A stretch of DNA of 64,000 nt. Origin: Cellulomonas sp. Root485 (GTDB taxonomy: Bacteria > Actinomycetota > Actinomycetes > Actinomycetales > Cellulomonadaceae). A program made the translations under genes and the position numbers. This document shows, in pieces, positions 1 through 64,000 of this stretch. Below the pieces are notes generated by a model. The model saw only the letters and a list, made by a program, of their open reading frames with translations, was not told the origin of the DNA and did not search any database. The stretch's first letter is position 1. Each line of letters starts with the position of its first letter. The stretch lies in assembly GCF_001426705.1 (NCBI RefSeq), contig NZ_LMFC01000002.1, forward strand, positions 953,905 through 1,017,904, given 5' to 3'.

Positions 1-2
1 GG

Positions 3-359
3 TTCTACGTGCCCCAGTTCTGGTTCGGCTCCCGGGCCCTGCTGGTGGTGAGCCTGTCCTTCGCGCTCGTCATCGCGGTGCTCGTCGTTCCGGCCGCCTG
101 GCGCCTGGGCCGGGAGCTGCACGCGTGGGCGGCCGCGTACATCGTGTACATCGCCGCGGTCGTGGAGCCGGGCAGCAGCCTGGCGCGGTTCCTGCTGCTC
201 GCGTTCCCGCTGGCGGCCGTGACCGCGGGCGTGGTCACCCGCCCCCCCGTGGCGCGGCGCTGGTGGTTCGGTGCCGTCGTGGTGCTCATGCTCGGCCTGC
301 AGGTGCTGTGGGTCCGCCAGATGTGGCACGCGAACCCGGTGGCGGACTGGCCACCGTGA
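3..359 (+). CDS. Multi-pass membrane protein, C-terminal part (gene begins before the window)
   Basis: The reading frame is open from the first bases of the window and ends at a TGA at 357-359, so only the last 118 or so residues are visible. They form about three hydrophobic helices with a stretch rich in Ser, Arg and Leu (PGSSLARFLLLAFPL). That pattern resembles the late helices of membrane mannosyltransferases of the PIG-V or GT-C type, which often carry a similar loop. This is only a resemblance; no catalytic region is present in the fragment. The protein ends in an ordinary cytosolic-looking tail. Function is uncertain, but a membrane location is well supported. Confidence 0.6.
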   Translation, partial: FYVPQFWFGSRALLVVSLSFALVIAVLVVPAAWRLGRELHAWAAAYIVYIAAVVEPGSSLARFLLLAFPLAAVTAGVVTRPPVARRWWFGAVVVLMLGLQVLWVRQMWHANPVADWPP

Positions 360-434
360 TCGGTGCCGCTGTTGGACGTTCGTCCGATCAGTGGGCTGAC
401 CGGCATCCGGACAGGTGAGGGGCCTCGGGTGAAC

Positions 435-440
435 TAGGAT
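435..440 (+). promoter_or_regulatory. Possible -10 element (TAGGAT) for the DUF3117 gene
   Basis: TAGGAT fits the actinobacterial TANNNT -10 consensus and lies about 100 bases before the ATG at 537. No convincing -35 is visible. The position would give a leader of roughly 90 bases. Confidence 0.3.
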
Positions 441-536
441 GGACACCGGACAACCGGTAGACGAGGCCGACGTGGTGTGCGCCAAAACGCCCCCACGAGC
501 CGCGCGCCGGACGCACGAGCGAAGGAGAGGCCCCGC

Positions 537-704
537 ATGGCCGCGATGAAGCCGAGGACCGGTGACGGCCCGCTCGAGGTCACGAAGGAGGGGCGCGGCA
601 TCGTGATGCGCGTCCCGCTCGAGGGCGGTGGACGGCTGGTGGTCGAGCTCAACGCGACCGAGGCCGCGGAGCTGGGTGAGGCTCTGACGTCCGTCGTCAG
701 CTGA
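537..704 (+). CDS. DUF3117 domain-containing small protein
   Basis: This 55-residue protein begins MAAMKPRTGDGPLEV and matches the short, very conserved actinobacterial DUF3117 family (Rv1211 in M. tuberculosis). An upstream in-frame ATG-less extension to 477 exists, but the start at 537 is preferred: a purine-rich GAAGGAGAGG lies at 521-530 and the family itself starts with this sequence. The fold is predicted as a small beta-rich unit with an alternating hydrophobic pattern near its end. Its function is unknown. It ends 2 bases before the aminopeptidase start, so the two are probably co-transcribed. Rv1211 also sits close to the sigE locus, as it does here. Confidence 0.85.
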   Translation: MAAMKPRTGDGPLEVTKEGRGIVMRVPLEGGGRLVVELNATEAAELGEALTSVVS

Positions 705-706
705 CG

Positions 707-2299
707 ATGGCACGCTCGAGCACGAGGTCGTCGATCGGTCGCACCCCTCCCGAGGTGACCGTCGACGGTGGCAGCATCGCGACGACGACGCTGCTGACTG
801 ACGGGTCGACCGACGCGGTCGCCGTCCCTGTGGCCCCGGCGCGCACGGGTGACGACGCGCTGCGCCCGCTCCAGGGCACGGCCGAGGCCGCGGCACGCTA
901 CGGCGTCGACCTGGCCGAGATCGGTGAACGAGCACGGCTGACGGGTGCGGCGGGCGAGATCTACGTCCTGCAGCTGCCCCGGCCGGTCGGCTCGTCCGTG
1001 ACGCTGCCGTGGTCGGGGCTCCCGCCGCGGCTGGTGCTCGTCGGGGTCGGCTCGGGCAGGCCCGCGGACCTGCGGCGTGCCGGTGCTGCGCTCGCCCGGT
1101 CCTCCCGCGGCCTGCGCCGGGTGGTCACCACCCTCGGCGCCGAGGCCCACCAGGACGACTCGGCGGCCGCCACGGCCGCGCGCGCCGTCGCTGAGGGCTA
1201 CCTGCTCGCCGCCTACGTGCCGCCGACCGCGTCGACGTCGGACGGCCCGTCCCGCGAGGCCGCCGAGCTCGTCCTCCTCGGCCGCGACGGCATGCGTCCC
1301 GCCGCGGCCGTCTCCGAGGGGCGCACGGCCGCCACCGCGACGTGGCTGGTCAGGGACCTGGCCACCACCCCGTCCAGCACCAAGACGCCTGCCTGGCTCG
1401 CGGACCAGGCCAAGCGACTGGCCACCAGGGCAGGGCTCGAGGTCACCGTCCGGAGCACCCGGGAGCTCACGGCCGAGGGTTTCGGGGGCATCCTCGCGGT
1501 CGGCGCCGGGTCCGCCTCGTCGCCGCGCCTCGTGACGGTCTCCTGGACGCCGCCGACCGCCGGGGGCCGGCACGTCGTCGTCGTGGGCAAGGGGATCACC
1601 TTCGACACGGGCGGCATCTCGATCAAGCCGCGCGAGGCCATGGTCCCCATGAAGACGGACATGACCGGTGCCGCGGTCGCGCTGGCCACGGTGCTCGGGG
1701 CAGCCGCAGCGGGGGTCGCGCACCGGGTCACGGCCGTGCTGCCGCTCGCGGAGAACCACTTCGGCGGTGCGTCCTACCGCCCGGGAGACGTGCTGACGAT
1801 GTGGGACGGCACCACCGTCGAGGTCGCCAACACCGACGCCGAGGGGCGCCTGGTCCTGGCCGACGCGCTGGCCTGGGCGGACGCCACCCTCGACCCCGAC
1901 GTGCTCATCGACGTCGCCACGCTCACGGGCGCCGCCTCGCTCGGGCTCGGCAAGCAGTACGCCGCCCTGTACTCCGGGGACGACGAGCTGGCCGACGCGC
2001 TCGCGGCCGCCGGCGACGCGTCCGGCGAGCTGGCGTGGCACATGCCGCTGGTCGAGGAGTACGAGGAGGCCGTGTCCTCGCAGGTCGCCGACCTGCGGCA
2101 CGTGCCCGTCGACAAGCACATCGGCGGTGGATCGATCACCGCGGCCCTGTTCCTGCGGCACTTCGTCGGCACGCGCACCTGGGCCCACCTCGACATCGCG
2201 GGTCCCGCACGCGCGACATCGGACAAGCACGAGGTCACCGAGGGTGCGACGGGCTTCGGCGCCCGCCTCCTGCTCCGCTACCTCGACGACCTGCGCTGA
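707..2299 (+). CDS. pepA: Leucyl aminopeptidase, M17 family
   Basis: This 530-residue protein is an M17 cytosolic zinc/manganese aminopeptidase that releases N-terminal residues from peptides and helps peptide turnover. The C-terminal catalytic half is diagnostic: GKGITFDTGGISIK near residue 300, a KTDMTGAA segment that supplies metal and active-site residues, and the family signature NTDAEGRL near residue 375. The N-terminal half is the variable domain that helps hexamer formation. Length is normal for the family (about 500). The start is the ATG 2 bases after the DUF3117 stop; the first 15 or so residues are not conserved in style, so a slightly later start is possible. A strong hairpin follows the stop. 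Confidence 0.93.
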   Translation: MARSSTRSSIGRTPPEVTVDGGSIATTTLLTDGSTDAVAVPVAPARTGDDALRPLQGTAEAAARYGVDLAEIGERARLTGAAGEIYVLQLPRPVGSSVTLPWSGLPPRLVLVGVGSGRPADLRRAGAALARSSRGLRRVVTTLGAEAHQDDSAAATAARAVAEGYLLAAYVPPTASTSDGPSREAAELVLLGRDGMRPAAAVSEGRTAATATWLVRDLATTPSSTKTPAWLADQAKRLATRAGLEVTVRSTRELTAEGFGGILAVGAGSASSPRLVTVSWTPPTAGGRHVVVVGKGITFDTGGISIKPREAMVPMKTDMTGAAVALATVLGAAAAGVAHRVTAVLPLAENHFGGASYRPGDVLTMWDGTTVEVANTDAEGRLVLADALAWADATLDPDVLIDVATLTGAASLGLGKQYAALYSGDDELADALAAAGDASGELAWHMPLVEEYEEAVSSQVADLRHVPVDKHIGGGSITAALFLRHFVGTRTWAHLDIAGPARATSDKHEVTEGATGFGARLLLRYLDDLR

Positions 2300-2300
2300 G

Positions 2301-2337
2301 GGCACCCCGCGCCGCTCTGGCGACGGCGCGGGGTGCC
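2301..2337. terminator. Bidirectional hairpin between pepA and the polyester hydrolase
   Basis: A perfect 14-base-pair stem (arms 2301-2314 and 2324-2337, loop of 9) lies between two convergent genes, one base after the pepA stop and 8 bases beyond the hydrolase stop. There is no U-tract, as is usual in high-GC actinobacteria. Confidence 0.75.
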
Positions 2338-2345
2338 GATCAGGG

Positions 2346-3227
2346 TCAGAACGGGCAGCTGGAGCTGGCGTCCGACAGCGCGGTCCCGGACGGGGTCGGG
2401 CACAGGAACTGCGTGTAGCGGGTGTCGTTGTCGACGAACCGCTTGAGCCACGCGATCGAGTTCTCGGCGATCGTCGTGTTGGAGGTGTTCGGCGCGAAGT
2501 GGCTCGCTCCGCGCAGCTCGAGATAGGTGCGCGGCGTCGACGACGGGAGCGTCTGGTAGAACGGCTTCGCGTGCGACGCGACCGGCGCGATCGTGTCGTT
2601 CTGGGCTCCGATGACCAGGGTCGGGGTGGTGATCTCCGGCCACGTCTTGTCGACGTTCCACGGGGTCAGCGGGATCGCCGCCTTGAGGGACGGGCGGTCC
2701 TTGGCGGCCTCGAGCGTCCCGCCGCCGCCCATCGAGTGGCCGACGACGGCGACGCGGGAGGCGTCGATCCGGCCGGCCACGGCGCTGCGCTGGGTCAGGT
2801 AGTCGGCGGCCGCGAGCAGCTGGTCGCCGCGGGACGCCGGCTGGTCGTAGACCGTGATGGTGTCGATGGTGAACACGACGAAGCCCTGGGACGCTATGCG
2901 CGGCCCGAGCCACGCCATGCTCGACTGCCGGGCGGTGTAGCCGGGGGCGACGACCACCGCGCCGAACGTGCCCTGGGACTGGTCCGTCGGGTAGTAGACG
3001 GTGCCGCCGCCGAAGCCGCTGACGCCGTAGCGCGAGACGGAGGTCTGCGAGACGGCGAACGAGCCGCGGGCGGCCTGGATGCTCGACCGCGTCGGGTCGG
3101 GGCCGCGCTGATAGGGGTTGTCGGCGGCGGCCGCAGGGTTCGCGATGCCGGCGATGCCGCCGACGACGAGGGTGGCGCTGAGCACGGCGGTCGTGGCGGT
3201 ACGGCGCCACTGGGTCAGAGATGTCAC
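2346..3227 (-). CDS. Secreted polyester hydrolase (cutinase / PET hydrolase family)
   Basis: This 293-residue alpha/beta hydrolase closely resembles the Thermobifida cutinases and IsPETase. Residues 1-35 form a Sec signal peptide ending in an Ala-rich cleavage site, followed by a family-typical mature start ([10 protein letters not shown]). The catalytic triad is Ser165 in GHSMG, Asp211 in NDTIAP and His243 in SHFAPN. Tyr97 (GYTARQSS) and Met166 form the oxyanion hole, and Trp190 lies in the substrate cleft. Cys276 and Cys291 match the conserved C-terminal disulfide. The IsPETase-specific Trp and Ser beside the triad are His164 and Phe244 here, as in Thermobifida enzymes. The second, IsPETase-only disulfide is absent. 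It starts at a GTG with AGAGGA 9 bases upstream. Likely role: extracellular hydrolysis of cutin-like or synthetic aromatic polyesters. Confidence 0.92.
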
Positions 3228-3305
3228 GTCGTTGTGTCCTCTCGGTGGTGCCCCGCCGACCGGTGACGCACGGGGCGATGGTGGGAGATGGCCTCCTTAC
3301 GACAC

Positions 3306-3323
3306 AAACCGACCGGTCGGTTT
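3306..3323. promoter_or_regulatory. Perfect 18-bp palindrome, probable TetR-type operator
   Basis: The sequence AAACCGACCGGTCGGTTT is its own reverse complement. It lies 79 bases upstream of the hydrolase start in an otherwise gene-free gap. ACCGACCGGTCGGT-like palindromes are typical TetR-family operators. No TetR gene is visible in the window. Confidence 0.7.
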
Positions 3324-3456
3324 TGCAACCTAGCACCGAGATGCCCATTTGTCATGGATTTCCTGTGACGTAGTCATGGCGTCCGGCAACCGGCGCCGCT
3401 GACCTGCACGGACGCCACGCACCCGGGGCGCCGTCGAGAAGGGCGGCAGGACGTGC

Positions 3457-4125
3457 CTAGCGCTTGACCGCCACCAGGAGGCCGTCGCCGACGGGCAGGA
3501 GGGACGGGAGCAGGCGGTCGTCGGCGCGCACGATGCGGCCGACCTCGCGGATGGTCGTCGTCGTCTCGTCGCGACGTGCGGGGTCCGCGACGCGGTCGTG
3601 CCACAGGGCGTTGTCGACCACGAGCACCCCGCCGGGGCGCAGCAGGCGCACAGCCTGCTCGACGTAGCCGCGGTAGCTGTCCTTGTCGGCGTCGATGAAC
3701 ACCAGGTCGTAGCCGCCGTCGGTGAGCCGTGGCACCACGTCGAGCGCGCGGCCCGAGATCGTGCGCGTGCGGGTGGGCTTGACGCCCTCCTCGGCGAACG
3801 CCTCCTTGGCGGCACGCTGGTGCTCGACCTCGAGGTCGATCGTGGTCAGGACGCCGTCCGCCGGCATCCCGCGCAGCAGGTAGAGGGAGCCGACGCCGGT
3901 CCCGGTGCCGATCTCGACGACCGCACGGGCCGCCGCGGCCGCGGCGAGCACGCTCAGCGCGGCGCCCGCGCCCGGCAGCACCGGGGTGCACCCCAGCTGT
4001 GCAGCACGCTCGCGGGCGCGCAGCAGGATGTCGTCCTCCGGCAGGAACTCCTCGCAGTAGACCCAGCTCTGGGCCTTGTCGGTGGAGATGGTGGCCTCCC
4101 GGGGCGCGACGACGTGGTGGTGCAA
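3457..4125 (-). CDS. Class I SAM-dependent O-methyltransferase
   Basis: This 222-residue Rossmann-fold protein carries the SAM-binding glycine motif [15 protein letters not shown], an acidic motif (TTIDLEVEH) and the [12 protein letters not shown] segment of the catechol/caffeoyl-CoA O-methyltransferase-like family. It is the counterpart of M. tuberculosis Rv1220c, which likewise diverges from sigE. Substrate is unknown. The only reasonable start is TTG at 4125; a TANNNT-like hexamer (TACGCT on the minus strand, 4138-4143) would give a leader of only about 5 bases. The conserved pairing with sigE suggests a link to envelope stress, but nothing in the protein itself shows this. Confidence 0.85.
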
Positions 4126-4191
4126 CGGTCGTCGGCCAGCGTAGTCGGCTGCCCTCGGAGGGTGCGGGGGCGCGCGCGGTCCGCTACGGGC

Positions 4192-4219
4192 GGAACTTCT
4201 CGCCCGCTGCAGGCGTTCC
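4192..4219 (+). promoter_or_regulatory. ECF sigma-type promoter upstream of sigE
   Basis: GGAAC at 4192-4196 is followed after 18 bases by GTTCC (CGTT at 4214-4217). This matches the GGAAC-N16/18-GTT pattern of SigE/SigH-like ECF promoters. It would place transcription start near 4225, about 38 bases before the ATG, and suggests autoregulation. Confidence 0.7.
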
Positions 4220-4262
4220 TAGCGTTCGAGGCTCACAGGTCTACCTGGGACACTGGGGCACG

Positions 4263-4874
4263 ATGTCACGCACCGAGGAGACCAGCCCTGTGGCCAGCCA
4301 GCCCACCCAGCCCGCCGCCTGGCAGGCTCCGTCGTGGGAAGAGATCGTCCGCGACCACTCCGCGCGGGTGTACCGGCTGGCGTACCGCCTCACGGGGAAC
4401 AAGCACGACGCCGAGGACCTCACGCAGGAGACGTTCGTGCGCGTGTTCCGCTCGCTGCACTCCTACACGCCCGGCACCTTCGAGGGCTGGCTGCACCGGA
4501 TCACCACCAACCTGTTCCTGGACCAGGCCCGTCGCCGCCAGCGCATCCGGATGGACGCCATGGGGGAGGACGCCGAGCGGTACGCCTCCGGTGACCAGCT
4601 CGGCGCACCGGAGCGGGCCTTCGAGCACGGCAACCTCGACCTCGACATCCAGCGCGCGCTCGACCAGCTGCCCCCGGAGTACCGCGCGGCCGTCGTGCTG
4701 TGCGACATCGAGGGACTGTCCTACGAGGAGATCGCGGTGACGCTCGGCATCAAGCTGGGCACCGTCCGCTCCCGCATCCACCGTGCTCGCGCGCGGCTGC
4801 GCGTCTCCCTCGAGCACCGCGCGCCGTCTGTCGCCTCCGACTCCGACGTCTCCCCGCTGACGGTCCTCGGATGA
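4263..4874 (+). CDS. sigE: ECF RNA polymerase sigma factor, SigE-like
   Basis: This 203-residue protein is an ECF sigma factor. Region 2 contains [27 protein letters not shown] and the -10-recognition helix around [10 protein letters not shown]. Region 4 contains [24 protein letters not shown] followed by the helix-turn-helix [20 protein letters not shown] that reads the -35. Two in-frame starts compete: ATG at 4263, and GTG at 4290, which has a stronger GAGGAG at 4275-4280. The stop overlaps the next start (ATGA), so it is translated together with its anti-sigma factor. The order sigE-rseA-htrA-tatB is the same as in mycobacteria and indicates control of extracytoplasmic stress. Confidence 0.93.
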
Positions 4875-5869
4875 GCCACCTCGGGTCGCGGATCAGCGCG
4901 CTGGTCGACGGGCAGCTCTCGGTGCCGGACACCGAGAAGGCCCTCGCGCACGTCGCCGTCTGCCCCGAGTGCTCCGCCGAGCTGGCCGCCTCCCGCGCCG
5001 CGCGCCGCGCCCTGGCCTCCGCCGACGAGGTCACGCCGAACCCCGACCTCACCGCGCGGCTGCTCTCGCTGGCGGGCTCGCCGGAGACCGACCCGTTCGC
5101 GGGCGACCCCTTCGCCCCACCCGTGCGGCAGTCGCGGGACGAGCTGGCCTCGTACGGCGTGGCCAGCGGTGGCCTGGGATCGCGCGGCTGGCGGAGCAGC
5201 CCGCTGCGCGGAGACGTCGGTCACCGGCGCTCGTCCGTCCGGATCGCCGCGGGCTCGATGGCGGGTCTCGGCGCGGTGGCGGCGATGCTCTTCGTGCTCG
5301 GCGAACGTCCCGACGTCGTGCCCACCGTGCACCCCGGCGTCGACCTCGGGCTGCTCGGGCAGGCGACCACGCAGGACCCGGACGCACCGGACCCGCTGGT
5401 CGACACGAGCTCCTGGCCCGTCGCCGACGGCTCCGCGGACGCCTCCCACCAGACCGTGGCGTGGCTGCGCTCGCACGCCTGGTCCTTCCCGGCCGAGCTC
5501 CCCGACGGCTGGACCGTGACGGCGGTGCGCTGGTCCGGCGACGAGTCGCGGGTGCTCGAGGTCGACGTGACGGGTGCCGACGGGACGTCTCTCGTCGTCA
5601 CCGAGCAGCAGGGGCGGCTCGAGACGAGCGCGCTCGCCGGGGCGCCCACCAGCGAGGTCGGCGGGCGACAGGTGTACGTGCTGTCGTTCGAGCCGTGGCA
5701 CGTCGTGTGGCAGGCCGACGGCACGGTCGTCCAGGTGGTCGGCTCGCAGTCGTCCGGCTCCGCCGAGACACTTGTGGGAGCCTTTCCTGGCGGCGCCTTC
5801 GACGACGGCGTACCGGCGCGGATCACGCGCGGGTGGGACACCGTGACAGGAGCGCTCGAACGGCCATGA
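4871..5869 (+). CDS. rseA: Zinc-binding anti-sigma factor, RseA-like
   Basis: This 332-residue protein has an N-terminal ZAS domain with the HX3CX2C motif (His27, Cys31, Cys34), which wraps the cognate sigma factor and can sense thiol oxidation. One transmembrane helix spans about residues 124-144. The remaining 190 or so residues lie outside the membrane and contain a beta-rich unit ([21 protein letters not shown]). This extracytoplasmic part is far longer than in mycobacterial RseA, which is short, and could be a sensing or processing domain. The gene overlaps sigE by ATGA and htrA by ATGA, so all three are translationally coupled. Release probably needs proteolysis (inference). Confidence 0.88.
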
Positions 5870-7431
5870 CGAACCCCGACGACGGTCAGCCCGTCGCGGT
5901 GCCCGCCGGTCAGGACCCCGAGCAGGCCCCGGCCAGCCCGTTCGCCTCGCCGTCCGGCCGCCGTGAGCTGCCCCCGACACCGCCGACACCCACCCCGGAC
6001 CAGGCGCCGTCGACCGACGCGTCCCCGGCCGACGGCGACGTCACGCCGGCGTCGGCCGCCGCCCCGACTGCGCCCGCCGCGCCGACGCCCCCCGCGCCGC
6101 ACCCGCCGGGGACCCACTGGTCGGTGCCGCATGGTTCCGTGCCGAGCTTCGCCCCGCCGTCGCCGTCCGTCCCGTCGAACCCGTACGGGCCGGTCGTCCA
6201 GCAGCCCGTGCCGGCGCCGTGGGCAGGGATCCCGTACGTCACGACCGGCACGACGGCAGCCGCCGAGCCGCTCCCCGGTCAGCCCGGTGTGCCGCACACC
6301 GTCGTCCTGCACCGCAAGCGGCGGCGCACGCTCTCCGCGGCCTGGGTCGTCCCGCTCGTGATCATCGCGCTCGCGGCGGGCGCCGTGGGTGGCGTCGTGG
6401 GGTCGCGGCTCACGGAGGACGACCATCTCGCGGACGCGGGGCTGCCCCTCGCTCCCGTCGGAGCCGGTCCGGTGGAACGGGCGCCGGGCTCCGTGGCGGG
6501 CATCGCCGCCGGGGTGCTGCCGAGCGTGGTGTCCATCCAGGTCGACGGCCCTGAGGGCAGCGCGACCGGGTCGGGCTTCGTGCTGCGGGGCGACGGCTAC
6601 CTCGTCACCAACAACCACGTGATCGCGCAGGCCGACGGGGCCGCGTCCACCACGATCACCGTGACGTTCGTCGACGGCAGCGAGCAGGACGCGTCGATCG
6701 TCGGTCGGACCGCCGACTACGACCTCGCCGTGCTCAAGGTCGACGCCGACGGCCTGACACCGCTCCTGCTCGGCGACTCGGACGCCGTCGTCGTCGGGGA
6801 CCCCGTCGTCGCCGTCGGCGCGCCGCTCGGTCTGGCGGGGACGGTCACGACGGGCATCGTCAGCGCGCTCAACCGGCCGGTGTCCGCGGGCGAGGCCACC
6901 GAGTCGGACGACCAGGCCTTCATCAACGCGATCCAGACGGACGCCGCGATCAACCCCGGCAACTCCGGCGGTCCGCTGGTCAACGCGGCGGGCGAGGTCA
7001 TCGGGATCAACTCGGCGATCGCGCAGCCGCCGGGGTCCCTGTCGATGGTCGGCGGCAGCATCGGTCTCGGGTTCGCGATCCCCTCGAACCAGGTGCGTCG
7101 CACGGCGGCCCAGCTCATCGAGACGGGCAGCGCGACGTACCCGATCATCGGCGTGCTGCTGGACCAGCGGTACTCCGGTGAGGGCGTGCAGGTCTCGACG
7201 GACGTGCAGGACGGCAGGCAGCCGGTCACCGCCGACGGACCGGCCGAGCGTGCCGGGATCCACCCCGGTGACGTCATCCTGGCCATCGACGGGCGGCCGG
7301 TGACGGACCCGGACGAGCTGATCGTCGCGATCCGCGCACGCACCCCCGGAGACACCATCGTGCTGCACGTGCGCAGCGGCTCCAGCGAGCGTGACGTGCG
7401 CGTGAAGCTCGACGAGTCGCCCACCGGCTGA
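5866..7431 (+). CDS. htrA: HtrA/DegP-type serine protease with PDZ domain
   Basis: This 521-residue membrane-anchored protease has four parts: a Pro/Thr/Ala-rich cytoplasmic N-terminus (residues 1-150), a single transmembrane helix near 158-181, a trypsin-like protease domain, and a C-terminal PDZ domain from about 400. The catalytic triad is His251 (NNHV), Asp286 (DYDLAV) and Ser367 (NPGNSGGP). It degrades or refolds damaged exported proteins and is a usual member of the SigE regulon. Its start overlaps the rseA stop. The long disordered N-terminus is common in actinobacterial HtrA proteins. Confidence 0.93.
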   Translation: MTNPDDGQPVAVPAGQDPEQAPASPFASPSGRRELPPTPPTPTPDQAPSTDASPADGDVTPASAAAPTAPAAPTPPAPHPPGTHWSVPHGSVPSFAPPSPSVPSNPYGPVVQQPVPAPWAGIPYVTTGTTAAAEPLPGQPGVPHTVVLHRKRRRTLSAAWVVPLVIIALAAGAVGGVVGSRLTEDDHLADAGLPLAPVGAGPVERAPGSVAGIAAGVLPSVVSIQVDGPEGSATGSGFVLRGDGYLVTNNHVIAQADGAASTTITVTFVDGSEQDASIVGRTADYDLAVLKVDADGLTPLLLGDSDAVVVGDPVVAVGAPLGLAGTVTTGIVSALNRPVSAGEATESDDQAFINAIQTDAAINPGNSGGPLVNAAGEVIGINSAIAQPPGSLSMVGGSIGLGFAIPSNQVRRTAAQLIETGSATYPIIGVLLDQRYSGEGVQVSTDVQDGRQPVTADGPAERAGIHPGDVILAIDGRPVTDPDELIVAIRARTPGDTIVLHVRSGSSERDVRVKLDESPTG

Positions 7432-7479
7432 CGTCGGCGGGCCTGTGGATCGCGGCCCGCGAGGCTCAGTCACGGGGGG

Positions 7480-7485
7480 TACTCT
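7480..7485 (+). promoter_or_regulatory. Leaderless-type -10 element before tatB
   Basis: TACTCT ends 6 bases before the GTG of tatB, so transcription would begin at the start codon. tatB may therefore be transcribed on its own as well as from the sigE promoter. Confidence 0.5.
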
Positions 7486-7491
7486 GACCCG

Positions 7492-7887
7492 GTGTTCGGG
7501 ATCAACGGCGGTGAGCTGCTGGTGCTGCTCGTCGTCGCCGCGCTGGTCATCGGCCCCGAGCGGCTCCCCGGCTACGCCGAGCAGCTCGGCCAGTGGGTGC
7601 GCCGCGGCCGCCGGTTCATCCGGGACGCGAAGGCGCGCGTGGACGAGGAGCTGGGCGACGAGGTCGGCGACGTCGACTGGGCGGCGCTCGACCCCCGCAA
7701 GTACGACCCTCGCAGGATCGTGCGGGACGCGCTGCTGGAGGACGACGAGCCGGTACGGCCGGTGAGCACGCCCGCCACCCGGCCACGCACGGGCGCCGCC
7801 GCGGCCCGTGCAGCGACCGGGGGTGCCGCGGCCACCGCCGCAGCCGGCACACCTGCTCCGACCCCCTACGACGACGAAGCCACCTGA
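7492..7887 (+). CDS. tatB: Sec-independent protein translocase subunit TatB
   Basis: This 131-residue protein has the TatA/B layout: a short N-terminus (MFGINGGE), one hydrophobic helix at residues 8-22, the hinge GPERLPGYAEQ, a long amphipathic helix rich in Arg and Asp/Glu, then a disordered Ala/Thr/Pro tail. The glutamate in the N-terminal segment (GGEL) and the GPERLP hinge are TatB-like rather than TatA-like. It receives twin-arginine precursors such as the EfeB peroxidase found further along this window. Its place after htrA repeats the mycobacterial order. The GTG start is set by the -10 element 6 bases upstream. Confidence 0.88.
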   Translation: MFGINGGELLVLLVVAALVIGPERLPGYAEQLGQWVRRGRRFIRDAKARVDEELGDEVGDVDWAALDPRKYDPRRIVRDALLEDDEPVRPVSTPATRPRTGAAAARAATGGAAATAAAGTPAPTPYDDEAT

Positions 7888-7944
7888 CCGGTCCCGACCC
7901 GTCCCCTCCCCGGGAGCGCCGGCACGCCGGCCCTCCCGCCCTGA

Positions 7945-9566
<1,622 letters not shown>

Positions 9567-9575
9567 GGTCGGGGA

Positions 9576-10607
9576 ATGACGGCTGACCGCACCTCCGGGA
9601 AGGACGCCACGGGTCCTGCCGCGGGAGCGGGAGCGGCGCACGCACGTGCGGTCGCGACGGCCCCGGACCCGGCCGAGCCGGCGCCCAAGCCCTCGCTCGT
9701 GGGGCGGGCGAAGGCGCTGTTCGCGTGGTGGCAGCACACCCGGCCGGCGCGGGCGAACGCGCGGTTCGGTGCCCGCGGTGGAGGCGTGCTCACCGGCGGC
9801 ATCGCGTACGCGGCGCTGTTCTCGGTGTTCGCCGCGCTGACCATCGGCTACACGATCTTCATGGCTGTCCTGGGCAGCAACGACGAGCTGCGCCAGAAGG
9901 TGCTGGACGCGGTGAACGAGTCCCTGCCCGGCCTCATCAAGACCGGTGACGGCGCCGGCATGATCGATCCCGACTCCCTCGTGCTCAGCGGCAGCCTCAC
10001 CGTGACCGGGATCGTCGCGGTCGTCGTGCTCCTGCTCAGCGCGATCGCAGCGATGGCGGCCCTGCGCCTCGCGGTCCGGGCGATGTTCGCCCCGGAGACC
10101 GGCGCGGGAGCCGGTGGCAACGCGGTGCTCGGCAAGGCGCGGGAGCTGGGCGGGTTCGTCGGCATGGCCTTCGCGGTGCTGCTGTCCGCGGTGCTCACGA
10201 CCGGGGTGGCCAGCGCGGCGTCGTGGGTCCTCGACTCGCTCGGCTGGGGTGGCTCGACCACGGTCGTGCTGCGGGTGGTCGGCATCCTCGTCGTGTTCGT
10301 CGTCGACGCGGCGATCTTCCTGCTCGTCGTCACCGTGCTGGCGGGCGAGCACGCGCCGTGGAAGGACCTGCGCCGAGGTGCGGTCATCGCCGCCGTCGGC
10401 ATCGGGGTCGTCCGCATCCTCGGCACGGAGGTGGTGGCCGGCAGCGTGAACAAGAACCCGCTCTTCACGTCGGTCGCCGTCATCGTCACCCTGCTCGTGT
10501 GGGTCAACCTCATCGCCCGCATCGTCCTGCTCGCGGCGGCGTGGACAGCAGACCCCCCGTTCGTGGAGCCGGAACCGAACCCGGAGGAACCGGCGACCGC
10601 CACCTGA
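9576..10607 (+). CDS. YihY/BrkB-type integral membrane protein (copy 1)
   Basis: This 343-residue protein has about six transmembrane helices and the family start GGGVLTGGIAYAALFSVFAALTIGYTIF. It belongs to the YihY/virulence factor BrkB family, often mis-described as ribonuclease BN. Molecular function is unknown; a transport or envelope role is the usual guess. A charged, Ala-rich N-terminal segment of about 60 residues lies in the cytoplasm. It is followed by a close paralogue 127 bases downstream with near-identical helix order. Both copies carry their own TAGGGT element directly before the ATG. Confidence 0.87.
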   Translation: MTADRTSGKDATGPAAGAGAAHARAVATAPDPAEPAPKPSLVGRAKALFAWWQHTRPARANARFGARGGGVLTGGIAYAALFSVFAALTIGYTIFMAVLGSNDELRQKVLDAVNESLPGLIKTGDGAGMIDPDSLVLSGSLTVTGIVAVVVLLLSAIAAMAALRLAVRAMFAPETGAGAGGNAVLGKARELGGFVGMAFAVLLSAVLTTGVASAASWVLDSLGWGGSTTVVLRVVGILVVFVVDAAIFLLVVTVLAGEHAPWKDLRRGAVIAAVGIGVVRILGTEVVAGSVNKNPLFTSVAVIVTLLVWVNLIARIVLLAAAWTADPPFVEPEPNPEEPATAT

Positions 10608-10721
10608 CGTCGCAACGTCCGCGTCCTCTGCTCGCAGCGTCCGCAGATCCGGTCGTCAGGGCGCTCGATCGTGCGGACGTCAGGCCCGTGACGTCGCCTG
10701 TACCGGACGTGCGGGTCGCCC

Positions 10722-10727
10722 TAGGGT
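10722..10727 (+). promoter_or_regulatory. Leaderless-type -10 element before the second yihY
   Basis: TAGGGT ends 6 bases before the ATG at 10734, the same arrangement as in the upstream paralogue. Confidence 0.55.
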
Positions 10728-10733
10728 CAGCGC

Positions 10734-11723
10734 ATGTCAGCCGAGGAGACAGGTCCCGCGATCGCGACCGGGCGGGCGCAGGTGCGTGCCGACGACGCGC
10801 GCGCCCGGCCCGCAGACCGTCCGTCGCTCGTCGCCCGGGGCAAGGCCCTGTTCCTGTGGTGGAAGCACACCCGACCCGGCCGGGCGAGCGCGCGGTTCCG
10901 GGCCCGCAGCGGGGGAGTCCTGTCCGGCGGGATCGCCTACGCGGCGCTGTTCTCGGTGTTCGCCGCCCTGACCATCAGCTACACGGTCTTCATCGCGATC
11001 CTCGGCGACAACGACGAGCTGCGCGAGAGGGTCCTCGTCGCCGTCGACACGACCTACCCACACCTCCTGGACACCGGTGACGGCCAGGGCCTGCTCGACC
11101 CGGAGTCCCTCGAGCTGTCCAGCAGCCTCACGCTCGCCGGCGTCGTGGCCGTCGTCGTGCTGCTGCTCAGCGCGGTCGCAGCCATGACGGCCCTGCGCAG
11201 GGCGGTGCGCGCGATGTTCGCGGCTGAGCTCGGCGGCAATCCGATGCTCGGCAAGGCGCGCGACCTCGGCGGGTTCGTCGGGCTGGTGTTCGCGGTGCTG
11301 CTCTCGGCCGTGCTGACCACGGGCGTCGGCACGGTGGCGTCGTGGCTCCTGGGCACCCTCGGGTGGGACGGTCTGACGACGGCCGTGCTGCGGGCGCTCG
11401 GCATCCTGGTCGCCTTCGTGGTCGACGCCGCGATCTTCCTGCTGGTGGTCAAGGTGCTGGCCGACGAGCACCCGCCGCGGCGTGACCTGCTCGGGGGTGC
11501 CGTGCTCGCGGCGTCCGGCCTGGCCGTCGTGCGGATCCTCGGCACGACGGTCGTCGCGGGCAGCGTGAGCAAGAACCCGCTGTTCACGTCCGTCACCGTG
11601 CTCGTCACGCTGCTGGTGTGGGTCAACCTGGTCGCCCGGATCGTGCTGCTCGCGGCGGCGTGGACCGCGGACCCGCCGTACGTCGACCCCGTGAGCCGGC
11701 GGAAGGACCCTCAGCCTGCCTGA
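10734..11723 (+). CDS. YihY/BrkB-type integral membrane protein (copy 2)
   Basis: This 329-residue paralogue of the preceding gene shares most of its membrane core. Examples are GGIAYAALFSVFAALTI, NPLFTSV and LLVWVNLVARIVLLAAAWTADPP, so the pair arose by tandem duplication. The N-terminal tail and the loop after the second helix differ most, including the loss of a short Gly-rich insertion. As with copy 1, the family has no firmly known activity. It has its own -10 element. It is convergent with the phosphotransferase gene; the 31-base gap holds only a weak, imperfect hairpin. Confidence 0.87.
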   Translation: MSAEETGPAIATGRAQVRADDARARPADRPSLVARGKALFLWWKHTRPGRASARFRARSGGVLSGGIAYAALFSVFAALTISYTVFIAILGDNDELRERVLVAVDTTYPHLLDTGDGQGLLDPESLELSSSLTLAGVVAVVVLLLSAVAAMTALRRAVRAMFAAELGGNPMLGKARDLGGFVGLVFAVLLSAVLTTGVGTVASWLLGTLGWDGLTTAVLRALGILVAFVVDAAIFLLVVKVLADEHPPRRDLLGGAVLAASGLAVVRILGTTVVAGSVSKNPLFTSVTVLVTLLVWVNLVARIVLLAAAWTADPPYVDPVSRRKDPQPA

Positions 11724-11754
11724 CGACGCAGGCCGACCACCGCGACGGCCGCGG

Positions 11755-12525
11755 TCAGCCCAGGGCGTCCAGCGCGGCGTGCAGGTCCGGCAGCCGCGAC
11801 ACGAGCACAGCCAGACGGGCGCGCGTGCTCGCAGGCTCACCGATCTCGCCCAGCCGCAGCATCCCCGGGTCGCCCGCCACCTGGGCCGCCGCGATGCGGT
11901 CCGCGGCGTCGGTCATGCGGACGACGGTGCGGTCGAGGACCGCGTGCGGGTCGAGGTCGCCGTAGCCGTCCGCGATGGACCGCAGGACGTGCGCCACCTC
12001 GGCGGCGTCCGCGTCGGGGAACAGCACGGCGCTGTTCCACGCGAACATCGCCACGTCGTCCAGCGGGATCCCGGGGCCGGCGACGTCCCAGTCGAAGACG
12101 CCGGCCAGGTCGTCGCCGTCGAACGCCATGTTGTACATCGCGCTGTCGTGGTGACAGACGATCTCCCCGGGCTGCAGCGCACGCTCGACGAACCGCCACC
12201 GTCGGCTCTCCCGCGGGAAGCCGGCGACGACCGCGTGGTACTCGCGCAGCCAGTGCATGGCCGACCGGACCTGCGCGTCGCTGAGCGTCTCCCGGCCGAT
12301 GTCGAGCACCCGGCCGGGCAGGAACGTGAGGATCTCGCGGTCGCGGTCGTCGATGCCCAGGACGCGGGGGATGCGGGGGAGCCCGGCGTCCGCCAGGAAG
12401 TCGAGCAGCTCGTGCACGGCGGGCGTCCACGGGCCGGTCGGGCGGCGGACGGTGTCCCCGACGCGGACGGCCCCGCCGACGTTCCCGCCGGGCAGCGGGA
12501 TCTCGTCGTCGGGGCCGTGGGTCAC
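11755..12525 (-). CDS. Aminoglycoside phosphotransferase (APH)-family kinase-like protein
   Basis: This 256-residue protein has the C-terminal lobe of the APH/choline-kinase fold: a catalytic loop ICHHDSAMYNMAF (the family's HGDxxxxN with His-His-Asp) and a metal-binding GVFDWDVAGPG. The N-terminal lobe is short and has no clear glycine loop, so ATP binding may be unusual. Substrates of such chromosomal members range from aminoglycosides to sugars or lipids; there is no reason to infer drug resistance. The GTG start is supported by a TAGCCT element 7 bases upstream. It sits alone between convergent yihY and the sdh operon. Confidence 0.8.
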   Translation of the reverse strand: MTHGPDDEIPLPGGNVGGAVRVGDTVRRPTGPWTPAVHELLDFLADAGLPRIPRVLGIDDRDREILTFLPGRVLDIGRETLSDAQVRSAMHWLREYHAVVAGFPRESRRWRFVERALQPGEIVCHHDSAMYNMAFDGDDLAGVFDWDVAGPGIPLDDVAMFAWNSAVLFPDADAAEVAHVLRSIADGYGDLDPHAVLDRTVVRMTDAADRIAAAQVAGDPGMLRLGEIGEPASTRARLAVLVSRLPDLHAALDALG

Positions 12526-12532
12526 GACGGGC

Positions 12533-12538
12533 AGGCTA
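12533..12538 (-). promoter_or_regulatory. Leaderless-type -10 element before the APH-family gene
   Basis: Read on the minus strand, TAGCCT ends 7 bases before the GTG start at 12525. Confidence 0.5.
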
Positions 12539-12576
12539 CCCAGGTGCGGGCGGCGTCGCGAAGCTGAATGCCGAGG

Positions 12577-13341
12577 TCAGAAGGCGCGCGTGATCATCGC
12601 GCGCTTGACCTCTTGGATCGCCTTGGTGACCTCGATGCCACGCGGGCACGCCTCGGTGCAGTTGAAGGTGGTGCGGCAGCGCCACACACCTTCCTTGTCG
12701 TTGAGGATCTCGAGCCGCTGGGCGCCACCCTCGTCGCGGCTGTCGAAGATGAACCGGTGCGCGTTGACGATGGCGGCGGGGCCGAAGTACTGCCCGTCGG
12801 TCCAGAACACCGGGCACGACGAGGTGCACGCGGCGCAGAGGATGCACTTGGTGGTGTCGTCGAACCGCTCGCGCTGCTCGGCGCTCTGCAGACGCTCCTT
12901 GGTCGGCTCGTTCCCGGTGGTGATGAGGAACGGCATGATCTCGCGGTAGGACGCGAAGAACGGCTCCATGTCGACGACCAGGTCCTTGATCACCGGGAGG
13001 CCCTTGATGGGCTCGACGATGATCGGCTTGCTCGGGTCCAGGTCCTTGAGCAGCGTCTTGCAGGCCAGCCGGTTGCGGCCGTTGATCCGCATGGCGTCGG
13101 AGCCGCACACGCCGTGCGCGCAGGAGCGACGGAACGTCAGCGAGCCGTCCTCCTCCCACTTCACCTTGTGCAGGGCGTCGAGCACGCGGTCGGTGCCGTG
13201 CGCGCGGACGGTGAACTCGTCCCAGTACGGCTCCGGGGCGCCCGCGCCGTCGTCGGGGAGGTAGCGCCGGATCTTCAGCGTGACGTCGAAGGACGGGACG
13301 GCACCGACCTCGGAGACGGGAGCGTCGAGAGTCGCGGTCAT
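12577..13341 (-). CDS. sdhB: Succinate dehydrogenase iron-sulfur subunit
   Basis: This 254-residue electron-transfer subunit of complex II has Cys ligands for three clusters: [2Fe-2S] in CAHGVCGSDAM with a preceding RRSC, [4Fe-4S] in CILCAACTSSC, and [3Fe-4S] in CTEACPRGI. It passes electrons from the SdhA flavin to the membrane quinone site. It is the last gene of sdhCDAB. Its ATG overlaps the sdhA stop by one base (TGATG), giving coupled translation. Length is normal. Confidence 0.97.
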   Translation of the reverse strand: MTATLDAPVSEVGAVPSFDVTLKIRRYLPDDGAGAPEPYWDEFTVRAHGTDRVLDALHKVKWEEDGSLTFRRSCAHGVCGSDAMRINGRNRLACKTLLKDLDPSKPIIVEPIKGLPVIKDLVVDMEPFFASYREIMPFLITTGNEPTKERLQSAEQRERFDDTTKCILCAACTSSCPVFWTDGQYFGPAAIVNAHRFIFDSRDEGGAQRLEILNDKEGVWRCRTTFNCTEACPRGIEVTKAIQEVKRAMITRAF

Positions 13342-15191
13342 CAGTACTTACGCTCCATCGGCTGGTAGCGGGTCATCGTGACGGGCTTGGAGCCCAGCAC
13401 GAGCTGGTAGTCCTCGAACAGCGTGGTGTGCGCGAAGGAGCCCTTGTGGTCGCCGTCGCCCTCGGTGCCCCACAGCCGGTGCCCCTTGACGGGCAGCGGC
13501 CGCCGGTAGGCCATCGTGTGGCGCATGTAGTTCTTGTCGTCGCGGTCCGGGAAGTCCTCACGGAAGTGCCCGCCGCGCGACTCGTCACGGTTCAGGGCGC
13601 CGACGACGACGGTCTCCGCGATGTCGAGCAGGAAGCCCAGCTCCACGGCCTCCAGGAGGTCGGTGTTGAACATCTTGCTCTTGTCCTGGACGGACACGTG
13701 CCGGAACCGCTTGTGCAGGGCCTTGATGTCGTCGAGCGCCTGGGTCAGCGACTCCGACGTGCGGAAGACCTGGGCGTTCAGGTCCATGGTCTCCTGCAGG
13801 GCCTTGCGGATGTCCGCCACGCGGTCGCCGTCGGGACGCGTGCGGATCTCCTCCAGACCGGCGACGACGGTGGCCGCGGGGTTCTCGGGCAGCTCCACGA
13901 ATGACGCGGTCTGCGCGTACGCGGCGGCGGAGATGCCGGCGCGCTTGCCGAACACGTTGATGTCGAGCAGGGAGTTGGTGCCCAGGCGGTTGGAGCCGTG
14001 CACGCTCACGCACGCCACCTCGCCGGCCGCGTACAGGCCGCGGATGACGTCGGTGGAGTTGCGCAGGACCTCGGCCTCGATGTTGGTGGGGATGCCCCCC
14101 ATCGCGTAGTGGGCCGTGGGGTAGACCGGCACGGGCTCCGTGTAGGGCTCGATGCCGAGGTAGGTGCGCGCGAACTCCGTGATGTCCGGCAGCTTGGCGT
14201 CGATGTGCGCCGGTTCCAGGTGCGTCAGGTCGAGCAGGACGTAGTCCTTGTTGGGGCCGGCACCGCGGCCCTCGCGCACCTCGTTGGCCATCGACCGGGC
14301 GACGATGTCCCGCGGTGCCAGGTCCTTGATGGTCGGGGCGTAGCGCTCCATGAAGCGCTCACCCTCGGAGTTGCGCAGGATGCCGCCCTCGCCGCGCGCC
14401 GCCTCCGACAGGAGGATGCCGAGTCCCGCCAGGCCGGTCGGGTGGAACTGGAAGAACTCCATGTCCTCCAGCGGGATGCCGCGGCGGTACGCCAGCGCCA
14501 TGCCGTCGCCCGTGAGGGTGTGCGCGTTGGAGGTCGTCTTGTAGATCTTGCCCGCGCCGCCCGTGGCCAGGACCACGGACTTGGCCTGGAACACGTGGAT
14601 CTCGCCGGTGGCCAGCTCGTAGGCGACGACGCCCGAGACGTTCACCTCCTCGCCGTCCGGCACGTGGCCGGCCGCAAGGTCGTGGTCGACCAGGAGGTCG
14701 AGCACGTAGAACTCGTTGAAGAACTCGACGTCGTTCTTCACGCACTGCTGGTAGAGCGTCTGCAGGATCATGTGGCCCGTGCGGTCCGCGGCGTAGCAGG
14801 ACCGGCGCACGGCCGCCTCGCCGTGGTTGCGCGTGTGCCCACCGAAGCGGCGCTGGTCGATCTTGCCCTCGGGCGTCCGGTTGAACGGCAGGCCCATCTT
14901 CTCCAGGTCCAGCACCGCGTCGATGGCCTCCTTGGCCATGACCTCGGCGGCGTCCTGGTCCACCAGGTAGTCACCGCCCTTGACGGTGTCGAACGTGTGC
15001 CACTCCCAGTTGTCCTCCTCGACGTTGGCCAGCGCGGCGCACATGCCGCCCTGCGCCGCGCCCGTGTGGGACCGCGTCGGGTAGAGCTTGGAGATGACGG
15101 CCGTGCGTACGCGCGTCGAGGACTCCAGGGCCGCGCGCATGCCGGCGCCGCCCGCGCCGACGATCACGACGTCGTACTGGTGGGTCTGCAT
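13341..15191 (-). CDS. sdhA: Succinate dehydrogenase flavoprotein subunit
   Basis: This 616-residue FAD-dependent subunit oxidises succinate to fumarate. It shows an N-terminal dinucleotide fold ([15 protein letters not shown]), the covalent-FAD histidine region SHTGAAQGG, the substrate-binding HPTGL, and the [12 protein letters not shown]-terminal segment. It begins MQTHQYD at 15191, 33 bases after sdhD ends, and forms a complex with SdhB on the inner face of the membrane. The set sdhCDAB next to the cdd-deoA-add salvage genes recalls Rv3313c-Rv3319. Confidence 0.97.
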
Positions 15192-15224
15192 CGGTGTCGA
15201 TGCCTTCCTGTTGCTAGGGGATCG

Positions 15225-15686
15225 CTACGCCGTGCAGAACGAGGGCAGCAGGTCCGCCGGGGAGCCCGACGGGCACGGGTCGAACGTGAAGATGACGAGC
15301 GTGCCGAGCACGACGACGACGACGAACGCGAGGTACAGCGACGCCTTGAGCGCCAGCCGCACACCGTCGCGCTCCGCGTAGTCGTTGATGATCGTCCGCA
15401 CGCCGTTGGTGCCGTGGATCATCGCGAGCCAGAGCATCAGCAGGTCCCAGACCTGCCAGAACGGCGACGCCCACTTGCCGGCGACGAAGCCGAAGTCGAT
15501 CGCGGAGACGCCCTCGCCCGCGACCAGGTTCACGAAGAGGTGACCGAAGATCAGGACGAGGAGGACCACGCCGGACGCGCGCATGAACACCCAGCCGTAG
15601 AGCTCGGTGTTGCCGCGGGTGGTGAGGCGGGACGGGCGGGGCTTCGGGGGCCGCGGGGCCTTCGGGTCGGCGATGGTGGTCATCAC
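15225..15686 (-). CDS. sdhD: Succinate dehydrogenase membrane anchor subunit
   Basis: This 153-residue protein has three transmembrane helices and sits second in sdhCDAB. Its cytoplasmic N-terminus is Pro/Arg-rich. The second helix carries HGTNGVRTIINDY, the usual SdhD position for a haem/quinone-site His and Asp/Tyr. With SdhC it anchors the catalytic subunits and binds haem b and quinone. The start codon overlaps the sdhC stop by ATGA. Confidence 0.92.
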   Translation of the reverse strand: MMTTIADPKAPRPPKPRPSRLTTRGNTELYGWVFMRASGVVLLVLIFGHLFVNLVAGEGVSAIDFGFVAGKWASPFWQVWDLLMLWLAMIHGTNGVRTIINDYAERDGVRLALKASLYLAFVVVVVLGTLVIFTFDPCPSGSPADLLPSFCTA

Positions 15687-16090
15687 TCGCCTCCGAACAC
15701 GTGCATGAGGTGCCGGGGCAGGAAGCCGGCCATGGTGACGACGAACAGGCCCATCACGACCCAGAGCATCACGCGCTGGTACTTGGGGCCCTTGGCCCAG
15801 AAGTCCACGAGGATGATCCGGATCCCGTTGAACGCGTGGAACACGATGGCGGCGACGAGTCCGGCCTCACCGAGCCCCATGATCGGGTTCTTGTACGTGG
15901 CGATGACGTCGTTGTACGCCTCGGGGGAGACGCGCACGAGCGACGTGTCGAGCACGTGCACGAGCAGGAAGAAGAAGATGGCGACGCCGGTCACGCGGTG
16001 GGCGACCCACGACCACATGCCTTCCCGCCCGCGGTAGAGCGTTCCGGCCGGCACCTTGCGGGCGGCAGGCGCTGGGGGCGCTGCAGGCAC
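15683..16090 (-). CDS. sdhC: Succinate dehydrogenase cytochrome b556 subunit
   Basis: This protein of about 135 residues has three transmembrane helices with the SdhC signature RGREGMWSWVAHRVTGVAIF and the haem-region HAFNGIRIILVDF. The reading frame can be extended to a TTG at 16171. The GTG at 16090 is preferred because GGGAGG lies 7 bases upstream and it gives the usual family length. It is the first gene of sdhCDAB and its stop overlaps sdhD by ATGA. The upstream region to manC (about 155 bases) is a shared divergent promoter zone. Confidence 0.9.
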   Translation of the reverse strand: MPAAPPAPAARKVPAGTLYRGREGMWSWVAHRVTGVAIFFFLLVHVLDTSLVRVSPEAYNDVIATYKNPIMGLGEAGLVAAIVFHAFNGIRIILVDFWAKGPKYQRVMLWVVMGLFVVTMAGFLPRHLMHVFGGE

Positions 16091-16232
16091 TGGGAGGCCT
16101 CCCTGGCGAGTCAGAGGTTCGGACGACGGCGTCCTTGTCTCGTCAACTGTAGTGAACCGATCAGTACGCAACCCGTCGGCAGGGGCCCGCTGTGAGGTAT
16201 TGCACAGCGCGGAGCAGGGTCTCGGGGCTCGC

Positions 16233-16238
16233 TACCCT
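16233..16238 (+). promoter_or_regulatory. Leaderless-type -10 element before manC
   Basis: TACCCT ends 7 bases before the ATG at 16246, which supports that start over the upstream in-frame candidate at 16192. Confidence 0.55.
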
Positions 16239-16245
16239 GGCGCCC

Positions 16246-17346
16246 ATGTCGATCACGATCCCCGGATTCCACGCCGTCGTCCCGGCCGGTGGAGCAGGCA
16301 CGCGCCTGTGGCCCCTCTCGCGCGCGGGCCACCCGAAGTTCCTGCTCGACCTCACGGGATCGGGCCGCACGCTGCTGCAGGCGACGGTCGACCGCCTGCT
16401 CCCGCTCACGGGTGACGGGGGCGTGCTCGTCGTGACGGGGACGCGGCACGCCGAGGCGGTGGCCGCCCAGCTCCCCGAGCTCGGCGCGGCCCACGTGCTG
16501 GCGGAGCCGTCGCCGCGCGACTCGATGGCGGCGATCGGCCTGGCCGCCGCGGTCCTGCTCGAGCGGCACGGCGAGGACGTGGTCCTCGGGTCGTTCGCCG
16601 CCGACCACGTCATCGACGGGGCCGAGGCGTTCCAGCAGACGGTGCGCGAGGGCGTCGTCGCGGCACGGGCCGGGAACGTCGTGACCATCGGCATCGCCGC
16701 GACCGGGCCGTCGACCGCGTTCGGGTACGTCCGCTCCGGCGCGTCCCTCGGCCTGGCCGACGCCCCGAGCGTGACCCGTGCCGCCGGATTCACGGAGAAG
16801 CCCGACGCCGTGACCGCGAGCGCGTACCTGGCGACCGGCGAGTACCGCTGGAACGCCGGGATGTTCATCGTCCGGGCGCGGGTGCTCCTGGACCACCTGG
16901 CCGCGCAGCTGCCGACGTTGGCGGCCGGCCTGCAGCAGATCGCGGCCGTGTGGGACGGGCCGGACCGCGTCGAGGTGCTCGACCGGGTCTGGCCGGGCCT
17001 GACCAAGATCGCGATCGACCACGCCATCGCGGAGCCGGTCGCGGCCGCCGGCGGGGTGGCCGTCGTGCCGGGCGACTTCACGTGGGACGACATCGGCGAC
17101 TTCGACTCGCTCGCGGAGCTCCTCACGGCCGACACGCTCGGCGACGAGGGCCTCGTGCTGCGCGTCGACGCCGACGGTGCCTTCGTCGTGCCGGGGACCG
17201 GGAGGACCGTCTCGGTGGTCGGGCTGCCCGGCGCGGTGGTGGTCGACACCCCCGACGCGGTGCTGGTGACCACGCGGGCACACGCGCAGTCCGTGAAGGC
17301 GGCCGTCGACGGGTGGCGGGCCCGCGGGCGCGAGGACCTGCTCTGA
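16246..17346 (+). CDS. manC: Mannose-1-phosphate guanylyltransferase (GDP-mannose pyrophosphorylase)
   Basis: This 366-residue nucleotidyltransferase makes GDP-mannose from mannose-1-phosphate and GTP, for lipid and protein mannosylation and glycan synthesis. The N-terminal signature PAGGAGTRLWPLSRAGHPKFLLDL is the nucleotide-binding loop and catalytic Lys region, and FTEKPD is the sugar-binding motif. It has only the transferase domain and no C-terminal isomerase domain, as expected for the actinobacterial type. The mutase at 34.4-36.2 kb is not adjacent. The ATG is fixed by a -10 element 7 bases upstream. Confidence 0.9.
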   Translation: MSITIPGFHAVVPAGGAGTRLWPLSRAGHPKFLLDLTGSGRTLLQATVDRLLPLTGDGGVLVVTGTRHAEAVAAQLPELGAAHVLAEPSPRDSMAAIGLAAAVLLERHGEDVVLGSFAADHVIDGAEAFQQTVREGVVAARAGNVVTIGIAATGPSTAFGYVRSGASLGLADAPSVTRAAGFTEKPDAVTASAYLATGEYRWNAGMFIVRARVLLDHLAAQLPTLAAGLQQIAAVWDGPDRVEVLDRVWPGLTKIAIDHAIAEPVAAAGGVAVVPGDFTWDDIGDFDSLAELLTADTLGDEGLVLRVDADGAFVVPGTGRTVSVVGLPGAVVVDTPDAVLVTTRAHAQSVKAAVDGWRARGREDLL

Positions 17347-17382
17347 CGGCGGACACCCTCCACCTGTCCCGACCGGCGCGGC

Positions 17383-17388
17383 TAGGGT
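17383..17388 (+). promoter_or_regulatory. Leaderless-type -10 element before the M20 amidohydrolase
   Basis: TAGGGT ends 7 bases before the GTG at 17396, favouring that start over the internal ATG at 17453. Confidence 0.55.
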
Positions 17389-17395
17389 CGAAGTC

Positions 17396-18625
17396 GTGCC
17401 TGATCCCCTCGTCGCTCCGCTGACCAGCCTCCGACCCGACCCGACAGAGCCGATGTCGGCCCGGCTCGCGGCCATCCTCGCGGGGCTGCGCGACGAGCTC
17501 GTCGAGATCCGTCGCGACATCCACGCGCACCCGGAGCTCGGGCGGACCGAGGTCCGGACCACCAAGCTCGTCGCCGAGCGGCTGCGCGCCGCCGGACTCA
17601 CCCCGCACCTGCTCCCGGGCACCGGCCTGGTCTGCGACATCGGTCCCGGTCCCGCGACCAGCGGTCGCAAGCGGATCGCCCTGCGGGCGGACCTCGACGC
17701 GCTGCCCGTGCAGGACACGAGCGGCGTGCCGTGGGCGTCGACGGTCCGCGGGGTCACGCACGCCTGCGGTCATGACGTGCACACCGCCGCGGTCCTGGGC
17801 GCCGGGCTGGCGCTCGCGCAGGTCGCCGACGAGCTCCGCACCGGGGTGCGGCTGGTGTTCCAGCCCGCCGAGGAGGTGCAGCCCGGGGGAGCTCTCGACG
17901 TGGTCGCGGCGGGCGGGCTGGACGGCGTCGCGGAGATCTACGCGTTCCACTGCGACCCCAAGGTCGACGTCGGCCAGGTCGGGACGCGCATCGGGCCCAT
18001 CACGTCCGCGAGCGACGAGGTGACCGTGACCATCTCCGGGCCGGGCGGTCACACGTCGCGACCGCACCTGACCGGTGACGTCGTCTTCGCGCTCGGACAG
18101 GTCATCACGCAGGTGCCGGCGATCCTCGGCCGACGTCTGGACCCGCGCTCGGGGGTCAACCTCACCTGGGGCGCGGTGCAGGCAGGGTCGGCGCACAACG
18201 CGATCCCCTCGACGGGCACGGTCAAGGGCACGCTGCGGTGCCTCGAGGTGCGCGCCTGGGAGAAGGCGTCGGAGGTGTTCCACTCCGCGGTCGAGCAGGT
18301 CGTCGCGCCGCTGGGCGTGACCGTCGACGTCCGGCACCACCGCGGGGTGCCGCCGGTGGAGAACGCGGAGCACGCGACGGGGATCCTGGAGGCCGCCGCG
18401 CGCGACGTCCTGGGTGCCGGGTCGGTGCTGCTGACGGAGCAGTCGCTGGGCGGCGAGGACTTCGCCTGGTACCTGACCAAGGTGCCCGGGGCGATGGCCC
18501 GCCTGGGCACGCGGACGCCCGGTGGCCACACGTTCGACATCCACCAGGGCGACCTGCGCGTCGACGAGCGTGCGGTCGAGACCGGCGCGCTGCTCCTCGC
18601 GCGGACGGCTGTTCTCGCGGGCTGA
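17396..18625 (+). CDS. M20-family amidohydrolase (AmiA/AmiB-like)
   Basis: This 409-residue enzyme is an M20D metallo-amidohydrolase. Metal ligands appear in LRADLDALPVQD, the HACGHDVHTAAVLGAG segment, FQPAEEVQPGG with the catalytic Glu, and a late EDFAWY. A dimerisation/lid domain covers roughly residues 190-310. Relatives hydrolyse N-acyl or amide-linked amino acids such as hippurate, IAA-amino acids and p-aminobenzoyl-glutamate. The gene is the counterpart of M. tuberculosis amiA1/amiB1, which lie near deoD and lpdA; its natural substrate is unknown. Confidence 0.88.
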   Translation: MPDPLVAPLTSLRPDPTEPMSARLAAILAGLRDELVEIRRDIHAHPELGRTEVRTTKLVAERLRAAGLTPHLLPGTGLVCDIGPGPATSGRKRIALRADLDALPVQDTSGVPWASTVRGVTHACGHDVHTAAVLGAGLALAQVADELRTGVRLVFQPAEEVQPGGALDVVAAGGLDGVAEIYAFHCDPKVDVGQVGTRIGPITSASDEVTVTISGPGGHTSRPHLTGDVVFALGQVITQVPAILGRRLDPRSGVNLTWGAVQAGSAHNAIPSTGTVKGTLRCLEVRAWEKASEVFHSAVEQVVAPLGVTVDVRHHRGVPPVENAEHATGILEAAARDVLGAGSVLLTEQSLGGEDFAWYLTKVPGAMARLGTRTPGGHTFDIHQGDLRVDERAVETGALLLARTAVLAG

Positions 18626-18640
18626 GACGGAACGTCCGTC

Positions 18641-18698
18641 ACCTGGGCGAACACATACCAAGTCGGTAACGGAACCTGGGCGGATACCAGTCGGTAAC
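18641..18698 (+). repeat. Imperfect direct repeat upstream of the BMP transporter operon
   Basis: ACCTGGGCG...ATACCAAGTCGGTAAC (18641-18670) is followed by ACCTGGGCGGATACCAGTCGGTAAC (18674-18698), with a 5-base insertion and one extra A in the first copy. The two GTCGGTAAC ends are 28 bases apart. The location, 136 bases before the lipoprotein start, suggests a regulator-binding tandem. Confidence 0.6.
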
Positions 18699-18833
18699 CT
18701 GCGCGACACGTCCTGATCGTTATGGTCCGAGAATCAATGCCGGGCAGCCCCAGACCTTGTGGCGGCACACCGTCGTGCCATCCGCACGGTCGGCCCAGCC
18801 GGACCGGCTGCTGACGAGATTCAGGAGAGTCGC

Positions 18834-19931
18834 GTGAAGAAGATCATTCGAGTGGCCGCGCTCGGCGGGGCGGTCGCCCTCGCGCTTGCGGCGTGTGGCA
18901 GTGCTCCGGAGGACACCACCGAGACGTCCGGCGGCGAGACGTCCGCCGAGACCGTCGACTTCAAGGCCTGCATGGTCTCCGACGCCGGTGGCTTCGACGA
19001 CAAGTCGTTCAACCAGGCCGGCTTCGAGGGCCTGACCCAGGCCCAGGACGAGCTCGGCATCGAGGTCGCCAGCGTCGAGTCCGCTGCCGACACCGACTAC
19101 ACGCCGAACATCGACAGCCTGGTCGCCGAGAACTGCGACCTGATCATCGGCGTCGGCTTCCTCCTCGAGGACCCGATCCAGACGGCCGCCGAGGCGAACC
19201 CGGACATCAACTTCGCCCTCGTCGACAGCTCGTTCTCCGACGCCGACTTCGCTCCGGTCACCCTGGACAACGGCAAGCCGATCCTCTTCGACACCGCGCA
19301 GGCCGCCTACCTCGCCGGCTACGCCGCCGCGGCGACCTCCACCACCGGCAAGGTCGCGACCTTCGGTGGCATCCAGATCCCGTCCGTCACCATCTTCATG
19401 GACGGCTTCGCGGACGGCATCGCCAAGTTCAACGAGGACAACGGCGGCTCGGTGCAGCTGCTCGGCTGGGACAAGGCCACGCAGCAGGGCGTCTTCGCCG
19501 GCAACTTCGACAGCCAGGACGACGGCAAGAACATCGGCCAGTCCTTCATCGACCAGGGCGCGGACATCATCATGCCCGTCGCCGGTCCGGTCGGTCTGGG
19601 CACCGCGTCCGTCGCGCAGACGGCCGGCAACGTCGCGATCATCGGTGTCGACGCCGACTGGTTCGAGACCACCGAGTACGGCCCGATCGTCATGACCTCG
19701 GTCATGAAGGAGATCGGCCCGGCCGTCTTCGACACGATCAGCGAGGCCGTCGACGGCAGCTTCAGCTCCGACCCGTACGTCGGCACGCTGGAGAACGAGG
19801 GCCTCGGCCTGGCGCCGTTCCACGACTTCGAGTCGAAGGTCCCCGCGGACGTCGTCACGAAGCTCGACGAGCTCAAGGCGTCGATCATCTCCGGCGACAT
19901 CGTCGTGGAGTCCGACGCGTCCCCGAAGTGA
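18834..19931 (+). CDS. BMP-family nucleoside-binding lipoprotein of an ABC importer
   Basis: This 365-residue protein is the extracellular substrate receptor of an importer, anchored as a lipoprotein. The signal peptide ends in the lipobox LALAAC with the lipidated Cys21. The mature part is a BMP/PnrA-type periplasmic-binding fold: ACMVSDAGGFDDKSFNQAGFEG, IGVGFLLEDPIQ, ATFGGIQIPSVTIFMDGFADGI, IIGVDADW and SVMKEIGPAVFDTI. PnrA relatives bind purine nucleosides. The GTG at 18834 has AGGAGA at 18823-18828; the longer frame from 18759 lacks a signal peptide. It heads the operon with the ATPase and two permeases, and leads into cdd-deoA. Confidence 0.93.
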   Translation: MKKIIRVAALGGAVALALAACGSAPEDTTETSGGETSAETVDFKACMVSDAGGFDDKSFNQAGFEGLTQAQDELGIEVASVESAADTDYTPNIDSLVAENCDLIIGVGFLLEDPIQTAAEANPDINFALVDSSFSDADFAPVTLDNGKPILFDTAQAAYLAGYAAAATSTTGKVATFGGIQIPSVTIFMDGFADGIAKFNEDNGGSVQLLGWDKATQQGVFAGNFDSQDDGKNIGQSFIDQGADIIMPVAGPVGLGTASVAQTAGNVAIIGVDADWFETTEYGPIVMTSVMKEIGPAVFDTISEAVDGSFSSDPYVGTLENEGLGLAPFHDFESKVPADVVTKLDELKASIISGDIVVESDASPK

Positions 19932-19952
19932 TCTGACGCAGGACCGCAGGAC

Positions 19953-19981
19953 GACGGCCCGGGCCCAGCGCCCGGGCCGTC
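19953..19981 (+). terminator. Intra-operon hairpin after the binding-protein gene
   Basis: A perfect 12-base-pair stem (arms 19953-19964 and 19970-19981, 5-base loop) lies between the receptor gene and the ATPase gene. It probably attenuates or stabilises the transcript so that more binding protein than transporter is made (inference). Confidence 0.6.
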
Positions 19982-20056
19982 GGCCTGTCCAGCACCGACC
20001 TCGCGAGGGGGATGGATAGTGTCTGAGGACAGTCGTGACGTCGAAGGAGACGACCG

Positions 20057-21664
20057 GTGAAGCTGGAGCTGCAGGGCATCACCAAGACCTTCGGGTCGTT
20101 GGTCGCCAACGACCACATCGACCTCGTCGTCGAGCCGGGTGAGATCCACGCGCTGCTCGGGGAGAACGGTGCCGGCAAGAGCACGCTGATGAACGTGCTG
20201 TACGGGCTGTACGACCCCGACGGTGGCCAGATCCTCGTCGACGACGTGCCCGTGACGTTCGCCGGGCCCGGCGACGCGATGGCCGCCGGCATCGGCATGG
20301 TCCACCAGCACTTCATGCTCGTCCCGGTGTTCACCGTCGCGGAGAACGTGGTCCTCGGCCACGAGCCCGTGCGCGGCGCCGGGCTGATCGACCTTCCCGA
20401 GGCACGTCGCCGCGTCAAGGAGATCTCCGACCGGTTCGGCTTCCACGTCGACCCCGATGCGTACATCGAGGACCTGCCCGTCGGCGTCCAGCAGCGCGTC
20501 GAGATCATCAAGGCGCTGTCCCGGCAGGCCAAGGTGCTCATCCTCGACGAGCCCACGGCCGTGCTCACGCCGCAGGAGACCGACGAGCTGATCGTGATCA
20601 TGCGCCAGCTCAAGGAGTCCGGGACGTCGATCGTCTTCATCACCCACAAGCTGCGCGAGGTCCGTGCCGTCGCCGACCGGATCACCGTCATCCGGCGCGG
20701 CAAGGTGGTCGGCAGCGCCGAGCCGACGTCGACCGAGACCGAGCTCGCCTCGCTCATGGTCGGACGCTCGGTGTCCCTGGGGGTCGCGCGCACCGCGGCG
20801 GTGCCCGGCGAGGCGACCGTCCAGGTCCGCCACCTGACCGTCATCGACGACGCGGGCGTCCGGCAGCTCGACGACATCTCGTTCGACGTGGCCCGCGGCG
20901 AGATCGTCTCGATCGCCGGCGTCCAGGGCAACGGGCAGACCGAGCTCACCGAGGTCATGCTCGGGCTGCAGACGCCCGTGGCCGGGTCCGTGCTGCTCGA
21001 CGGCGTCGAGCTGGTGGGCAGGTCCGTCAAGGACGTGCTCGCCGCCGGTCTCGGGTTCGTCCCGGAGGACCGCTCGACCGACGGGGTCATCGCCGACTTC
21101 TCCATCGCCGAGAACCTCATCCTCGACCTGCACCGCAACGAGCCCTTCGCCCGGGGTGTCGCGCTGAAGCCCGCCGCCGTGCGGGCCAACGCCGAGAAGC
21201 GGATCGCCGAGTTCGACGTCCGCACCGGCTCGATCGACGCGCACGCGAGCACCCTGTCCGGCGGCAACCAGCAGAAGGTCGTGCTGGCACGCGAGATGTC
21301 CCGGCCGCTGCGGCTGCTCATCGCGTCGCAGCCGACCCGCGGCCTCGACGTCGGCTCGATCGAGTTCGTGCACTCCCGGATCGTCGAGGAGCGCGACAAC
21401 GGGACCCCCGTGATCATCGTGTCCACCGAGCTCGACGAGGTCCTCGCGCTCGCGGACCGCATCCTCGTCATGTACCGCGGGCGGATCGTCGGTGACGTGC
21501 CGGGCGGCACGGACCGCGACGTGCTGGGTCTGATGATGGCCGGCGTGCCGCTGGAGGACGCCGTGCGGCAGGCCGCCGAGCACCACACGACCCTCGGGGA
21601 GGCCGACCTCGAGGCCGAACCGACGACCACCGCCGAGACGGCGATCCCCCAGGAGGAGCTGTGA
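20057..21664 (+). CDS. ABC importer ATP-binding protein, double-domain (nucleoside/sugar type)
   Basis: This 535-residue protein carries two fused ABC ATPase domains, as in carbohydrate-uptake-type-2 importers such as NupA/YufO. The first domain has Walker A GENGAGKST, a degenerate signature (PVGVQQRVEI) and Walker B LILDEPTA. The second has a degenerate Walker A (GVQGNGQTEL), a full signature LSGGNQQK and a variant Walker B (LLIASQPTRGLD, where the Asp-Glu pair is replaced). Thus only one composite site is likely to hydrolyse ATP well. The GTG start has GAAGGAGA 6 bases upstream. The stop overlaps the first permease. Confidence 0.93.
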   Translation: MKLELQGITKTFGSLVANDHIDLVVEPGEIHALLGENGAGKSTLMNVLYGLYDPDGGQILVDDVPVTFAGPGDAMAAGIGMVHQHFMLVPVFTVAENVVLGHEPVRGAGLIDLPEARRRVKEISDRFGFHVDPDAYIEDLPVGVQQRVEIIKALSRQAKVLILDEPTAVLTPQETDELIVIMRQLKESGTSIVFITHKLREVRAVADRITVIRRGKVVGSAEPTSTETELASLMVGRSVSLGVARTAAVPGEATVQVRHLTVIDDAGVRQLDDISFDVARGEIVSIAGVQGNGQTELTEVMLGLQTPVAGSVLLDGVELVGRSVKDVLAAGLGFVPEDRSTDGVIADFSIAENLILDLHRNEPFARGVALKPAAVRANAEKRIAEFDVRTGSIDAHASTLSGGNQQKVVLAREMSRPLRLLIASQPTRGLDVGSIEFVHSRIVEERDNGTPVIIVSTELDEVLALADRILVMYRGRIVGDVPGGTDRDVLGLMMAGVPLEDAVRQAAEHHTTLGEADLEAEPTTTAETAIPQEEL

Positions 21665-22950
21665 GCAGCCAGACGCCGGCCCCGCTGCCGGACGCCCAGG
21701 TCCCGCCGCCCGGGCAGACCGGTGTCGTCGAGCCGACGGAGGAGTCCGACGGAGGCCGCCGCATCCTGCACGAGATGCTGACGAGCAGCTGGCTCGTGTC
21801 GGTGCTCGCGGTGGTGCTGGCGCTGGTCCTCGGCGGCCTGCTCATCGCGGCGGCCGACGCCGAGGTGCAGGCGGCAGCGAGCTACTTCTTCTCGCGCCCC
21901 GGGGACCTGATCTCCGCGGCGTGGACGGCGGTCTCCGAGGCCTACGCGGCGCTGTTCGCCGGGGCGATCTACGACCCGCGGGCCGAGACGTTCGCCCGGG
22001 CGATCCGGCCGCTGACCGAGACGCTCACCGTCGCGACGCCCCTGATCCTCGCCGGTCTCGGCCTGGGCATCGGGTTCCGGGCCGGTCTGTTCAACATCGG
22101 TGCCCAGGGCCAGATCATCCTCGGTGGCATCTTCGCCGGGTTCATCGGGTTCACGTTCGACCTCCCGTTCCCCCTGCACCTGCTGCTCTGCGTCATCGGC
22201 GCCGCGCTCGGTGGCGCCCTGTGGGCGGGCATCGCCGGTGTGCTCAAGGCGCGCACGGGTGCGCACGAGGTCATCGTCACGATCATGCTCAACAACATCG
22301 CGATCTACCTGGTCGCGTACCTGCTGAGCATCGACGCGTTCCAGCGACCGGGCAGCAACAACCCGGTCAGCCCGCCCATCCCGGACAGCGCGGCGTACCC
22401 GTTGCTGCTGGGCAGCGGCTACCGGCTGCACGCCGGCTTCCTGGTCGCCATCGCCGCCGCGGTGTTCACCTGGTGGCTGATGGAGCGCTCGACCATCGGC
22501 TTCCGGTTCCGCGCGGTCGGCTCCAACCCCAACGCTGCGCGCACCGCCGGCATCTCGGTGAACGCGACCTACGTGTGGGTCATGCTCACGGCCGGTGCGT
22601 TCGCGGGGCTCGCAGGCTCCGCGCAGGTGCTCGGCACGGAGCGGGTCCTCACCGCCGGGGTCGCGGCCAGCTACGGGTTCGACGCGATCACGGTCGCCCT
22701 GCTCGGTCGCTCCAAGCCGCTGGGCACGGTCTTCGCGGGCATCCTGTTCGGCGCCCTGCGCGCCGGCGGCGTGGTCATGCAGGCCCGCACCGGGACGCCC
22801 ATCGACATCGTGCTCGTCGTGCAGTCCCTCATCGTCCTGTTCATCGCGGCCCCGCCGCTGGTCCGGGCGGTGTTCCGCCTGCCGTCACCGGACACGCCAC
22901 GCGCCCCGAAGCCGGTCGTCCCCGTCACCGCGAAGGAGGTCAGCGCATGA
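21661..22950 (+). CDS. ABC importer permease 1 (nucleoside type)
   Basis: This 429-residue membrane protein of the BPD_transp_2 family has about ten helices and a roughly 50-residue polar N-terminus. The family core is clear: GLGLGIGFRAGLFNIGAQGQIILGG and ARTGAHEVIVTIMLNNIAIYL, the EAA-like coupling region GFRFRAVGSNPNAARTAGI, and ASYGFDAITVALLGRSKPLG. It is the NupB/YufP counterpart, forming a heterodimer with the next permease to move nucleosides. Overlaps at both ends (ATGA-type) tie it to its neighbours. Confidence 0.9.
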   Translation: MSSQTPAPLPDAQVPPPGQTGVVEPTEESDGGRRILHEMLTSSWLVSVLAVVLALVLGGLLIAAADAEVQAAASYFFSRPGDLISAAWTAVSEAYAALFAGAIYDPRAETFARAIRPLTETLTVATPLILAGLGLGIGFRAGLFNIGAQGQIILGGIFAGFIGFTFDLPFPLHLLLCVIGAALGGALWAGIAGVLKARTGAHEVIVTIMLNNIAIYLVAYLLSIDAFQRPGSNNPVSPPIPDSAAYPLLLGSGYRLHAGFLVAIAAAVFTWWLMERSTIGFRFRAVGSNPNAARTAGISVNATYVWVMLTAGAFAGLAGSAQVLGTERVLTAGVAASYGFDAITVALLGRSKPLGTVFAGILFGALRAGGVVMQARTGTPIDIVLVVQSLIVLFIAAPPLVRAVFRLPSPDTPRAPKPVVPVTAKEVSA

Positions 22951-24245
22951 GCGCCCCCACGATCGATGCGACGTCGGCGTCGGCCCGTCCCGCCTCCGAG
23001 CTGGTCCTGCCCCCGATCAAGTGGCACGCACCGATCACCTACGCGGCGGTCGCGCTGCTCGGGCTCGTGGTCTTCGGGCTGCTCGCACCGACCGGCGAGC
23101 ACAGCACGTTCGCCGTCTCGACGACGCGCGACTTCATCCAGTTCACGCCGTTCTCCGTGCCGTCGAAGCTGACCGCGATCATCCTGTGCCTCGCGGCGCT
23201 CGCGCTCGCCGGGGTGTCGTTCTACGAGACGCGCCGCCGGGAGAAGGCGGGCGCCTGGCTGCCGATCACCTACGGGTTCCTCATGGTGTTCGCGTTCCTG
23301 GTGTGGGCCGTCGCGGGCAAGGACAGCGGGCTGCCGCTCACCGGACTGCTGCAGGGGTCGCTGTTCCTCGCGATCCCGCTGGTGTTCGGGGCGCTCGCGG
23401 GTCTGCTCTGCGAGCGGTCCGGCATCATCAACATCGCCATCGAGGGGCAGCTGCTGGGCGGGGCGTTCCTCGCGTCCGTCGTCGCCACCCTCACCGGCAG
23501 CGCCTACGCGGGCCTCATCGCCGCGCCCGTCGCGGGCGCCCTGGTGGGCCTGCTGCTGGTGCTGTTCTCGATCAAGTACGTGGTCAACCAGATCATCGTC
23601 GGCGTCGTGCTGAACGTGCTGGTGATCGGCGTGACCAGCTACCTGTTCTCCACGGTGCTCAAGGAGAACCCGGACACCTGGAACAACCCGCCCGGGCTGC
23701 CGGTCATCAGCATCCCGGTGCTCTCGCAGATCCCGATCCTCGGACCGGTCCTGTTCCGGCAGACCGCGCTCGTCTACATCATGTACGTCGTCGTGATCGT
23801 GCTGCAGATCATGGTCTTCCGGTCCCGCTGGGGCCTGCGGCTGCGGTCCGTCGGCGAGCACCCGAAGGCGGCGGACACGGTCGGCATCAAGGTCAACCGC
23901 ACCCGGCTGCGCGCCACGGTGCTCGGCGGCGCGGTGGCCGGGCTCGGCGGGGCGTTCTTCACCGTCGCGGCGGGGCTGGCGTTCGGCAAGGAGATGACCA
24001 ACGGCAAGGGGTACATCGCGCTCGCCGCGATGATCCTCGGGCGGTGGAGCCCGAAGGGTGCGCTGGCAGCCGCGCTGCTGTTCGGGTTCGCCAACAACCT
24101 GCAGCTCCAGCTGAGCATCATCCAGACGCCGATCCCCAGCCAGATCATGCTGATGACGCCCTACATCGTGACGATCTTCGCCGTCGCGGGGCTCGTCGGA
24201 CGGGTGCGCCCGCCGGCCGCCGAAGGAATCCCCTACACGAAGTGA
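22947..24245 (+). CDS. ABC importer permease 2 (nucleoside type)
   Basis: This 432-residue partner permease of the BPD_transp_2 family (NupC/YufQ-like) has about ten helices. Motifs include CERSGIINIAIEGQLLGGAFLASV, YVVNQIIVGVVLNVLVIGVTSYLF and WGLRLRSVGEHPKAADTVGIKVNR, the coupling region. The ATG at 22947 overlaps the stop of permease 1 and has GAAGGAGG 7 bases upstream. The C-terminal stop overlaps the cytidine deaminase start (GTGA), linking uptake directly to salvage enzymes and supporting nucleosides as the cargo. Confidence 0.9.
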   Translation: MSAPTIDATSASARPASELVLPPIKWHAPITYAAVALLGLVVFGLLAPTGEHSTFAVSTTRDFIQFTPFSVPSKLTAIILCLAALALAGVSFYETRRREKAGAWLPITYGFLMVFAFLVWAVAGKDSGLPLTGLLQGSLFLAIPLVFGALAGLLCERSGIINIAIEGQLLGGAFLASVVATLTGSAYAGLIAAPVAGALVGLLLVLFSIKYVVNQIIVGVVLNVLVIGVTSYLFSTVLKENPDTWNNPPGLPVISIPVLSQIPILGPVLFRQTALVYIMYVVVIVLQIMVFRSRWGLRLRSVGEHPKAADTVGIKVNRTRLRATVLGGAVAGLGGAFFTVAAGLAFGKEMTNGKGYIALAAMILGRWSPKGALAAALLFGFANNLQLQLSIIQTPIPSQIMLMTPYIVTIFAVAGLVGRVRPPAAEGIPYTK

Positions 24246-24646
24246 GTGCTGTGAACATCGACTGGGACGCCCTCCGGGCGGCCGCCACGGACGTCATGCA
24301 CAAGGCGTACGCGCCGTACTCGAGCTTCCCGGTCGGGGCAGCCGCCCTGGTCGACGACGGACGCGTGGTCGTCGGCTGCAACGTCGAGAACGCCTCGTAC
24401 GGGGTCACGCTGTGCGCCGAGTGCTCGCTCGTCTCGGCGCTGACCGTCTCCGGCGGCGGGCGCCTGGTGGCGTTCACGTGCGTCGACAAGCACGGCACCG
24501 TGCTCATGCCCTGCGGCCGGTGCCGGCAGCTGCTGTGGGAGCACGGGGGAGCGCGGCTGCTCGTGGAGACCGTGCACGGCGTCAAGCCGATGACCGAGGT
24601 GCTCCCGGACGCCTTCGGGCCCGCTGACCTGGAGGAACGCGCATGA
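24242..24646 (+). CDS. cdd: Cytidine deaminase
   Basis: This 134-residue zinc enzyme converts cytidine or deoxycytidine to uridine or deoxyuridine. The zinc-binding and catalytic motif is CAE (LCAECSLVSAL) with PCGRCRQLL further on; substrate residues lie in NVENASYG. The start is taken as the GTG that overlaps the permease stop (GTGA), with GAAGGA about 14 bases upstream. A second GTG 9 bases later is the alternative. Its own stop overlaps the deoA start. Family length (about 130) fits. Confidence 0.94.
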   Translation: MSAVNIDWDALRAAATDVMHKAYAPYSSFPVGAAALVDDGRVVVGCNVENASYGVTLCAECSLVSALTVSGGGRLVAFTCVDKHGTVLMPCGRCRQLLWEHGGARLLVETVHGVKPMTEVLPDAFGPADLEERA

Positions 24647-25935
24647 CCGAGTCATTCGACGCCGTCGACGTCATCGTCGCCAAGCGGGACGGGCACCGGC
24701 TGTCCGACGCGCAGATCGACTGGGTCATCGACGCGTACACGCGCGGGGTCGTCGCCGAGGAGCAGATGTCGGCGCTGAACATGGCGATCCTGCTCAACGG
24801 CATGGACCGCGCCGAGATCGCCCGCTGGACCGCCGCGATGATCGCGAGCGGCGAGCGGATGGACTTCTCGGGCCTGTCCCGGCCGACCGCGGACAAGCAC
24901 TCGACCGGCGGGGTGGGCGACAAGATCACGCTGCCGCTCGCGCCGCTCGTGGCCGTGTTCGGGGTGGCCGTCCCGCAGCTGTCGGGCCGCGGTCTGGGCC
25001 ACACCGGCGGCACGCTGGACAAGCTCGAGTCGATCCCCGGCTGGCGGGCCGCCCTGAGCAACGACGAGATGATGGCGCAGCTCGACGACGTCGGCGCGGT
25101 CATCTGCCAGGCCGGGTCCGGGCTCGCGCCCGCCGACCGCAAGCTCTACGCGCTGCGCGACGTGACCGGCACGGTCGAGGCGATCCCGCTCATCGCGAGC
25201 TCGATCATGAGCAAGAAGATCGCCGAGGGCACCGGTGCGCTGGTGCTCGACGTCAAGGTGGGCTCCGGGGCGTTCATGAAGGACGTCGACCGCGCCCGCG
25301 AGCTGGCCCGGACGATGGTCGCGCTCGGCACCGACGCCGGGGTGCGGACCGTCGCGCTGCTCACCGACATGTCGACGCCGCTCGGGCTGACCGCCGGCAA
25401 CGCGCTGGAGGTCCGCGAGTCGGTCGAGGTGCTGGCCGGTGGGGGACCCGCGGACGTCGTGGAGCTCACGGTCGCGCTGGCCCGGGAGATGCTCGCGGCT
25501 GCCGGCCGGCCCGAGGACGACGTGGCCGCCGCGCTGCAGGACGGGCGGGCCATGGACGCGTGGAAGCGGATGATCGCCGCGCAGGGCGGCGACCCGGACG
25601 CGACCCTGCCGGTGGCCCGGGAGACGTCGCAGCTGCTCGCGGACACCGACGGCGTGCTCGCCGAGCTGGACGCGTACGCCGTCGGCATCGCCGCGTGGCG
25701 GCTCGGTGCGGGACGCGCCCGCAAGGAGGACCCGGTGCAGGCCGGTGCGGGCGTCGAGCTGCACGCCAAGCCCGGGGACACCGTGCGGGCCGGCCAGCCG
25801 CTGATGACGCTGCACACCGACACCCCCGACCGGTTCGGTCGTGCGCTCGACGCGCTGGCCGGCGCGGTCGTCATCGCTCCCGCCGGCGCTGTCGTGCCCG
25901 TCCGGCCGCTCGTGATCGACCGGATCGACGCCTGA
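24643..25935 (+). CDS. deoA: Thymidine phosphorylase
   Basis: This 430-residue enzyme splits thymidine or deoxyuridine with phosphate into base and deoxyribose-1-phosphate. Evidence is the phosphate-binding KHSTGGVGDKITLPLAP, SGRGLGHTGGTLDKLESIPG, DVKVGSGAFMK and a C-terminal alpha/beta domain ending in the RPLVIDRI stretch. Length fits the pyrimidine phosphorylase family. It is co-translated with cdd (ATGA). Its product feeds the mutase and then the DeoC aldolase encoded a few kilobases on. Confidence 0.95.
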   Translation: MTESFDAVDVIVAKRDGHRLSDAQIDWVIDAYTRGVVAEEQMSALNMAILLNGMDRAEIARWTAAMIASGERMDFSGLSRPTADKHSTGGVGDKITLPLAPLVAVFGVAVPQLSGRGLGHTGGTLDKLESIPGWRAALSNDEMMAQLDDVGAVICQAGSGLAPADRKLYALRDVTGTVEAIPLIASSIMSKKIAEGTGALVLDVKVGSGAFMKDVDRARELARTMVALGTDAGVRTVALLTDMSTPLGLTAGNALEVRESVEVLAGGGPADVVELTVALAREMLAAAGRPEDDVAAALQDGRAMDAWKRMIAAQGGDPDATLPVARETSQLLADTDGVLAELDAYAVGIAAWRLGAGRARKEDPVQAGAGVELHAKPGDTVRAGQPLMTLHTDTPDRFGRALDALAGAVVIAPAGAVVPVRPLVIDRIDA

Positions 25936-25962
25936 TCCCTCGCGGCGTCGCGCGGACGGGGG

Positions 25963-25968
25963 CACGAT
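25963..25968 (+). promoter_or_regulatory. Possible leaderless-type -10 element before the small acidic ORF
   Basis: CACGAT ends 6 bases before the ATG at 25975. It is a weak match (C in place of T at the first position). Confidence 0.3.
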
Positions 25969-25974
25969 GGACGG

Positions 25975-26196
25975 ATGAGCACCGTGCCCGGAAGTGACGC
26001 GTGGAAGGACGCCGGCCTCGCGCCGGTGGACCCGGACGGTCCGCGGAGCCTGACGGACGAGACGGACGACGCCGCGGACCCGGAAGAGTACGAGCCGGGG
26101 TTCGCGCGCGCAGACCGCGACGGGCGCGCCGACGAGGCGGACGTCGTCGAGCAGGACACCGAGGTGCCCGCCGATGATGAGGATGCTGACACCTGA
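25975..26196 (+). CDS. Small acidic hypothetical protein
   Basis: This 73-residue protein is about one-third Asp/Glu and has no predicted helix bundle, membrane segment or cysteine. It is probably disordered. It lies between deoA and add, on the same strand, with a -10-like hexamer 6 bases before its ATG and codon usage like its neighbours (third-position GC). I do not recognise a family. It may be a real lineage-specific protein, and being near add does not by itself imply a salvage role. Confidence 0.5.
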
Positions 26197-26221
26197 GCCC
26201 GTTCCTGGTGGTCCGTCCCGG

Positions 26222-26227
26222 TACGGT
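26222..26227 (+). promoter_or_regulatory. Leaderless-type -10 element before add
   Basis: TACGGT ends 6 bases before the ATG at 26234, which supports that start over the upstream in-frame ATG at 26174. Confidence 0.55.
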
Positions 26228-26233
26228 GAGCCC

Positions 26234-27400
26234 ATGACCTCCCCCTCCGAGCCCTCGGTGGCTGACGCCCCCAGCGACCCGTCCGAGGCCACCGACCCCG
26301 TGGACCAGACGGCCGCCCTCGTCGCGCTGATCCCGACCCTGCCCAAGGTCGTGCTGCACGACCACCTCGACGGGGGGCTGCGTCCCGCGACGATCATCGA
26401 GCTCGCCGCCGAGATCGGCCACGAGCTGCCCGCGACGGATGCTGACGAGCTGGGCCGCTGGTTCGTCGAGGCCGCCAGCTCCGGGACGCTCGAGCGCTAC
26501 CTGGAGACGTTCGACCACACGGTCGCCGTGATGCAGACCGAGGACGGGCTGCGCCGGGTCGCCCGCGAGTCGGCGATCGACCTGGCCGCCGACGGCGTCG
26601 TGTACGCCGAGCAGCGGTACGCGCCCGAGCAGCACCTGGCCCAGGGGCTGACGCTCCAGCAGGTGGTCGACGCCGTGCAGGCCGGGTTCGCCGAGGGGAT
26701 CGCCGAGGCCGCGGCGGCGGGTCACTCGATCCGGATCGGCACCCTCATCACCGCGATGCGCCACGCCGACCGTGGCGACGAGATCGCCGCGCTCGCCCTG
26801 GAGAACCGGGACAACGGCGTGGTCGGCTTCGACATCGCCGGCGCCGAGGACGGGTTCCCGCCGTCGCGGCACGCCTCGGCGTTCACCACGCTCGCGGAGG
26901 CCGACTTCCCGGCCACCGTGCACGCGGGCGAGGCGGCCGGCGTCGAGTCGATCGCGGAGGCCGTGCACGTGGCGCACGCCTGCCGGATCGGGCACGGCGT
27001 GCGGCTCATCGAGGACGTCACCACCGACGAGCTCGGCGACCGGCTGGGCACGCTCGCCCACTGGGTCCGCGACCGTCGCATCCCGCTCGAGCTGTGCCCG
27101 TCGTCCAACGTGCAGACGGGCGCCGCCGAGTCGGTGGCCACCCACCCCGTCACGCGGCTGCGCAACCTCGGCTTCGCCGTCACTGTGAACACCGACAACC
27201 GGCTGCAGTCCGGGACGTCCATGACCCGCGAGCTGACGCTGCTGGTCGAGGAGGCCGGTTGGGACCTCGTCGACCTGCGCGACGTGGCGGTCACGGCGGC
27301 GGCGCACTCGTTCCTGCACCACGACGAGCGGTCCGCCCTGATCGACCAGGTCATCCGCCCGGCGTACGCGTCGGCCCGGGGCGGCCGCCACCGCGCCTGA
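26234..27400 (+). CDS. add: Adenosine deaminase
   Basis: This 388-residue zinc TIM-barrel enzyme deaminates adenosine and deoxyadenosine to inosine forms, which the purine nucleoside phosphorylase at 42 kb can split. Metal ligands and catalytic residues appear in [11 protein letters not shown] (HxH), [17 protein letters not shown] and [19 protein letters not shown] is a conserved pocket. The first 30 residues are a non-conserved leader. The start is fixed by the -10 hexamer. It ends in a strong hairpin facing the convergent aldehyde dehydrogenase genes. Confidence 0.94.
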
Positions 27401-27428
27401 CCCGAGGCGACCCGCGGACGTGCCGCGG

Positions 27429-27484
27429 CGAGAACGCCATGGGACGCGCCACCGCACCGGATGACGCGCCCCATGGCGTTCTCG
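27429..27484. terminator. Large bidirectional hairpin between add and the aldehyde dehydrogenases
   Basis: Arms 27429-27448 and 27465-27484 pair at 19 of 20 positions around a 16-base loop. It sits between convergent stops at 27400 and 27489. Confidence 0.75.
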
Positions 27485-27488
27485 TCGG

Positions 27489-28349
27489 CTAGATCAGGCC
27501 CTTCGTGTGCCAGACGGTCTTCGTCTCCACGAACGCCGTGATGCGGTCGAGCGACGGGGCCGCCGCGTCCGGACCGTTCTCGGGCGGCAGGACGCGCTTG
27601 AGCGTGTCGGCCGCCGCGATCTGCAGGTCGATCCACTCCAGGTCGCCGGCGCCCACGAGGTCGAGGGCGTTGACGTCCTGGTGGCTGGCCAGCCACGGCG
27701 CGATCTCCGCGGGGGAGCCCGTGAGCACGTTGACCACGCCCTTGGGCACGTCGCTCGTCGCGAGGACCTCCGCCAGGCTGATCGCGGACAGCGGCAGCCT
27801 CTCGCTGGCCACCACGACGACCGTGTTGCCGGCGACCAGCGCGGGAGCGACCGCGGACACCAGCCCGAGCAGCGACGAGTCCTGCGGCGCGATGATCGCG
27901 ACGACACCCGTCGGCTCCGGCACGGAGATGTTGAAGTACGGCCCGGACACCGGGTTGGCGTTGCCGGCCACCTGCGCGTACTTGTCGGTCCAGCCCGCGT
28001 ACCAGACCCAGCGGTCGATCGCGGTGTCCACCTGCGCGGACGCGACGGCCGTGGTCACGCCCTCGGCGTCGACGATCTCGGCGACGAACTGCGCCCGCCG
28101 GCCCTCGAGGAGCTCGGCGATCCGGTAGAGCACCTGGCCGCGGTTGTACGCGGTCGCCCCCGACCAGCCGCCGACGGCAGCGCGGGCGGCGACCACCGCG
28201 TCGCGGGCGTCCTTGCGCGACGCCTTGGCAGCGTTGGCGAGGAACGCGCCCTTCGCGCTGACGATCTCGTAGGTGCGGCCCGACTCGCTGCGCGGGAACG
28301 CCCCGCCGATGTACAGCTTGTAGGTCTTCGGGACGGCGAGGCGGGTCAC
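27489..28349 (-). CDS. Half-length aldehyde dehydrogenase-like protein (no catalytic domain)
   Basis: This 286-residue protein matches the N-terminal NAD-binding half of aldehyde dehydrogenases: KLYIGGAFPRSESGRTYEIV, VAPALVAGNTVVVV and GVVNVLTG. It ends where the catalytic half would begin, so the nucleophilic Cys is absent. The usual PWNFP is APQDSS and the LKPAE lysine loop is altered. It is encoded directly after a full-length aldehyde dehydrogenase, with a GTGA overlap, so both are made together. This looks like a specialised partner or pseudoenzyme rather than a fresh truncation, because the codons are intact and the end is clean. The longer frame to 29372 is a shadow of the upstream gene. 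Confidence 0.85.
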   Translation of the reverse strand: MTRLAVPKTYKLYIGGAFPRSESGRTYEIVSAKGAFLANAAKASRKDARDAVVAARAAVGGWSGATAYNRGQVLYRIAELLEGRRAQFVAEIVDAEGVTTAVASAQVDTAIDRWVWYAGWTDKYAQVAGNANPVSGPYFNISVPEPTGVVAIIAPQDSSLLGLVSAVAPALVAGNTVVVVASERLPLSAISLAEVLATSDVPKGVVNVLTGSPAEIAPWLASHQDVNALDLVGAGDLEWIDLQIAAADTLKRVLPPENGPDAAAPSLDRITAFVETKTVWHTKGLI

Positions 28350-29845
28350 TTGGTGGCTCCCTTGCTGACGGTCTTGCGCGCGGTCGCGGAGGGCAGGGCG
28401 ACGGTGGGTGCCGAGGTCTTCAGGTACGCGGCGATGCCGTGGCGGCCACCCTCGCGGCCGTAGCCGGACTCCTTGTAGCCGCCGAACGGGCTCGACGGGT
28501 CGAACCGGTTGAACGTGTTGGCCCAGACGACGCCCGCGCGGAGCTTGTCGGCGACGGCCAGGATGCGGCTGCCCTTGTCGGTCCAGATGCCCGCGGACAG
28601 GCCGTACGGGGTGTTGTTGGCCTTGGCGACGGCCTCCGCGGGGGTGCGGAACGTGAGCACGCTGAGCACCGGCCCGAAGATCTCCTCGCGGGCGATCCGG
28701 TGGCTGGTGGACACGTTGGTGAAGATCGTCGGTGCGAACCAGAACCCGTTCTCCGGGATGGTGCACGCGGCGGTCCACCGCTCGGCACCCTCGGCCTCGC
28801 CGACGTCGCTCAGCTCCCGGATCCGCTCCAGCTGCTCGGCGCTGTTGATGGCGCCGATGTCGGTGTTCTTGTCGAGCGGGTCGCCCAGGCGCAAGGTCGA
28901 CAGGCGCGTCTTGAGGCGGTCGATGACCTCGTCGTGGATCGACTCCTGGACCAGCAGGCGGCTGCCAGCGCAGCAGACGTGGCCCTGGTTGAAGAAGATG
29001 CCGTTGACGATGCCCTCGATGGCCTGGTCGATGGGGGCGTCGTCGAACACGATGTTCGCTGCCTTGCCACCCAGCTCCAGGGTCAGCTTCTTGTTCGTCC
29101 CCGCGACGGACCGCGCGATCGCGCGACCGACCGACGTCGACCCGGTGAACGCGACCTTGTCGACGTCGCCGTGGCCGACGAGCGCTGCCCCGGTCTCGCC
29201 CGCACCGGTGATGATGTTGACGACGCCGGGCGGCAGGTCGGCCTGCTGCACGATCTCCGCGAACAGCAGCGCCGTCAGCGACGTGGTCTCGGCGGGCTTC
29301 AGCACGACCGTGTTCCCGGCGGCGAGGGCGGGCGCGATCTTCCACGCCAGCATGAGCAGCGGGAAGTTCCACGGGATCACCTGCGCGGCGACCCCGAGCG
29401 GTGCGGGGGCGGCGCCGAGGCCGACGTGGTCCAGCTTGTCGGCCCAGCCGGCGTAGTAGAAGAACCAGGCGGCCACGAGCGGGACGTCGACGTCGCGGCT
29501 CTCCTTGATGGGCTTGCCGTTGTCGAGGCTCTCCGCCACGGCGAGCTCGCGGCTGCGCTCCTGGACGAGGCGAGCGATCCGGAACAGGTACTTGCCGCGG
29601 TCCGCACCCGACATGCGCGACCAGGTGCGGTCGTAGGCGCGACGGGCGGCGGCCACGGCGGCGTCGACGTCGGACGCGTCGGCGTGCGCGATGGTCGCGA
29701 GGTGCTTCTCGGTGGCCGGCGAGATGGAGGCGAACGGCGTGCCGTGGCCCTCCCGGAACTCGCCGTCGATGAACAGGCCGTAGGAGTCGCGCAGGTTCAG
29801 GATCGCCTGCGACTCGGGCGCAGGGGCGTACTCGAGGAATGACAT
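28346..29845 (-). CDS. NAD-dependent aldehyde dehydrogenase
   Basis: This 499-residue enzyme has all family landmarks: IPWNFPLLMLAWKIAPALAAGNTVVLKPAE, FTGSTSVGR near 233, general base Glu257 in LELGGK, and the catalytic Cys at 291/292 in NQGHVCCAGSR. It oxidises an aldehyde to an acid with NAD(P). Its place right after deoC (11-base gap) suggests acetaldehyde, the DeoC product, as substrate (inference). The ATG at 29845 gives the usual family length; the longer frame to 30196 covers the end of deoC. Its stop overlaps the half-length paralogue. Confidence 0.93.
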   Translation of the reverse strand: MSFLEYAPAPESQAILNLRDSYGLFIDGEFREGHGTPFASISPATEKHLATIAHADASDVDAAVAAARRAYDRTWSRMSGADRGKYLFRIARLVQERSRELAVAESLDNGKPIKESRDVDVPLVAAWFFYYAGWADKLDHVGLGAAPAPLGVAAQVIPWNFPLLMLAWKIAPALAAGNTVVLKPAETTSLTALLFAEIVQQADLPPGVVNIITGAGETGAALVGHGDVDKVAFTGSTSVGRAIARSVAGTNKKLTLELGGKAANIVFDDAPIDQAIEGIVNGIFFNQGHVCCAGSRLLVQESIHDEVIDRLKTRLSTLRLGDPLDKNTDIGAINSAEQLERIRELSDVGEAEGAERWTAACTIPENGFWFAPTIFTNVSTSHRIAREEIFGPVLSVLTFRTPAEAVAKANNTPYGLSAGIWTDKGSRILAVADKLRAGVVWANTFNRFDPSSPFGGYKESGYGREGGRHGIAAYLKTSAPTVALPSATARKTVSKGATK

Positions 29846-29856
29846 CTGTGGGCCCT

Positions 29857-30861
29857 TCAGTCGATCGTCACGTAGTCGGGGCCGGAGTAGTGCCCGGTCG
29901 TCATCTTCTGGCGCTGCAGCAGCACGTCGTTGAGCAGGCTCGACGCGCCGAACCGGAACAGGTGCGGGGTCAGCCACTCCTCCCCGACCGTCTCCGCGAC
30001 CGTCACCAGGTACTTGATCGCGTCCTTCGAGGCGCGGATGCCACCGGCGGGCTTGACGCCGACCTTCTCGCCGCTGAGCCGGTGCCAGTCGCGCACGACC
30101 TCCAGCATGAGCAGCGTGACCGGCAGCGTCGCGGCGGGCGCGACCTTGCCGGTGGACGTCTTGATGAAGTCGCCGCCCGCCAGGATGCCCAGCCACGAGG
30201 CGCGGCGGACGTTGTCGTAGGTGTTCAGCTCACCGGTCTCGAGGATCACCTTGAGGTGCGCGTAGGTGCCGTCCGCGCGGCGGCAGGCCTCCTTGACGGC
30301 CACGATCTCGTCGTAGACCTGGCCGTACCGGCCCGACAGGAACGCCCCGCGGTCGATGACCATGTCGATCTCGTCGGCACCCGCGGCGACCGCGTCGGCG
30401 GTGTCCTCGAGCTTGATCGACCGCGAGGAGCGGCCGCTCGGGAACGCGGTGGCCACGGCGGCGACGGCGATCTTGCCCTGGTCCGGGTCGCCGTGCGCGG
30501 TGCCCAGCGCCTGGACCGCGTGCGGGACCATGTCGCCGTACACGCAGACCGCGGCGACCCGCGGGCACGTCGGGTCGGACGCGTCGGGCGTGACCGCCTT
30601 GGCGACGAGCGAGCGCACCTTGCCGGGGGTGTCCGCGCCCTCGAGCGTGGTCAGGTCGATGAGCCCGATGATGCGGTCCAGCGCCCAGGCTTTCGACGTG
30701 GTCTTGATCGAGCGCGTCCCGAGGCCGGCCGCCCGCTGCTCCAGCCCGACGGCGTCGACGCCGGGGATGCCGTGCAGGTAGCGACGCAGGTTGGCGTCGT
30801 TCGCCTCGCCGCCGAGGAGCGCGATGGCGCGTTCCCCGGGGACGATCTGGGTGCCTGTCAT
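29857..30861 (-). CDS. deoC: Deoxyribose-phosphate aldolase
   Basis: This 334-residue class I aldolase cleaves 2-deoxyribose-5-phosphate to acetaldehyde and glyceraldehyde-3-phosphate. Diagnostic segments are AVCVYGDMV, EIDMVIDRGAFLSGRY, LKVILETGEL, the Schiff-base Lys in FIKTSTGK, and the second lysine region VGVKPAGGIR. It is longer than the 220-residue short form and belongs to the longer DeoC type. Its start overlaps the regulator stop (ATGA). Confidence 0.94.
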   Translation of the reverse strand: MTGTQIVPGERAIALLGGEANDANLRRYLHGIPGVDAVGLEQRAAGLGTRSIKTTSKAWALDRIIGLIDLTTLEGADTPGKVRSLVAKAVTPDASDPTCPRVAAVCVYGDMVPHAVQALGTAHGDPDQGKIAVAAVATAFPSGRSSRSIKLEDTADAVAAGADEIDMVIDRGAFLSGRYGQVYDEIVAVKEACRRADGTYAHLKVILETGELNTYDNVRRASWLGILAGGDFIKTSTGKVAPAATLPVTLLMLEVVRDWHRLSGEKVGVKPAGGIRASKDAIKYLVTVAETVGEEWLTPHLFRFGASSLLNDVLLQRQKMTTGHYSGPDYVTID

Positions 30862-31826
30862 GAAGGGTCCTCGCTGTTCGTGTGCTTCTCGATGAGGTGC
30901 GTGGCGGTCTCCTCGTCGGTGACCAGCACCGTGCAGAGGCCGCTGGAGACGACTGCGTCGGCGACCGCGTGCTTCGCTGCGCCGGCGATGACCGCGATGC
31001 TGAGCCCCGCCGCGCGCAGGCTCTCCAGCGGGAGGCCGATGGTCCGCTCGTCGAGCCGTTCGTCCACGATCGCACCGGCGGCGTCGACGTACCGACCGAC
31101 GACGTCACCGACCGCGCCCCGCCGGACGAGCCCTGCGACGTCGTCGGGGGTCAGGTAGCCGCTGTCGACGAGCACGGAGCTCGCGTCGGCGGCCCCGGCG
31201 CTGAACAGGTAGGCGTCTGCGCTCGACGCCAGGTCGAGCACGGCGGCGACGGCGCGGTCGGACTCGATGGCGCGCTTGGTCTCCAGCCGTTCGAGGATCG
31301 CGGGGCTCGGCAGCAGGGTGGCGTGGCCGCCGGCCTTCTGGGCGATGGCGACGGCGGTGGAGGCTGCGGTTCCGGCCCGGCGGTTCAGGCTGACGCCGCC
31401 GTTGATCTGCACCACGTCGACGCCGGTCGCCCAGCCGTCCTCGAGGTGCCGGGAGATGTCGTCCAGCGTGCGCCCCCAGCTGATCCCGAGGGTGCGCGGG
31501 ACGGGACGCAGCGTGGCGAGGTAGTCGGCGGCGGCCTGCGCGGTGCGCGACTGGAGCTCGTCCTGGTCCTCGACGCCCGAGGTGGACACGACGATCGCGT
31601 CGGCGAGGCCGCAGGTCTCGCGCAGCCGGCGCTCGACGGGCAGCCGGCGCGCGCGCGGGTGGACGATCTCGATCCGGATGAAGCCGGAGGCCTTCGCCTG
31701 CGCCAGCAGGCGCCCGACCTTCCAGCGGGTGAGCGCCAGGATCGACCCGATCTCGTCCTGGGTCTTGTCCTCCTCGTAGTACAGCTCGGCGGCGCGGATG
31801 GACAGCAGCTCGTCCGACTCGATCAT
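30858..31826 (-). CDS. SorC/DeoR-type sugar-binding transcriptional regulator
   Basis: This 322-residue protein has an N-terminal helix-turn-helix (AAELYYEEDKTQDEIGSILALTRWKVGRLL, about residues 10-40) and a C-terminal SorC sugar-phosphate-binding domain, with features such as GISWGRTLDDI and QINGGVS. It heads the deoC-aldehyde dehydrogenase operon and its stop overlaps deoC, so it most likely responds to a deoxyribose phosphate and controls its own operon (inference). The ATG at 31826 has GAGAGGAA 4-5 bases upstream and is preferred over the longer frame to 31880. A 14-base palindrome lies 68 bases upstream. Confidence 0.87.
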   Translation of the reverse strand: MIESDELLSIRAAELYYEEDKTQDEIGSILALTRWKVGRLLAQAKASGFIRIEIVHPRARRLPVERRLRETCGLADAIVVSTSGVEDQDELQSRTAQAAADYLATLRPVPRTLGISWGRTLDDISRHLEDGWATGVDVVQINGGVSLNRRAGTAASTAVAIAQKAGGHATLLPSPAILERLETKRAIESDRAVAAVLDLASSADAYLFSAGAADASSVLVDSGYLTPDDVAGLVRRGAVGDVVGRYVDAAGAIVDERLDERTIGLPLESLRAAGLSIAVIAGAAKHAVADAVVSSGLCTVLVTDEETATHLIEKHTNSEDPS

Positions 31827-31893
31827 GCGGTTCCTCTCACGTCGTTCCACAGTAGGCACCGCTCGCGCGCATCGCAACACTCGTAGCGATCTT

Positions 31894-31907
31894 TGCTCAT
31901 ATGAGCA
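31894..31907. promoter_or_regulatory. Perfect 14-bp palindrome, probable SorC-type operator
   Basis: TGCTCATATGAGCA is its own reverse complement and lies 68 bases upstream of the regulator gene. Operators of SorC/DeoR-family regulators in actinobacteria often have CATATG-centred palindromes of this kind. Confidence 0.6.
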
Positions 31908-32020
31908 CGGTCATCCTCCGGGGGACGAATCACCCGATCGGTGGTTGCGCCCGCGATTGACTCACCCGGACCGGTCAGCGACAGTGGGGCAGCCTTCCGG
32001 CCGGTGCCGGAGCGGGCACC

Positions 32021-34366
32021 ATGCGAGGGGCAGGCGAGGGGACAGCACGGATGGGACGGTGGGGACGCGGCGGGGTCGCCGCAGTCGTCGTCCTCGGGTT
32101 CCTCGCCGCCGGGCTCGGCGTGGGCGCGGCCGTGCGGAACCTCCAGGCCGGCAAGACCGTGGTGGTGCCCGCCGAGTGGCAGTCGGCCTGGAAGGAAGCC
32201 CACGTGCGCGAGGGGCAGGACGTGATCCTGGCCTGGGGCGACCTCGCCGGCGCCGACCCGACGCGGGCGGCCGCCGAGGTGCGGTTCGACGCGGCACGGG
32301 CGGTCGCCCAGCTCGACGCCCTGTACGCGCTCGACGTGCACGACCTCGACGTGGTCGCCGAGGACGGCGCGATCGCCCAGCACAAGATCGTCGTCGTCGT
32401 CGACGGCACCTGGTCAACCGGTCCCGGAGCGCCCGCGAGCTCCGTGGTCGTGCCGGAGAGCGGCGGGCTGGCGCAGACCGAGCGCGGCGCCACCGGCTCC
32501 GTCATCGACGGGGTCGGGCTGCTGCGCGTGGACGTCCCGTCGCTGACCGCCCGCGGCCACGAGTCCGCGACCGCCCCGGTGACGGGGGAGCCCACGGTCG
32601 TCGGCGGCTCCGAGTTCGACCCGTCCTGGGAGCTGGCCCGCGGGTTCGCGGAGGTCGTGCAGGGCTTCGCCGTCCTCGACACCCCCGGGGGCTTCGCCTC
32701 GAACGACGCCGCGACGTTCTGGGCCGCCAGCTCGGCCTACCTGGCCACCGTGGCCGCGCCCGGGGGCATCGGCAACCCCGCGGACCTGATCCGCAGCCCG
32801 CAGCTGCACTGGGCGAGCCCCCGGCTCGGCGACGGCAGCTGGCTCCTGCTGCAGTACCTGGCCGAGCGCGACGGCGAGCAGCTGCTCGGGACGATGTGGC
32901 GCGAGGCGGAGGCCGGCGAGGACCCGCTCACCACCTACAAGCGTCTGACCGGGCTCAGCCAGGCCGACCTGAACCGCCGCGTCGCGGAGTACGCCATGCG
33001 CACCGTGACCTGGGACTTCCTGGACCGCAGCGCGATCGCCGCCGGGGTGGACCGGCTCGACCCGGTCCTGCTCGCCGACCGGACCACCCCCGTCGAGGCC
33101 GTCGAGGGCGACCCCGGCCACTACCGGGTGCTCGACGCGTTCGCCCCGTCCGACTACGGCTTCACGATCGTGCGGCTGAAGCCCGACGCCGGGGTGCGGG
33201 ACATCCGGGTGCGGGTCCGGGGCCACGACGACGCCGCCGACGCGGGTCTGAGCTTCGGTTTCGTCGCGATGCGCGCAGGAGTGCCCCGGTACAGCCCCGT
33301 GACCGAGAGCCTCGACGAGCAGATCCAGCTCCGGCTCCGCACGGGCGAGCACGAGGCGTACCTGGTGGTCGTCGGCACCCCGACGGTGAACCACGGGCAC
33401 AGCGGGGGCGACGCGTACGGCGAGGTCGCCCGCTACGCGTACGAGTTCCGGGTGTCGGGTGCGACGGTGGCCGACGACCTCCCCGACCCGGCCACCCTCG
33501 GTGGTCACCGGCACGTCAACGGCGGTGGCTTCGTGGACGACACCGCGACGGTCGACCCGACCGCCTACGTCGGTCCCGACGCCGTGGTCCGCGGAGACGC
33601 GCAGGTCCTCGGCGGTGCGCGCATCGAGGGCCGGGCGTGGGTCGAGGAGGGCGCGGTCGTCGAGGGTGCGGCGGTCGTGCGGGACGTGGCCATCGTCCGG
33701 TCCGGCGCGCACCTGAGCGGGACGACGGTCGTGGCCGGGGACGCCGTCGTCGACTTCACGTGCGCGTCGGGGGGCTACGCGACGTTCGACCCGGCGCGCT
33801 GGTGCGACGGGCGCGAGGCGTCGCCCGACCTGCTCGGCGCCCCCACCCCGTTCGCGGCGACCGACCTGCTGCTCACCGACGTGCCGGCGCCCACCGTGAC
33901 GCCGACGCCGGAGCCGTCGGCCCCGACCGAGTCCCCGACGCCGACCCCGGCACCGACCCCCACGGCCCCGCCCAAGCCGCAGCCGACCACGCCCGTCCAG
34001 ACGCCCACGGCAGGCGGTGTGGAGCCCCCCGAGCCTGTCCCGGCGAGCGCGTGCTCCGCGACGTACACGGTGGTCAACCACTGGACCTCGGACGGCCAGA
34101 ACTGGTTCCAGGCGGAGGTGGTCGTCACCGGCAGCGGCGCCGGGGTCGACGGGTGGGCCGTCTCCTGGCCGCTCCCGCAAGGGGTCCAGATCGCGGCCGT
34201 CTGGAACGCGCGGCTCGGCACCAGCGGCTCGACCGCGACGGCCGAGAACATGAGCTACAACGGCACCCTGCGCGACGGATCCACGACGACGTTCGGCTTC
34301 CAGGGGACCGGGCCCGGTGATGCCGGCCTGCAGGTCCCGCAGGTCAGCTGCACCAAGACGCGCTAG
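32021..34366 (+). CDS. Secreted multidomain protein: DUF6055-like, beta-helix repeat, CBM2
   Basis: This 781-residue protein has an N-terminal hydrophobic export segment (residues 17-36), then a long globular region (43-323) that resembles DUF6055. The EGQDVILAWGD start fits, but the HExxH-like site is replaced by ELARGFAEVVQ. A beta-rich domain (330-495) follows. A left-handed beta-helix of hexapeptide repeats (about 506-577: TAYVGPDAVVRGDAQVLGGA and similar) precedes a Thr/Pro linker (623-676) and a C-terminal family 2 cellulose-binding module (677-781). The CBM2 keeps Cys at both ends; aromatic surface residues include Trp in AAVWNA and Tyr in MSYNG. An ATG 30 bases later (32051) is an alternative start. 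Its stop shares a CTAG with the convergent mutase. Confidence 0.85.
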   Translation: MRGAGEGTARMGRWGRGGVAAVVVLGFLAAGLGVGAAVRNLQAGKTVVVPAEWQSAWKEAHVREGQDVILAWGDLAGADPTRAAAEVRFDAARAVAQLDALYALDVHDLDVVAEDGAIAQHKIVVVVDGTWSTGPGAPASSVVVPESGGLAQTERGATGSVIDGVGLLRVDVPSLTARGHESATAPVTGEPTVVGGSEFDPSWELARGFAEVVQGFAVLDTPGGFASNDAATFWAASSAYLATVAAPGGIGNPADLIRSPQLHWASPRLGDGSWLLLQYLAERDGEQLLGTMWREAEAGEDPLTTYKRLTGLSQADLNRRVAEYAMRTVTWDFLDRSAIAAGVDRLDPVLLADRTTPVEAVEGDPGHYRVLDAFAPSDYGFTIVRLKPDAGVRDIRVRVRGHDDAADAGLSFGFVAMRAGVPRYSPVTESLDEQIQLRLRTGEHEAYLVVVGTPTVNHGHSGGDAYGEVARYAYEFRVSGATVADDLPDPATLGGHRHVNGGGFVDDTATVDPTAYVGPDAVVRGDAQVLGGARIEGRAWVEEGAVVEGAAVVRDVAIVRSGAHLSGTTVVAGDAVVDFTCASGGYATFDPARWCDGREASPDLLGAPTPFAATDLLLTDVPAPTVTPTPEPSAPTESPTPTPAPTPTAPPKPQPTTPVQTPTAGGVEPPEPVPASACSATYTVVNHWTSDGQNWFQAEVVVTGSGAGVDGWAVSWPLPQGVQIAAVWNARLGTSGSTATAENMSYNGTLRDGSTTTFGFQGTGPGDAGLQVPQVSCTKTR

Positions 34367-36204
34367 ATCCCCAGCGCTGACCGCACGTCCCCGGCGACCG
34401 CGTCGAGGCGGGTGCGTGCGGCGTGCCGCGCCCGGCCGACGGCCGAGTGGTCCGCGTCCGGGTCGATCGGGACGACGACCTCCAGGTAGCACTTCACCTT
34501 GGGCTCGGTCCCGCTGGGTCGCACGATGACCCGGGTGCCGTCCGTGGTGAGCAGGCGCAGGCCCTCGGTGGGCGGCAGCCCGTCGCGGTCGTCCTCGGAG
34601 CCCGCGGCCAGGTCGACGACCTCGGTCACGCGGGACCCGGCCAGCGAGGTCGGCGGCCGGCTCCGGATCCGGTGGACGGTCTCGCCGATCTGCGCGAGGT
34701 CGGCGAACCGTGCGGAGACCTGGTCGGTCAGGTGCAGGCCGTGCTCGCGGGCGAGGTCGTCGAGCGCGTCGATGACGGTCCGTCCCTCCGCCTTGAGGCG
34801 CGCCGCCAGGCCGGCGACGAGCAGCGCCGCGGAGATGCCGTCCTTGTCGCGCACGTGCGCGGGGTCGACGCAGTAGCCGAGCGCCTCCTCGTACCCGAAC
34901 ACGAGACCGTCGACGCGCGAGATCCACTTGAACCCCGTGAGGGTCTGCGCGTGGCGGTAGCCCGCGGCGGTGGCGATCTTGCCGAGCAGGCGCGACGAGA
35001 CGATCGAGCTGGCGAACGCGGCCCCGTTCTGCGGCGTCGTGCCCGTCAGGCTCTTGCCGAGCAGCGAGCCGGTCTCGTCCCCGTGCAGGATGCGCCAGCC
35101 CTCCGCCTCGGCGGTGTCGGGTCCCCGGAAGGAACGGTGGCGCAGGTCCTGGATCCCGACCCCGCAGCGGTCCGCGTCGGGGTCGAGCGCGATCACCAGG
35201 TCGGCGCCCTCGTCGCTGGCCAGCCCGATCGCCAGGTCGATCGCGCCGGGCTCCTCGGGGTTGGGGAACGCGACGCTCGGGAAGTCGCCGTCCGGCTCCG
35301 CCTGCTCCGGCACCACCACCACGTCGGTGAACCCGGCCTCGGCGAGCACCCGCTGGGCGACCTTGCCGCCGACGCCGTGCAGGGGGGTCAGGACGATGCG
35401 CAGGCGCTTGGCGGCGGCCCGGGTGGCGTCGTCGCTGGGGGCCAGCGCGACGACCGACGCCACGTACGCATCGAGCACCTCGGGTCCGAGCACCGTCCAG
35501 CCGCTCGCGGCGCGCGGCACGGACGCGACGGACGGGACGTGCGCAATCTCGGCGGCGATCGCCGCGTCGGCCGGCGGCACGATCTGGGCGCCCTGGCCGG
35601 AGTCGGTGACCACCCGACCGCCCAGGTAGACCTTGTAGCCGTTGTCCTGCGGGGGGTTGTGCGACGCGGTGACCATGATCCCGGCGTCGGCGTGCAGGTG
35701 GCGGACCGCGAAGGCGAGCACGGGGGTGGGCAGCGCCGACGGCAGGACCAGCACCTCGATGCCCACCGCTGTCAGGACGGCCGCCGAGTCGCGCGCGAAG
35801 TCGACGGACTTGTGCCGGGCGTCGTACCCGATGACCACGCGCGGGCGGGGGCTGACCCCGTCGAGCTCGCCCAGCAGGTAGTCCGCCAGCCCCGACGCGG
35901 CACGGATGACGACCGCACGGTTCATCCGGTGCGGACCGCCGCCCAGCCGGCCGCGCAGGCCCGCGGTGCCGAACTGCAGGAGACCCGAGAACCGGTCGGC
36001 CAGCTCCTCGCGCGCGACGGTGCGGGCGTCGATGGCCTGGCGCTGCGTCGGGTCGGGCTCGCGCCCGGGCGCGACCGTCGGCGGCGCGGCGCGGGCCACG
36101 TCGAGCAGGCCGCGGAGCTCGTCCGCCGTCTGCGGGTCGGGGTCGTCCTCGATCCACGACTGCACCCGCGCCTCGAGGCCTGCCCATGCGTCGTCGCCGG
36201 TCAT
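34363..36204 (-). CDS. Phosphosugar mutase, PGM2-like (phosphopentomutase or phosphogluco/mannomutase)
   Basis: This 613-residue alpha-D-phosphohexomutase has the phosphoserine loop TASHNPPQDNGYKVY, the metal loop DPDADRCGVGI, a sugar-binding GYEEALGYCVDP and the phosphate-binding RPSGTEPKVK. Its length and the GYEEALGY-DKDGISAA sequence match the PGM2 subgroup, where human PGM2 interconverts ribose-1- and deoxyribose-1-phosphate, rather than the shorter 450-residue ManB type. Lying in the nucleoside-salvage region, it is a candidate for the missing phosphopentomutase. The usual label for such genes is phosphomannomutase. A TACGTT element 6 bases before the ATG suggests a leaderless transcript. 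Confidence 0.85.
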   Translation of the reverse strand: MTGDDAWAGLEARVQSWIEDDPDPQTADELRGLLDVARAAPPTVAPGREPDPTQRQAIDARTVAREELADRFSGLLQFGTAGLRGRLGGGPHRMNRAVVIRAASGLADYLLGELDGVSPRPRVVIGYDARHKSVDFARDSAAVLTAVGIEVLVLPSALPTPVLAFAVRHLHADAGIMVTASHNPPQDNGYKVYLGGRVVTDSGQGAQIVPPADAAIAAEIAHVPSVASVPRAASGWTVLGPEVLDAYVASVVALAPSDDATRAAAKRLRIVLTPLHGVGGKVAQRVLAEAGFTDVVVVPEQAEPDGDFPSVAFPNPEEPGAIDLAIGLASDEGADLVIALDPDADRCGVGIQDLRHRSFRGPDTAEAEGWRILHGDETGSLLGKSLTGTTPQNGAAFASSIVSSRLLGKIATAAGYRHAQTLTGFKWISRVDGLVFGYEEALGYCVDPAHVRDKDGISAALLVAGLAARLKAEGRTVIDALDDLAREHGLHLTDQVSARFADLAQIGETVHRIRSRPPTSLAGSRVTEVVDLAAGSEDDRDGLPPTEGLRLLTTDGTRVIVRPSGTEPKVKCYLEVVVPIDPDADHSAVGRARHAARTRLDAVAGDVRSALGI

Positions 36205-36210
36205 GGGGCC

Positions 36211-36216
36211 AACGTA
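36211..36216 (-). promoter_or_regulatory. Leaderless-type -10 element before the phosphosugar mutase
   Basis: On the minus strand TACGTT ends 6 bases before the ATG at 36204. It lies just after the end of nirD (36218), which runs in the same direction. Confidence 0.5.
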
Positions 36217-36217
36217 C

Positions 36218-36571
36218 TCAGCCGGTCCGGTCGGCGCTCCCCGACGTGCCCGGCAGGACCACGACCACCTGGCCGTCCTCGACGCTCACCGCATAGGAAG
36301 CCACGTCGCTCTGCCCGGAGCGGCACGCGCCGGTGCTCAGGTCGAAGACGTGGGCGTGCAGCGGGCAGACGACGACGTCGGCGTCCGTCTGCCCGTCGGC
36401 GAGGGGACCGCCACGGTGCGGGCACACGGCGTCGAGCGCCCGGACGGAGCCGTCGCGGAGCCGGAAGACGGCCACCTGGCGGCCCGCGACCGCGTACGCG
36501 CGGCCCTCACCCACCGGGATCTCCGACAGCGCCCCCAGCACGTGGGCCACGCCCAGCTCGACCGCGCTCAT
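36218..36571 (-). CDS. nirD: Nitrite reductase small subunit, Rieske-type
   Basis: This 117-residue protein is a Rieske [2Fe-2S] subunit. Its two ligand pairs are CPHRGG and CPLHAHVF. It pairs with NirB in NADH-dependent nitrite reduction to ammonium. The ATG overlaps the nirB stop. The longer frame to 37174 runs through nirB and is a shadow. It is the last gene of the nitrate/nitrite operon. Confidence 0.92.
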   Translation of the reverse strand: MSAVELGVAHVLGALSEIPVGEGRAYAVAGRQVAVFRLRDGSVRALDAVCPHRGGPLADGQTDADVVVCPLHAHVFDLSTGACRSGQSDVASYAVSVEDGQVVVVLPGTSGSADRTG

Positions 36572-39072
36572 CGGACCGGCACCTGCGGCAGCACGGTCAG
36601 GGGCAGCGCGGTGCGGAACTGGCCGGGCTCGGCCGGGTCGTCGCGCTCCTTCCACGGGTCCCGGTACGCGTCGACGGAGGCCTGCACGGCGGCGTCGAGC
36701 GTCGCGGCGATGCCCTCGGCGTCGTCGACGACGACCGCCCGGACGTGGTCGATCCCGAGCCGGGGCACCCACGCGTAGGTCCGCTCGAGCCAGTTCGCCG
36801 TCTCGCGGTAGTACTGGATGAACCGGCCCGTCAGCGTGACGACCTCCTCGGGGGAGTCGACGGTGGTGAGCAGGTCGCCCTTGCGGATGTGCGCCCCGGC
36901 GGCGCCGCCGACGTAGATCTCCCAGCGGCCGCCGTCGACCGCGACGACCCCGAGGTCCTTGACGTAGGCCTCGGCGCAGTTGCGGGGGCAGCCCGTCACC
37001 GCGAGCTTGAGCTTCGCCGGGCTCTCCAGGCCCTGGTACCGGGTCTCGAGGGCGATGCCCAGCGCGGTGGAGTCGCCCAGGCCGAACCGGCAGAAGTCGG
37101 TGCCGACGCACGTCTTGACCGTCCGGAAGGACTTGCCGTACGCGTACCCGGACGGCATGTCGAGGTCCGCCCACACGGTCGGCAGGTCCTCCTTGCGCAC
37201 GCCGAGCAGGTCGATGCGCTGCCCGCCCGTGAGCTTGATCATCGGGATGCGGTGCTTGTCCGCGACGTCGGCGATGCGGCGCAGCTGGTCCGCCGACGTG
37301 ACGCCGCCCTTCATCTGCGGCACCACGGAGAACGTCCCGTCGCGCTGGATGTTGGCGTGCACGCGGTCGTTGATGAAGCGTCCGTCGCGCTCGTCGACCA
37401 CGTCGGCGCCCCAGATCGTGCGCAGCAGCGAGGTCAGCCCCATCTTCGAGCGGGCGTCCTCGACCCCACCGGGCGCGAGGGCGGCGAACACCGCCGACAC
37501 CGAGCGCAGGTCCTGCTCGCGGACGAGCGCCACGAGCTCGGCCTTGGCGTACGGGACACCGGGCACGTACCAGGACGCCGACTCGTCGACCTCCAGGTCA
37601 CCGTCGGCGGCCCACTCGACCACCTGCGCGACGAGCGTCTTGCACGAGCCGCAGCCCTTGCCGGCGCGCGTCGCATCCATGACGCCCGCCACGGAGGCGA
37701 CGCCGCCGCGCACGCACGCCGCGATCGTCCCCTTGCTGACGCCGTTGCAGTTGCAGACGGTCGTCTCGTCGGGCAGCTCCGCCACGCCCACCGCGGCGGG
37801 TGCGGTCCCGAGGTCGAACAGCAGCGCGATGCGGTCCTCGGGCAGCGGCGAGCCGCGGTCGAACGCCTGGATGAGGGGCGCGACCTTCTCGAGGTCGCCC
37901 ACGAGCGTCGCCCCGATGAGCCGGTCGTCGCGGACCACCACGCTCTTGTACAGCCCGCGCCGCGGCTCGGAGACGATGATGTGGTCGTCGTCGGGACGCT
38001 CGGGGGCCGTGACGCCCATCGACGCCACGTCGATGCCCGCGACCTTGAGCTTCGTCGCGGTGCGCGAGCCGTGGTACTGCGCCGACGGGTCGGTGCCCGT
38101 GAGCACGTCGGCGAGCACCCTGGCCTGCTCCCACAGCGGCGCGACCAGCCCGTAGACCTGGTCGCGGTGCTGTACGCACTCGCCGACGGCGAACACCGCC
38201 GGGTCCGGCGTGCCCTGGTCGTCGAGCGCGTGCATCTGGTCGTCGACGACGATGCCCCGCTCGACGAGGAACCCGCTCGTGGCCGCCACCGACGAGTTCG
38301 CCCGGATGCCCGCGGCCACGACGACCATGTCGCACGGCAGCACGCGCCCGTCGGCGAGCTGCACGCCCGTGATCTCCGCGTCGCCGAGCACGCCGACGGT
38401 GCGCGCGGACGTCACGACCGCGATGCCGAGCGTCTCGACGCCGCGCCGCAGCACGTACCCGCCCGCGGCGTCGAGCTGCTGGTTCATGAGGTGCCCCGGA
38501 CCGTGCACGACGGTGACGTCGACGCCGTGGGTCTGCAGACCGCGCGCCGCCTCCAGCCCCAGCAGGCCGCCGCCGATGACCACGGCCCGCTTGTGGGTGC
38601 GGGCGTACCGGATCATCGCGCGCGTGTCGTCGAGGGTGCGGAACCGGAACACGCCCTGGTGGAAGCCGCGCCCGACCGTGCGCATCCCCGGGATGTCGGG
38701 GACGAACGCGCTGCTGCCGGTCGCGATCACCAGCGCGTCGTACGGCGTGCGGCTGCCGTCGGTGGCGCGCACGGTCCGCGCGTGCCGGTCGATGCGGCCC
38801 ACCCGCACCCCCGCGTGCAGCGTGATCGCGTTCTCCCGGTACCAGGCCATCGAGTTGAGGAAGATGGCCTCCTCGCTCTCCAGCCCGGCCAGGACGTTGG
38901 ACAGCATGATCCGGTTGTAGTTGCCGTAGGGCTCCTCGCCGAACATCGTGATCCGGAAGCGTTCGGCGCCCCCACGCTCCAGGATCTCCTCGACCGTGCG
39001 CGCACCCGCCATGCCGTTGCCGACGACGACGAGGTCGCGGCGCCCGTCGTCGTCGCGTGCGCGCCGGGCCAC
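36568..39072 (-). CDS. nirB: Nitrite reductase large subunit, NADH- and siroheme-dependent
   Basis: This 834-residue enzyme reduces nitrite to ammonium with six electrons from NADH. An N-terminal FAD/NAD-binding oxidoreductase domain comes first (VVVGNGMAG, VIIATGSSA-like turns and an NAD loop VVIGGGLLGLEAA). A BFD-like [2Fe-2S] domain with CNC...CGSC follows near residues 440-480. The C-terminal siroheme/[4Fe-4S] part has TCVGTDFCRFG and TGCPRNCAEAYVKDLGV. The start is GTG at 39072; nasA ends 1 base before it. It is made with nasA and nirD as one assimilatory operon. Confidence 0.95.
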   Translation of the reverse strand: MARRARDDDGRRDLVVVGNGMAGARTVEEILERGGAERFRITMFGEEPYGNYNRIMLSNVLAGLESEEAIFLNSMAWYRENAITLHAGVRVGRIDRHARTVRATDGSRTPYDALVIATGSSAFVPDIPGMRTVGRGFHQGVFRFRTLDDTRAMIRYARTHKRAVVIGGGLLGLEAARGLQTHGVDVTVVHGPGHLMNQQLDAAGGYVLRRGVETLGIAVVTSARTVGVLGDAEITGVQLADGRVLPCDMVVVAAGIRANSSVAATSGFLVERGIVVDDQMHALDDQGTPDPAVFAVGECVQHRDQVYGLVAPLWEQARVLADVLTGTDPSAQYHGSRTATKLKVAGIDVASMGVTAPERPDDDHIIVSEPRRGLYKSVVVRDDRLIGATLVGDLEKVAPLIQAFDRGSPLPEDRIALLFDLGTAPAAVGVAELPDETTVCNCNGVSKGTIAACVRGGVASVAGVMDATRAGKGCGSCKTLVAQVVEWAADGDLEVDESASWYVPGVPYAKAELVALVREQDLRSVSAVFAALAPGGVEDARSKMGLTSLLRTIWGADVVDERDGRFINDRVHANIQRDGTFSVVPQMKGGVTSADQLRRIADVADKHRIPMIKLTGGQRIDLLGVRKEDLPTVWADLDMPSGYAYGKSFRTVKTCVGTDFCRFGLGDSTALGIALETRYQGLESPAKLKLAVTGCPRNCAEAYVKDLGVVAVDGGRWEIYVGGAAGAHIRKGDLLTTVDSPEEVVTLTGRFIQYYRETANWLERTYAWVPRLGIDHVRAVVVDDAEGIAATLDAAVQASVDAYRDPWKERDDPAEPGQFRTALPLTVLPQVPVR

Positions 39073-39073
39073 G

Positions 39074-41662
39074 TCACACCTCCACGAGACCGAGGTCGAT
39101 CACCAGGACGCCCGAGACGCCCGCCGCACCGGCCGCGTGCACCTCGAGGGTGGTGCCCGGCTCCAGGTCCTCGACGACGCGCAGCGGCACGTGCACGTCA
39201 CCCTTCGCGCCGATGGGGAAGTACCGCATCGGCACCCCGTCGCGGACCAGCACCACGACGACGAGCTCGTCGGTGCTGTTGCCGCCACGGAAGTACACCG
39301 TCTGCGCCACCGAGCCGTCGGGCACCGTGTAGCTCAGGCCCGGGTCGAGCAGCTCGGGGGCGGCCAGGCCCTTGCCGGTCAGCGCGTAGACGCCCTGCAG
39401 GAAGGTCGGGTGACTGTCCAAGGCAAGTCCCTTCGGTCGGGCCGGCGGCCACGGCGCACGGGTGCGCTCCGTGGTGGTGCCGGCCGGTGGCGTGCTGGGT
39501 GTGCGGATCGGGTCGACGGCCACGGCGCACGCCTTGAACGCGGGCATGCGGGAGACCGGGTCGAGGGCGTCGTGCGTGAGGGTGTTCGCGCGGGACTCGC
39601 CCGACCAGTGGAACGGGACGAACACCGTGTCGGTCCGGATTCCGGTGGTCAGCCGCGCCCGGAACACCGCGACGCCCCGGCGGGTGCGCAGCTGCACGGG
39701 CTCGCCGTCGACGACGCCGCAGCGGCGGGCCAGGTCGGGGTGCAGCTCGGCGTGCGGCAGGACCGTCCCGTCGGGCCCCACCTCGTCGCCCGCGAGCGCC
39801 GCCACCCGCCGGGTCTGCGTGCCGCTCTGGTACTGCCGCATCAGCCGTCCGGTGGTCAGGACGTACGGGAACTCCTGGTCGGTGCGCTCCGCCGGCTCCC
39901 GGTACTCGGCCCGGGTGAACCGTGCGAGCCCGTCGGGGTGGGCGAACCGGTCGGCGAACAGTCGCGGCGTGCCCGGGTCGGTGGCGTCGGTGCACGGCCA
40001 GAACACCCCCTGCTCGTCCTCGATGCGGTCGTAGGTGATGCCGCCGTAGTCGGCCACGCCGCCCGCGCTGGCCCGGCCGAGCTCGTCGAACGCGGCCCCC
40101 GCGTCGGTCGTCATGAGGTGTCCCTGCCCGAGCCGCTCGGCGACTCCGGCCAGGACGTCGAGGTCGGTCCGCACGCCCACGGGTGGGTCGAGCGCGCGGC
40201 GACGGCGCAGCACCCGTCCCTCCAGGTTCGTCATCGTGCCCTCCTCCTCGGCCCACATCGCCACCGGGAGCACGACGTCCGCGCGGGCGGCCGACTCGGA
40301 CAGGAACAGGTCGGCGACCATGAGGAAGTCGAGGGCGTCGACCCGCTCGGTCACGGTGCTCGCGTCCGGCGCGGAGACGGTGACGTTCGACGCGAGCAGC
40401 AGCAGCGTCCGCACGCCGCCGGGGGTGCCCAGCGCGCGCAGCATCTCCGTGGCGGACACGCCCGGGCCGGGCAGCCTCGTCGGGTCCACGCCCCACACGC
40501 CCGCGACGTGCGCGCGGTCCCCGAGGTCGGTGATCTTGCGGTAGCCGGGCAGCTGGTCGGCCTTCTGCCCGTGCTCCCGGCCCCCCTGACCGTTGCCCTG
40601 GCCCGTGAGCGTCCCGTAGCCCGAACCCGGCCGGCCGGGCAGCCCGAGCGCGAGCGCCAGGTTGATGAACGCCTGCGCCGTGGCCGTGCCCGACGCGTGC
40701 TGCTCGGCGCCCCGGGCCGTGATGACCATCGCCGTCGACGCCGTGCCCAGCAGCTCCGCGACGGCCTCCAGGTCCGCGGCGGGCACCCCGGTGATCCGCT
40801 CCACGCGGTCCGGCCAGTAGCCCGTCACCGACTCCCGGACCGCCTCGAACTCCACCGTCCGGGTCGCGACATACTCCTCGTCCACCCACCCGCGGCGCAC
40901 CACCAGGTGCAGCAGGCCGTTCGCGAGCGCCGCGTCGGTCCCCGGCCGCGGCTGCAGGTGCACGTGCGCCGTGCGGGCGGTCGCCGTGGCGCGCGGGTCG
41001 ACGACGACGTGGTGCGCGCCGCGCTCGCGGCCGGCCTCCAGGTGCTGCATGAGCGGGGGCATCGTCTCGGCCGGGTTGGCGCCGACCAGCAGCAGCACGT
41101 CCGCGAGCGCCAGGTCCGCGACGGGGAACGGCAGCCCGCGGTCGATCCCGAACGAGCGCGTCGACGCGGCGGCCGCCGACGACATGCACCAGCGGCCGTT
41201 GTAGTCGATCGACCGCGTGCGCAGGACCGTCCGGGCGAACTTCCCCAGCAGGTACGCCTTCTCGTTGGTCAGACCGCCCCCGCCGAAGCAGCCCACCGCG
41301 TCCCGCCCGTACCGGCGCTGCGTCGCACGGACGGCCTCGGCCACCGCGTCGAGCGCCTCGTCCCACGTCGCGGGCCGCAGCGGCGACGACCGGTCACCGG
41401 GGACCGTCCGCACCAGCGGGGAGGTGAGCCGGTCGGGGTGGCTGAGCAGGTCGGCCGCCGACCAGCCCTTCGCGCACAGCCCGCCCCGGTTCGTCGGGAA
41501 GTCCGTCGGGGCCAGGCGCACGTCGGGCCGCTCCTGCCCCGGACGCGGAGTGACGGACAGCTCCATGCCGCACTGCAGCGCGCAGTACGGGCAGTGCGTC
41601 GCGACGGTCCGGGCAGCGTCGGGAGCCCGTCCGGCGGTCGGCGACGCGAGCTCCTGCCTCAT
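39074..41662 (-). CDS. nasA: Assimilatory nitrate reductase catalytic subunit with C-terminal extension
   Basis: This 862-residue molybdopterin oxidoreductase converts nitrate to nitrite in the cytoplasm. An N-terminal [4Fe-4S] motif (Cys24, Cys27, Cys31, Cys63 in CPYCALQC and GGLCAKG) is followed by the Mo-bis-MGD domains; RWCMSSAA supplies the likely Mo-ligating Cys. A molydopterin-binding domain ends at about residue 740. The last 110 or so residues form an extra beta-rich domain (HPTFLQGVYALTGKGLAAPE onwards) not expected in NasA. There is no separate NasC/NasB electron-transfer gene here, so the donor is unknown. It begins the nasA-nirB-nirD operon. Confidence 0.9.
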   Translation of the reverse strand: MRQELASPTAGRAPDAARTVATHCPYCALQCGMELSVTPRPGQERPDVRLAPTDFPTNRGGLCAKGWSAADLLSHPDRLTSPLVRTVPGDRSSPLRPATWDEALDAVAEAVRATQRRYGRDAVGCFGGGGLTNEKAYLLGKFARTVLRTRSIDYNGRWCMSSAAAASTRSFGIDRGLPFPVADLALADVLLLVGANPAETMPPLMQHLEAGRERGAHHVVVDPRATATARTAHVHLQPRPGTDAALANGLLHLVVRRGWVDEEYVATRTVEFEAVRESVTGYWPDRVERITGVPAADLEAVAELLGTASTAMVITARGAEQHASGTATAQAFINLALALGLPGRPGSGYGTLTGQGNGQGGREHGQKADQLPGYRKITDLGDRAHVAGVWGVDPTRLPGPGVSATEMLRALGTPGGVRTLLLLASNVTVSAPDASTVTERVDALDFLMVADLFLSESAARADVVLPVAMWAEEEGTMTNLEGRVLRRRRALDPPVGVRTDLDVLAGVAERLGQGHLMTTDAGAAFDELGRASAGGVADYGGITYDRIEDEQGVFWPCTDATDPGTPRLFADRFAHPDGLARFTRAEYREPAERTDQEFPYVLTTGRLMRQYQSGTQTRRVAALAGDEVGPDGTVLPHAELHPDLARRCGVVDGEPVQLRTRRGVAVFRARLTTGIRTDTVFVPFHWSGESRANTLTHDALDPVSRMPAFKACAVAVDPIRTPSTPPAGTTTERTRAPWPPARPKGLALDSHPTFLQGVYALTGKGLAAPELLDPGLSYTVPDGSVAQTVYFRGGNSTDELVVVVLVRDGVPMRYFPIGAKGDVHVPLRVVEDLEPGTTLEVHAAGAAGVSGVLVIDLGLVEV

Positions 41663-41668
41663 CGCTCG

Positions 41669-41674
41669 ATCGTG
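41669..41674 (-). promoter_or_regulatory. Possible leaderless-type -10 element before nasA
   Basis: On the minus strand CACGAT ends 6 bases before the ATG at 41662. It is a weak match. Confidence 0.3.
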
Positions 41675-41728
41675 CGGTGCGCCCGTTACGCGCAGCCTGC
41701 CGCCCGGTTACCGCAGGGTTTCCCCTCG

Positions 41729-42568
41729 CTACAGCCGGCGCACGATCTGCGCGAGCAGCGCGCTGATCCGCGGTCCCGCCGCGCGACCCGCCTCGAGGAC
41801 CTCCTCGTGCGACAGCGGCTCCGGGCTGATGCCCGCGGCGAGGTTGGTGACCAGCGAGATGCCGAGCACCTCGAGCTTCGCCTGCCGCGCCGCGATCGCC
41901 TCCAGCGTGGTGGACATGCCGACGAGGTCGCCGCCCAGCGTGCCCGCCATCCGGACCTCGGCGGGCGTCTCGTAGTGCGGGCCGCGGAACTGCACGTAGA
42001 CGCCCTCGTCGAGCGTCGGGTCGACCTCGCGCGCGACCGCGCGCAGGCGGCTGGAGTACAGGTCGGTCAGGTCGACGAACGTCGCGCCCTCCAGCGGGGA
42101 GGTCGCCGTGAGGTTGAGGTGGTCGTTGATCAGCACCGGCGTGCCCGGACCCCACGCCGGGTTGAGGCCGCCGCAGCCGTTGGTCAGGACGATGGTCGAC
42201 GCACCCGTCGCAGCCGCCGTCCGGACGCCGTGCACCACGCGGCGCACCCCGCGGCCCTCGTACAGGTGGGTGCGCGAGCCGAGGACGAGCGCGTGCCGGT
42301 CGGTCCCCTCGATCCGGATGGACCGGATGGTGCCGACGTGCCCGACGACGGCCGGTGCGGCGAACCCCGGGACGTCGTGGCTGGGCAGCTCCGCGACCGT
42401 CTCGCCCAGCAGCTCCGCGGCTCCGCCCCAGCCCGAGCCGAGCACCAGGGCCACGTGGTGGCGCTCCACACCCGTGGCCCGCGCGATGTACGCGGCAGCC
42501 GCTCGGGCGACGTCGAACGGGTCGGTCGCGGGGTCGTCGAGGTCAGGGGCCGGTGTGACGTCGCTCAT
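41729..42568 (-). CDS. Purine nucleoside phosphorylase
   Basis: This 279-residue trimeric-type PNP splits inosine and guanosine nucleosides with phosphate. Features are the N-terminal VALVLGSGWGGAAELL, HLYEGRGVRRVVHG, TNGCGGLNPAWGPG, the catalytic YVQFRGPHYETPAEVRM, and VTNLAAGISPEPLSHEE. The subgroup matches actinobacterial DeoD/PunA (Rv3307). It works with Add (inosine supply) and the mutase. TAGCCT 6 bases before the ATG makes a leaderless transcript likely; the promoter zone is shared with divergent lpdA. Confidence 0.92.
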   Translation of the reverse strand: MSDVTPAPDLDDPATDPFDVARAAAAYIARATGVERHHVALVLGSGWGGAAELLGETVAELPSHDVPGFAAPAVVGHVGTIRSIRIEGTDRHALVLGSRTHLYEGRGVRRVVHGVRTAAATGASTIVLTNGCGGLNPAWGPGTPVLINDHLNLTATSPLEGATFVDLTDLYSSRLRAVAREVDPTLDEGVYVQFRGPHYETPAEVRMAGTLGGDLVGMSTTLEAIAARQAKLEVLGISLVTNLAAGISPEPLSHEEVLEAGRAAGPRISALLAQIVRRL

Positions 42569-42574
42569 GGACCG

Positions 42575-42580
42575 AGGCTA
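42575..42580 (-). promoter_or_regulatory. Leaderless-type -10 element before the purine nucleoside phosphorylase
   Basis: On the minus strand TAGCCT ends 6 bases before the ATG at 42568. Confidence 0.55.
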
Positions 42581-42618
42581 ACGCGCCCCGTCCGTCTGGC
42601 CGTGCGCCCGCAGACCGG

Positions 42619-42624
42619 CAGAAT
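42619..42624 (+). promoter_or_regulatory. Leaderless-type -10 element before lpdA
   Basis: CAGAAT ends 8 bases before the GTG at 42633. Confidence 0.4.
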
Positions 42625-42632
42625 GGGTTGTC

Positions 42633-44084
42633 GTGAGCACCCCCGCGCAGGACACCCACGCCGCCCGCGTCGTCATCGTCGGCGGCGGACCCGGAGGCTA
42701 CGAGGCGGCCCTCGTCGGCCGTCGGCTCGGCGCGGACGTCACCGTGGTCGAGGGCGCCGGGCTGGGCGGCGCCGCGGTGCTGACCGACGTGGTGCCCTCC
42801 AAGACGCTCATCGCCACCGCCGAGTGGATGACGATCGCGGACCGCGCCCCCGAGCTCGGCATCCGGCTCGACGGGACGCCGCTGTCCGCCGCCGTCGGCG
42901 GCACGCTCGAGCAGCTGCGGCACCGCATCGACCTCGCGGCCGTGAACACGCGCGTCAAGGCGCTCGCGGCCGCGCAGTCCGCGGACATCCGCGCACGCCT
43001 GGAGCGTGAGGGCGTGAAGATCGTGATCGGGCGCGGGCGGCTCGACGGCCCGTCGCGCGTGGTCGTGACCCGGCAGGACGGCGTCGAGGACCTCACGCTC
43101 GAGGCGGACGCGGTCCTGATCTCTACGGGCGCGACCCCTCGGACGCTCGACACGGCACGTCCGGACGGCGAGCGGATCCTCACCTGGACCCAGCTCTACG
43201 ACCTCGACGAGCTCCCGAAGCGGCTGATCGTCGTCGGCTCCGGCGTGACCGGTGCCGAGTTCGCCGGTGCGTACACCTCGCTCGGCGCCGACGTCGTCCT
43301 CGTCTCCAGCCGTGACCGCGTGCTGCCGGGGGAGGACGCCGACGCCGCCCAGCTGCTGGAGGACGTGTTCAAGACCCGCGGCATGACGGTCATGTCCCAG
43401 TCGCGTGCCGCCGGCGCCCGGCGGACCGCCGACGGCGTCGAGGTCACCCTCGCCGACGGGCGCGTCATCGAGGGGTCCCACGTCCTGTTCGCGGTCGGCT
43501 CGATCCCGACCACCGCGGGCCTCGGCCTGGAGGAGGCCGGCGTCCGGCTCACCCCGTCGGGCCACATCGAGGTCGACAAGGTGTCCCGCACCAACGTCCG
43601 CGGGATCTACGCCGCCGGTGACGTGACCGGGGTGCTGCCCCTGGCGTCCGTCGCGGCCATGCAGGGCCGGCTCGCGATGGCCCACGCGCTGGGCGACGCC
43701 GTGAAGCCGCTGTCGCTGCGCGGCGTGTCCGCGAACATCTTCACGTCGCCCGAGATCGCGACGGTCGGCTCGTCCGAGGCGCGCCTGGTCGAGCAGGGCG
43801 TGAAGTACTCCGTGAGCATGCTCCCGCTGGCCCGCAACCCCCGCGCCAAGATGCTCGGCGTGCGCGACGGGTTCATCAAGATCTTCGCCCACGCCGGCAC
43901 CGGGACCGTGCTCGGTGCCGTGGTCGTCGGCCCGCGCGCGAGCGAGTCGATCTACCCGCTGACGCTCGCCATCACGCACCGCCTCACCACCGACCAGCTC
44001 GCCGAGACGGCGACGGTCTACCCGTCGATGTCGGGCACGATCGCCGAGGTGGCCCGCATCCTCCACCACCGCATCGACGACTGA
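42633..44084 (+). CDS. lpdA: NAD(P)H:quinone dehydrogenase, LpdA-like (flavin disulfide reductase without the disulfide)
   Basis: This 483-residue flavoprotein has the layout of dihydrolipoamide dehydrogenase: an FAD motif VVIVGGGPGGYEAAL, an NAD motif LIVVGSGVTGAEFAGAY, and a C-terminal dimer domain. The redox-active CxxxxC is missing; in its place the sequence reads GLGGAAVLTDVVPSKTLIAT, exactly as in M. tuberculosis LpdA (Rv3303c), a quinone reductase involved in virulence and redox balance. It is therefore not a pyruvate dehydrogenase E3. The C-terminus shows the usual YPSMSGTIAEVARIL dimer loop without the catalytic HPT pair. It is divergent from PNP. Confidence 0.9.
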   Translation: MSTPAQDTHAARVVIVGGGPGGYEAALVGRRLGADVTVVEGAGLGGAAVLTDVVPSKTLIATAEWMTIADRAPELGIRLDGTPLSAAVGGTLEQLRHRIDLAAVNTRVKALAAAQSADIRARLEREGVKIVIGRGRLDGPSRVVVTRQDGVEDLTLEADAVLISTGATPRTLDTARPDGERILTWTQLYDLDELPKRLIVVGSGVTGAEFAGAYTSLGADVVLVSSRDRVLPGEDADAAQLLEDVFKTRGMTVMSQSRAAGARRTADGVEVTLADGRVIEGSHVLFAVGSIPTTAGLGLEEAGVRLTPSGHIEVDKVSRTNVRGIYAAGDVTGVLPLASVAAMQGRLAMAHALGDAVKPLSLRGVSANIFTSPEIATVGSSEARLVEQGVKYSVSMLPLARNPRAKMLGVRDGFIKIFAHAGTGTVLGAVVVGPRASESIYPLTLAITHRLTTDQLAETATVYPSMSGTIAEVARILHHRIDD

Positions 44085-44085
44085 C

Positions 44086-44136
44086 CCGCCGAACCCGACC
44101 CTGGGTGCTGGACGGCACTCAGGTCGGGTTCGGCGG
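44086..44136 (+). terminator. Hairpin after lpdA
   Basis: A perfect 15-base-pair stem (44086-44100 with 44122-44136) begins right after the stop codon. The interior (CTGGGTGC / GCACTCAG) can pair further. Confidence 0.75.
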
Positions 44137-44137
44137 T

Positions 44138-44193
44138 CGACCAAGCCATGGGTGGCGCATCCGGGTGCGGTGACGGCATCCAGGGCTTGGTCG
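44138..44193 (-). terminator. Hairpin facing the GH31 gene
   Basis: Arms 44138-44147 and 44184-44193 form a 10-base-pair stem, and the interior can form a second hairpin. It lies 3 bases beyond the GH31 stop, back to back with the lpdA terminator. Confidence 0.6.
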
Positions 44194-44196
44194 GCG

Positions 44197-46533
44197 TCAG
44201 GTGCGGGCGAGGAGGAGCTCGCCTACCGCTGTGGCCAGCGGAGGGTCCAGAGCGAGGGACTGCAGGTGGGACGCGCGGACCGACAAGGGGGCGTCCGACG
44301 TGGCGATCTGGTGGATGCGGGTCTTCAGGTCGTAGCTGATCTGGGCGCGGTCGAGCAGGGTGAACAGGCGGCCGGCCACGTCGTTCGCGGTGAGCTGCGG
44401 GTCCGGGCCCAGCTCGACCGTGAGCGTGGCGTGAACCGGGACGTCGTCGACGGTCACCGAGACGCGGCCGTCGTGACGCTCGGTGCGGCTGGCGAACCCG
44501 GGGACGACCGGCGTGCCGTCGAACGCGAGGAACGTGACCGTCCACGTGCGGGTGGCGGGCAGGCAGTCCACCGAGCCGGTCGGGGGCGCGACCGTCAGAG
44601 TCCCCTGGGAGTAGGTGAGCGTCGTGCGGGCGATCCCGTCGGCGCCGTCGTCCTCGACCAGCGTGAACGACCCGTCGGCGCCCACCACGACCAGGACCTC
44701 CAACGCCGAAGGGTTCACCGGGTCGTTGGCGGGGACGGGCGCACCGTCGAGGGGGACGATCGCGCCCGCTGCCGCCAGCACGGGGATGCTCGTCAGGTCG
44801 CGGTGCAGCAGCAGCTCGCGACCCCCGTCGTAGACCACGCCGGTGAACAGGTCGACCCACGTGCCCGCGGGCAGCCAGGCCCGCACGGAGGCGAGGCGCG
44901 TGCGCGGGTCGGCGGGCGTCGTCAGTGGTGCGACGACGAGCTCGCTGCCGAACAGGAACTGGTTGGGCTGGTCGTACGCCTCGTCCGCCGACGGCCACCG
45001 GTGATAGAGCGGCTCGACCAGGGGACGCCCCTCGGACGCGGCGCGGTGGTTCATGGTGTGCAGGTAGGGGAGCAGCCGGTGGCGCAGGCGCAGGTGCTCC
45101 GTCATCACCGAACGAGCCGCGGGCTCGAACGTCCACGGCTCCTTCGCGGTGAACGGGTTGGCGCCCGAGTGCAGGCGCAGGATCGGCGAGAACACCCCGA
45201 GCTGCACCCAGCGGGTGGCGAGCTCGTCGTCCTTGCCGCCGAACATGTGGCCGCCGATGTCGTGGCTCCACCAGCCGTACCCGATGTTGGACGCGGTCGC
45301 GGTGAAGTAGGGCTGGAACGCCAGGGACGCCCACGAGATGACGGTGTCGCCGCTGAACCCGACGGGGTAGCGGTGGCTGCCCGGCCCGGCGTAGCGGGAG
45401 AACGTCAGGGGCCGACGGCCGTCGCGCGCGCTGTCGAGGAAGTGGAAGTGGTTGAGCATCCACAGGGGGTCGATGCCGGCGACGCGCGAGTGCGGTCCGG
45501 ACTGCCAGTCGAGCCACCAGAAGTCGACACCGTCGTCCTCCAGGCCGCGGTGCAGCACGTCGAAGTAGGCGTCGAGGAACGCGCGGTCGGTGACGTCGAA
45601 CGGGATCGCGTCGTCGGTGCTGCGGCCGAGCGCCGCGGCCATCGCCGGGAAGGCGTCCTCGTGCGGGCGGACCCCGTCGGCGGGGTGCACGTTGAGCGTC
45701 ACGCGCAGGCCGCGGTCGTGCACGGACGCCAGGAACGCCGCGGGGTCGGGGAACAGCGACCGGTTCCACGTGTAGCCGGTCCAGCCGCTGCCGAGGGTCG
45801 GGTCCACGTCGGTGACGTGCCAGTCCATGTCGATCACGGCGACGGAGAAGGGCAGGCCCTCGGCGTCGAACCGGTCCAGGAGCGCCGCGTAGGAGTCCGC
45901 CGTGTAGCGGTGGAACCGGCTCCACCAGTTGCCGAGCGCGAACCGGGGGAGCAGGGGCGTCGGGCCGGAGACCGCGTAGAACGCCTGGATCGCGGCGGGG
46001 TAGTCGTGGCCGTAGGCGAAGACGTACAGGTCGGTGCGGGACCCGTCGCGGGGAGACACCCAGCCCTCGTCGTCGAAGACCATCGAGCGGGAGTCGTCGA
46101 GGACCGCGAAGCCCTGCCGGGACACGACGCCGGGCTCCAGCGGGATCGCGCCGTCGGCCAGGTCGAGGGTGCGCGCGGTCCCGCCCAGCCCGGACGGCTC
46201 CTCGCCGTACCGCCACACCGAGTGGTACGAGCTGATGCCGCCCAGCACCGACAGGCTCAGGCCGCTCGTGCTGAACGGGCGACGGTCGTAGACGAGGTGG
46301 AACCGGTCCGTGACCACCTCGACGTGCGTCTCGGACTCGATGACCCGGAAGTCGGGCACCGGCAGGTCGCGGTTCAGCGCGAACGTCGACGCGCGGTCCT
46401 CGAAGTCGCCGTCGGCGGAGTGCTCGAGCCGGACCAGCCCGTCGGTCAGGACCGTGAGGCGGTAGGTGGGTCCCTGGACGACCGCGCGGGGGTCGGCGAC
46501 CGGACGTGAGGGCAGCGGCGCACGGGACGTCAT
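44197..46533 (-). CDS. GH31 alpha-glucosidase/alpha-xylosidase family glycosidase
   Basis: This 778-residue protein has an N-terminal beta-sandwich (residues 20-180), a TIM barrel and C-terminal beta domains. The GH31 catalytic nucleophile is Asp342 in FWWLDWQSG and the acid/base is probably Asp396 in GFSGDTV. SVAVIDMDWH and GGHMFGG are further family motifs. There is no signal peptide, so it acts in the cytoplasm, perhaps on imported oligosaccharides with alpha-linked glucose or xylose. The very C-terminus (residues 690-778) is an added region with leucine-rich helices. The ATG is preceded at 6 bases by CACACT. Exact linkage specificity cannot be read from sequence. Confidence 0.88.
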   Translation of the reverse strand: MTSRAPLPSRPVADPRAVVQGPTYRLTVLTDGLVRLEHSADGDFEDRASTFALNRDLPVPDFRVIESETHVEVVTDRFHLVYDRRPFSTSGLSLSVLGGISSYHSVWRYGEEPSGLGGTARTLDLADGAIPLEPGVVSRQGFAVLDDSRSMVFDDEGWVSPRDGSRTDLYVFAYGHDYPAAIQAFYAVSGPTPLLPRFALGNWWSRFHRYTADSYAALLDRFDAEGLPFSVAVIDMDWHVTDVDPTLGSGWTGYTWNRSLFPDPAAFLASVHDRGLRVTLNVHPADGVRPHEDAFPAMAAALGRSTDDAIPFDVTDRAFLDAYFDVLHRGLEDDGVDFWWLDWQSGPHSRVAGIDPLWMLNHFHFLDSARDGRRPLTFSRYAGPGSHRYPVGFSGDTVISWASLAFQPYFTATASNIGYGWWSHDIGGHMFGGKDDELATRWVQLGVFSPILRLHSGANPFTAKEPWTFEPAARSVMTEHLRLRHRLLPYLHTMNHRAASEGRPLVEPLYHRWPSADEAYDQPNQFLFGSELVVAPLTTPADPRTRLASVRAWLPAGTWVDLFTGVVYDGGRELLLHRDLTSIPVLAAAGAIVPLDGAPVPANDPVNPSALEVLVVVGADGSFTLVEDDGADGIARTTLTYSQGTLTVAPPTGSVDCLPATRTWTVTFLAFDGTPVVPGFASRTERHDGRVSVTVDDVPVHATLTVELGPDPQLTANDVAGRLFTLLDRAQISYDLKTRIHQIATSDAPLSVRASHLQSLALDPPLATAVGELLLART

Positions 46534-46539
46534 GAGTCG

Positions 46540-46545
46540 AGTGTG
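46540..46545 (-). promoter_or_regulatory. Leaderless-type -10 element before the GH31 gene
   Basis: On the minus strand CACACT ends 6 bases before the ATG at 46533. Confidence 0.45.
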
Positions 46546-46574
46546 CCCCGGGGTGGGGCTCGCGTCGTCCGGGG

Positions 46575-48533
46575 TCAGTCGTCCACGGAGAACTCGGCGA
46601 CGAGCGCCAGGTGGTCGGACAAGGCGGTGAACGAGCGGCTGACCTGGTGGAAGGTCACACCCTGCCCGAACACCCAGTCGATCTTGTAGGCGGGGTCGAT
46701 GGCCGGCGACGTGAGCATCTCGTCGTCCGCGGGGACCCAGCCCGTGGCCTCCAGCAGCTCGATCTCCGGCCAGCCCGGCTCGGCGTTCACGTCGCCGGCG
46801 AGGATCGCGGGGGGTTCGACGGGCTCTGCCGCGGCCAGGGCCCCCAGCTGCTCCAGCCTGGTGGGCGTGTTCGACTCGCGGTGCTGCGTGTGGATCGACG
46901 TCACGCGCAGCGGCGTACCGTCGGCCGTCGTCAGGGTGGTCGACAGGGCCGACCGGCTCTGCGGACCGGCGCCGTAGGGGAGCGGATGGACGACGACGTC
47001 CGTCAGCTCCGAGCGCGCCAGGACCGCGTTCCCGAACTGGTGGTCCGCCGCGGGTGCGAAGTGGATGGTCATGTCCAGCCGGTGCGCGAGCCAGGTCGCC
47101 ATGTCGGAGCCGCCGCCGAACACCCAGCCGCGCTGGACCTCCTGCAGCGTGACGACGTCGGGGTCCTCCGCCTCGATGGTCGCCGCGATGCCCTCCAGGT
47201 CCACCGCGGTCAGCGGCGAGACCCCGTAGTGGAGGTTCCAGTCCATCAGCGTCAGGGGCTCGTCGGCCGCGCGCGGGGGGACGTCGGACCCGGTCGTGCT
47301 CGTGGTCGACGGCACCAGCCCGAGCACCGCCAGGACGACCGCGGGCAGGATCAGCAGCCGCACGGAGCTGGTCCGGGCGGGCAGCCGGTCGGGGCTGGTG
47401 AGCGCCGGGACTGCTCCGGGGGTGCGTCGGCGCAGGCCGGACAGCGCGAGGCCCAGGGCCGCCAGGACGATCACCCAGACGTTGTCGACGGGCAGCGGCA
47501 CGTCGTAGTCGAGCATGTACAGCAGCAGCGGACCGATGGCGCCGAGCCCGACCACCAGCGTCGCGGCCCCCGTGCGCGCGATCCCGCGCGGGGCCGGCCG
47601 GTGGGCGCTGAACGCCGCGGACAGCACGATGCCGAGCGTCAGCTGGAGCACCACCACGGCCACCAGGGCGGCGATCCCGGTGAGCCACAGCGCGCACGCG
47701 ACGCCCGCGACGAGCAGCACTGCGGCACCCACGCGCACGCCGCCGGGCCACGGGTCGGGCCGCAGCAGCGTCCAGGCGCCGAGCGCGTTCGCGACGACGA
47801 CCACGAGTCCCGCCCACCCGAGCGCGACCCCGGACTGCGACGCCACGAACGCGGGGTTCGCGACGATCATCGCGGCGAGCGCCAGGAACAGCCCGAGCAC
47901 CCACAGGCGTCGCGGGCGGCCGGTCGCCTCCGACGCCGACGCGGCGGTGAACGCGACGAGCCCCCGGGCGGTCACGACGACGCCGACCGCGAGGACCACG
48001 GCGACCACCCAGCCGGTCCACCCGTCGCGCCACACCGCGTCCCACGTCCCCAGCACGAGCTGGAGCCCGACGGACAGCCCGCACCCGATCATCAGCCCGA
48101 TCGCCGCCTGACGGCCCCCGGCGGGGCGGCCCGCGACGAACGCGACCGCCAGGGTGAGCACCCCGACGGCGACCGCGACGGTGACCAGGCCGACGACGAA
48201 CAGCGCGCCGCCGTCGAGGGCCTGGATGACGACGCGCAGGACGCCGAGGACGCTCGCGCCGACCAGCAGGGTCCGGGCGTCCGGGGTCCCCGACGTCCGA
48301 CGCACCGCCAGCAGCAGGAGCGCCGCGACCAGGCCCGCGCTCGCGTAGGTGCCCAGTGCGGTCAGCGCGGCCTGCACCACACCGGCGGCGAACGCCCGGT
48401 CCAGCAGCGGACCGCTCAGGCGGATCATCTCGACGCACAGCACGGTCAGCAGGGCGACCAGCCAGACCCGGGTCGGGGTGCCGGCGTCGGGGGGCGTCCG
48501 GACGGAGGGGTCGGCGGGCGGCGTGGACGTCAC
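46575..48533 (-). CDS. Membrane-anchored endonuclease/exonuclease/phosphatase-family protein
   Basis: This 652-residue protein has an N-terminal block of about 10 transmembrane helices (residues 25-395). A C-terminal EEP domain (about 410-652) follows, with LMDWNLHYG, VVTLQEVQRGW, SIHTQHRES, LAGDVNAEPGWPEI and a terminal LSDHLALVAEF. These match the metal- and phosphate-binding residues of the DNase I/exonuclease III superfamily. The domain is predicted to face the outside or the cytoplasm depending on helix count. Substrate may be a lipid phosphate or nucleic acid; unknown. The GTG start is fixed by a TAATCT element 7 bases upstream. The longer frame to 49625 is a shadow of efeB. Confidence 0.82.
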   Translation of the reverse strand: MTSTPPADPSVRTPPDAGTPTRVWLVALLTVLCVEMIRLSGPLLDRAFAAGVVQAALTALGTYASAGLVAALLLLAVRRTSGTPDARTLLVGASVLGVLRVVIQALDGGALFVVGLVTVAVAVGVLTLAVAFVAGRPAGGRQAAIGLMIGCGLSVGLQLVLGTWDAVWRDGWTGWVVAVVLAVGVVVTARGLVAFTAASASEATGRPRRLWVLGLFLALAAMIVANPAFVASQSGVALGWAGLVVVVANALGAWTLLRPDPWPGGVRVGAAVLLVAGVACALWLTGIAALVAVVVLQLTLGIVLSAAFSAHRPAPRGIARTGAATLVVGLGAIGPLLLYMLDYDVPLPVDNVWVIVLAALGLALSGLRRRTPGAVPALTSPDRLPARTSSVRLLILPAVVLAVLGLVPSTTSTTGSDVPPRAADEPLTLMDWNLHYGVSPLTAVDLEGIAATIEAEDPDVVTLQEVQRGWVFGGGSDMATWLAHRLDMTIHFAPAADHQFGNAVLARSELTDVVVHPLPYGAGPQSRSALSTTLTTADGTPLRVTSIHTQHRESNTPTRLEQLGALAAAEPVEPPAILAGDVNAEPGWPEIELLEATGWVPADDEMLTSPAIDPAYKIDWVFGQGVTFHQVSRSFTALSDHLALVAEFSVDD

Positions 48534-48540
48534 GCGCGCG

Positions 48541-48546
48541 AGATTA
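48541..48546 (-). promoter_or_regulatory. Leaderless-type -10 element before the EEP membrane protein
   Basis: On the minus strand TAATCT ends 7 bases before the GTG at 48533. Confidence 0.55.
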
Positions 48547-48556
48547 CCCCGCGGGG

Positions 48557-49894
48557 TCAGGCGAACAGCTGCTGCCCCACGAACGGGCTGTCGTCGGTGG
48601 TCACGGGGGTGCCGTCGGGCCCGGTGACCAGCGACCCGTCCGGCACGCCGGGAGGCACCGCGAACAGTCCCGAGCCGGTGTGCGTGAGGTACTCCATGAG
48701 GACGTCGTCGCGTGACAGCATCGCCTGCACGGGGATGTAGTGGGTGCGCGGGTCGCGCACGAACGCGAGGAAGAACAGCCCGGCGTCGAGCCGGCCGAGG
48801 GAGTCGTTGCCGTCGGTGAAGTTGTAGCCGCGGCGCAGCATCCGGGCGCCGTCGTGGGTCGACGGGTGTGCGAGGCGCACGTGCGAGTCGACCGCGATGA
48901 GCGGAGCACCGTCGCGGCCCTCCTTCGCGAAGTCCGGCTCGGTGAACTCGGTGCCGCCGGACAGCGGCGCGCCCTCGCCCTTGGTGCGGCCGACGAGGTT
49001 CTCCTGCTCGCGCAGGGACGTGCGGTCCCAGGTCTCGATCCGCATCCGGATCCGGCGGGCGACCATGTAGGAGCCGCCGGCGAGCCAGCCCTCGGAGGTG
49101 GGCACCCACACGTGCTCCTCGAGCGCGTCCGTCTCCTCGGCCTTGACGTTGGCCGTGCCGTCCTTGAACCCGAACAGGTTGCGCGGTGTCTTCTGCGCCG
49201 TGCTCGTGGACGACGTGCGACCGTAGCCGAGCTGCGTCCACCGGATCGTCGCCGAGCCGAAGGCGGCCCGGGACAGGTTGCGGATCGCGTGCACCGCGAC
49301 CTGCGGGTCGTCCGCGCACGCCTGGACCACGAGGTCGCCGTCGCTGCGGGCGGGATCGAGGTCGTCGGCCGCGAAGTGCGGCAGTGCCACGAGCCCGTCG
49401 GGCAGCCGGTCCGCGAGCCCGAACCGGTCCTCGCCCGGGGTCCCGTCGGGACCGGGGGTGCCGACGAACATCGACCGACCGAAGCCGAACGTGATCGTGA
49501 GGCCCGCCGGGGGCAGGTCCGCGGCCTCGCCGGTGTCGTCCGGGGGTGCGTCGTACGGTCCCGAGGCCGGACCGAACGGCCCGGCGGAGAGCCCCTGGGT
49601 GAGCCGCGCCGCGATCGTGGTCCACCGCCGGAGCAGCTCGACCAGCTCGTCGCGGGACGTCGTCGTCAGGTCGAACGCCGCGAGGTAGAGGCGGTCCTGC
49701 GCGGGCGTGACGATGCCCGCCTGGTGCGCGCCGGTGAACGGGTACGTCCCGGCGGCCGTGCTCGCGACGGCGGGCTCGGGTGCGGTCGCGCGACCGACGC
49801 CGAAGCCGGCGACGACCCCGGCGGCCGCGAGGCCGCCACCGAGGCCGAGGACGGCGCGCCGCGAGAGTCGCGGCCCGTCGGTCTCGTCGTGCAC
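48557..49894 (-). CDS. efeB: Dyp-type haem peroxidase, Tat-exported (EfeB)
   Basis: This 445-residue protein starts with a twin-arginine signal (LSRRAVLGLGG at residues 10-20) followed by a hydrophobic stretch and cleavage region. The Dyp fold has two ferredoxin-like domains; GFKDGTAN gives the conserved distal Asp and haem-pocket motif (GxxDG), and DSHVRLAHPS and RRGYNF are later family motifs. As part of EfeUOB it probably oxidises or releases iron from haem or ferrous iron outside the membrane. The GTG at 49894 has AAGGAG 5-6 bases upstream. It is transcribed after efeO, 14 bases away. Confidence 0.93.
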   Translation of the reverse strand: MHDETDGPRLSRRAVLGLGGGLAAAGVVAGFGVGRATAPEPAVASTAAGTYPFTGAHQAGIVTPAQDRLYLAAFDLTTTSRDELVELLRRWTTIAARLTQGLSAGPFGPASGPYDAPPDDTGEAADLPPAGLTITFGFGRSMFVGTPGPDGTPGEDRFGLADRLPDGLVALPHFAADDLDPARSDGDLVVQACADDPQVAVHAIRNLSRAAFGSATIRWTQLGYGRTSSTSTAQKTPRNLFGFKDGTANVKAEETDALEEHVWVPTSEGWLAGGSYMVARRIRMRIETWDRTSLREQENLVGRTKGEGAPLSGGTEFTEPDFAKEGRDGAPLIAVDSHVRLAHPSTHDGARMLRRGYNFTDGNDSLGRLDAGLFFLAFVRDPRTHYIPVQAMLSRDDVLMEYLTHTGSGLFAVPPGVPDGSLVTGPDGTPVTTDDSPFVGQQLFA

Positions 49895-49908
49895 GTGCGC
49901 TCCTTCGA

Positions 49909-51111
49909 TCAGGCGCCCGTCACCGTCGTGGTGAGGCGGGACAGGGGCTCGGACAGGGCGTCGACCGCGGCGGCGAGGTCCTTGACCTGCGCCTCGGTGA
50001 GCTCGTCGTAGTAGGTGAAGCCGGTCTCGAGCGACCCCTGCTCCGCGAGCAGCGCGTCGATCTCCTCGAACCGGGTGGCCAGTGTGGCAGCCAGCTCGGG
50101 GTCCGCGGCCTCGACCACGTCCGCGAGCACCTCGTAGCCGACGCGCGCGCCGTCGACGTTGGCCTGGAAGTCCCACAGGTCGGTGTGCGACCAGATCTCC
50201 TCCTCGCCGGTGACCTTGCCGGTGGCGACCTCGTCGAGCAGCTCCTTGGCGCCGTTGGCGATCTGGAAGGCCTCGAACGTGAAGTCGGGGGAGTTGACCT
50301 CGTCGACCAGCTGCTGGGTGTACGTCACCAGGTCGGCCGCGGCGGACTCGCGCTGCTCCGGCGTCAGCGGCACGTAGGCGATCCCGCCGTTGGCCTCGGG
50401 CGACGGCTGCCACAGGTCCTTCTCGATGAGGTGCCAGCCGCTCCAGGTGGCGCCCTCCTCGACGTCCGCCTCGCGCAGGTCGAGCAGCGGGTCCAGGTCG
50501 CCGAACGACTCCGCGACGGGCTCGACCCGCTCCCAGTGCGCACGGGTGTCGGCGTACAGGGACTTCGCGGTCTCGTCGTCACCCGCCGTGTACGCGGCGG
50601 CGAACTGCTCCGTTCCGGCGATGAGCGAACCCACCTGGTCCTTGACGTACGCCACGTACGACGCCTCGGCGGCCGCGAGCTGGTCCGCGGTGTCTCCGGT
50701 GGGTCCGACCTCGACTCCGCTGTCGTTCACGATGAACTCCGCGCGGATCCCGTCGCCGACCATGCCGGGCTTGCACGCCGTGTAGTACGTGCCGGGCTTG
50801 ACCTGCACGACGAGCTCCCGCGTGATGCCGGGACCGACGTTCTCGACCTCGGAGACCACGCGCAGACCGTCGTCGCCGAGCAGGTAGAACTCGGTGACGT
50901 CGTCGCCCTCGTTGGTCACCGCGAACCGCACCGTGCCGGAGTCGGCCTCGGCCGCGGACACGTCGCACGCGTCGGCCGTGGACGTCACGGTCAGCACCCC
51001 CGCGCCGCCGGACGCGCCGGCCTGTGCGGGGTCGTTGGGGACGCAGGCGGCGGCGAGCGGCAGGACCAGCGTCGCCAGGGCAGCGGCGACGACGGTGGAG
51101 CGGCGGGACAT
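49909..51111 (-). CDS. efeO: Iron-uptake lipoprotein EfeO (cupredoxin + M75/imelysin domains)
   Basis: This 400-residue lipoprotein has a lipobox PLAAAC (Cys23). A cupredoxin-like domain at about 40-130 follows (FAVTNEGDDVTEFYLL, with KPGTYYTACKPGM supplying Cys and Met ligand candidates). An M75/imelysin-like domain covers 140-390, with HxxE (SGWHLIEKDLW) as the typical metal site. It captures ferrous or ferric iron and passes it to the permease EfeU. It is 31 bases after efeU in the operon and precedes efeB. Confidence 0.93.
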   Translation of the reverse strand: MSRRSTVVAAALATLVLPLAAACVPNDPAQAGASGGAGVLTVTSTADACDVSAAEADSGTVRFAVTNEGDDVTEFYLLGDDGLRVVSEVENVGPGITRELVVQVKPGTYYTACKPGMVGDGIRAEFIVNDSGVEVGPTGDTADQLAAAEASYVAYVKDQVGSLIAGTEQFAAAYTAGDDETAKSLYADTRAHWERVEPVAESFGDLDPLLDLREADVEEGATWSGWHLIEKDLWQPSPEANGGIAYVPLTPEQRESAAADLVTYTQQLVDEVNSPDFTFEAFQIANGAKELLDEVATGKVTGEEEIWSHTDLWDFQANVDGARVGYEVLADVVEAADPELAATLATRFEEIDALLAEQGSLETGFTYYDELTEAQVKDLAAAVDALSEPLSRLTTTVTGA

Positions 51112-51142
51112 GGTTCTCCTCGGAGAAGGCGCTGAAAGGGGG

Positions 51143-52024
51143 TCAGGCGGCGGAGGCGCGGACGGCGGGCTGGACGGCGGGGGCCGTCGGGCGAGCGGGT
51201 GCGGAGCCCCACGTGGTGCGGATGAAGAAGTACATCGTCGGCACGAGGTAGGCCGTCCAGGCGAACAGCTGGAGCCAGGTCGTGGCCGGTGAGAAGTTGA
51301 AGACGCCCTTGAGCACGGTGCCGTACCAGCTGCTCGGGGGGATGGTCGCGGAGACGTCGAACGCGAGGGTGTTCAGGCCGGGCAGGATGCCGGCCTCCTG
51401 GAGGTCGTGGACCCCGTACGCCAGCACGCCCGCGGCGATGACCACGAGGAACAGGCCGGTCCAGGCGAAGAACACGCGCATGTTGAGACGCAGCGCACCC
51501 CGGTAGATGAGCCAGCCGAACAGCACCGCGGTGCCGAGGCCGAGGGCTGCTCCGATCAGCGGGGCGAGGTTCGGGCTCGCGTCCACGGCCGTGCCGCTGG
51601 TGGCCTGCGCGCTCGCCCACAGGAACAGCGCGGTCTCCAGGCCCTCGCGACCGACGGCGAGCATCGCGACGACGACGACGGCCTTCTTGCCGGCACTGAG
51701 CGCGTCGTCCAGCTTGTGGTGCAGGTCGGACTTCATGTGCCGCGCCGTGCGGGCCATCCAGAAGATCATCCAGGTGACCAGCCCGACCGCGACGATCGAC
51801 AACGTCCCGCCGATGGCCTCCTGCGCCTCGAACGACAGCCCCGACGGGCCGAAGGTGAGCAGCGCGCCGAACCCGAGCGAGACCGCGATCGCGATGCCGA
51901 TGCCCGCCCACAGCGCGGGCAGGTGGTCGCGACGGTCGGTCTTGACCAGGTAGGCGACGAGGATGCTGACGACCAGCGCGGCCTCGAGGCCTTCGCGCAG
52001 GCCGATCAGGTAGTTGGCGAGCAT
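51143..52024 (-). CDS. efeU: Ferrous iron permease, FTR1 family (EfeU)
   Basis: This 293-residue membrane protein has seven predicted helices and the two REGLE-type motifs of iron permeases: GLREGLEAAL at the start and VGREGLETALFLWA in the middle. These glutamates carry Fe ions. It moves oxidised iron delivered by EfeO and EfeB. The gene starts at ATG 52024, and its upstream region contains a DtxR-like box 26 bases before the start, so expression is probably iron-repressed. Confidence 0.94.
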   Translation of the reverse strand: MLANYLIGLREGLEAALVVSILVAYLVKTDRRDHLPALWAGIGIAIAVSLGFGALLTFGPSGLSFEAQEAIGGTLSIVAVGLVTWMIFWMARTARHMKSDLHHKLDDALSAGKKAVVVVAMLAVGREGLETALFLWASAQATSGTAVDASPNLAPLIGAALGLGTAVLFGWLIYRGALRLNMRVFFAWTGLFLVVIAAGVLAYGVHDLQEAGILPGLNTLAFDVSATIPPSSWYGTVLKGVFNFSPATTWLQLFAWTAYLVPTMYFFIRTTWGSAPARPTAPAVQPAVRASAA

Positions 52025-52049
52025 GGAGCGGCTTTCGGCTGGGGAGTGA

Positions 52050-52068
52050 TGAGGCGAGCCTTACCTCA
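52050..52068 (-). promoter_or_regulatory. Iron-box-like operator (DtxR/IdeR type) before efeUOB
   Basis: On the minus strand TGAGGTAAGGCTCGCCTCA matches the IdeR/DtxR consensus TTAGGTTAGSCTAACCTAA at 14 of 19 positions, including both AGGT and CCT half-sites. It lies 25 bases before the efeU ATG. Confidence 0.7.
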
Positions 52069-52137
52069 CCTGCCGGAGACTACCCCCCGGAACAAGTCGG
52101 GCGCGACGTCATCCCAGGGGTGAGCCTGTGACGCGGG

Positions 52138-52644
52138 TCACCGGCCCCCGAGAGCCACGAGACGGTCGAGCAGGTGCGGCCACGCCGCGGCGAACGCGGG
52201 CAGGAGCGGGAGGTCGGCCACCTCGTCGACCGGCACCCAGCGCAGCTCGACGCTCTCGGCGTCGGTGACGGTCGGGTGGACCGGGCTGACCTCGTCGGCG
52301 ATCACGGTCGTGTAGGACCAGTCCTCGTGCTGCAGCACCCGCGACTCGCGCAGCCGGACGGCGACGCGGTCTATCCCGGCCTCCTCCTCGGCCTCGCGCA
52401 GCGCCGCGTCCTCGGGGGACTCGCCCGGCATCCGCGCGCCGCCGGGCACACCCCACGTCCCGCCCTGGTCGCTCCACAGCGCGCGGTGCTGCAGGACGAC
52501 GGCGACCGGCCCTCCGTCGGCGGCCCTGCGGACCAGGAGCAGCCCAGCGGCGCCGTACAGGCCCCAGTGCCGACGTCCGCACGCGCACTCGACCCAGCCG
52601 TCGCCGGGCTGGCGCTGGCGGTGGGTGGGTGGCGCGTCGCTCAC
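52138..52644 (-). CDS. NUDIX hydrolase
   Basis: This 168-residue protein has the complete Nudix box: GGARMPGESPEDAALREAEEEAGI (G-x5-E-x7-REUxEExGU). It hydrolyses a nucleoside diphosphate linked to another moiety; the exact substrate is unknown. An N-terminal segment with CACGRRHWG resembles a short zinc-ribbon-like lead. It follows accA by 7 bases on the same strand and is likely co-transcribed. The start GTG at 52644 is the only close one. Confidence 0.9.
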   Translation of the reverse strand: MSDAPPTHRQRQPGDGWVECACGRRHWGLYGAAGLLLVRRAADGGPVAVVLQHRALWSDQGGTWGVPGGARMPGESPEDAALREAEEEAGIDRVAVRLRESRVLQHEDWSYTTVIADEVSPVHPTVTDAESVELRWVPVDEVADLPLLPAFAAAWPHLLDRLVALGGR

Positions 52645-52651
52645 GCCCGGG

Positions 52652-54451
<1,800 letters not shown>

Positions 54452-54619
54452 GGCTCACCGTAACGCCCTCGACGATCCGCACCGACGCGCGCGCGGCGTG
54501 CCCGGTCAAGACTGTCGATCCGGCCAAGGTCACCGGGGGCTCCTTGTAGGGATCCTCAGGCGCCGGGCTCGTGACGACGTCTGTGCGGTGACCCGGTTGT
54601 CCGGTCACCACAAGAACAG

Positions 54620-54649
54620 CGAGCCCGGCCCCGTGCGGGGCCGGGCTCG
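54620..54649 (-). terminator. Hairpin after the small membrane-protein gene
   Basis: A perfect 13-base-pair stem (54620-54632 with 54637-54649, 4-base loop) lies 11 bases beyond the stop of the minus-strand gene at 54661. The rest of the 54452-54660 gap shows no clear gene. Confidence 0.75.
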
Positions 54650-54660
54650 CCGAGCCTGCG

Positions 54661-55140
54661 TCAGACGCTGGCGAGACGGTTCTCGTCGACCGCCTCGGGG
54701 GCGGTCGTCGCCGTCGGCGCGAGGCGCCGCAGGGCGAAGCCGATGAGCCCGAAGACCACGCCGACGCCCACGACCAGGGCGGCGACACCGAACGCGACCA
54801 CCGACGTGAACAGCGACGCCCGCAGGAAGGAGCCGTTCATCGCCACGGCGCGCAGCGGGTCCTCCTTGCCGAGCTCCGCGTACGTCTTGCCACCGGTCGC
54901 CTCGAGGGCGTGGTGGTTGATGATCTCGGCCTGTGCGTACGCCTCCCACGGCGTGTCGACGGTCTGGCCCGCGAAGGCGGCGGCGTCGTCGGCGACCGTG
55001 ATGTTCTCGGCGGCGAGGTGGGTCGAGACAGCGCCCCACGTGACGCCTCCCGCGATGATGAACACGGCGCCGGCGATGATCGCCAGGAGGCCGGAGATGC
55101 GGACGAAGCGGTTGGTCGGTGCTACAGGGTTGGTCGACAT
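54661..55140 (-). CDS. Two-helix membrane protein, LigA-labelled actinobacterial family
   Basis: This 159-residue protein has two transmembrane helices, at about 15-37 and 108-137. Between them lies an extracellular loop with FAGQTVDTPWEAYAQAEIINHHALEATGGKTYAELGKEDP, which contains a double His. Such proteins are often annotated as aromatic ring-opening dioxygenase LigA in actinobacteria, but nothing in the sequence supports a dioxygenase. It is better called a membrane protein of unknown function. It is transcribed alone, with a hairpin terminator right after the stop. Confidence 0.7.
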   Translation of the reverse strand: MSTNPVAPTNRFVRISGLLAIIAGAVFIIAGGVTWGAVSTHLAAENITVADDAAAFAGQTVDTPWEAYAQAEIINHHALEATGGKTYAELGKEDPLRAVAMNGSFLRASLFTSVVAFGVAALVVGVGVVFGLIGFALRRLAPTATTAPEAVDENRLASV

Positions 55141-55256
55141 GAGGTGTCCTTGGGCGCCCGTCGCGGACCCGGCCTACCCGGGCTCCGATGGGCCTCTCGG
55201 GCTGGCCCACGAGACGATCGTTCCGTGCCGGTGGCCTGCCCCGTTAGGGACCTAGG

Positions 55257-55898
55257 TCATGCCTTGCGCCACAGGTCCGGGATGCTGACGCCGACCTCGC
55301 CGAGCAGCTCGCGCAGCAGGGGCAGGCTCAGGCCGACGACGCCGTGGTGGTCGCCCTCGATCCGCTCCACGAACGGGCCGCCGAGGCCGTCGATCGTGAA
55401 CGCGCCGGCCACCGCCAGCGGCTCACCCGTGGCGACGTAGGCGTCGACCTCCTCGTCGGACAGGTCCGCGAACCGCACCGTGGTCGACGACGTGGCCCCG
55501 AGCATCGCCGGCACGTCGCGCTCGTCCATCAGCCAGTGCCCCGTGTGCAGCACGCCCGAGCGGCCGCGCATCGTGCGCCACCGGGCCGTCGCGTCGGCAG
55601 CATCCAGAGGCTTTCCGAAGATCTGGCCGTCCAGCTCCAGCATCGAGTCGCAGCCCAGCAGGAGCAGGTCGTCCGCGTCGTCGAGCTCCTCGGGCAGGTT
55701 CCGGGCGACGTCCTCCACCTTCGCCTGCGCCAGCAGGAGCACCGCGTCCGCCGGGTCCAGCGCCCCGAACCGGTCGTGGGCGGCGGCCAGGACCGCGTCC
55801 TCGTCGACGCCCGACACGGCGACGAGCGGCTCGATCCCGGCGGCGAGCAGGGTGGCGCGGCGGGCGGGCGAGGCGGAGGCGAGCAGCAGACGGGTCAC
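55257..55898 (-). CDS. maf: Maf-family nucleoside triphosphate pyrophosphatase
   Basis: This 213-residue protein hydrolyses non-canonical or modified nucleotides (dTTP/UTP or m7GTP type). The family hallmark LLLASASPARR at the start is followed by LLLGCDSMLELDGQIFGKP and a later FTIDGLGGPFVERIEGDHHGVVGLSLP. The GTG start is favoured because a TAGGCT element lies 8 bases before it; the longer frame to 56006 is non-conserved. In M. tuberculosis, maf (Rv3282) is also between accA3 and accE-accD5-birA. Confidence 0.92.
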   Translation of the reverse strand: MTRLLLASASPARRATLLAAGIEPLVAVSGVDEDAVLAAAHDRFGALDPADAVLLLAQAKVEDVARNLPEELDDADDLLLLGCDSMLELDGQIFGKPLDAADATARWRTMRGRSGVLHTGHWLMDERDVPAMLGATSSTTVRFADLSDEEVDAYVATGEPLAVAGAFTIDGLGGPFVERIEGDHHGVVGLSLPLLRELLGEVGVSIPDLWRKA

Positions 55899-55906
55899 GG
55901 TGGGCG

Positions 55907-55912
55907 AGCCTA
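55907..55912 (-). promoter_or_regulatory. Leaderless-type -10 element before maf
   Basis: On the minus strand TAGGCT ends 8 bases before the GTG at 55898. Confidence 0.45.
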
Positions 55913-56094
55913 GTTCGTGGGCTCCCTGCGTGAGATCGGCGGCTTCCGACGAGGACGTGGGTCGCGACTTGCCGACGTCGGGACCTCGGACCCGTGCGCC
56001 CGGCACAGCGCATCAGGGCACAATGGGCGCGCTGTGGTCGGGTGCGACGGGCGGAACCGCCGGTCCGAGGTCACGAGGGACGCGAGGAGACGCC

Positions 56095-56799
56095 GTGGGT
56101 GACGCGACGAGGTCGTCGGCAACGGGTGCGGACGAGGACGTCGACGACTTCGACGAGCTCGACGAGGTCGACGAGGTCGATCCCGACCCGGACCTGCTGG
56201 AGCCGCCGTCGCACGCGTGGCGGACCCGGACCGCGCTCGAGATGGTCGTCTCCGGCATCGTCGGCCTCCTCGCGTCGTTCGTGCTCTCGATCGAGGCCCT
56301 CACGCTCGCGCTGGACCCGACGGCGTCGCTGGGCTGCGACCTCAACTCGGTGATCAGCTGCAGCATCGTCGCGCAGAGCTGGCAGGCGTCGCTGTTCGGG
56401 TTCCCCAACGCCTACCTCGGCATCGCCGCCGAGGCCGTGGTCATCACGGTGGCCGTGGCCATCCTCGGACGCGTGGTGTTCCCGCGCTGGTTCATGCTCG
56501 GCGCGCAGACGATCTACACGCTCGGCTTCCTGTTCGCCTGGTGGCTCTTCTACGAGGCGTACGTCGTCATCGGGGCGCTGTGCCCGTGGTGCCTGCTCAT
56601 CACCGTCACGACGACGCTCGTGTGGGCGGGGCTGACCCGGCTGAACGTCCGCGAGGGCGTCATCAGGTTCCCCGGGCGCTGGGGTCCGGCCGCCCGGCGG
56701 TTCGTCGACCACGGCAACGACTGGTTCGTCACCATCGCGCTCATCGTGCTGCTGGCGGTCGCGATCCTGCTGAAGTACGGCTCGATCATCCTCGCCTGA
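56095..56799 (+). CDS. Vitamin K epoxide reductase (VKOR)-family membrane protein
   Basis: This protein of about 234 residues has four or five transmembrane helices. It carries the VKOR redox residues: an outer pair in CDLNSVISC and the CxxC active site in CPWC near residue 160. It re-oxidises a DsbA-type thioredoxin with quinones, driving disulfide formation outside the membrane. A long acidic N-terminus (DDFDELDEVDEVDPDPD) precedes the helices. The GTG at 56095 is preferred over ATG 56023 because GAGGAGA lies 5 bases upstream, and a CACAAT -10-like element at 56019-56024 overlaps that ATG. No DsbA partner is visible in the window. Confidence 0.88.
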   Translation: MGDATRSSATGADEDVDDFDELDEVDEVDPDPDLLEPPSHAWRTRTALEMVVSGIVGLLASFVLSIEALTLALDPTASLGCDLNSVISCSIVAQSWQASLFGFPNAYLGIAAEAVVITVAVAILGRVVFPRWFMLGAQTIYTLGFLFAWWLFYEAYVVIGALCPWCLLITVTTTLVWAGLTRLNVREGVIRFPGRWGPAARRFVDHGNDWFVTIALIVLLAVAILLKYGSIILA

Positions 56800-56814
56800 C
56801 CGCGGACGCACGAA

Positions 56815-56840
56815 GGGCCGGTGGCATGTACCACCGGCCC
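56815..56840. terminator. Bidirectional hairpin between VKOR and the DUF885 gene
   Basis: A perfect 10-base-pair stem (56815-56824 with 56831-56840, 6-base loop) lies 15 bases after the VKOR stop and 16 bases beyond the DUF885 stop. Confidence 0.75.
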
Positions 56841-56856
56841 GTCGTCCATGCCGTGC

Positions 56857-58599
56857 TCAGCCCGCGAACGCCGTCTTCAGGACGTCCAGCGGCAGGGCGC
56901 CCATGCTCAGTGCGCGGGCGTGGAAGGCGCGACGGTCGAACTCCTCGCCCTGCGCCTCCGCCTCCGCGGCAGCCGCGTCGCGCGTCTGCTCCCAGAGCCG
57001 CTGGCCGATCTTGTAGGACGGTGCCTGGCCCGGCCAGCCCAGGTACCGGTTCCACTCGAACCGGATGAACGCCTCGGGCATGTTCACGTTGGCCTTGAGG
57101 AACTCCCAGCCCTTGTCGGCGTCCCACGTCCCGCCGCCCCACTCCTCCGGCGCCTCGAGCCCGAGGTGGACGCCCAGGTCGAACACGACGCGGGCGGCGC
57201 GCATCCGCTGTCCGTCGAGCATGCCCAGCCGGTCACCCGGGTCGTCGAGGAAGCCGAGGTCGGCCATGAGGCGCTCGGCGTACAGGGCCCAGCCCTCGCC
57301 GTAGCCCGACGTCCAGCACGCCAGCCGGCGCCACGTGTTCAGCGTCGCTCGCTGGAACACCGCCTGACCGATCTGCAGGTGATGGCCCGGGACGCCCTCG
57401 TGGTAGACGGTCGTCTTCTCCCGCCAGGTGTTGAACGTGGTGACCTCGGGCGGCACCGACCACCACATGCGGCCCGGGCGGCTGAAGTCGTCGCTGGGGC
57501 CCGTGTAGTAGATGCCGCCGTTCTGCGTCGGCGCGATGCGGCACTCGAGCGTGAGCACGGGGACCGGGATGGCGAAGTGCGTGCCGTCCAGGGCCGCGAT
57601 CGCGGCGTCCGACGTCTCCTGCATCCACGCCTGGAGCGCGGCCGTGCCGTGCAGGGTGCGGGCGGGGTCCTCGTCGAGCTTGGCGACGGCGTCCGCGACC
57701 GTGGCACCCGGTCCGGCGATCTGCTCGGCGACGGCCTCCTGCTCGGCGACGACCCGGGCGAGCTCCTCGAGCCCCCACTGGTACGTCTCCTCCAGGTCGA
57801 CGGTCGCGCCGAGGAACGCGCGCGACCACAGGGCGTAACGCTCGCGGCCGGCCGCGTCCTCCTGCGGGGCCTGCGGCGACAGCTCGTCGCGCAGGAACGC
57901 CGCGAGGGTCGCGTACGCGCCACGCGCCGCGGTGGCGCCGTGCTCGAGCTCGGAGCGGACCAGGGAGCACGCCGCGGACTCGTCCAGGACCGCGTCCACG
58001 TCGGCGCCGGTGATGAAGGTCGTGAAGAACGACGTCTCCGGGTCGGCCAGCTCCTCGGCCTGGCGGGCGGCCTCGTCGACCTGGCGGACCGCGGCCACCG
58101 CACCGGTGCTCGCGGCCAGCCGCAGCGACTCGATGTAGCCGTCGACCGCGAACGGCAGGGCGTTCAGCCGGGCCGCGATGTTCGACCACGCCTCGACGTC
58201 GTCGGTGGGCATGATGTCGAACACGTCGCGCAGGTTCTGCACCGGGGACGCGATGTTGTTCAGGTACCGCAGGAACTCGCCCGACTCGTGCAGCTCGAGC
58301 TCGAGGCCGAGCCGCTCGCGCATCGCGGCGAGCGTGATCTGGTCGATCTCGTCCGTCGGGGAGGCACCGTCCAGGGCCTGCAGGGTGCTCCTGGTGAGCT
58401 CCGCACGGGCCTCGAGCCCGGCCGGGGAGTGGTCGGTCATCTCGTGGTCGTGCCCTGCGATCCCCATGCTGGTCGCCGCCAGGGGGTCGAGGGTCGCGTA
58501 CTGGGTCATGTACGCCTCCGCGATCGTGTCGATCGGGGAGGGTGCGCGCTCGGTGAGCGCGTCCAGGCGGGAAGGCGGGGGGGTGGGCGTCGTCGTCAC
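56857..58599 (-). CDS. DUF885-family peptidase-like protein
   Basis: This 580-residue protein belongs to DUF885, a mostly alpha-helical family related to M32/thermolysin-type metallopeptidases. The motif VYHEGVPGHHLQ is the HExxH-like metal site, followed by GYGEGWALYAERL, which supplies the third ligand Glu. There is no signal peptide, so a cytoplasmic peptidase role is likely; the substrate is unknown. The GTG at 58599 is supported by TAGGGT 7 bases upstream; the longer frame to 58770 runs into accE. It shares the gap with convergent VKOR. Confidence 0.85.
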   Translation of the reverse strand: MTTTPTPPPSRLDALTERAPSPIDTIAEAYMTQYATLDPLAATSMGIAGHDHEMTDHSPAGLEARAELTRSTLQALDGASPTDEIDQITLAAMRERLGLELELHESGEFLRYLNNIASPVQNLRDVFDIMPTDDVEAWSNIAARLNALPFAVDGYIESLRLAASTGAVAAVRQVDEAARQAEELADPETSFFTTFITGADVDAVLDESAACSLVRSELEHGATAARGAYATLAAFLRDELSPQAPQEDAAGRERYALWSRAFLGATVDLEETYQWGLEELARVVAEQEAVAEQIAGPGATVADAVAKLDEDPARTLHGTAALQAWMQETSDAAIAALDGTHFAIPVPVLTLECRIAPTQNGGIYYTGPSDDFSRPGRMWWSVPPEVTTFNTWREKTTVYHEGVPGHHLQIGQAVFQRATLNTWRRLACWTSGYGEGWALYAERLMADLGFLDDPGDRLGMLDGQRMRAARVVFDLGVHLGLEAPEEWGGGTWDADKGWEFLKANVNMPEAFIRFEWNRYLGWPGQAPSYKIGQRLWEQTRDAAAAEAEAQGEEFDRRAFHARALSMGALPLDVLKTAFAG

Positions 58600-58606
58600 C
58601 CGCTCG

Positions 58607-58612
58607 ACCCTA
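58607..58612 (-). promoter_or_regulatory. Leaderless-type -10 element before the DUF885 gene
   Basis: On the minus strand TAGGGT ends 7 bases before the GTG at 58599. Confidence 0.55.
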
Positions 58613-58639
58613 CTCGCGGGTTCCGACGATCCCGAGCCC

Positions 58640-58870
58640 TCAGGCGCGCAGGCTCCAGCGCCATGCGTCCGGGCCGGGACGGAGCCCGACGCGGCTGCCG
58701 CGCATCGTCCGGCGCCGGTCGGCCCACGGCGCGGCGACCGCGTGGTCCCGCTCCTCGGCCAGCCGGGCACGCTCGGACGCCGCGGCCATCAGGCCCGCCA
58801 CCAGGGCGGCCAGCTCCAGGTCGTCCGGGGTGCCCCGGACCACCTGCACGTCGGCGTCGCGCGCGCTCAT
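58640..58870 (-). CDS. accE: Acyl-CoA carboxylase epsilon subunit
   Basis: This 76-residue protein is the small epsilon subunit found only in actinobacterial acyl-CoA carboxylases. The core VVRGTPDDLELAALVAGLMAA and the C-terminal GLRPGPDAWRWSLRA fit the family. It stabilises the alpha-beta complex and raises activity. The ATG at 58870 overlaps the stop of the His-rich gene; the frame reaching 59152 is a shadow. Rv3281 (accE5) is the equivalent in M. tuberculosis. Confidence 0.87.
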   Translation of the reverse strand: MSARDADVQVVRGTPDDLELAALVAGLMAAASERARLAEERDHAVAAPWADRRRTMRGSRVGLRPGPDAWRWSLRA

Positions 58871-59460
58871 GCGGTCCCCGTCACGTCGTCGTCGTCCTCG
58901 TCCGTGTCGTCGTCGTCCTCCTCGAACGCGACCGCAGCCCCGCGCGACGCACCCCACTCGCCGACCTCGAAGCCGGCGTCGACCAGCCGCTGCGCGAGGT
59001 CCGCCCCGCCCTGCTCGACGACGTCCAGCACGGACTCCAGCGACAGGTCCGAGGTCCCGTGCGGCGGTCCGACGACGAACCCGAGGTGAAACGTGTCGAT
59101 CTCGGCGTCGCTGCGTGGCGCGTCCGCGTCGCCGTGCTCGTCGTCGCCCCACGACATGCCCGTAAGGTCGGCGTGCAGGCCCAGGCGCTCGTGCAGCAGG
59201 TCGTACAGCTGCGCGTTGAGACCGCCGATCTCCGACTCCAGCACCAGGATGCGTGGGTCCTCGTCGGCCTCCCGCGACCCGAACTCGGCGCGGACACCGA
59301 CCGCCGCGTCGACGTACCCGTGCAGCGCGGCGGCCAGGGCGGCGACGGCCGCGTGCAGGTCCGTCGCGTCGACGCCGACCAGCGGCTCCGGGCCGTGGGC
59401 GGGGTCGTCGTGACCGCCGTGCTCGTCGTGCTCGTCGTGCTCGTGCTCGTGCTCGCTCAC
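58867..59460 (-). CDS. His/Asp/Glu-rich protein encoded between accD and accE
   Basis: This 197-residue protein begins with a run of alternating His, Glu and Asp ([17 protein letters not shown]). A helical centre and an acidic tail ([13 protein letters not shown]) follow. I do not recognise a family. Its start overlaps the accD stop (GTGA) and its stop overlaps the accE start, so it is translated as a fixed part of the carboxylase operon. The N-terminus could bind divalent metal such as Zn2+ or Ni2+ (inference). The 6- and 9-base repeats at 59417-59455 that encode it are a simple-sequence tract that could vary in length. The core may be a diverged carboxylase-associated partner. Confidence 0.75.
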
Positions 59461-61079
59461 AGCGGGATGTTCCCGTGCTTCTTGGGGGGCAGGCTCGCGC
59501 GCTTGGTGCGTAGCAGGCGCAGGGCCTTGGTGATCTCCGTGCGGGTCTGCGACGGGGGGATCACCGCGTCCACGTACCCACGGTCGGCTGCGTCCCACGG
59601 GTTCACGATCGCCTCCTCGTACTCGGCCGTCAGGCGCCGGCGTTCGGCCTCGGCGTCGCCGCCCGCGTCCGCGACGGACTTCAGGGCGCCGCGCTGCAGG
59701 ATGTTCACCGCGCCGCCGGCACCCATGACGGCGATCTGCGCGGTGGGCCAGGCCAGGTTCACGTCGGCACCGAGCTGCTTGGAGCCCATGACGATGTACG
59801 CGCCACCGTACGCCTTGCGGGTGATGACGGTGACGAGCGGGACGGTCGCCTCGGCGTACGCGTAGATGAGCTTGGCGCCGCGCCGGATGATGCCGTTCCA
59901 CTCCTGGTCGGTGCCCGGCAGGAAGCCCGGGACGTCGACGAACGTCAGCACCGGGATGTTGAACGCGTCGCACGTCCGCACGAACCGCGCGGCCTTCTCG
60001 GCGGCGTTGATGTCGAGCGTGCCGGCCATCGCCAGGGGCTGGTTGGCCACGATGCCGACCGGGTGGCCCTCGACGTGCCCGAAGCCGATCAGCACGTTCT
60101 TGGCGTACAGCGGCTGGACCTCCAGCAGGACCCCGTCGTCCAACACGTGCTCCAGGACGGTGCGCATGTCGTACGGCTGGTTGTCCGAGTCGGGCAGGAG
60201 CGTGTCGAGCTCCTCGTCGGTCTCGCTGACCTCCAGGTCGGCCTCGTGGTCGAACGTCAGCGGGTCCGTGAGGTTGTTCTGCGGCAGGTAGATGAGCAGC
60301 GAGCGCACGTAGTCGAGCGCGTCGTCCTCGTCGGAGGCCATGTAGTGCGCGACGCCGGAGCGCGTGTTGTGGGTGGTCGCGCCGCCCAGCTCCTCGAAGC
60401 CGACGTCCTCGCCCGTGACCGCGCGGATGACGTCGGGACCGGTGATGAACATGTTGGACGTGCCGTCGGCCATGACGATGAAGTCCGTCAGCGCGGGGGA
60501 GTACACCGCACCGCCCGCCGACGGGCCCAGAATGAGGCTGATCTGCGGGATCACCCCGGAGGCGGCGACGTTGCGACGGAAGATCTCCGCGAACTGCGTC
60601 AGGCCCGCGACGCCCTCCTGGATCCGCGCGCCGCCGCCGTCGCTGATCCCGATCAGCGGGACACCCGTGCGCAGCGCCAGGTCCATCACCTTCGTGATCT
60701 TCTGGCCGTGCACCTCGCCCAGGCTGCCGCCGAAGACCGTGAAGTCCTGCGAGTAGATGCACACCGGGCGGCCGTCGACCGTGCCGTGCCCGACGACGAC
60801 GCCGTCCCCGGGGATGCGCTTCTTGTCGAGGCCGAAGTTGGTCGAGCGGTGCCGGACGAACGCGTCGAGCTCGGTGAACGAGCCCGGGTCCAGGAGCTGT
60901 TCGATGCGCTCGCGGGCGGACCGCTTGCCGCGCGCGTGCTGCTTGTCGACCGCCGTCTGCTCGGCGGCCTCGGCGGCCTCGTAGCGGTCGGCGAGGTCGG
61001 CCAGCTTGGCGGCCGTGGTGCGCGGGGCCGTCTCGACGGGCTGCTGGGGGCGAATGCCGTGATGGTCCGTGTCAGTCAC
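59457..61079 (-). CDS. accD: Acyl-CoA carboxylase beta (carboxyltransferase) subunit
   Basis: This 540-residue carboxyltransferase matches PccB/AccD5. It transfers the carboxyl group from biotin to propionyl- or acetyl-CoA. Both crotonase-fold halves are present; landmarks are [43 protein letters not shown] (oxyanion region) and [15 protein letters not shown]. The start is a GTG with TAGCCT 7 bases upstream. The order accD-X-accE, and divergence from birA, recall Rv3279-Rv3281. Confidence 0.95.
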
Positions 61080-61086
61080 CCGACCG

Positions 61087-61092
61087 AGGCTA
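61087..61092 (-). promoter_or_regulatory. Leaderless-type -10 element before accD
   Basis: On the minus strand TAGCCT ends 7 bases before the GTG at 61079. Confidence 0.55.
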
Positions 61093-61175
61093 GTTGTCGG
61101 AGCCCGACATGCACGTGCAGGCGGATCACGGTGTTGGTCGCGTCGGGGTGTCGGGTTCCCACAACGCGCGACATC

Positions 61176-62036
61176 ATGTTCGTCGTGTCCCTCCTACGCA
61201 TCGCCGAGCTCCGCGACCTCCTGCTCGCCCCCGCCGGCCCGCTGACCCGGGTCGAGGTGGTGGACGTCACCGGCTCCACCAACACCGACCTCGCCGACGC
61301 CCTGCGCGCCGACCCGGACTCCTGGCCGGACGCCAGCGTGCTCGTCGCGGAGCACCAGACGGGCGGCCGCGGCCGCGCCGGACGCACCTGGGAGACGCCG
61401 CCCGGGACCGCGTTGACCTGCAGCTTCGTGGTCCATCCGCCCGTCCCCGCCGCATCCTTCGGCTGGATCTCGCTGCTCGCCGGGCTCGGCGCCGTCAACG
61501 CGCTGCGGGCCACCGCGGGCGTCGCCGCCACGCTGAAGTGGCCCAACGACCTGCTCGTGCCCGCCGGCAGCGAGGTCGAGGGCTGGGGTGCCGCGCGCAA
61601 GGTCGGCGGGATCCTCACGGAGGTCGTGGCTCTCCCGGCGGGGCAGCCGCCCGCGGTCGTCATCGGGATCGGCATCAACGTCCTGCAGGGGGCCGACGAG
61701 CTGCCCGTCGACAGTGCGACGTCCCTCGCGCTCGCGGGCGCGCAGCACGTGGACCGCGAGGGGATGCTGGTCGCGCTGGTCGCCGCACAGCTCGAGGTCG
61801 CCGAGCGGTGGCGCGAGTCCGGGGGCGACGCCGTCGCGTCCGGCCTGGCCGACGAGGTCGCGGCCGTGTGCAGCACGCTCGGGACACGGGTGCGCGTGGA
61901 GCTGCCGGGGGGCGGGTCCGTGAGCGGCCTCGCGGCACGGCTCGACGACGACGGAGCCCTGGTGGTCGTCGACGACGAGGGCGTGACCCACCGCGTGCTC
62001 GCGGGTGACGTACGCCACGTCCGCTCGGCCCGGTGA
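61176..62036 (+). CDS. birA: Biotin-protein ligase
   Basis: This 286-residue enzyme attaches biotin to the carrier domain of AccA. The catalytic motif [17 protein letters not shown] (biotinyl-AMP loop) is intact, as are LKWPNDLL with the active-site Lys and the GIGINV segment. A C-terminal SH3-like domain ends the protein. There is no N-terminal helix-turn-helix, so it is a ligase only and not a repressor. The start is the ATG at 61176; a GTG 9 bases later is possible. It diverges from accD, so ligase and substrate genes share a promoter zone. Confidence 0.93.
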
Positions 62037-62038
62037 AC

Positions 62039-62044
62039 TACCCT
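62039..62044 (+). promoter_or_regulatory. Leaderless-type -10 element before the adenylate cyclase
   Basis: TACCCT ends 6 bases before the GTG at 62051. This favours 62051 over the GTG at 62033 that overlaps the birA stop. Confidence 0.55.
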
Positions 62045-62050
62045 CGTCCC

Positions 62051-63127
62051 GTGCCGGACGATCGATCGCAGGACCTCGACTTCCTCGAGTCGACGGTCGG
62101 GGAGCTCGACGCCGAGCTGCTCGGCGGCCCCCGCACCCTCAGCGCGCACGACCTCGCCGCGCGCGCCGGCATCGACATCGACGTCGTGCGCGGCTTCTGG
62201 ACCACGATGGGCCTGCCCCACGCCGACCCGGACGAGCCGGTCTACACCGAGCGCGACGCCGAGGCGATCGACCGCGCGGCCGCCCTGGTCCGCGACCACG
62301 GGCTGGACCTGCGCACGGTGATCACCGTGACCCGCGCGCTCGGGCACACCTCCGACCGGCTCGCCCTGTGGCAGGTCGAGGCCCTCGTGGAGGACATGGC
62401 CGGCCGGTACGAGCTCGACGACACCTCCGCGCGGCTGCTCGTCCTCGACCGGCTCGCGTCCCTCGCGCCCGTCCTCGAGGCCCAGCTGGTCCACTCCTAC
62501 CGCCGTCAGCTCGCCGCGATCGCCGGCCGCTACGCCGGGGAGTTCGGCCAGCTCCGCGCCCCTGGACCCGACCGGACCGCGCTCCCCCTGGCGCGCGCCG
62601 TCGGGTTCGCCGACATGGTCTCCTTCACCCGCCGCACCGCAGGGCTCGGCTCCACCGACCTCTCCCAGTTCGTCCAGCGCTTCGAGGCCGCAGCGCGCGA
62701 CATCGTCTCCGCCAACGGCGGCCGCGTCGTGAAGACGATCGGTGACGCGATCCTCTTCGTCGCCGACAGCGCCGCGACCGGCGCCCTCATCGCGCTCGAC
62801 CTCGCGGACACCCTGGGCAAGGAGCTCGACGTCGACCGCGAGACGACGACCGGCGGGCTCTTCGAGGGCGCCCGTGGCGTCACCCCCGTGCGGGTCGGGC
62901 TCGTGTGGGGGCGGGTGCTGTCGCGGTTCGGCGACGTCTTCGGGCCCGACGTGAACCTGGCCGCGCGGCTCACCGACATCGCGGACCCCAGCACCGTGCT
63001 GGTGGATGCCGGCACCGCCGAGGTCCTGTCCGCCGATGCGCGGTTCGTGCTCGAGCCCCGGCCGGCGCGACGGCTCGCGGGGATCGGCTCGGTCTCGCCG
63101 GTCCGGCTGCGGGCGGCCGGCGCCTGA
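62051..63127 (+). CDS. Class III adenylate cyclase with N-terminal regulatory domain (Rv1264-like)
   Basis: This 358-residue protein has an N-terminal helical domain (about residues 20-160: LSAHDLAARAGIDIDVVRGFWTTMGLP). It resembles the autoinhibitory, pH-sensing domain of M. tuberculosis Rv1264. The C-terminal class III cyclase domain follows, with metal-binding Asp188 (GFADMVSFT) and Asp232 (KTIGDAILF). Lys228 is the adenine-recognising Lys, and DVFGPDVNLAARL holds the transition-state Asn and Arg. It should make cAMP from ATP as a homodimer. The start is taken as GTG 62051; the GTG at 62033 overlapping the birA stop is the alternative. Confidence 0.88.
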   Translation: MPDDRSQDLDFLESTVGELDAELLGGPRTLSAHDLAARAGIDIDVVRGFWTTMGLPHADPDEPVYTERDAEAIDRAAALVRDHGLDLRTVITVTRALGHTSDRLALWQVEALVEDMAGRYELDDTSARLLVLDRLASLAPVLEAQLVHSYRRQLAAIAGRYAGEFGQLRAPGPDRTALPLARAVGFADMVSFTRRTAGLGSTDLSQFVQRFEAAARDIVSANGGRVVKTIGDAILFVADSAATGALIALDLADTLGKELDVDRETTTGGLFEGARGVTPVRVGLVWGRVLSRFGDVFGPDVNLAARLTDIADPSTVLVDAGTAEVLSADARFVLEPRPARRLAGIGSVSPVRLRAAGA

Positions 63128-63134
63128 GCACTGC

Positions 63135-63202
63135 CGAGATCGTGGGTCCGGCGCGAGCGCGTGGGTTCGCACCGACGCTCTCAGGTCGGACCCACGATCT
63201 CG
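63135..63202. terminator. Bidirectional hairpin between the cyclase and SRAP genes
   Basis: Perfect 16-base arms (63135-63150 and 63187-63202) enclose a 36-base loop between convergent stops at 63127 and 63212. Confidence 0.7.
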
Positions 63203-63211
63203 CGCGCCGGC

Positions 63212-63961
63212 CTACACCGGTCCTGCCTCGGGGTCGACCTCGTCGACCAGGGACGGGCCGTTGTTGGCGACCGTGTTGACGGCGGTGGAGACCGGGGTGG
63301 CGACGATGTCCGGCCCCGGGGTCTCCAGGAGCTCGCGGGCTCCGGCGGCGCCGACGGCGGGGTCCAGCCAGGCCGACCAGGCGTCCGACCGCAGCATCAG
63401 GGGCTGGCGGTCGTGGATGTGCGCGAGCTCGTCGGAAGCCGGTCGGGTGATGACGGTGGCGCTGACCACCCAGCGTGCGGGGTCGTCGTCGGCCTTGGTG
63501 GGGTCCTTCCAGAACTCGTACAGGCCCGCGAGCGCGACGACGTCGCCGTCGGCGGGGTGCAGGTAGAAGGGCTGCTTGCGCTTGCCTGCGGGCCCGGGCC
63601 CGCCGGGTGCAGCCTTCTTCCACTCGTAGTAGCCGTCGGCGGGCAGCAGTGCGCGGCGGACGGCGAACGGGCGCGCGAACGCCGACTTCTCCTCGAGCGA
63701 CTCCACCCGGGCGTTGATCATGCGGCTGCCGACGGAGATGTCCTTCGCCCACGACGGCACCAGGCCCCAGCGGGCCACCCGCAGCTGCCGGGTGATCTCC
63801 CCGGTCTCCTTGTCCGCGCGCTCCACGACCATGCGGACGCCGTCGGTGGGGGCGACGTTCCAGGACGGGCCCAGCAGGCGGACGTCGTCGGCGACGGTCG
63901 CGATGGCGAACTCGTCGGCCAGCGCCTGGTCCTCGCGGAAGGAGGCATATCGACCACACAT
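63212..63961 (-). CDS. SRAP/HMCES-family abasic-site DNA-protein crosslink protein (YedK-like)
   Basis: This 249-residue protein is of the SOS-response-associated peptidase family, which forms a stable thiazolidine link with abasic sites in single-stranded DNA to shield them. The start is fixed by biology: after Met removal Cys2 becomes the catalytic N-terminus (MCGRYASF), so ATG 63961 is chosen over 63994. Other conserved parts are WNVAPTD, RWGLVPSWAKD, NARVESL and GYYEWKK. The catalytic His/Glu region is near LAHIHDRQPLML. A CAGGCT element 7 bases upstream may drive a leaderless transcript. Confidence 0.93.
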   Translation of the reverse strand: MCGRYASFREDQALADEFAIATVADDVRLLGPSWNVAPTDGVRMVVERADKETGEITRQLRVARWGLVPSWAKDISVGSRMINARVESLEEKSAFARPFAVRRALLPADGYYEWKKAAPGGPGPAGKRKQPFYLHPADGDVVALAGLYEFWKDPTKADDDPARWVVSATVITRPASDELAHIHDRQPLMLRSDAWSAWLDPAVGAAGARELLETPGPDIVATPVSTAVNTVANNGPSLVDEVDPEAGPV

Positions 63962-64000
63962 GGGGACCAGCCTGCCAGGTGCCGCCGACATCACATCCCG

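Follow-up and report, generated by a model that had tools for sequence, protein, structure and literature searches.

The polyesterase locus

In the 64-kb window (the whole stretch of DNA analysed) we identified a gene for a secreted polyesterase (Table 1). A first-pass annotation had given exactly the same open reading frame without stating its strand, which is minus. It had also called the product a secreted enzyme of the cutinase/PETase family, and this is borne out, the family by the Pfam model PF12740 (PETase) and the signal peptide by eye. PF12740 matches residues 34-290 with 404.4 bits (E 2.7e-121; curated cut-off 28). The NCBIfam equivalog for BHET hydrolase (NF051441) gives 496.6 bits and so does not reach its cut-off of 520 bits. 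The gene is present as a single copy in the source genome (7 contigs, 4.65 Mb), the sole other whole-genome match being partial (E 4e-4). The polyesterase is a further member of a known enzyme family, with an intact triad.

The order pepA-PETase-O-methyltransferase is common to the source genome and seven others, with about 1.3 kb extra before the O-methyltransferase gene in G024 and G043. The gene names pepA, htrA and trpS used for the window are our presumption. Seven other regions examined lack this order around PETase, and in four of four PETase-less genomes looked at pepA and the O-methyltransferase gene are direct neighbours. Elsewhere in the window, two adjacent genes for BrkB/YihY-family membrane proteins (9576-10607 and 10734-11723, plus strand) have the look of a tandem duplication.

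Table 1. Features of the polyesterase locus (window coordinates) and operator-like sites of the acyl-catabolic cluster (contig C1 of the source genome).
Feature	Position	Strand	Basis
Polyesterase gene (secreted PETase/cutinase family, 293 aa, GTG start)	2346..3227, stop included	minus	ORF reading, PF12740, catalytic and class residues
Signal peptide, residues 1-35 (putative boundary)	3123..3227	minus	mature N-termini of PDB homologues (NPYxRGP); alignments begin at residue 34
Hydrolase domain of the mature protein (alpha/beta fold), with triad Ser165/Asp211/His243 and the Cys276/Cys291 pair near the C-terminus	2349..3122	minus	alignments
18-bp palindrome AAACCGACCGGTCGGTTT with perfect symmetry, putative operator for TetR control of the polyesterase gene	3306..3323		pattern and matrix scans
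Promoter-like ATGACA-17 bp-TAGGTT, immediately 5' of the operator	3327..3355	minus	by eye; weak
Leucyl-aminopeptidase-type gene (pepA by reading), convergent neighbour, outside the system	707..2299	plus	synteny
O-methyltransferase gene (by reading), upstream neighbour of the polyesterase gene, outside the system	3457..4125	minus	synteny
Operator-like site, TetR operon (SDR-TetR)	C1:465354		first matrix 29.3
Operator-like site before LivG (Liv-type ABC importer)	C1:462227		first matrix 26.6
Operator-like site, start of APH-ACAD-ligase	C1:453554		first matrix 25.0
Operator-like site between esterase and ADH genes	C1:447458		first matrix 21.4

Relatives of the enzyme

The closest named relatives all belong to Cellulomonas (C. 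humilata BE332, 95%; C. terrae, 94%; C. xylanilytica, 93%), and a full-length homologue is found in 19 of 81 Cellulomonas genomes; thus, close copies are already public. Judged by titles and abstract openings, none of the literature matches listed concerns a Cellulomonas enzyme of the PF12740 family. Over the mature protein, identity is 70.2% to 8eu0, 70.0% to PET40, 68.9% to 1jfr, 62.1% to TfCut, 58.5% to LCC and 49.8% to IsPETase.

A tree was built from 53 rows: the query, four references and a hand-picked 48 of the 91 distinct homologues. The query falls within a Cellulomonas clade of 16 rows (support 95/89), and a 49-row actinobacterial group (100/100) includes it along with Cellulomonas, Promicromonospora, Nocardioides, Streptomyces and others, all of which we take to be mesophilic. 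TfCut, 8eu0, LCC and IsPETase fall outside this group, with a weakly supported branching order among themselves and long branches flagged by the tree program. The phylogeny against TfCut, LCC and IsPETase proposed in the first-pass annotation therefore gave no placement outside the PETase/cutinase clade. Grouping of the query with the Thermobifida cutinase (TfCut) was not found in the 53-row tree, in which a 100/100 branch separates the two.

Two Streptomyces enzymes that lie outside the row set of the tree are described as PET hydrolases: SM14est (PMC10213408) and, with activity on BHET, the enzyme of W2061 (PMC11485624). Sub1 of S. scabies was dropped as a characterised relative; at about 25 kDa (PMC7104285), it is probably a CE5 cutinase, of another family.

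Two further Cellulomonas PETases (L099 and L100, from G033 and G068) are 58-60% identical to the query and cluster with Micromonosporaceae rows (97/97, long stem), which suggests that they were acquired separately; they carry GYTAGR and lack the operator upstream. In G027, a single frame (L098:1498-2787, minus strand) fuses the start of a CE5-type cutinase (PF01083 positions 2-100 of 173, to the GYSQG elbow by eye) to a near-complete PETase domain (PF12740, position 14 onward). This frame could reflect a genuine chimera, a fusion by deletion or a mistake in the assembly.

Active-site residues and class

Residues were read from an alignment of the query with IsPETase, LCC, TfCut, 8eu0 and the 91 distinct homologues. 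Relatives were retrieved with the query's own peptides (80 of 298 kept; the A1 set comprised 32 sequences), and therefore residue counts are biased toward close relatives. The alignment confirms the triad Ser165/Asp211/His243, the oxyanion residue Tyr97 and Trp190, as well as His164 and Phe244 at the positions of IsPETase Trp159 and Ser238, all of which had been read from the protein in the first-pass annotation. Met166 is aligned beside Ser165, His219 stands at IsPETase Ser214, Phe223 at Ile218, and Ala208/Ala245 at the second disulfide. The sequence has Cys276 and Cys291 in place for a C-terminal disulfide. Counted manually, the stretch between the catalytic His and the following Trp has 18 residues in the query and in TfCut and 21 in IsPETase; therefore the extended loop is absent from the query. 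Asn191 is found in the query and in 91 of 91 homologues, with His in LCC and TfCut, a count to be read with search peptides that favoured Asn191.

According to Joo et al. (PMC5785972), type I enzymes have His and Phe/Tyr at IsPETase Trp159 and Ser238, lack the second disulfide and the extended loop, and retain the C-terminal disulfide. Type II enzymes have the Cys203-Cys239 disulfide and the extended loop, to which type IIb adds Trp159 and Ser238 (PMC5785972). The query has the type I residues at both positions, Ala at both positions of the second disulfide, a His-Trp stretch three residues under that of IsPETase, and the C-terminal Cys pair. Lacking in the alignment are the type II (IsPETase-like) features tested: Cys203-Cys239, the extended loop, Trp159 and Ser238. 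At the class positions tested, the enzyme thus reads as type I.

The enzyme had been described as a hybrid, and it could on that view be a hybrid or transitional PETase that combines an IsPETase-like substrate loop with improved PET activity. GYTARQSS is indeed letter for letter that of IsPETase, and the C-terminal loop is short. However, GYTARQSS is a Cellulomonas trait, present in 15 of 92 rows (query counted), all 15 of them Cellulomonas, and it includes IsPETase position 90, which is variable among the 91 homologues (Y 37, T 17, R 14, S 12, D 4, G 3 and others). The C-terminal loop is shorter than that of TfCut by 3 columns, as had been noted, but its likeness is not specific to IsPETase, since LSD before the last Cys is also found in LCC. 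Given the type I class residues, 49.8% identity to IsPETase and a tree position beside other Cellulomonas, we dropped the IsPETase-like hybrid, to which we give almost no credence. The label 'thermophilic type-I' is correct as to type and misleading as to 'thermophilic', since the tree groups the query with actinobacteria that are presumably mesophilic. The ends of the mature protein do resemble those of Thermobifida cutinases, but this is no tie to Thermobifida, as such ends occur family-wide and 8eu0, PET40 and 1jfr are closer.

A palindrome upstream of the polyesterase gene

Upstream of the polyesterase gene lies a perfect palindrome, AAACCGACCGGTCGGTTT, 3' of the promoter-like ATGACA-17-TAGGTT seen by eye; so placed, it would overlap the start of transcription. 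Most close relatives also have ATGACA and a TAxxxT hexamer, and a palindrome is found 78-103 bp upstream of the PETase start in the eight closest genomes. AAACCGACCGGTCGGTTT is the sole match in the 64-kb window at up to 3 mismatches, and its 16-bp core has a single exact copy in the source genome. Seven of 81 Cellulomonas genomes contain the exact 16-mer AACCGACCGGTCGGTT, one copy each and every one upstream of PETase. A sample of 396 genomes from the order yielded it in 3, the source genome among them. Matches to the 16-mer in G167 and G245 lie within unrelated ORFs and were put down to chance.

Within 220 bp upstream, the 14-mer ACCGACCGGTCGGT is present with at most one mismatch at 10 of 19 PETase genes versus 3 of 5700 shuffled regions. 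With up to three mismatches the counts are 13 of 19 versus 330 of 5700, and the sites of G002, G017 and G035 therefore stand on weaker ground. The pattern ACCGACNNGTCGGT was discarded as too loose (77 of 81 genomes, 285 places versus 96 for the reversed control in the summed table). A post hoc site pattern has two places in the source genome, the PETase and SDR-TetR promoters, and only the scarcity of others is informative.

If the palindrome were a nucleoid element, or one of another kind with no part in regulating the polyesterase gene, it would be no surprise that a consensus promoter scan found no promoter. However, the palindrome stays upstream of the gene though flanks and genomic place differ: it persists in a second Cellulomonas clade with PETase elsewhere in the genome (three of its five genomes were examined: G015, G017 and G002). 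The 16-mer, moreover, has one copy per genome in its seven genomes. We consider a nucleoid element very improbable, and read the palindrome as the putative operator of a TetR-type regulator. The literature matches listed include no report of a PETase or cutinase under TetR control.

A candidate regulator and its sites

A TetR gene was found somewhere in 13 of 95 regions scanned, but neither the window nor any region from the seven closest genomes contains one. In G033 (L172), a TetR gene adjoins PETase on the downstream side. Around other copies and near forms of the 14-mer, nine regions contained no TetR gene.

The source genome has 40 TetR_N matches over the cut-off and one below it. Scanning all 41 TetR loci for the PETase site returned L122 and L138 (4 mismatches in 18). 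The L122 TetR (G000:C1:463997-464617; PF00440 and PF17932, TetR_C_24) is encoded in an SDR-TetR-qor-SDR arrangement on another contig than PETase and has orthologues in 20 of 81 Cellulomonas genomes. Of these 20, 19 have a ACCGnnCnGTCGGT-type palindrome 15-124 bp ahead of the SDR gene, located by its similarity to the 14-mer at PETase; in the twentieth, G041, the SDR gene is without its first part. A reference-free search of the 150 bp before SDR returned the same site as the best palindrome in 13 of 19 genomes and tied in G002; it was not the best in the other five (G072, G077, G078, G079 and G019).

The first matrix was built from the 19 SDR-TetR operon sites (6 distinct). Scores with it are partly circular, because L122 was picked, and its sites located, by likeness to the PETase site; with that in mind, the PETase site scores 28.8 (training range 24.1-29.7) and the next in the 64-kb window 10.8. 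A second matrix, trained on the palindromes of the reference-free search with the wrong ones left in, also puts the PETase site at the top of the window, by a small margin (13.8, next 12.2), and ranks the same cluster sites first. Thus, the operator type of the SDR-TetR operon itself is found at the PETase promoter by both matrix scans, the first being partly circular. G025 likewise has the sites at SDR, Liv and APH, and the part of G015 retrieved has those at SDR and Liv. Across about 221 kb of the source genome (overlaps counted, mostly TetR loci), one other site scores at least 18, at the L138 promoter (23.3).

The best solved matches of the L122 TetR are 3dcf and SCO3833, both uncharacterised by name; KstR2 (E 6e-15) and a FadR entry (1e-11) are among its more distant relatives. 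KstR2 and FadR-type regulators are acyl-CoA sensors.

TetR genes of a different family are divergently adjacent to PETase in Nocardioides, a MAG and three Promicromonospora (L009:79-639, L011:4232-4867, L014:4224-4865, L032:4175-4864 and L072:4238-4864), and are 44-96% identical to one another. TTGACCA-N2-TGGTCAA-like palindromes are present at L009 and L011, with less symmetric forms in Promicromonospora. TetR control may have arisen more than once in the PETase family.

Co-occurrence of site and regulator

The site is present at 13 of 19 Cellulomonas PETase genes (3 degenerate), and all 13 are in genomes with the L122 TetR; of the six PETase genes without it, five are in TetR-negative genomes. 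Upstream scores are 13.0-28.8 for the 14 PETase genes in TetR-positive genomes, except for G033 (2.8), and -2.4 to 2.7 for the five in TetR-negative genomes. The degenerate sites of G002, G017 and G035 score 18.0, and the site of G015 scores 13.0. Fisher's test of site versus TetR gives 5e-4, uncorrected for kinship, with sites essentially in two clades; the counts are not independent, because the genomes are related. G033 has the TetR and a divergent (about 60%) PETase, yet no site. Among 73 further loci, the highest score is 20.3, for C. cellasea (L038, which branches separately), and the remaining 72 stay at or below 12.7.

Full-length PETase is missing from 62 genomes, and 6 of them nevertheless encode the TetR. 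Among the six, G041 has a TetR of 92-95% identity, truncated SDR and qor genes, and no PETase in the genome, with pepA adjoining the O-methyltransferase gene. The 14 kb retrieved from G041 contain parts of ADH and the third SDR, but no second SDR, ligase, acyl-CoA dehydrogenase, APH or Liv genes. This single joint absence of PETase and most of the cluster is suggestive of a tie, short of proof.

The enzyme could instead be an ordinary secreted cutinase or lipase whose palindrome is read by a different TetR, such as L138, with no tie to the acyl cluster and with half-sites that are convergent. The L138 TetR (G000:C6, near 51438) has a partly operator-like palindrome at its own promoter, AAACCGAACGTTCGTTCT, which accounts for the score of 23.3 noted above. 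An unrelated system, PaaR of Burkholderia cenocepacia, has the 14-mer ACCGACCGGTCGGT as its operator (PMC2770484); TetR operators of such shape thus recur. The orthologue search among other genomes covered L122 alone. Against a different TetR, presence of the L122 TetR equals presence of the site in 18 of 19 PETase genomes, three further sites lie at promoters of the same cluster, and the PETase site scores inside the L122-TetR range, albeit with a partly circular matrix. We therefore regard a different regulator as unlikely. The identical PaaR operator had also prompted a search for a phenylacetate regulon, which was dropped: the source genome has no match to PF05138 (PaaA/PaaC), a model that matched in 4 of 14 control genomes.

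The acyl-catabolic cluster and proposed role of the enzyme

By Pfam and NCBIfam models, the cluster around the L122 TetR encodes SDRs, the TetR, a branched-chain-type ABC importer with Peripla_BP_6, acyl-CoA dehydrogenases, an APH-like kinase and a Zn alcohol dehydrogenase, along with a thiolase that scores over its cut-off. The quinone oxidoreductase matches the PIG3 model below cut-off, and the best model for the AMP-binding acyl-CoA ligase is long-chain-fatty-acid--CoA ligase (428.5 bits, cut-off 476). A beta-lactamase-fold esterase has a weak likeness to LipL (177.5 bits, cut-off 650). None of these models fixes the substrate of the cluster. The combination of alcohol dehydrogenase, ligase and beta-oxidation would fit hydroxy fatty acids from cutin or suberin, and the identity of the 14-mer to the PaaR operator, together with the KstR2/FadR relatives, may point to acyl-CoA-type ligands.

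We propose, with a probability of about 0.7, that the secreted type I polyesterase belongs to the regulon of one TetR regulator, L122, together with the acyl-catabolic cluster, and that its substrate is a natural polyester. Cleavage of ester bonds in aliphatic polyesters is established for the PETase/cutinase family, and a natural aliphatic polyester is probably the substrate here. By analogy with the family, Ser165, activated by His243/Asp211 and with Tyr97/Met166 as oxyanion hole, would cleave aliphatic polyester bonds; BHET and amorphous PET would probably also be cleaved, slowly. The L122 TetR is presumed to repress, via ACCGnnCnGTCGGT-type palindromes, the promoters of the polyesterase gene, SDR-TetR-qor-SDR, LivGFHMK, APH-acyl-CoA dehydrogenase-acyl-CoA ligase and the esterase/alcohol dehydrogenase genes. 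Most likely, acyl-CoA formed from imported hydrolysis products (cutin/suberin hydroxy acids or similar) would release the regulator, so that depolymerisation, uptake and beta-oxidation would be induced together. Going further, a polyester-assimilation regulon dedicated to this purpose in Cellulomonas, in which a TetR acyl-CoA sensor couples PETase to LivGFHMK, the esterase, dehydrogenases, ligase and beta-oxidation, is a tentative reading to which we give slightly less than an even chance.

The unexpected part is the putative regulatory link, not the enzyme. To our knowledge, PETase-type cutinases have been studied mostly as catalysts, and little is known of their natural substrates and inducers in actinobacteria. 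If correct, the dedicated regulon would provide a sequence-derived regulatory explanation of the purpose and inducer of such actinobacterial enzymes. Sharing an operator with the cluster for uptake and beta-oxidation would point to a natural aliphatic polyester, not plastic. The regulon would aid in predicting the inducer of such enzymes and in finding partner enzymes for oligomers.

Comparison with known systems

PET40 (8a2c), 1jfr (presumably a Streptomyces lipase) and 8eu0 (a 'polyethylene terephthalate hydrolase' that we take to be an ancestral reconstruction) are of the same fold family as the query and its closest matches among the enzymes compared; they differ in coming from other genera or in being engineered. 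We know of no tie between these three and a AAACCGACCGGTCGGTTT-type operator. TfCut/BTA-hydrolase 1 (5zoa) and LCC (4eb0) share the type I class residues and the kind of termini with the query, whereas they are less similar in sequence, lie outside the 49-row clade and have His for the query's Asn191 after the PW motif; the C-terminal loop of TfCut is also longer. IsPETase (9m8h) has the triad, Trp190 and the GYTARQSS loop in common with the query, at the lowest identity of the set, and its Trp159, Ser238, Cys203-Cys239 disulfide and extended loop are missing from the query.

On the regulatory side, KstR2 and FadR are distant solved relatives of the L122 TetR, and their operators and targets differ from its putative ones. 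PaaR of B. cenocepacia is a TetR-type repressor with the operator ACCGACCGGTCGGT in core promoters of the phenylacetate catabolic pathway (PMC2770484). The likeness lies in a TetR operator at catabolic promoters, and the difference in the targets, which here would be a polyesterase and a fatty-acyl-type cluster.
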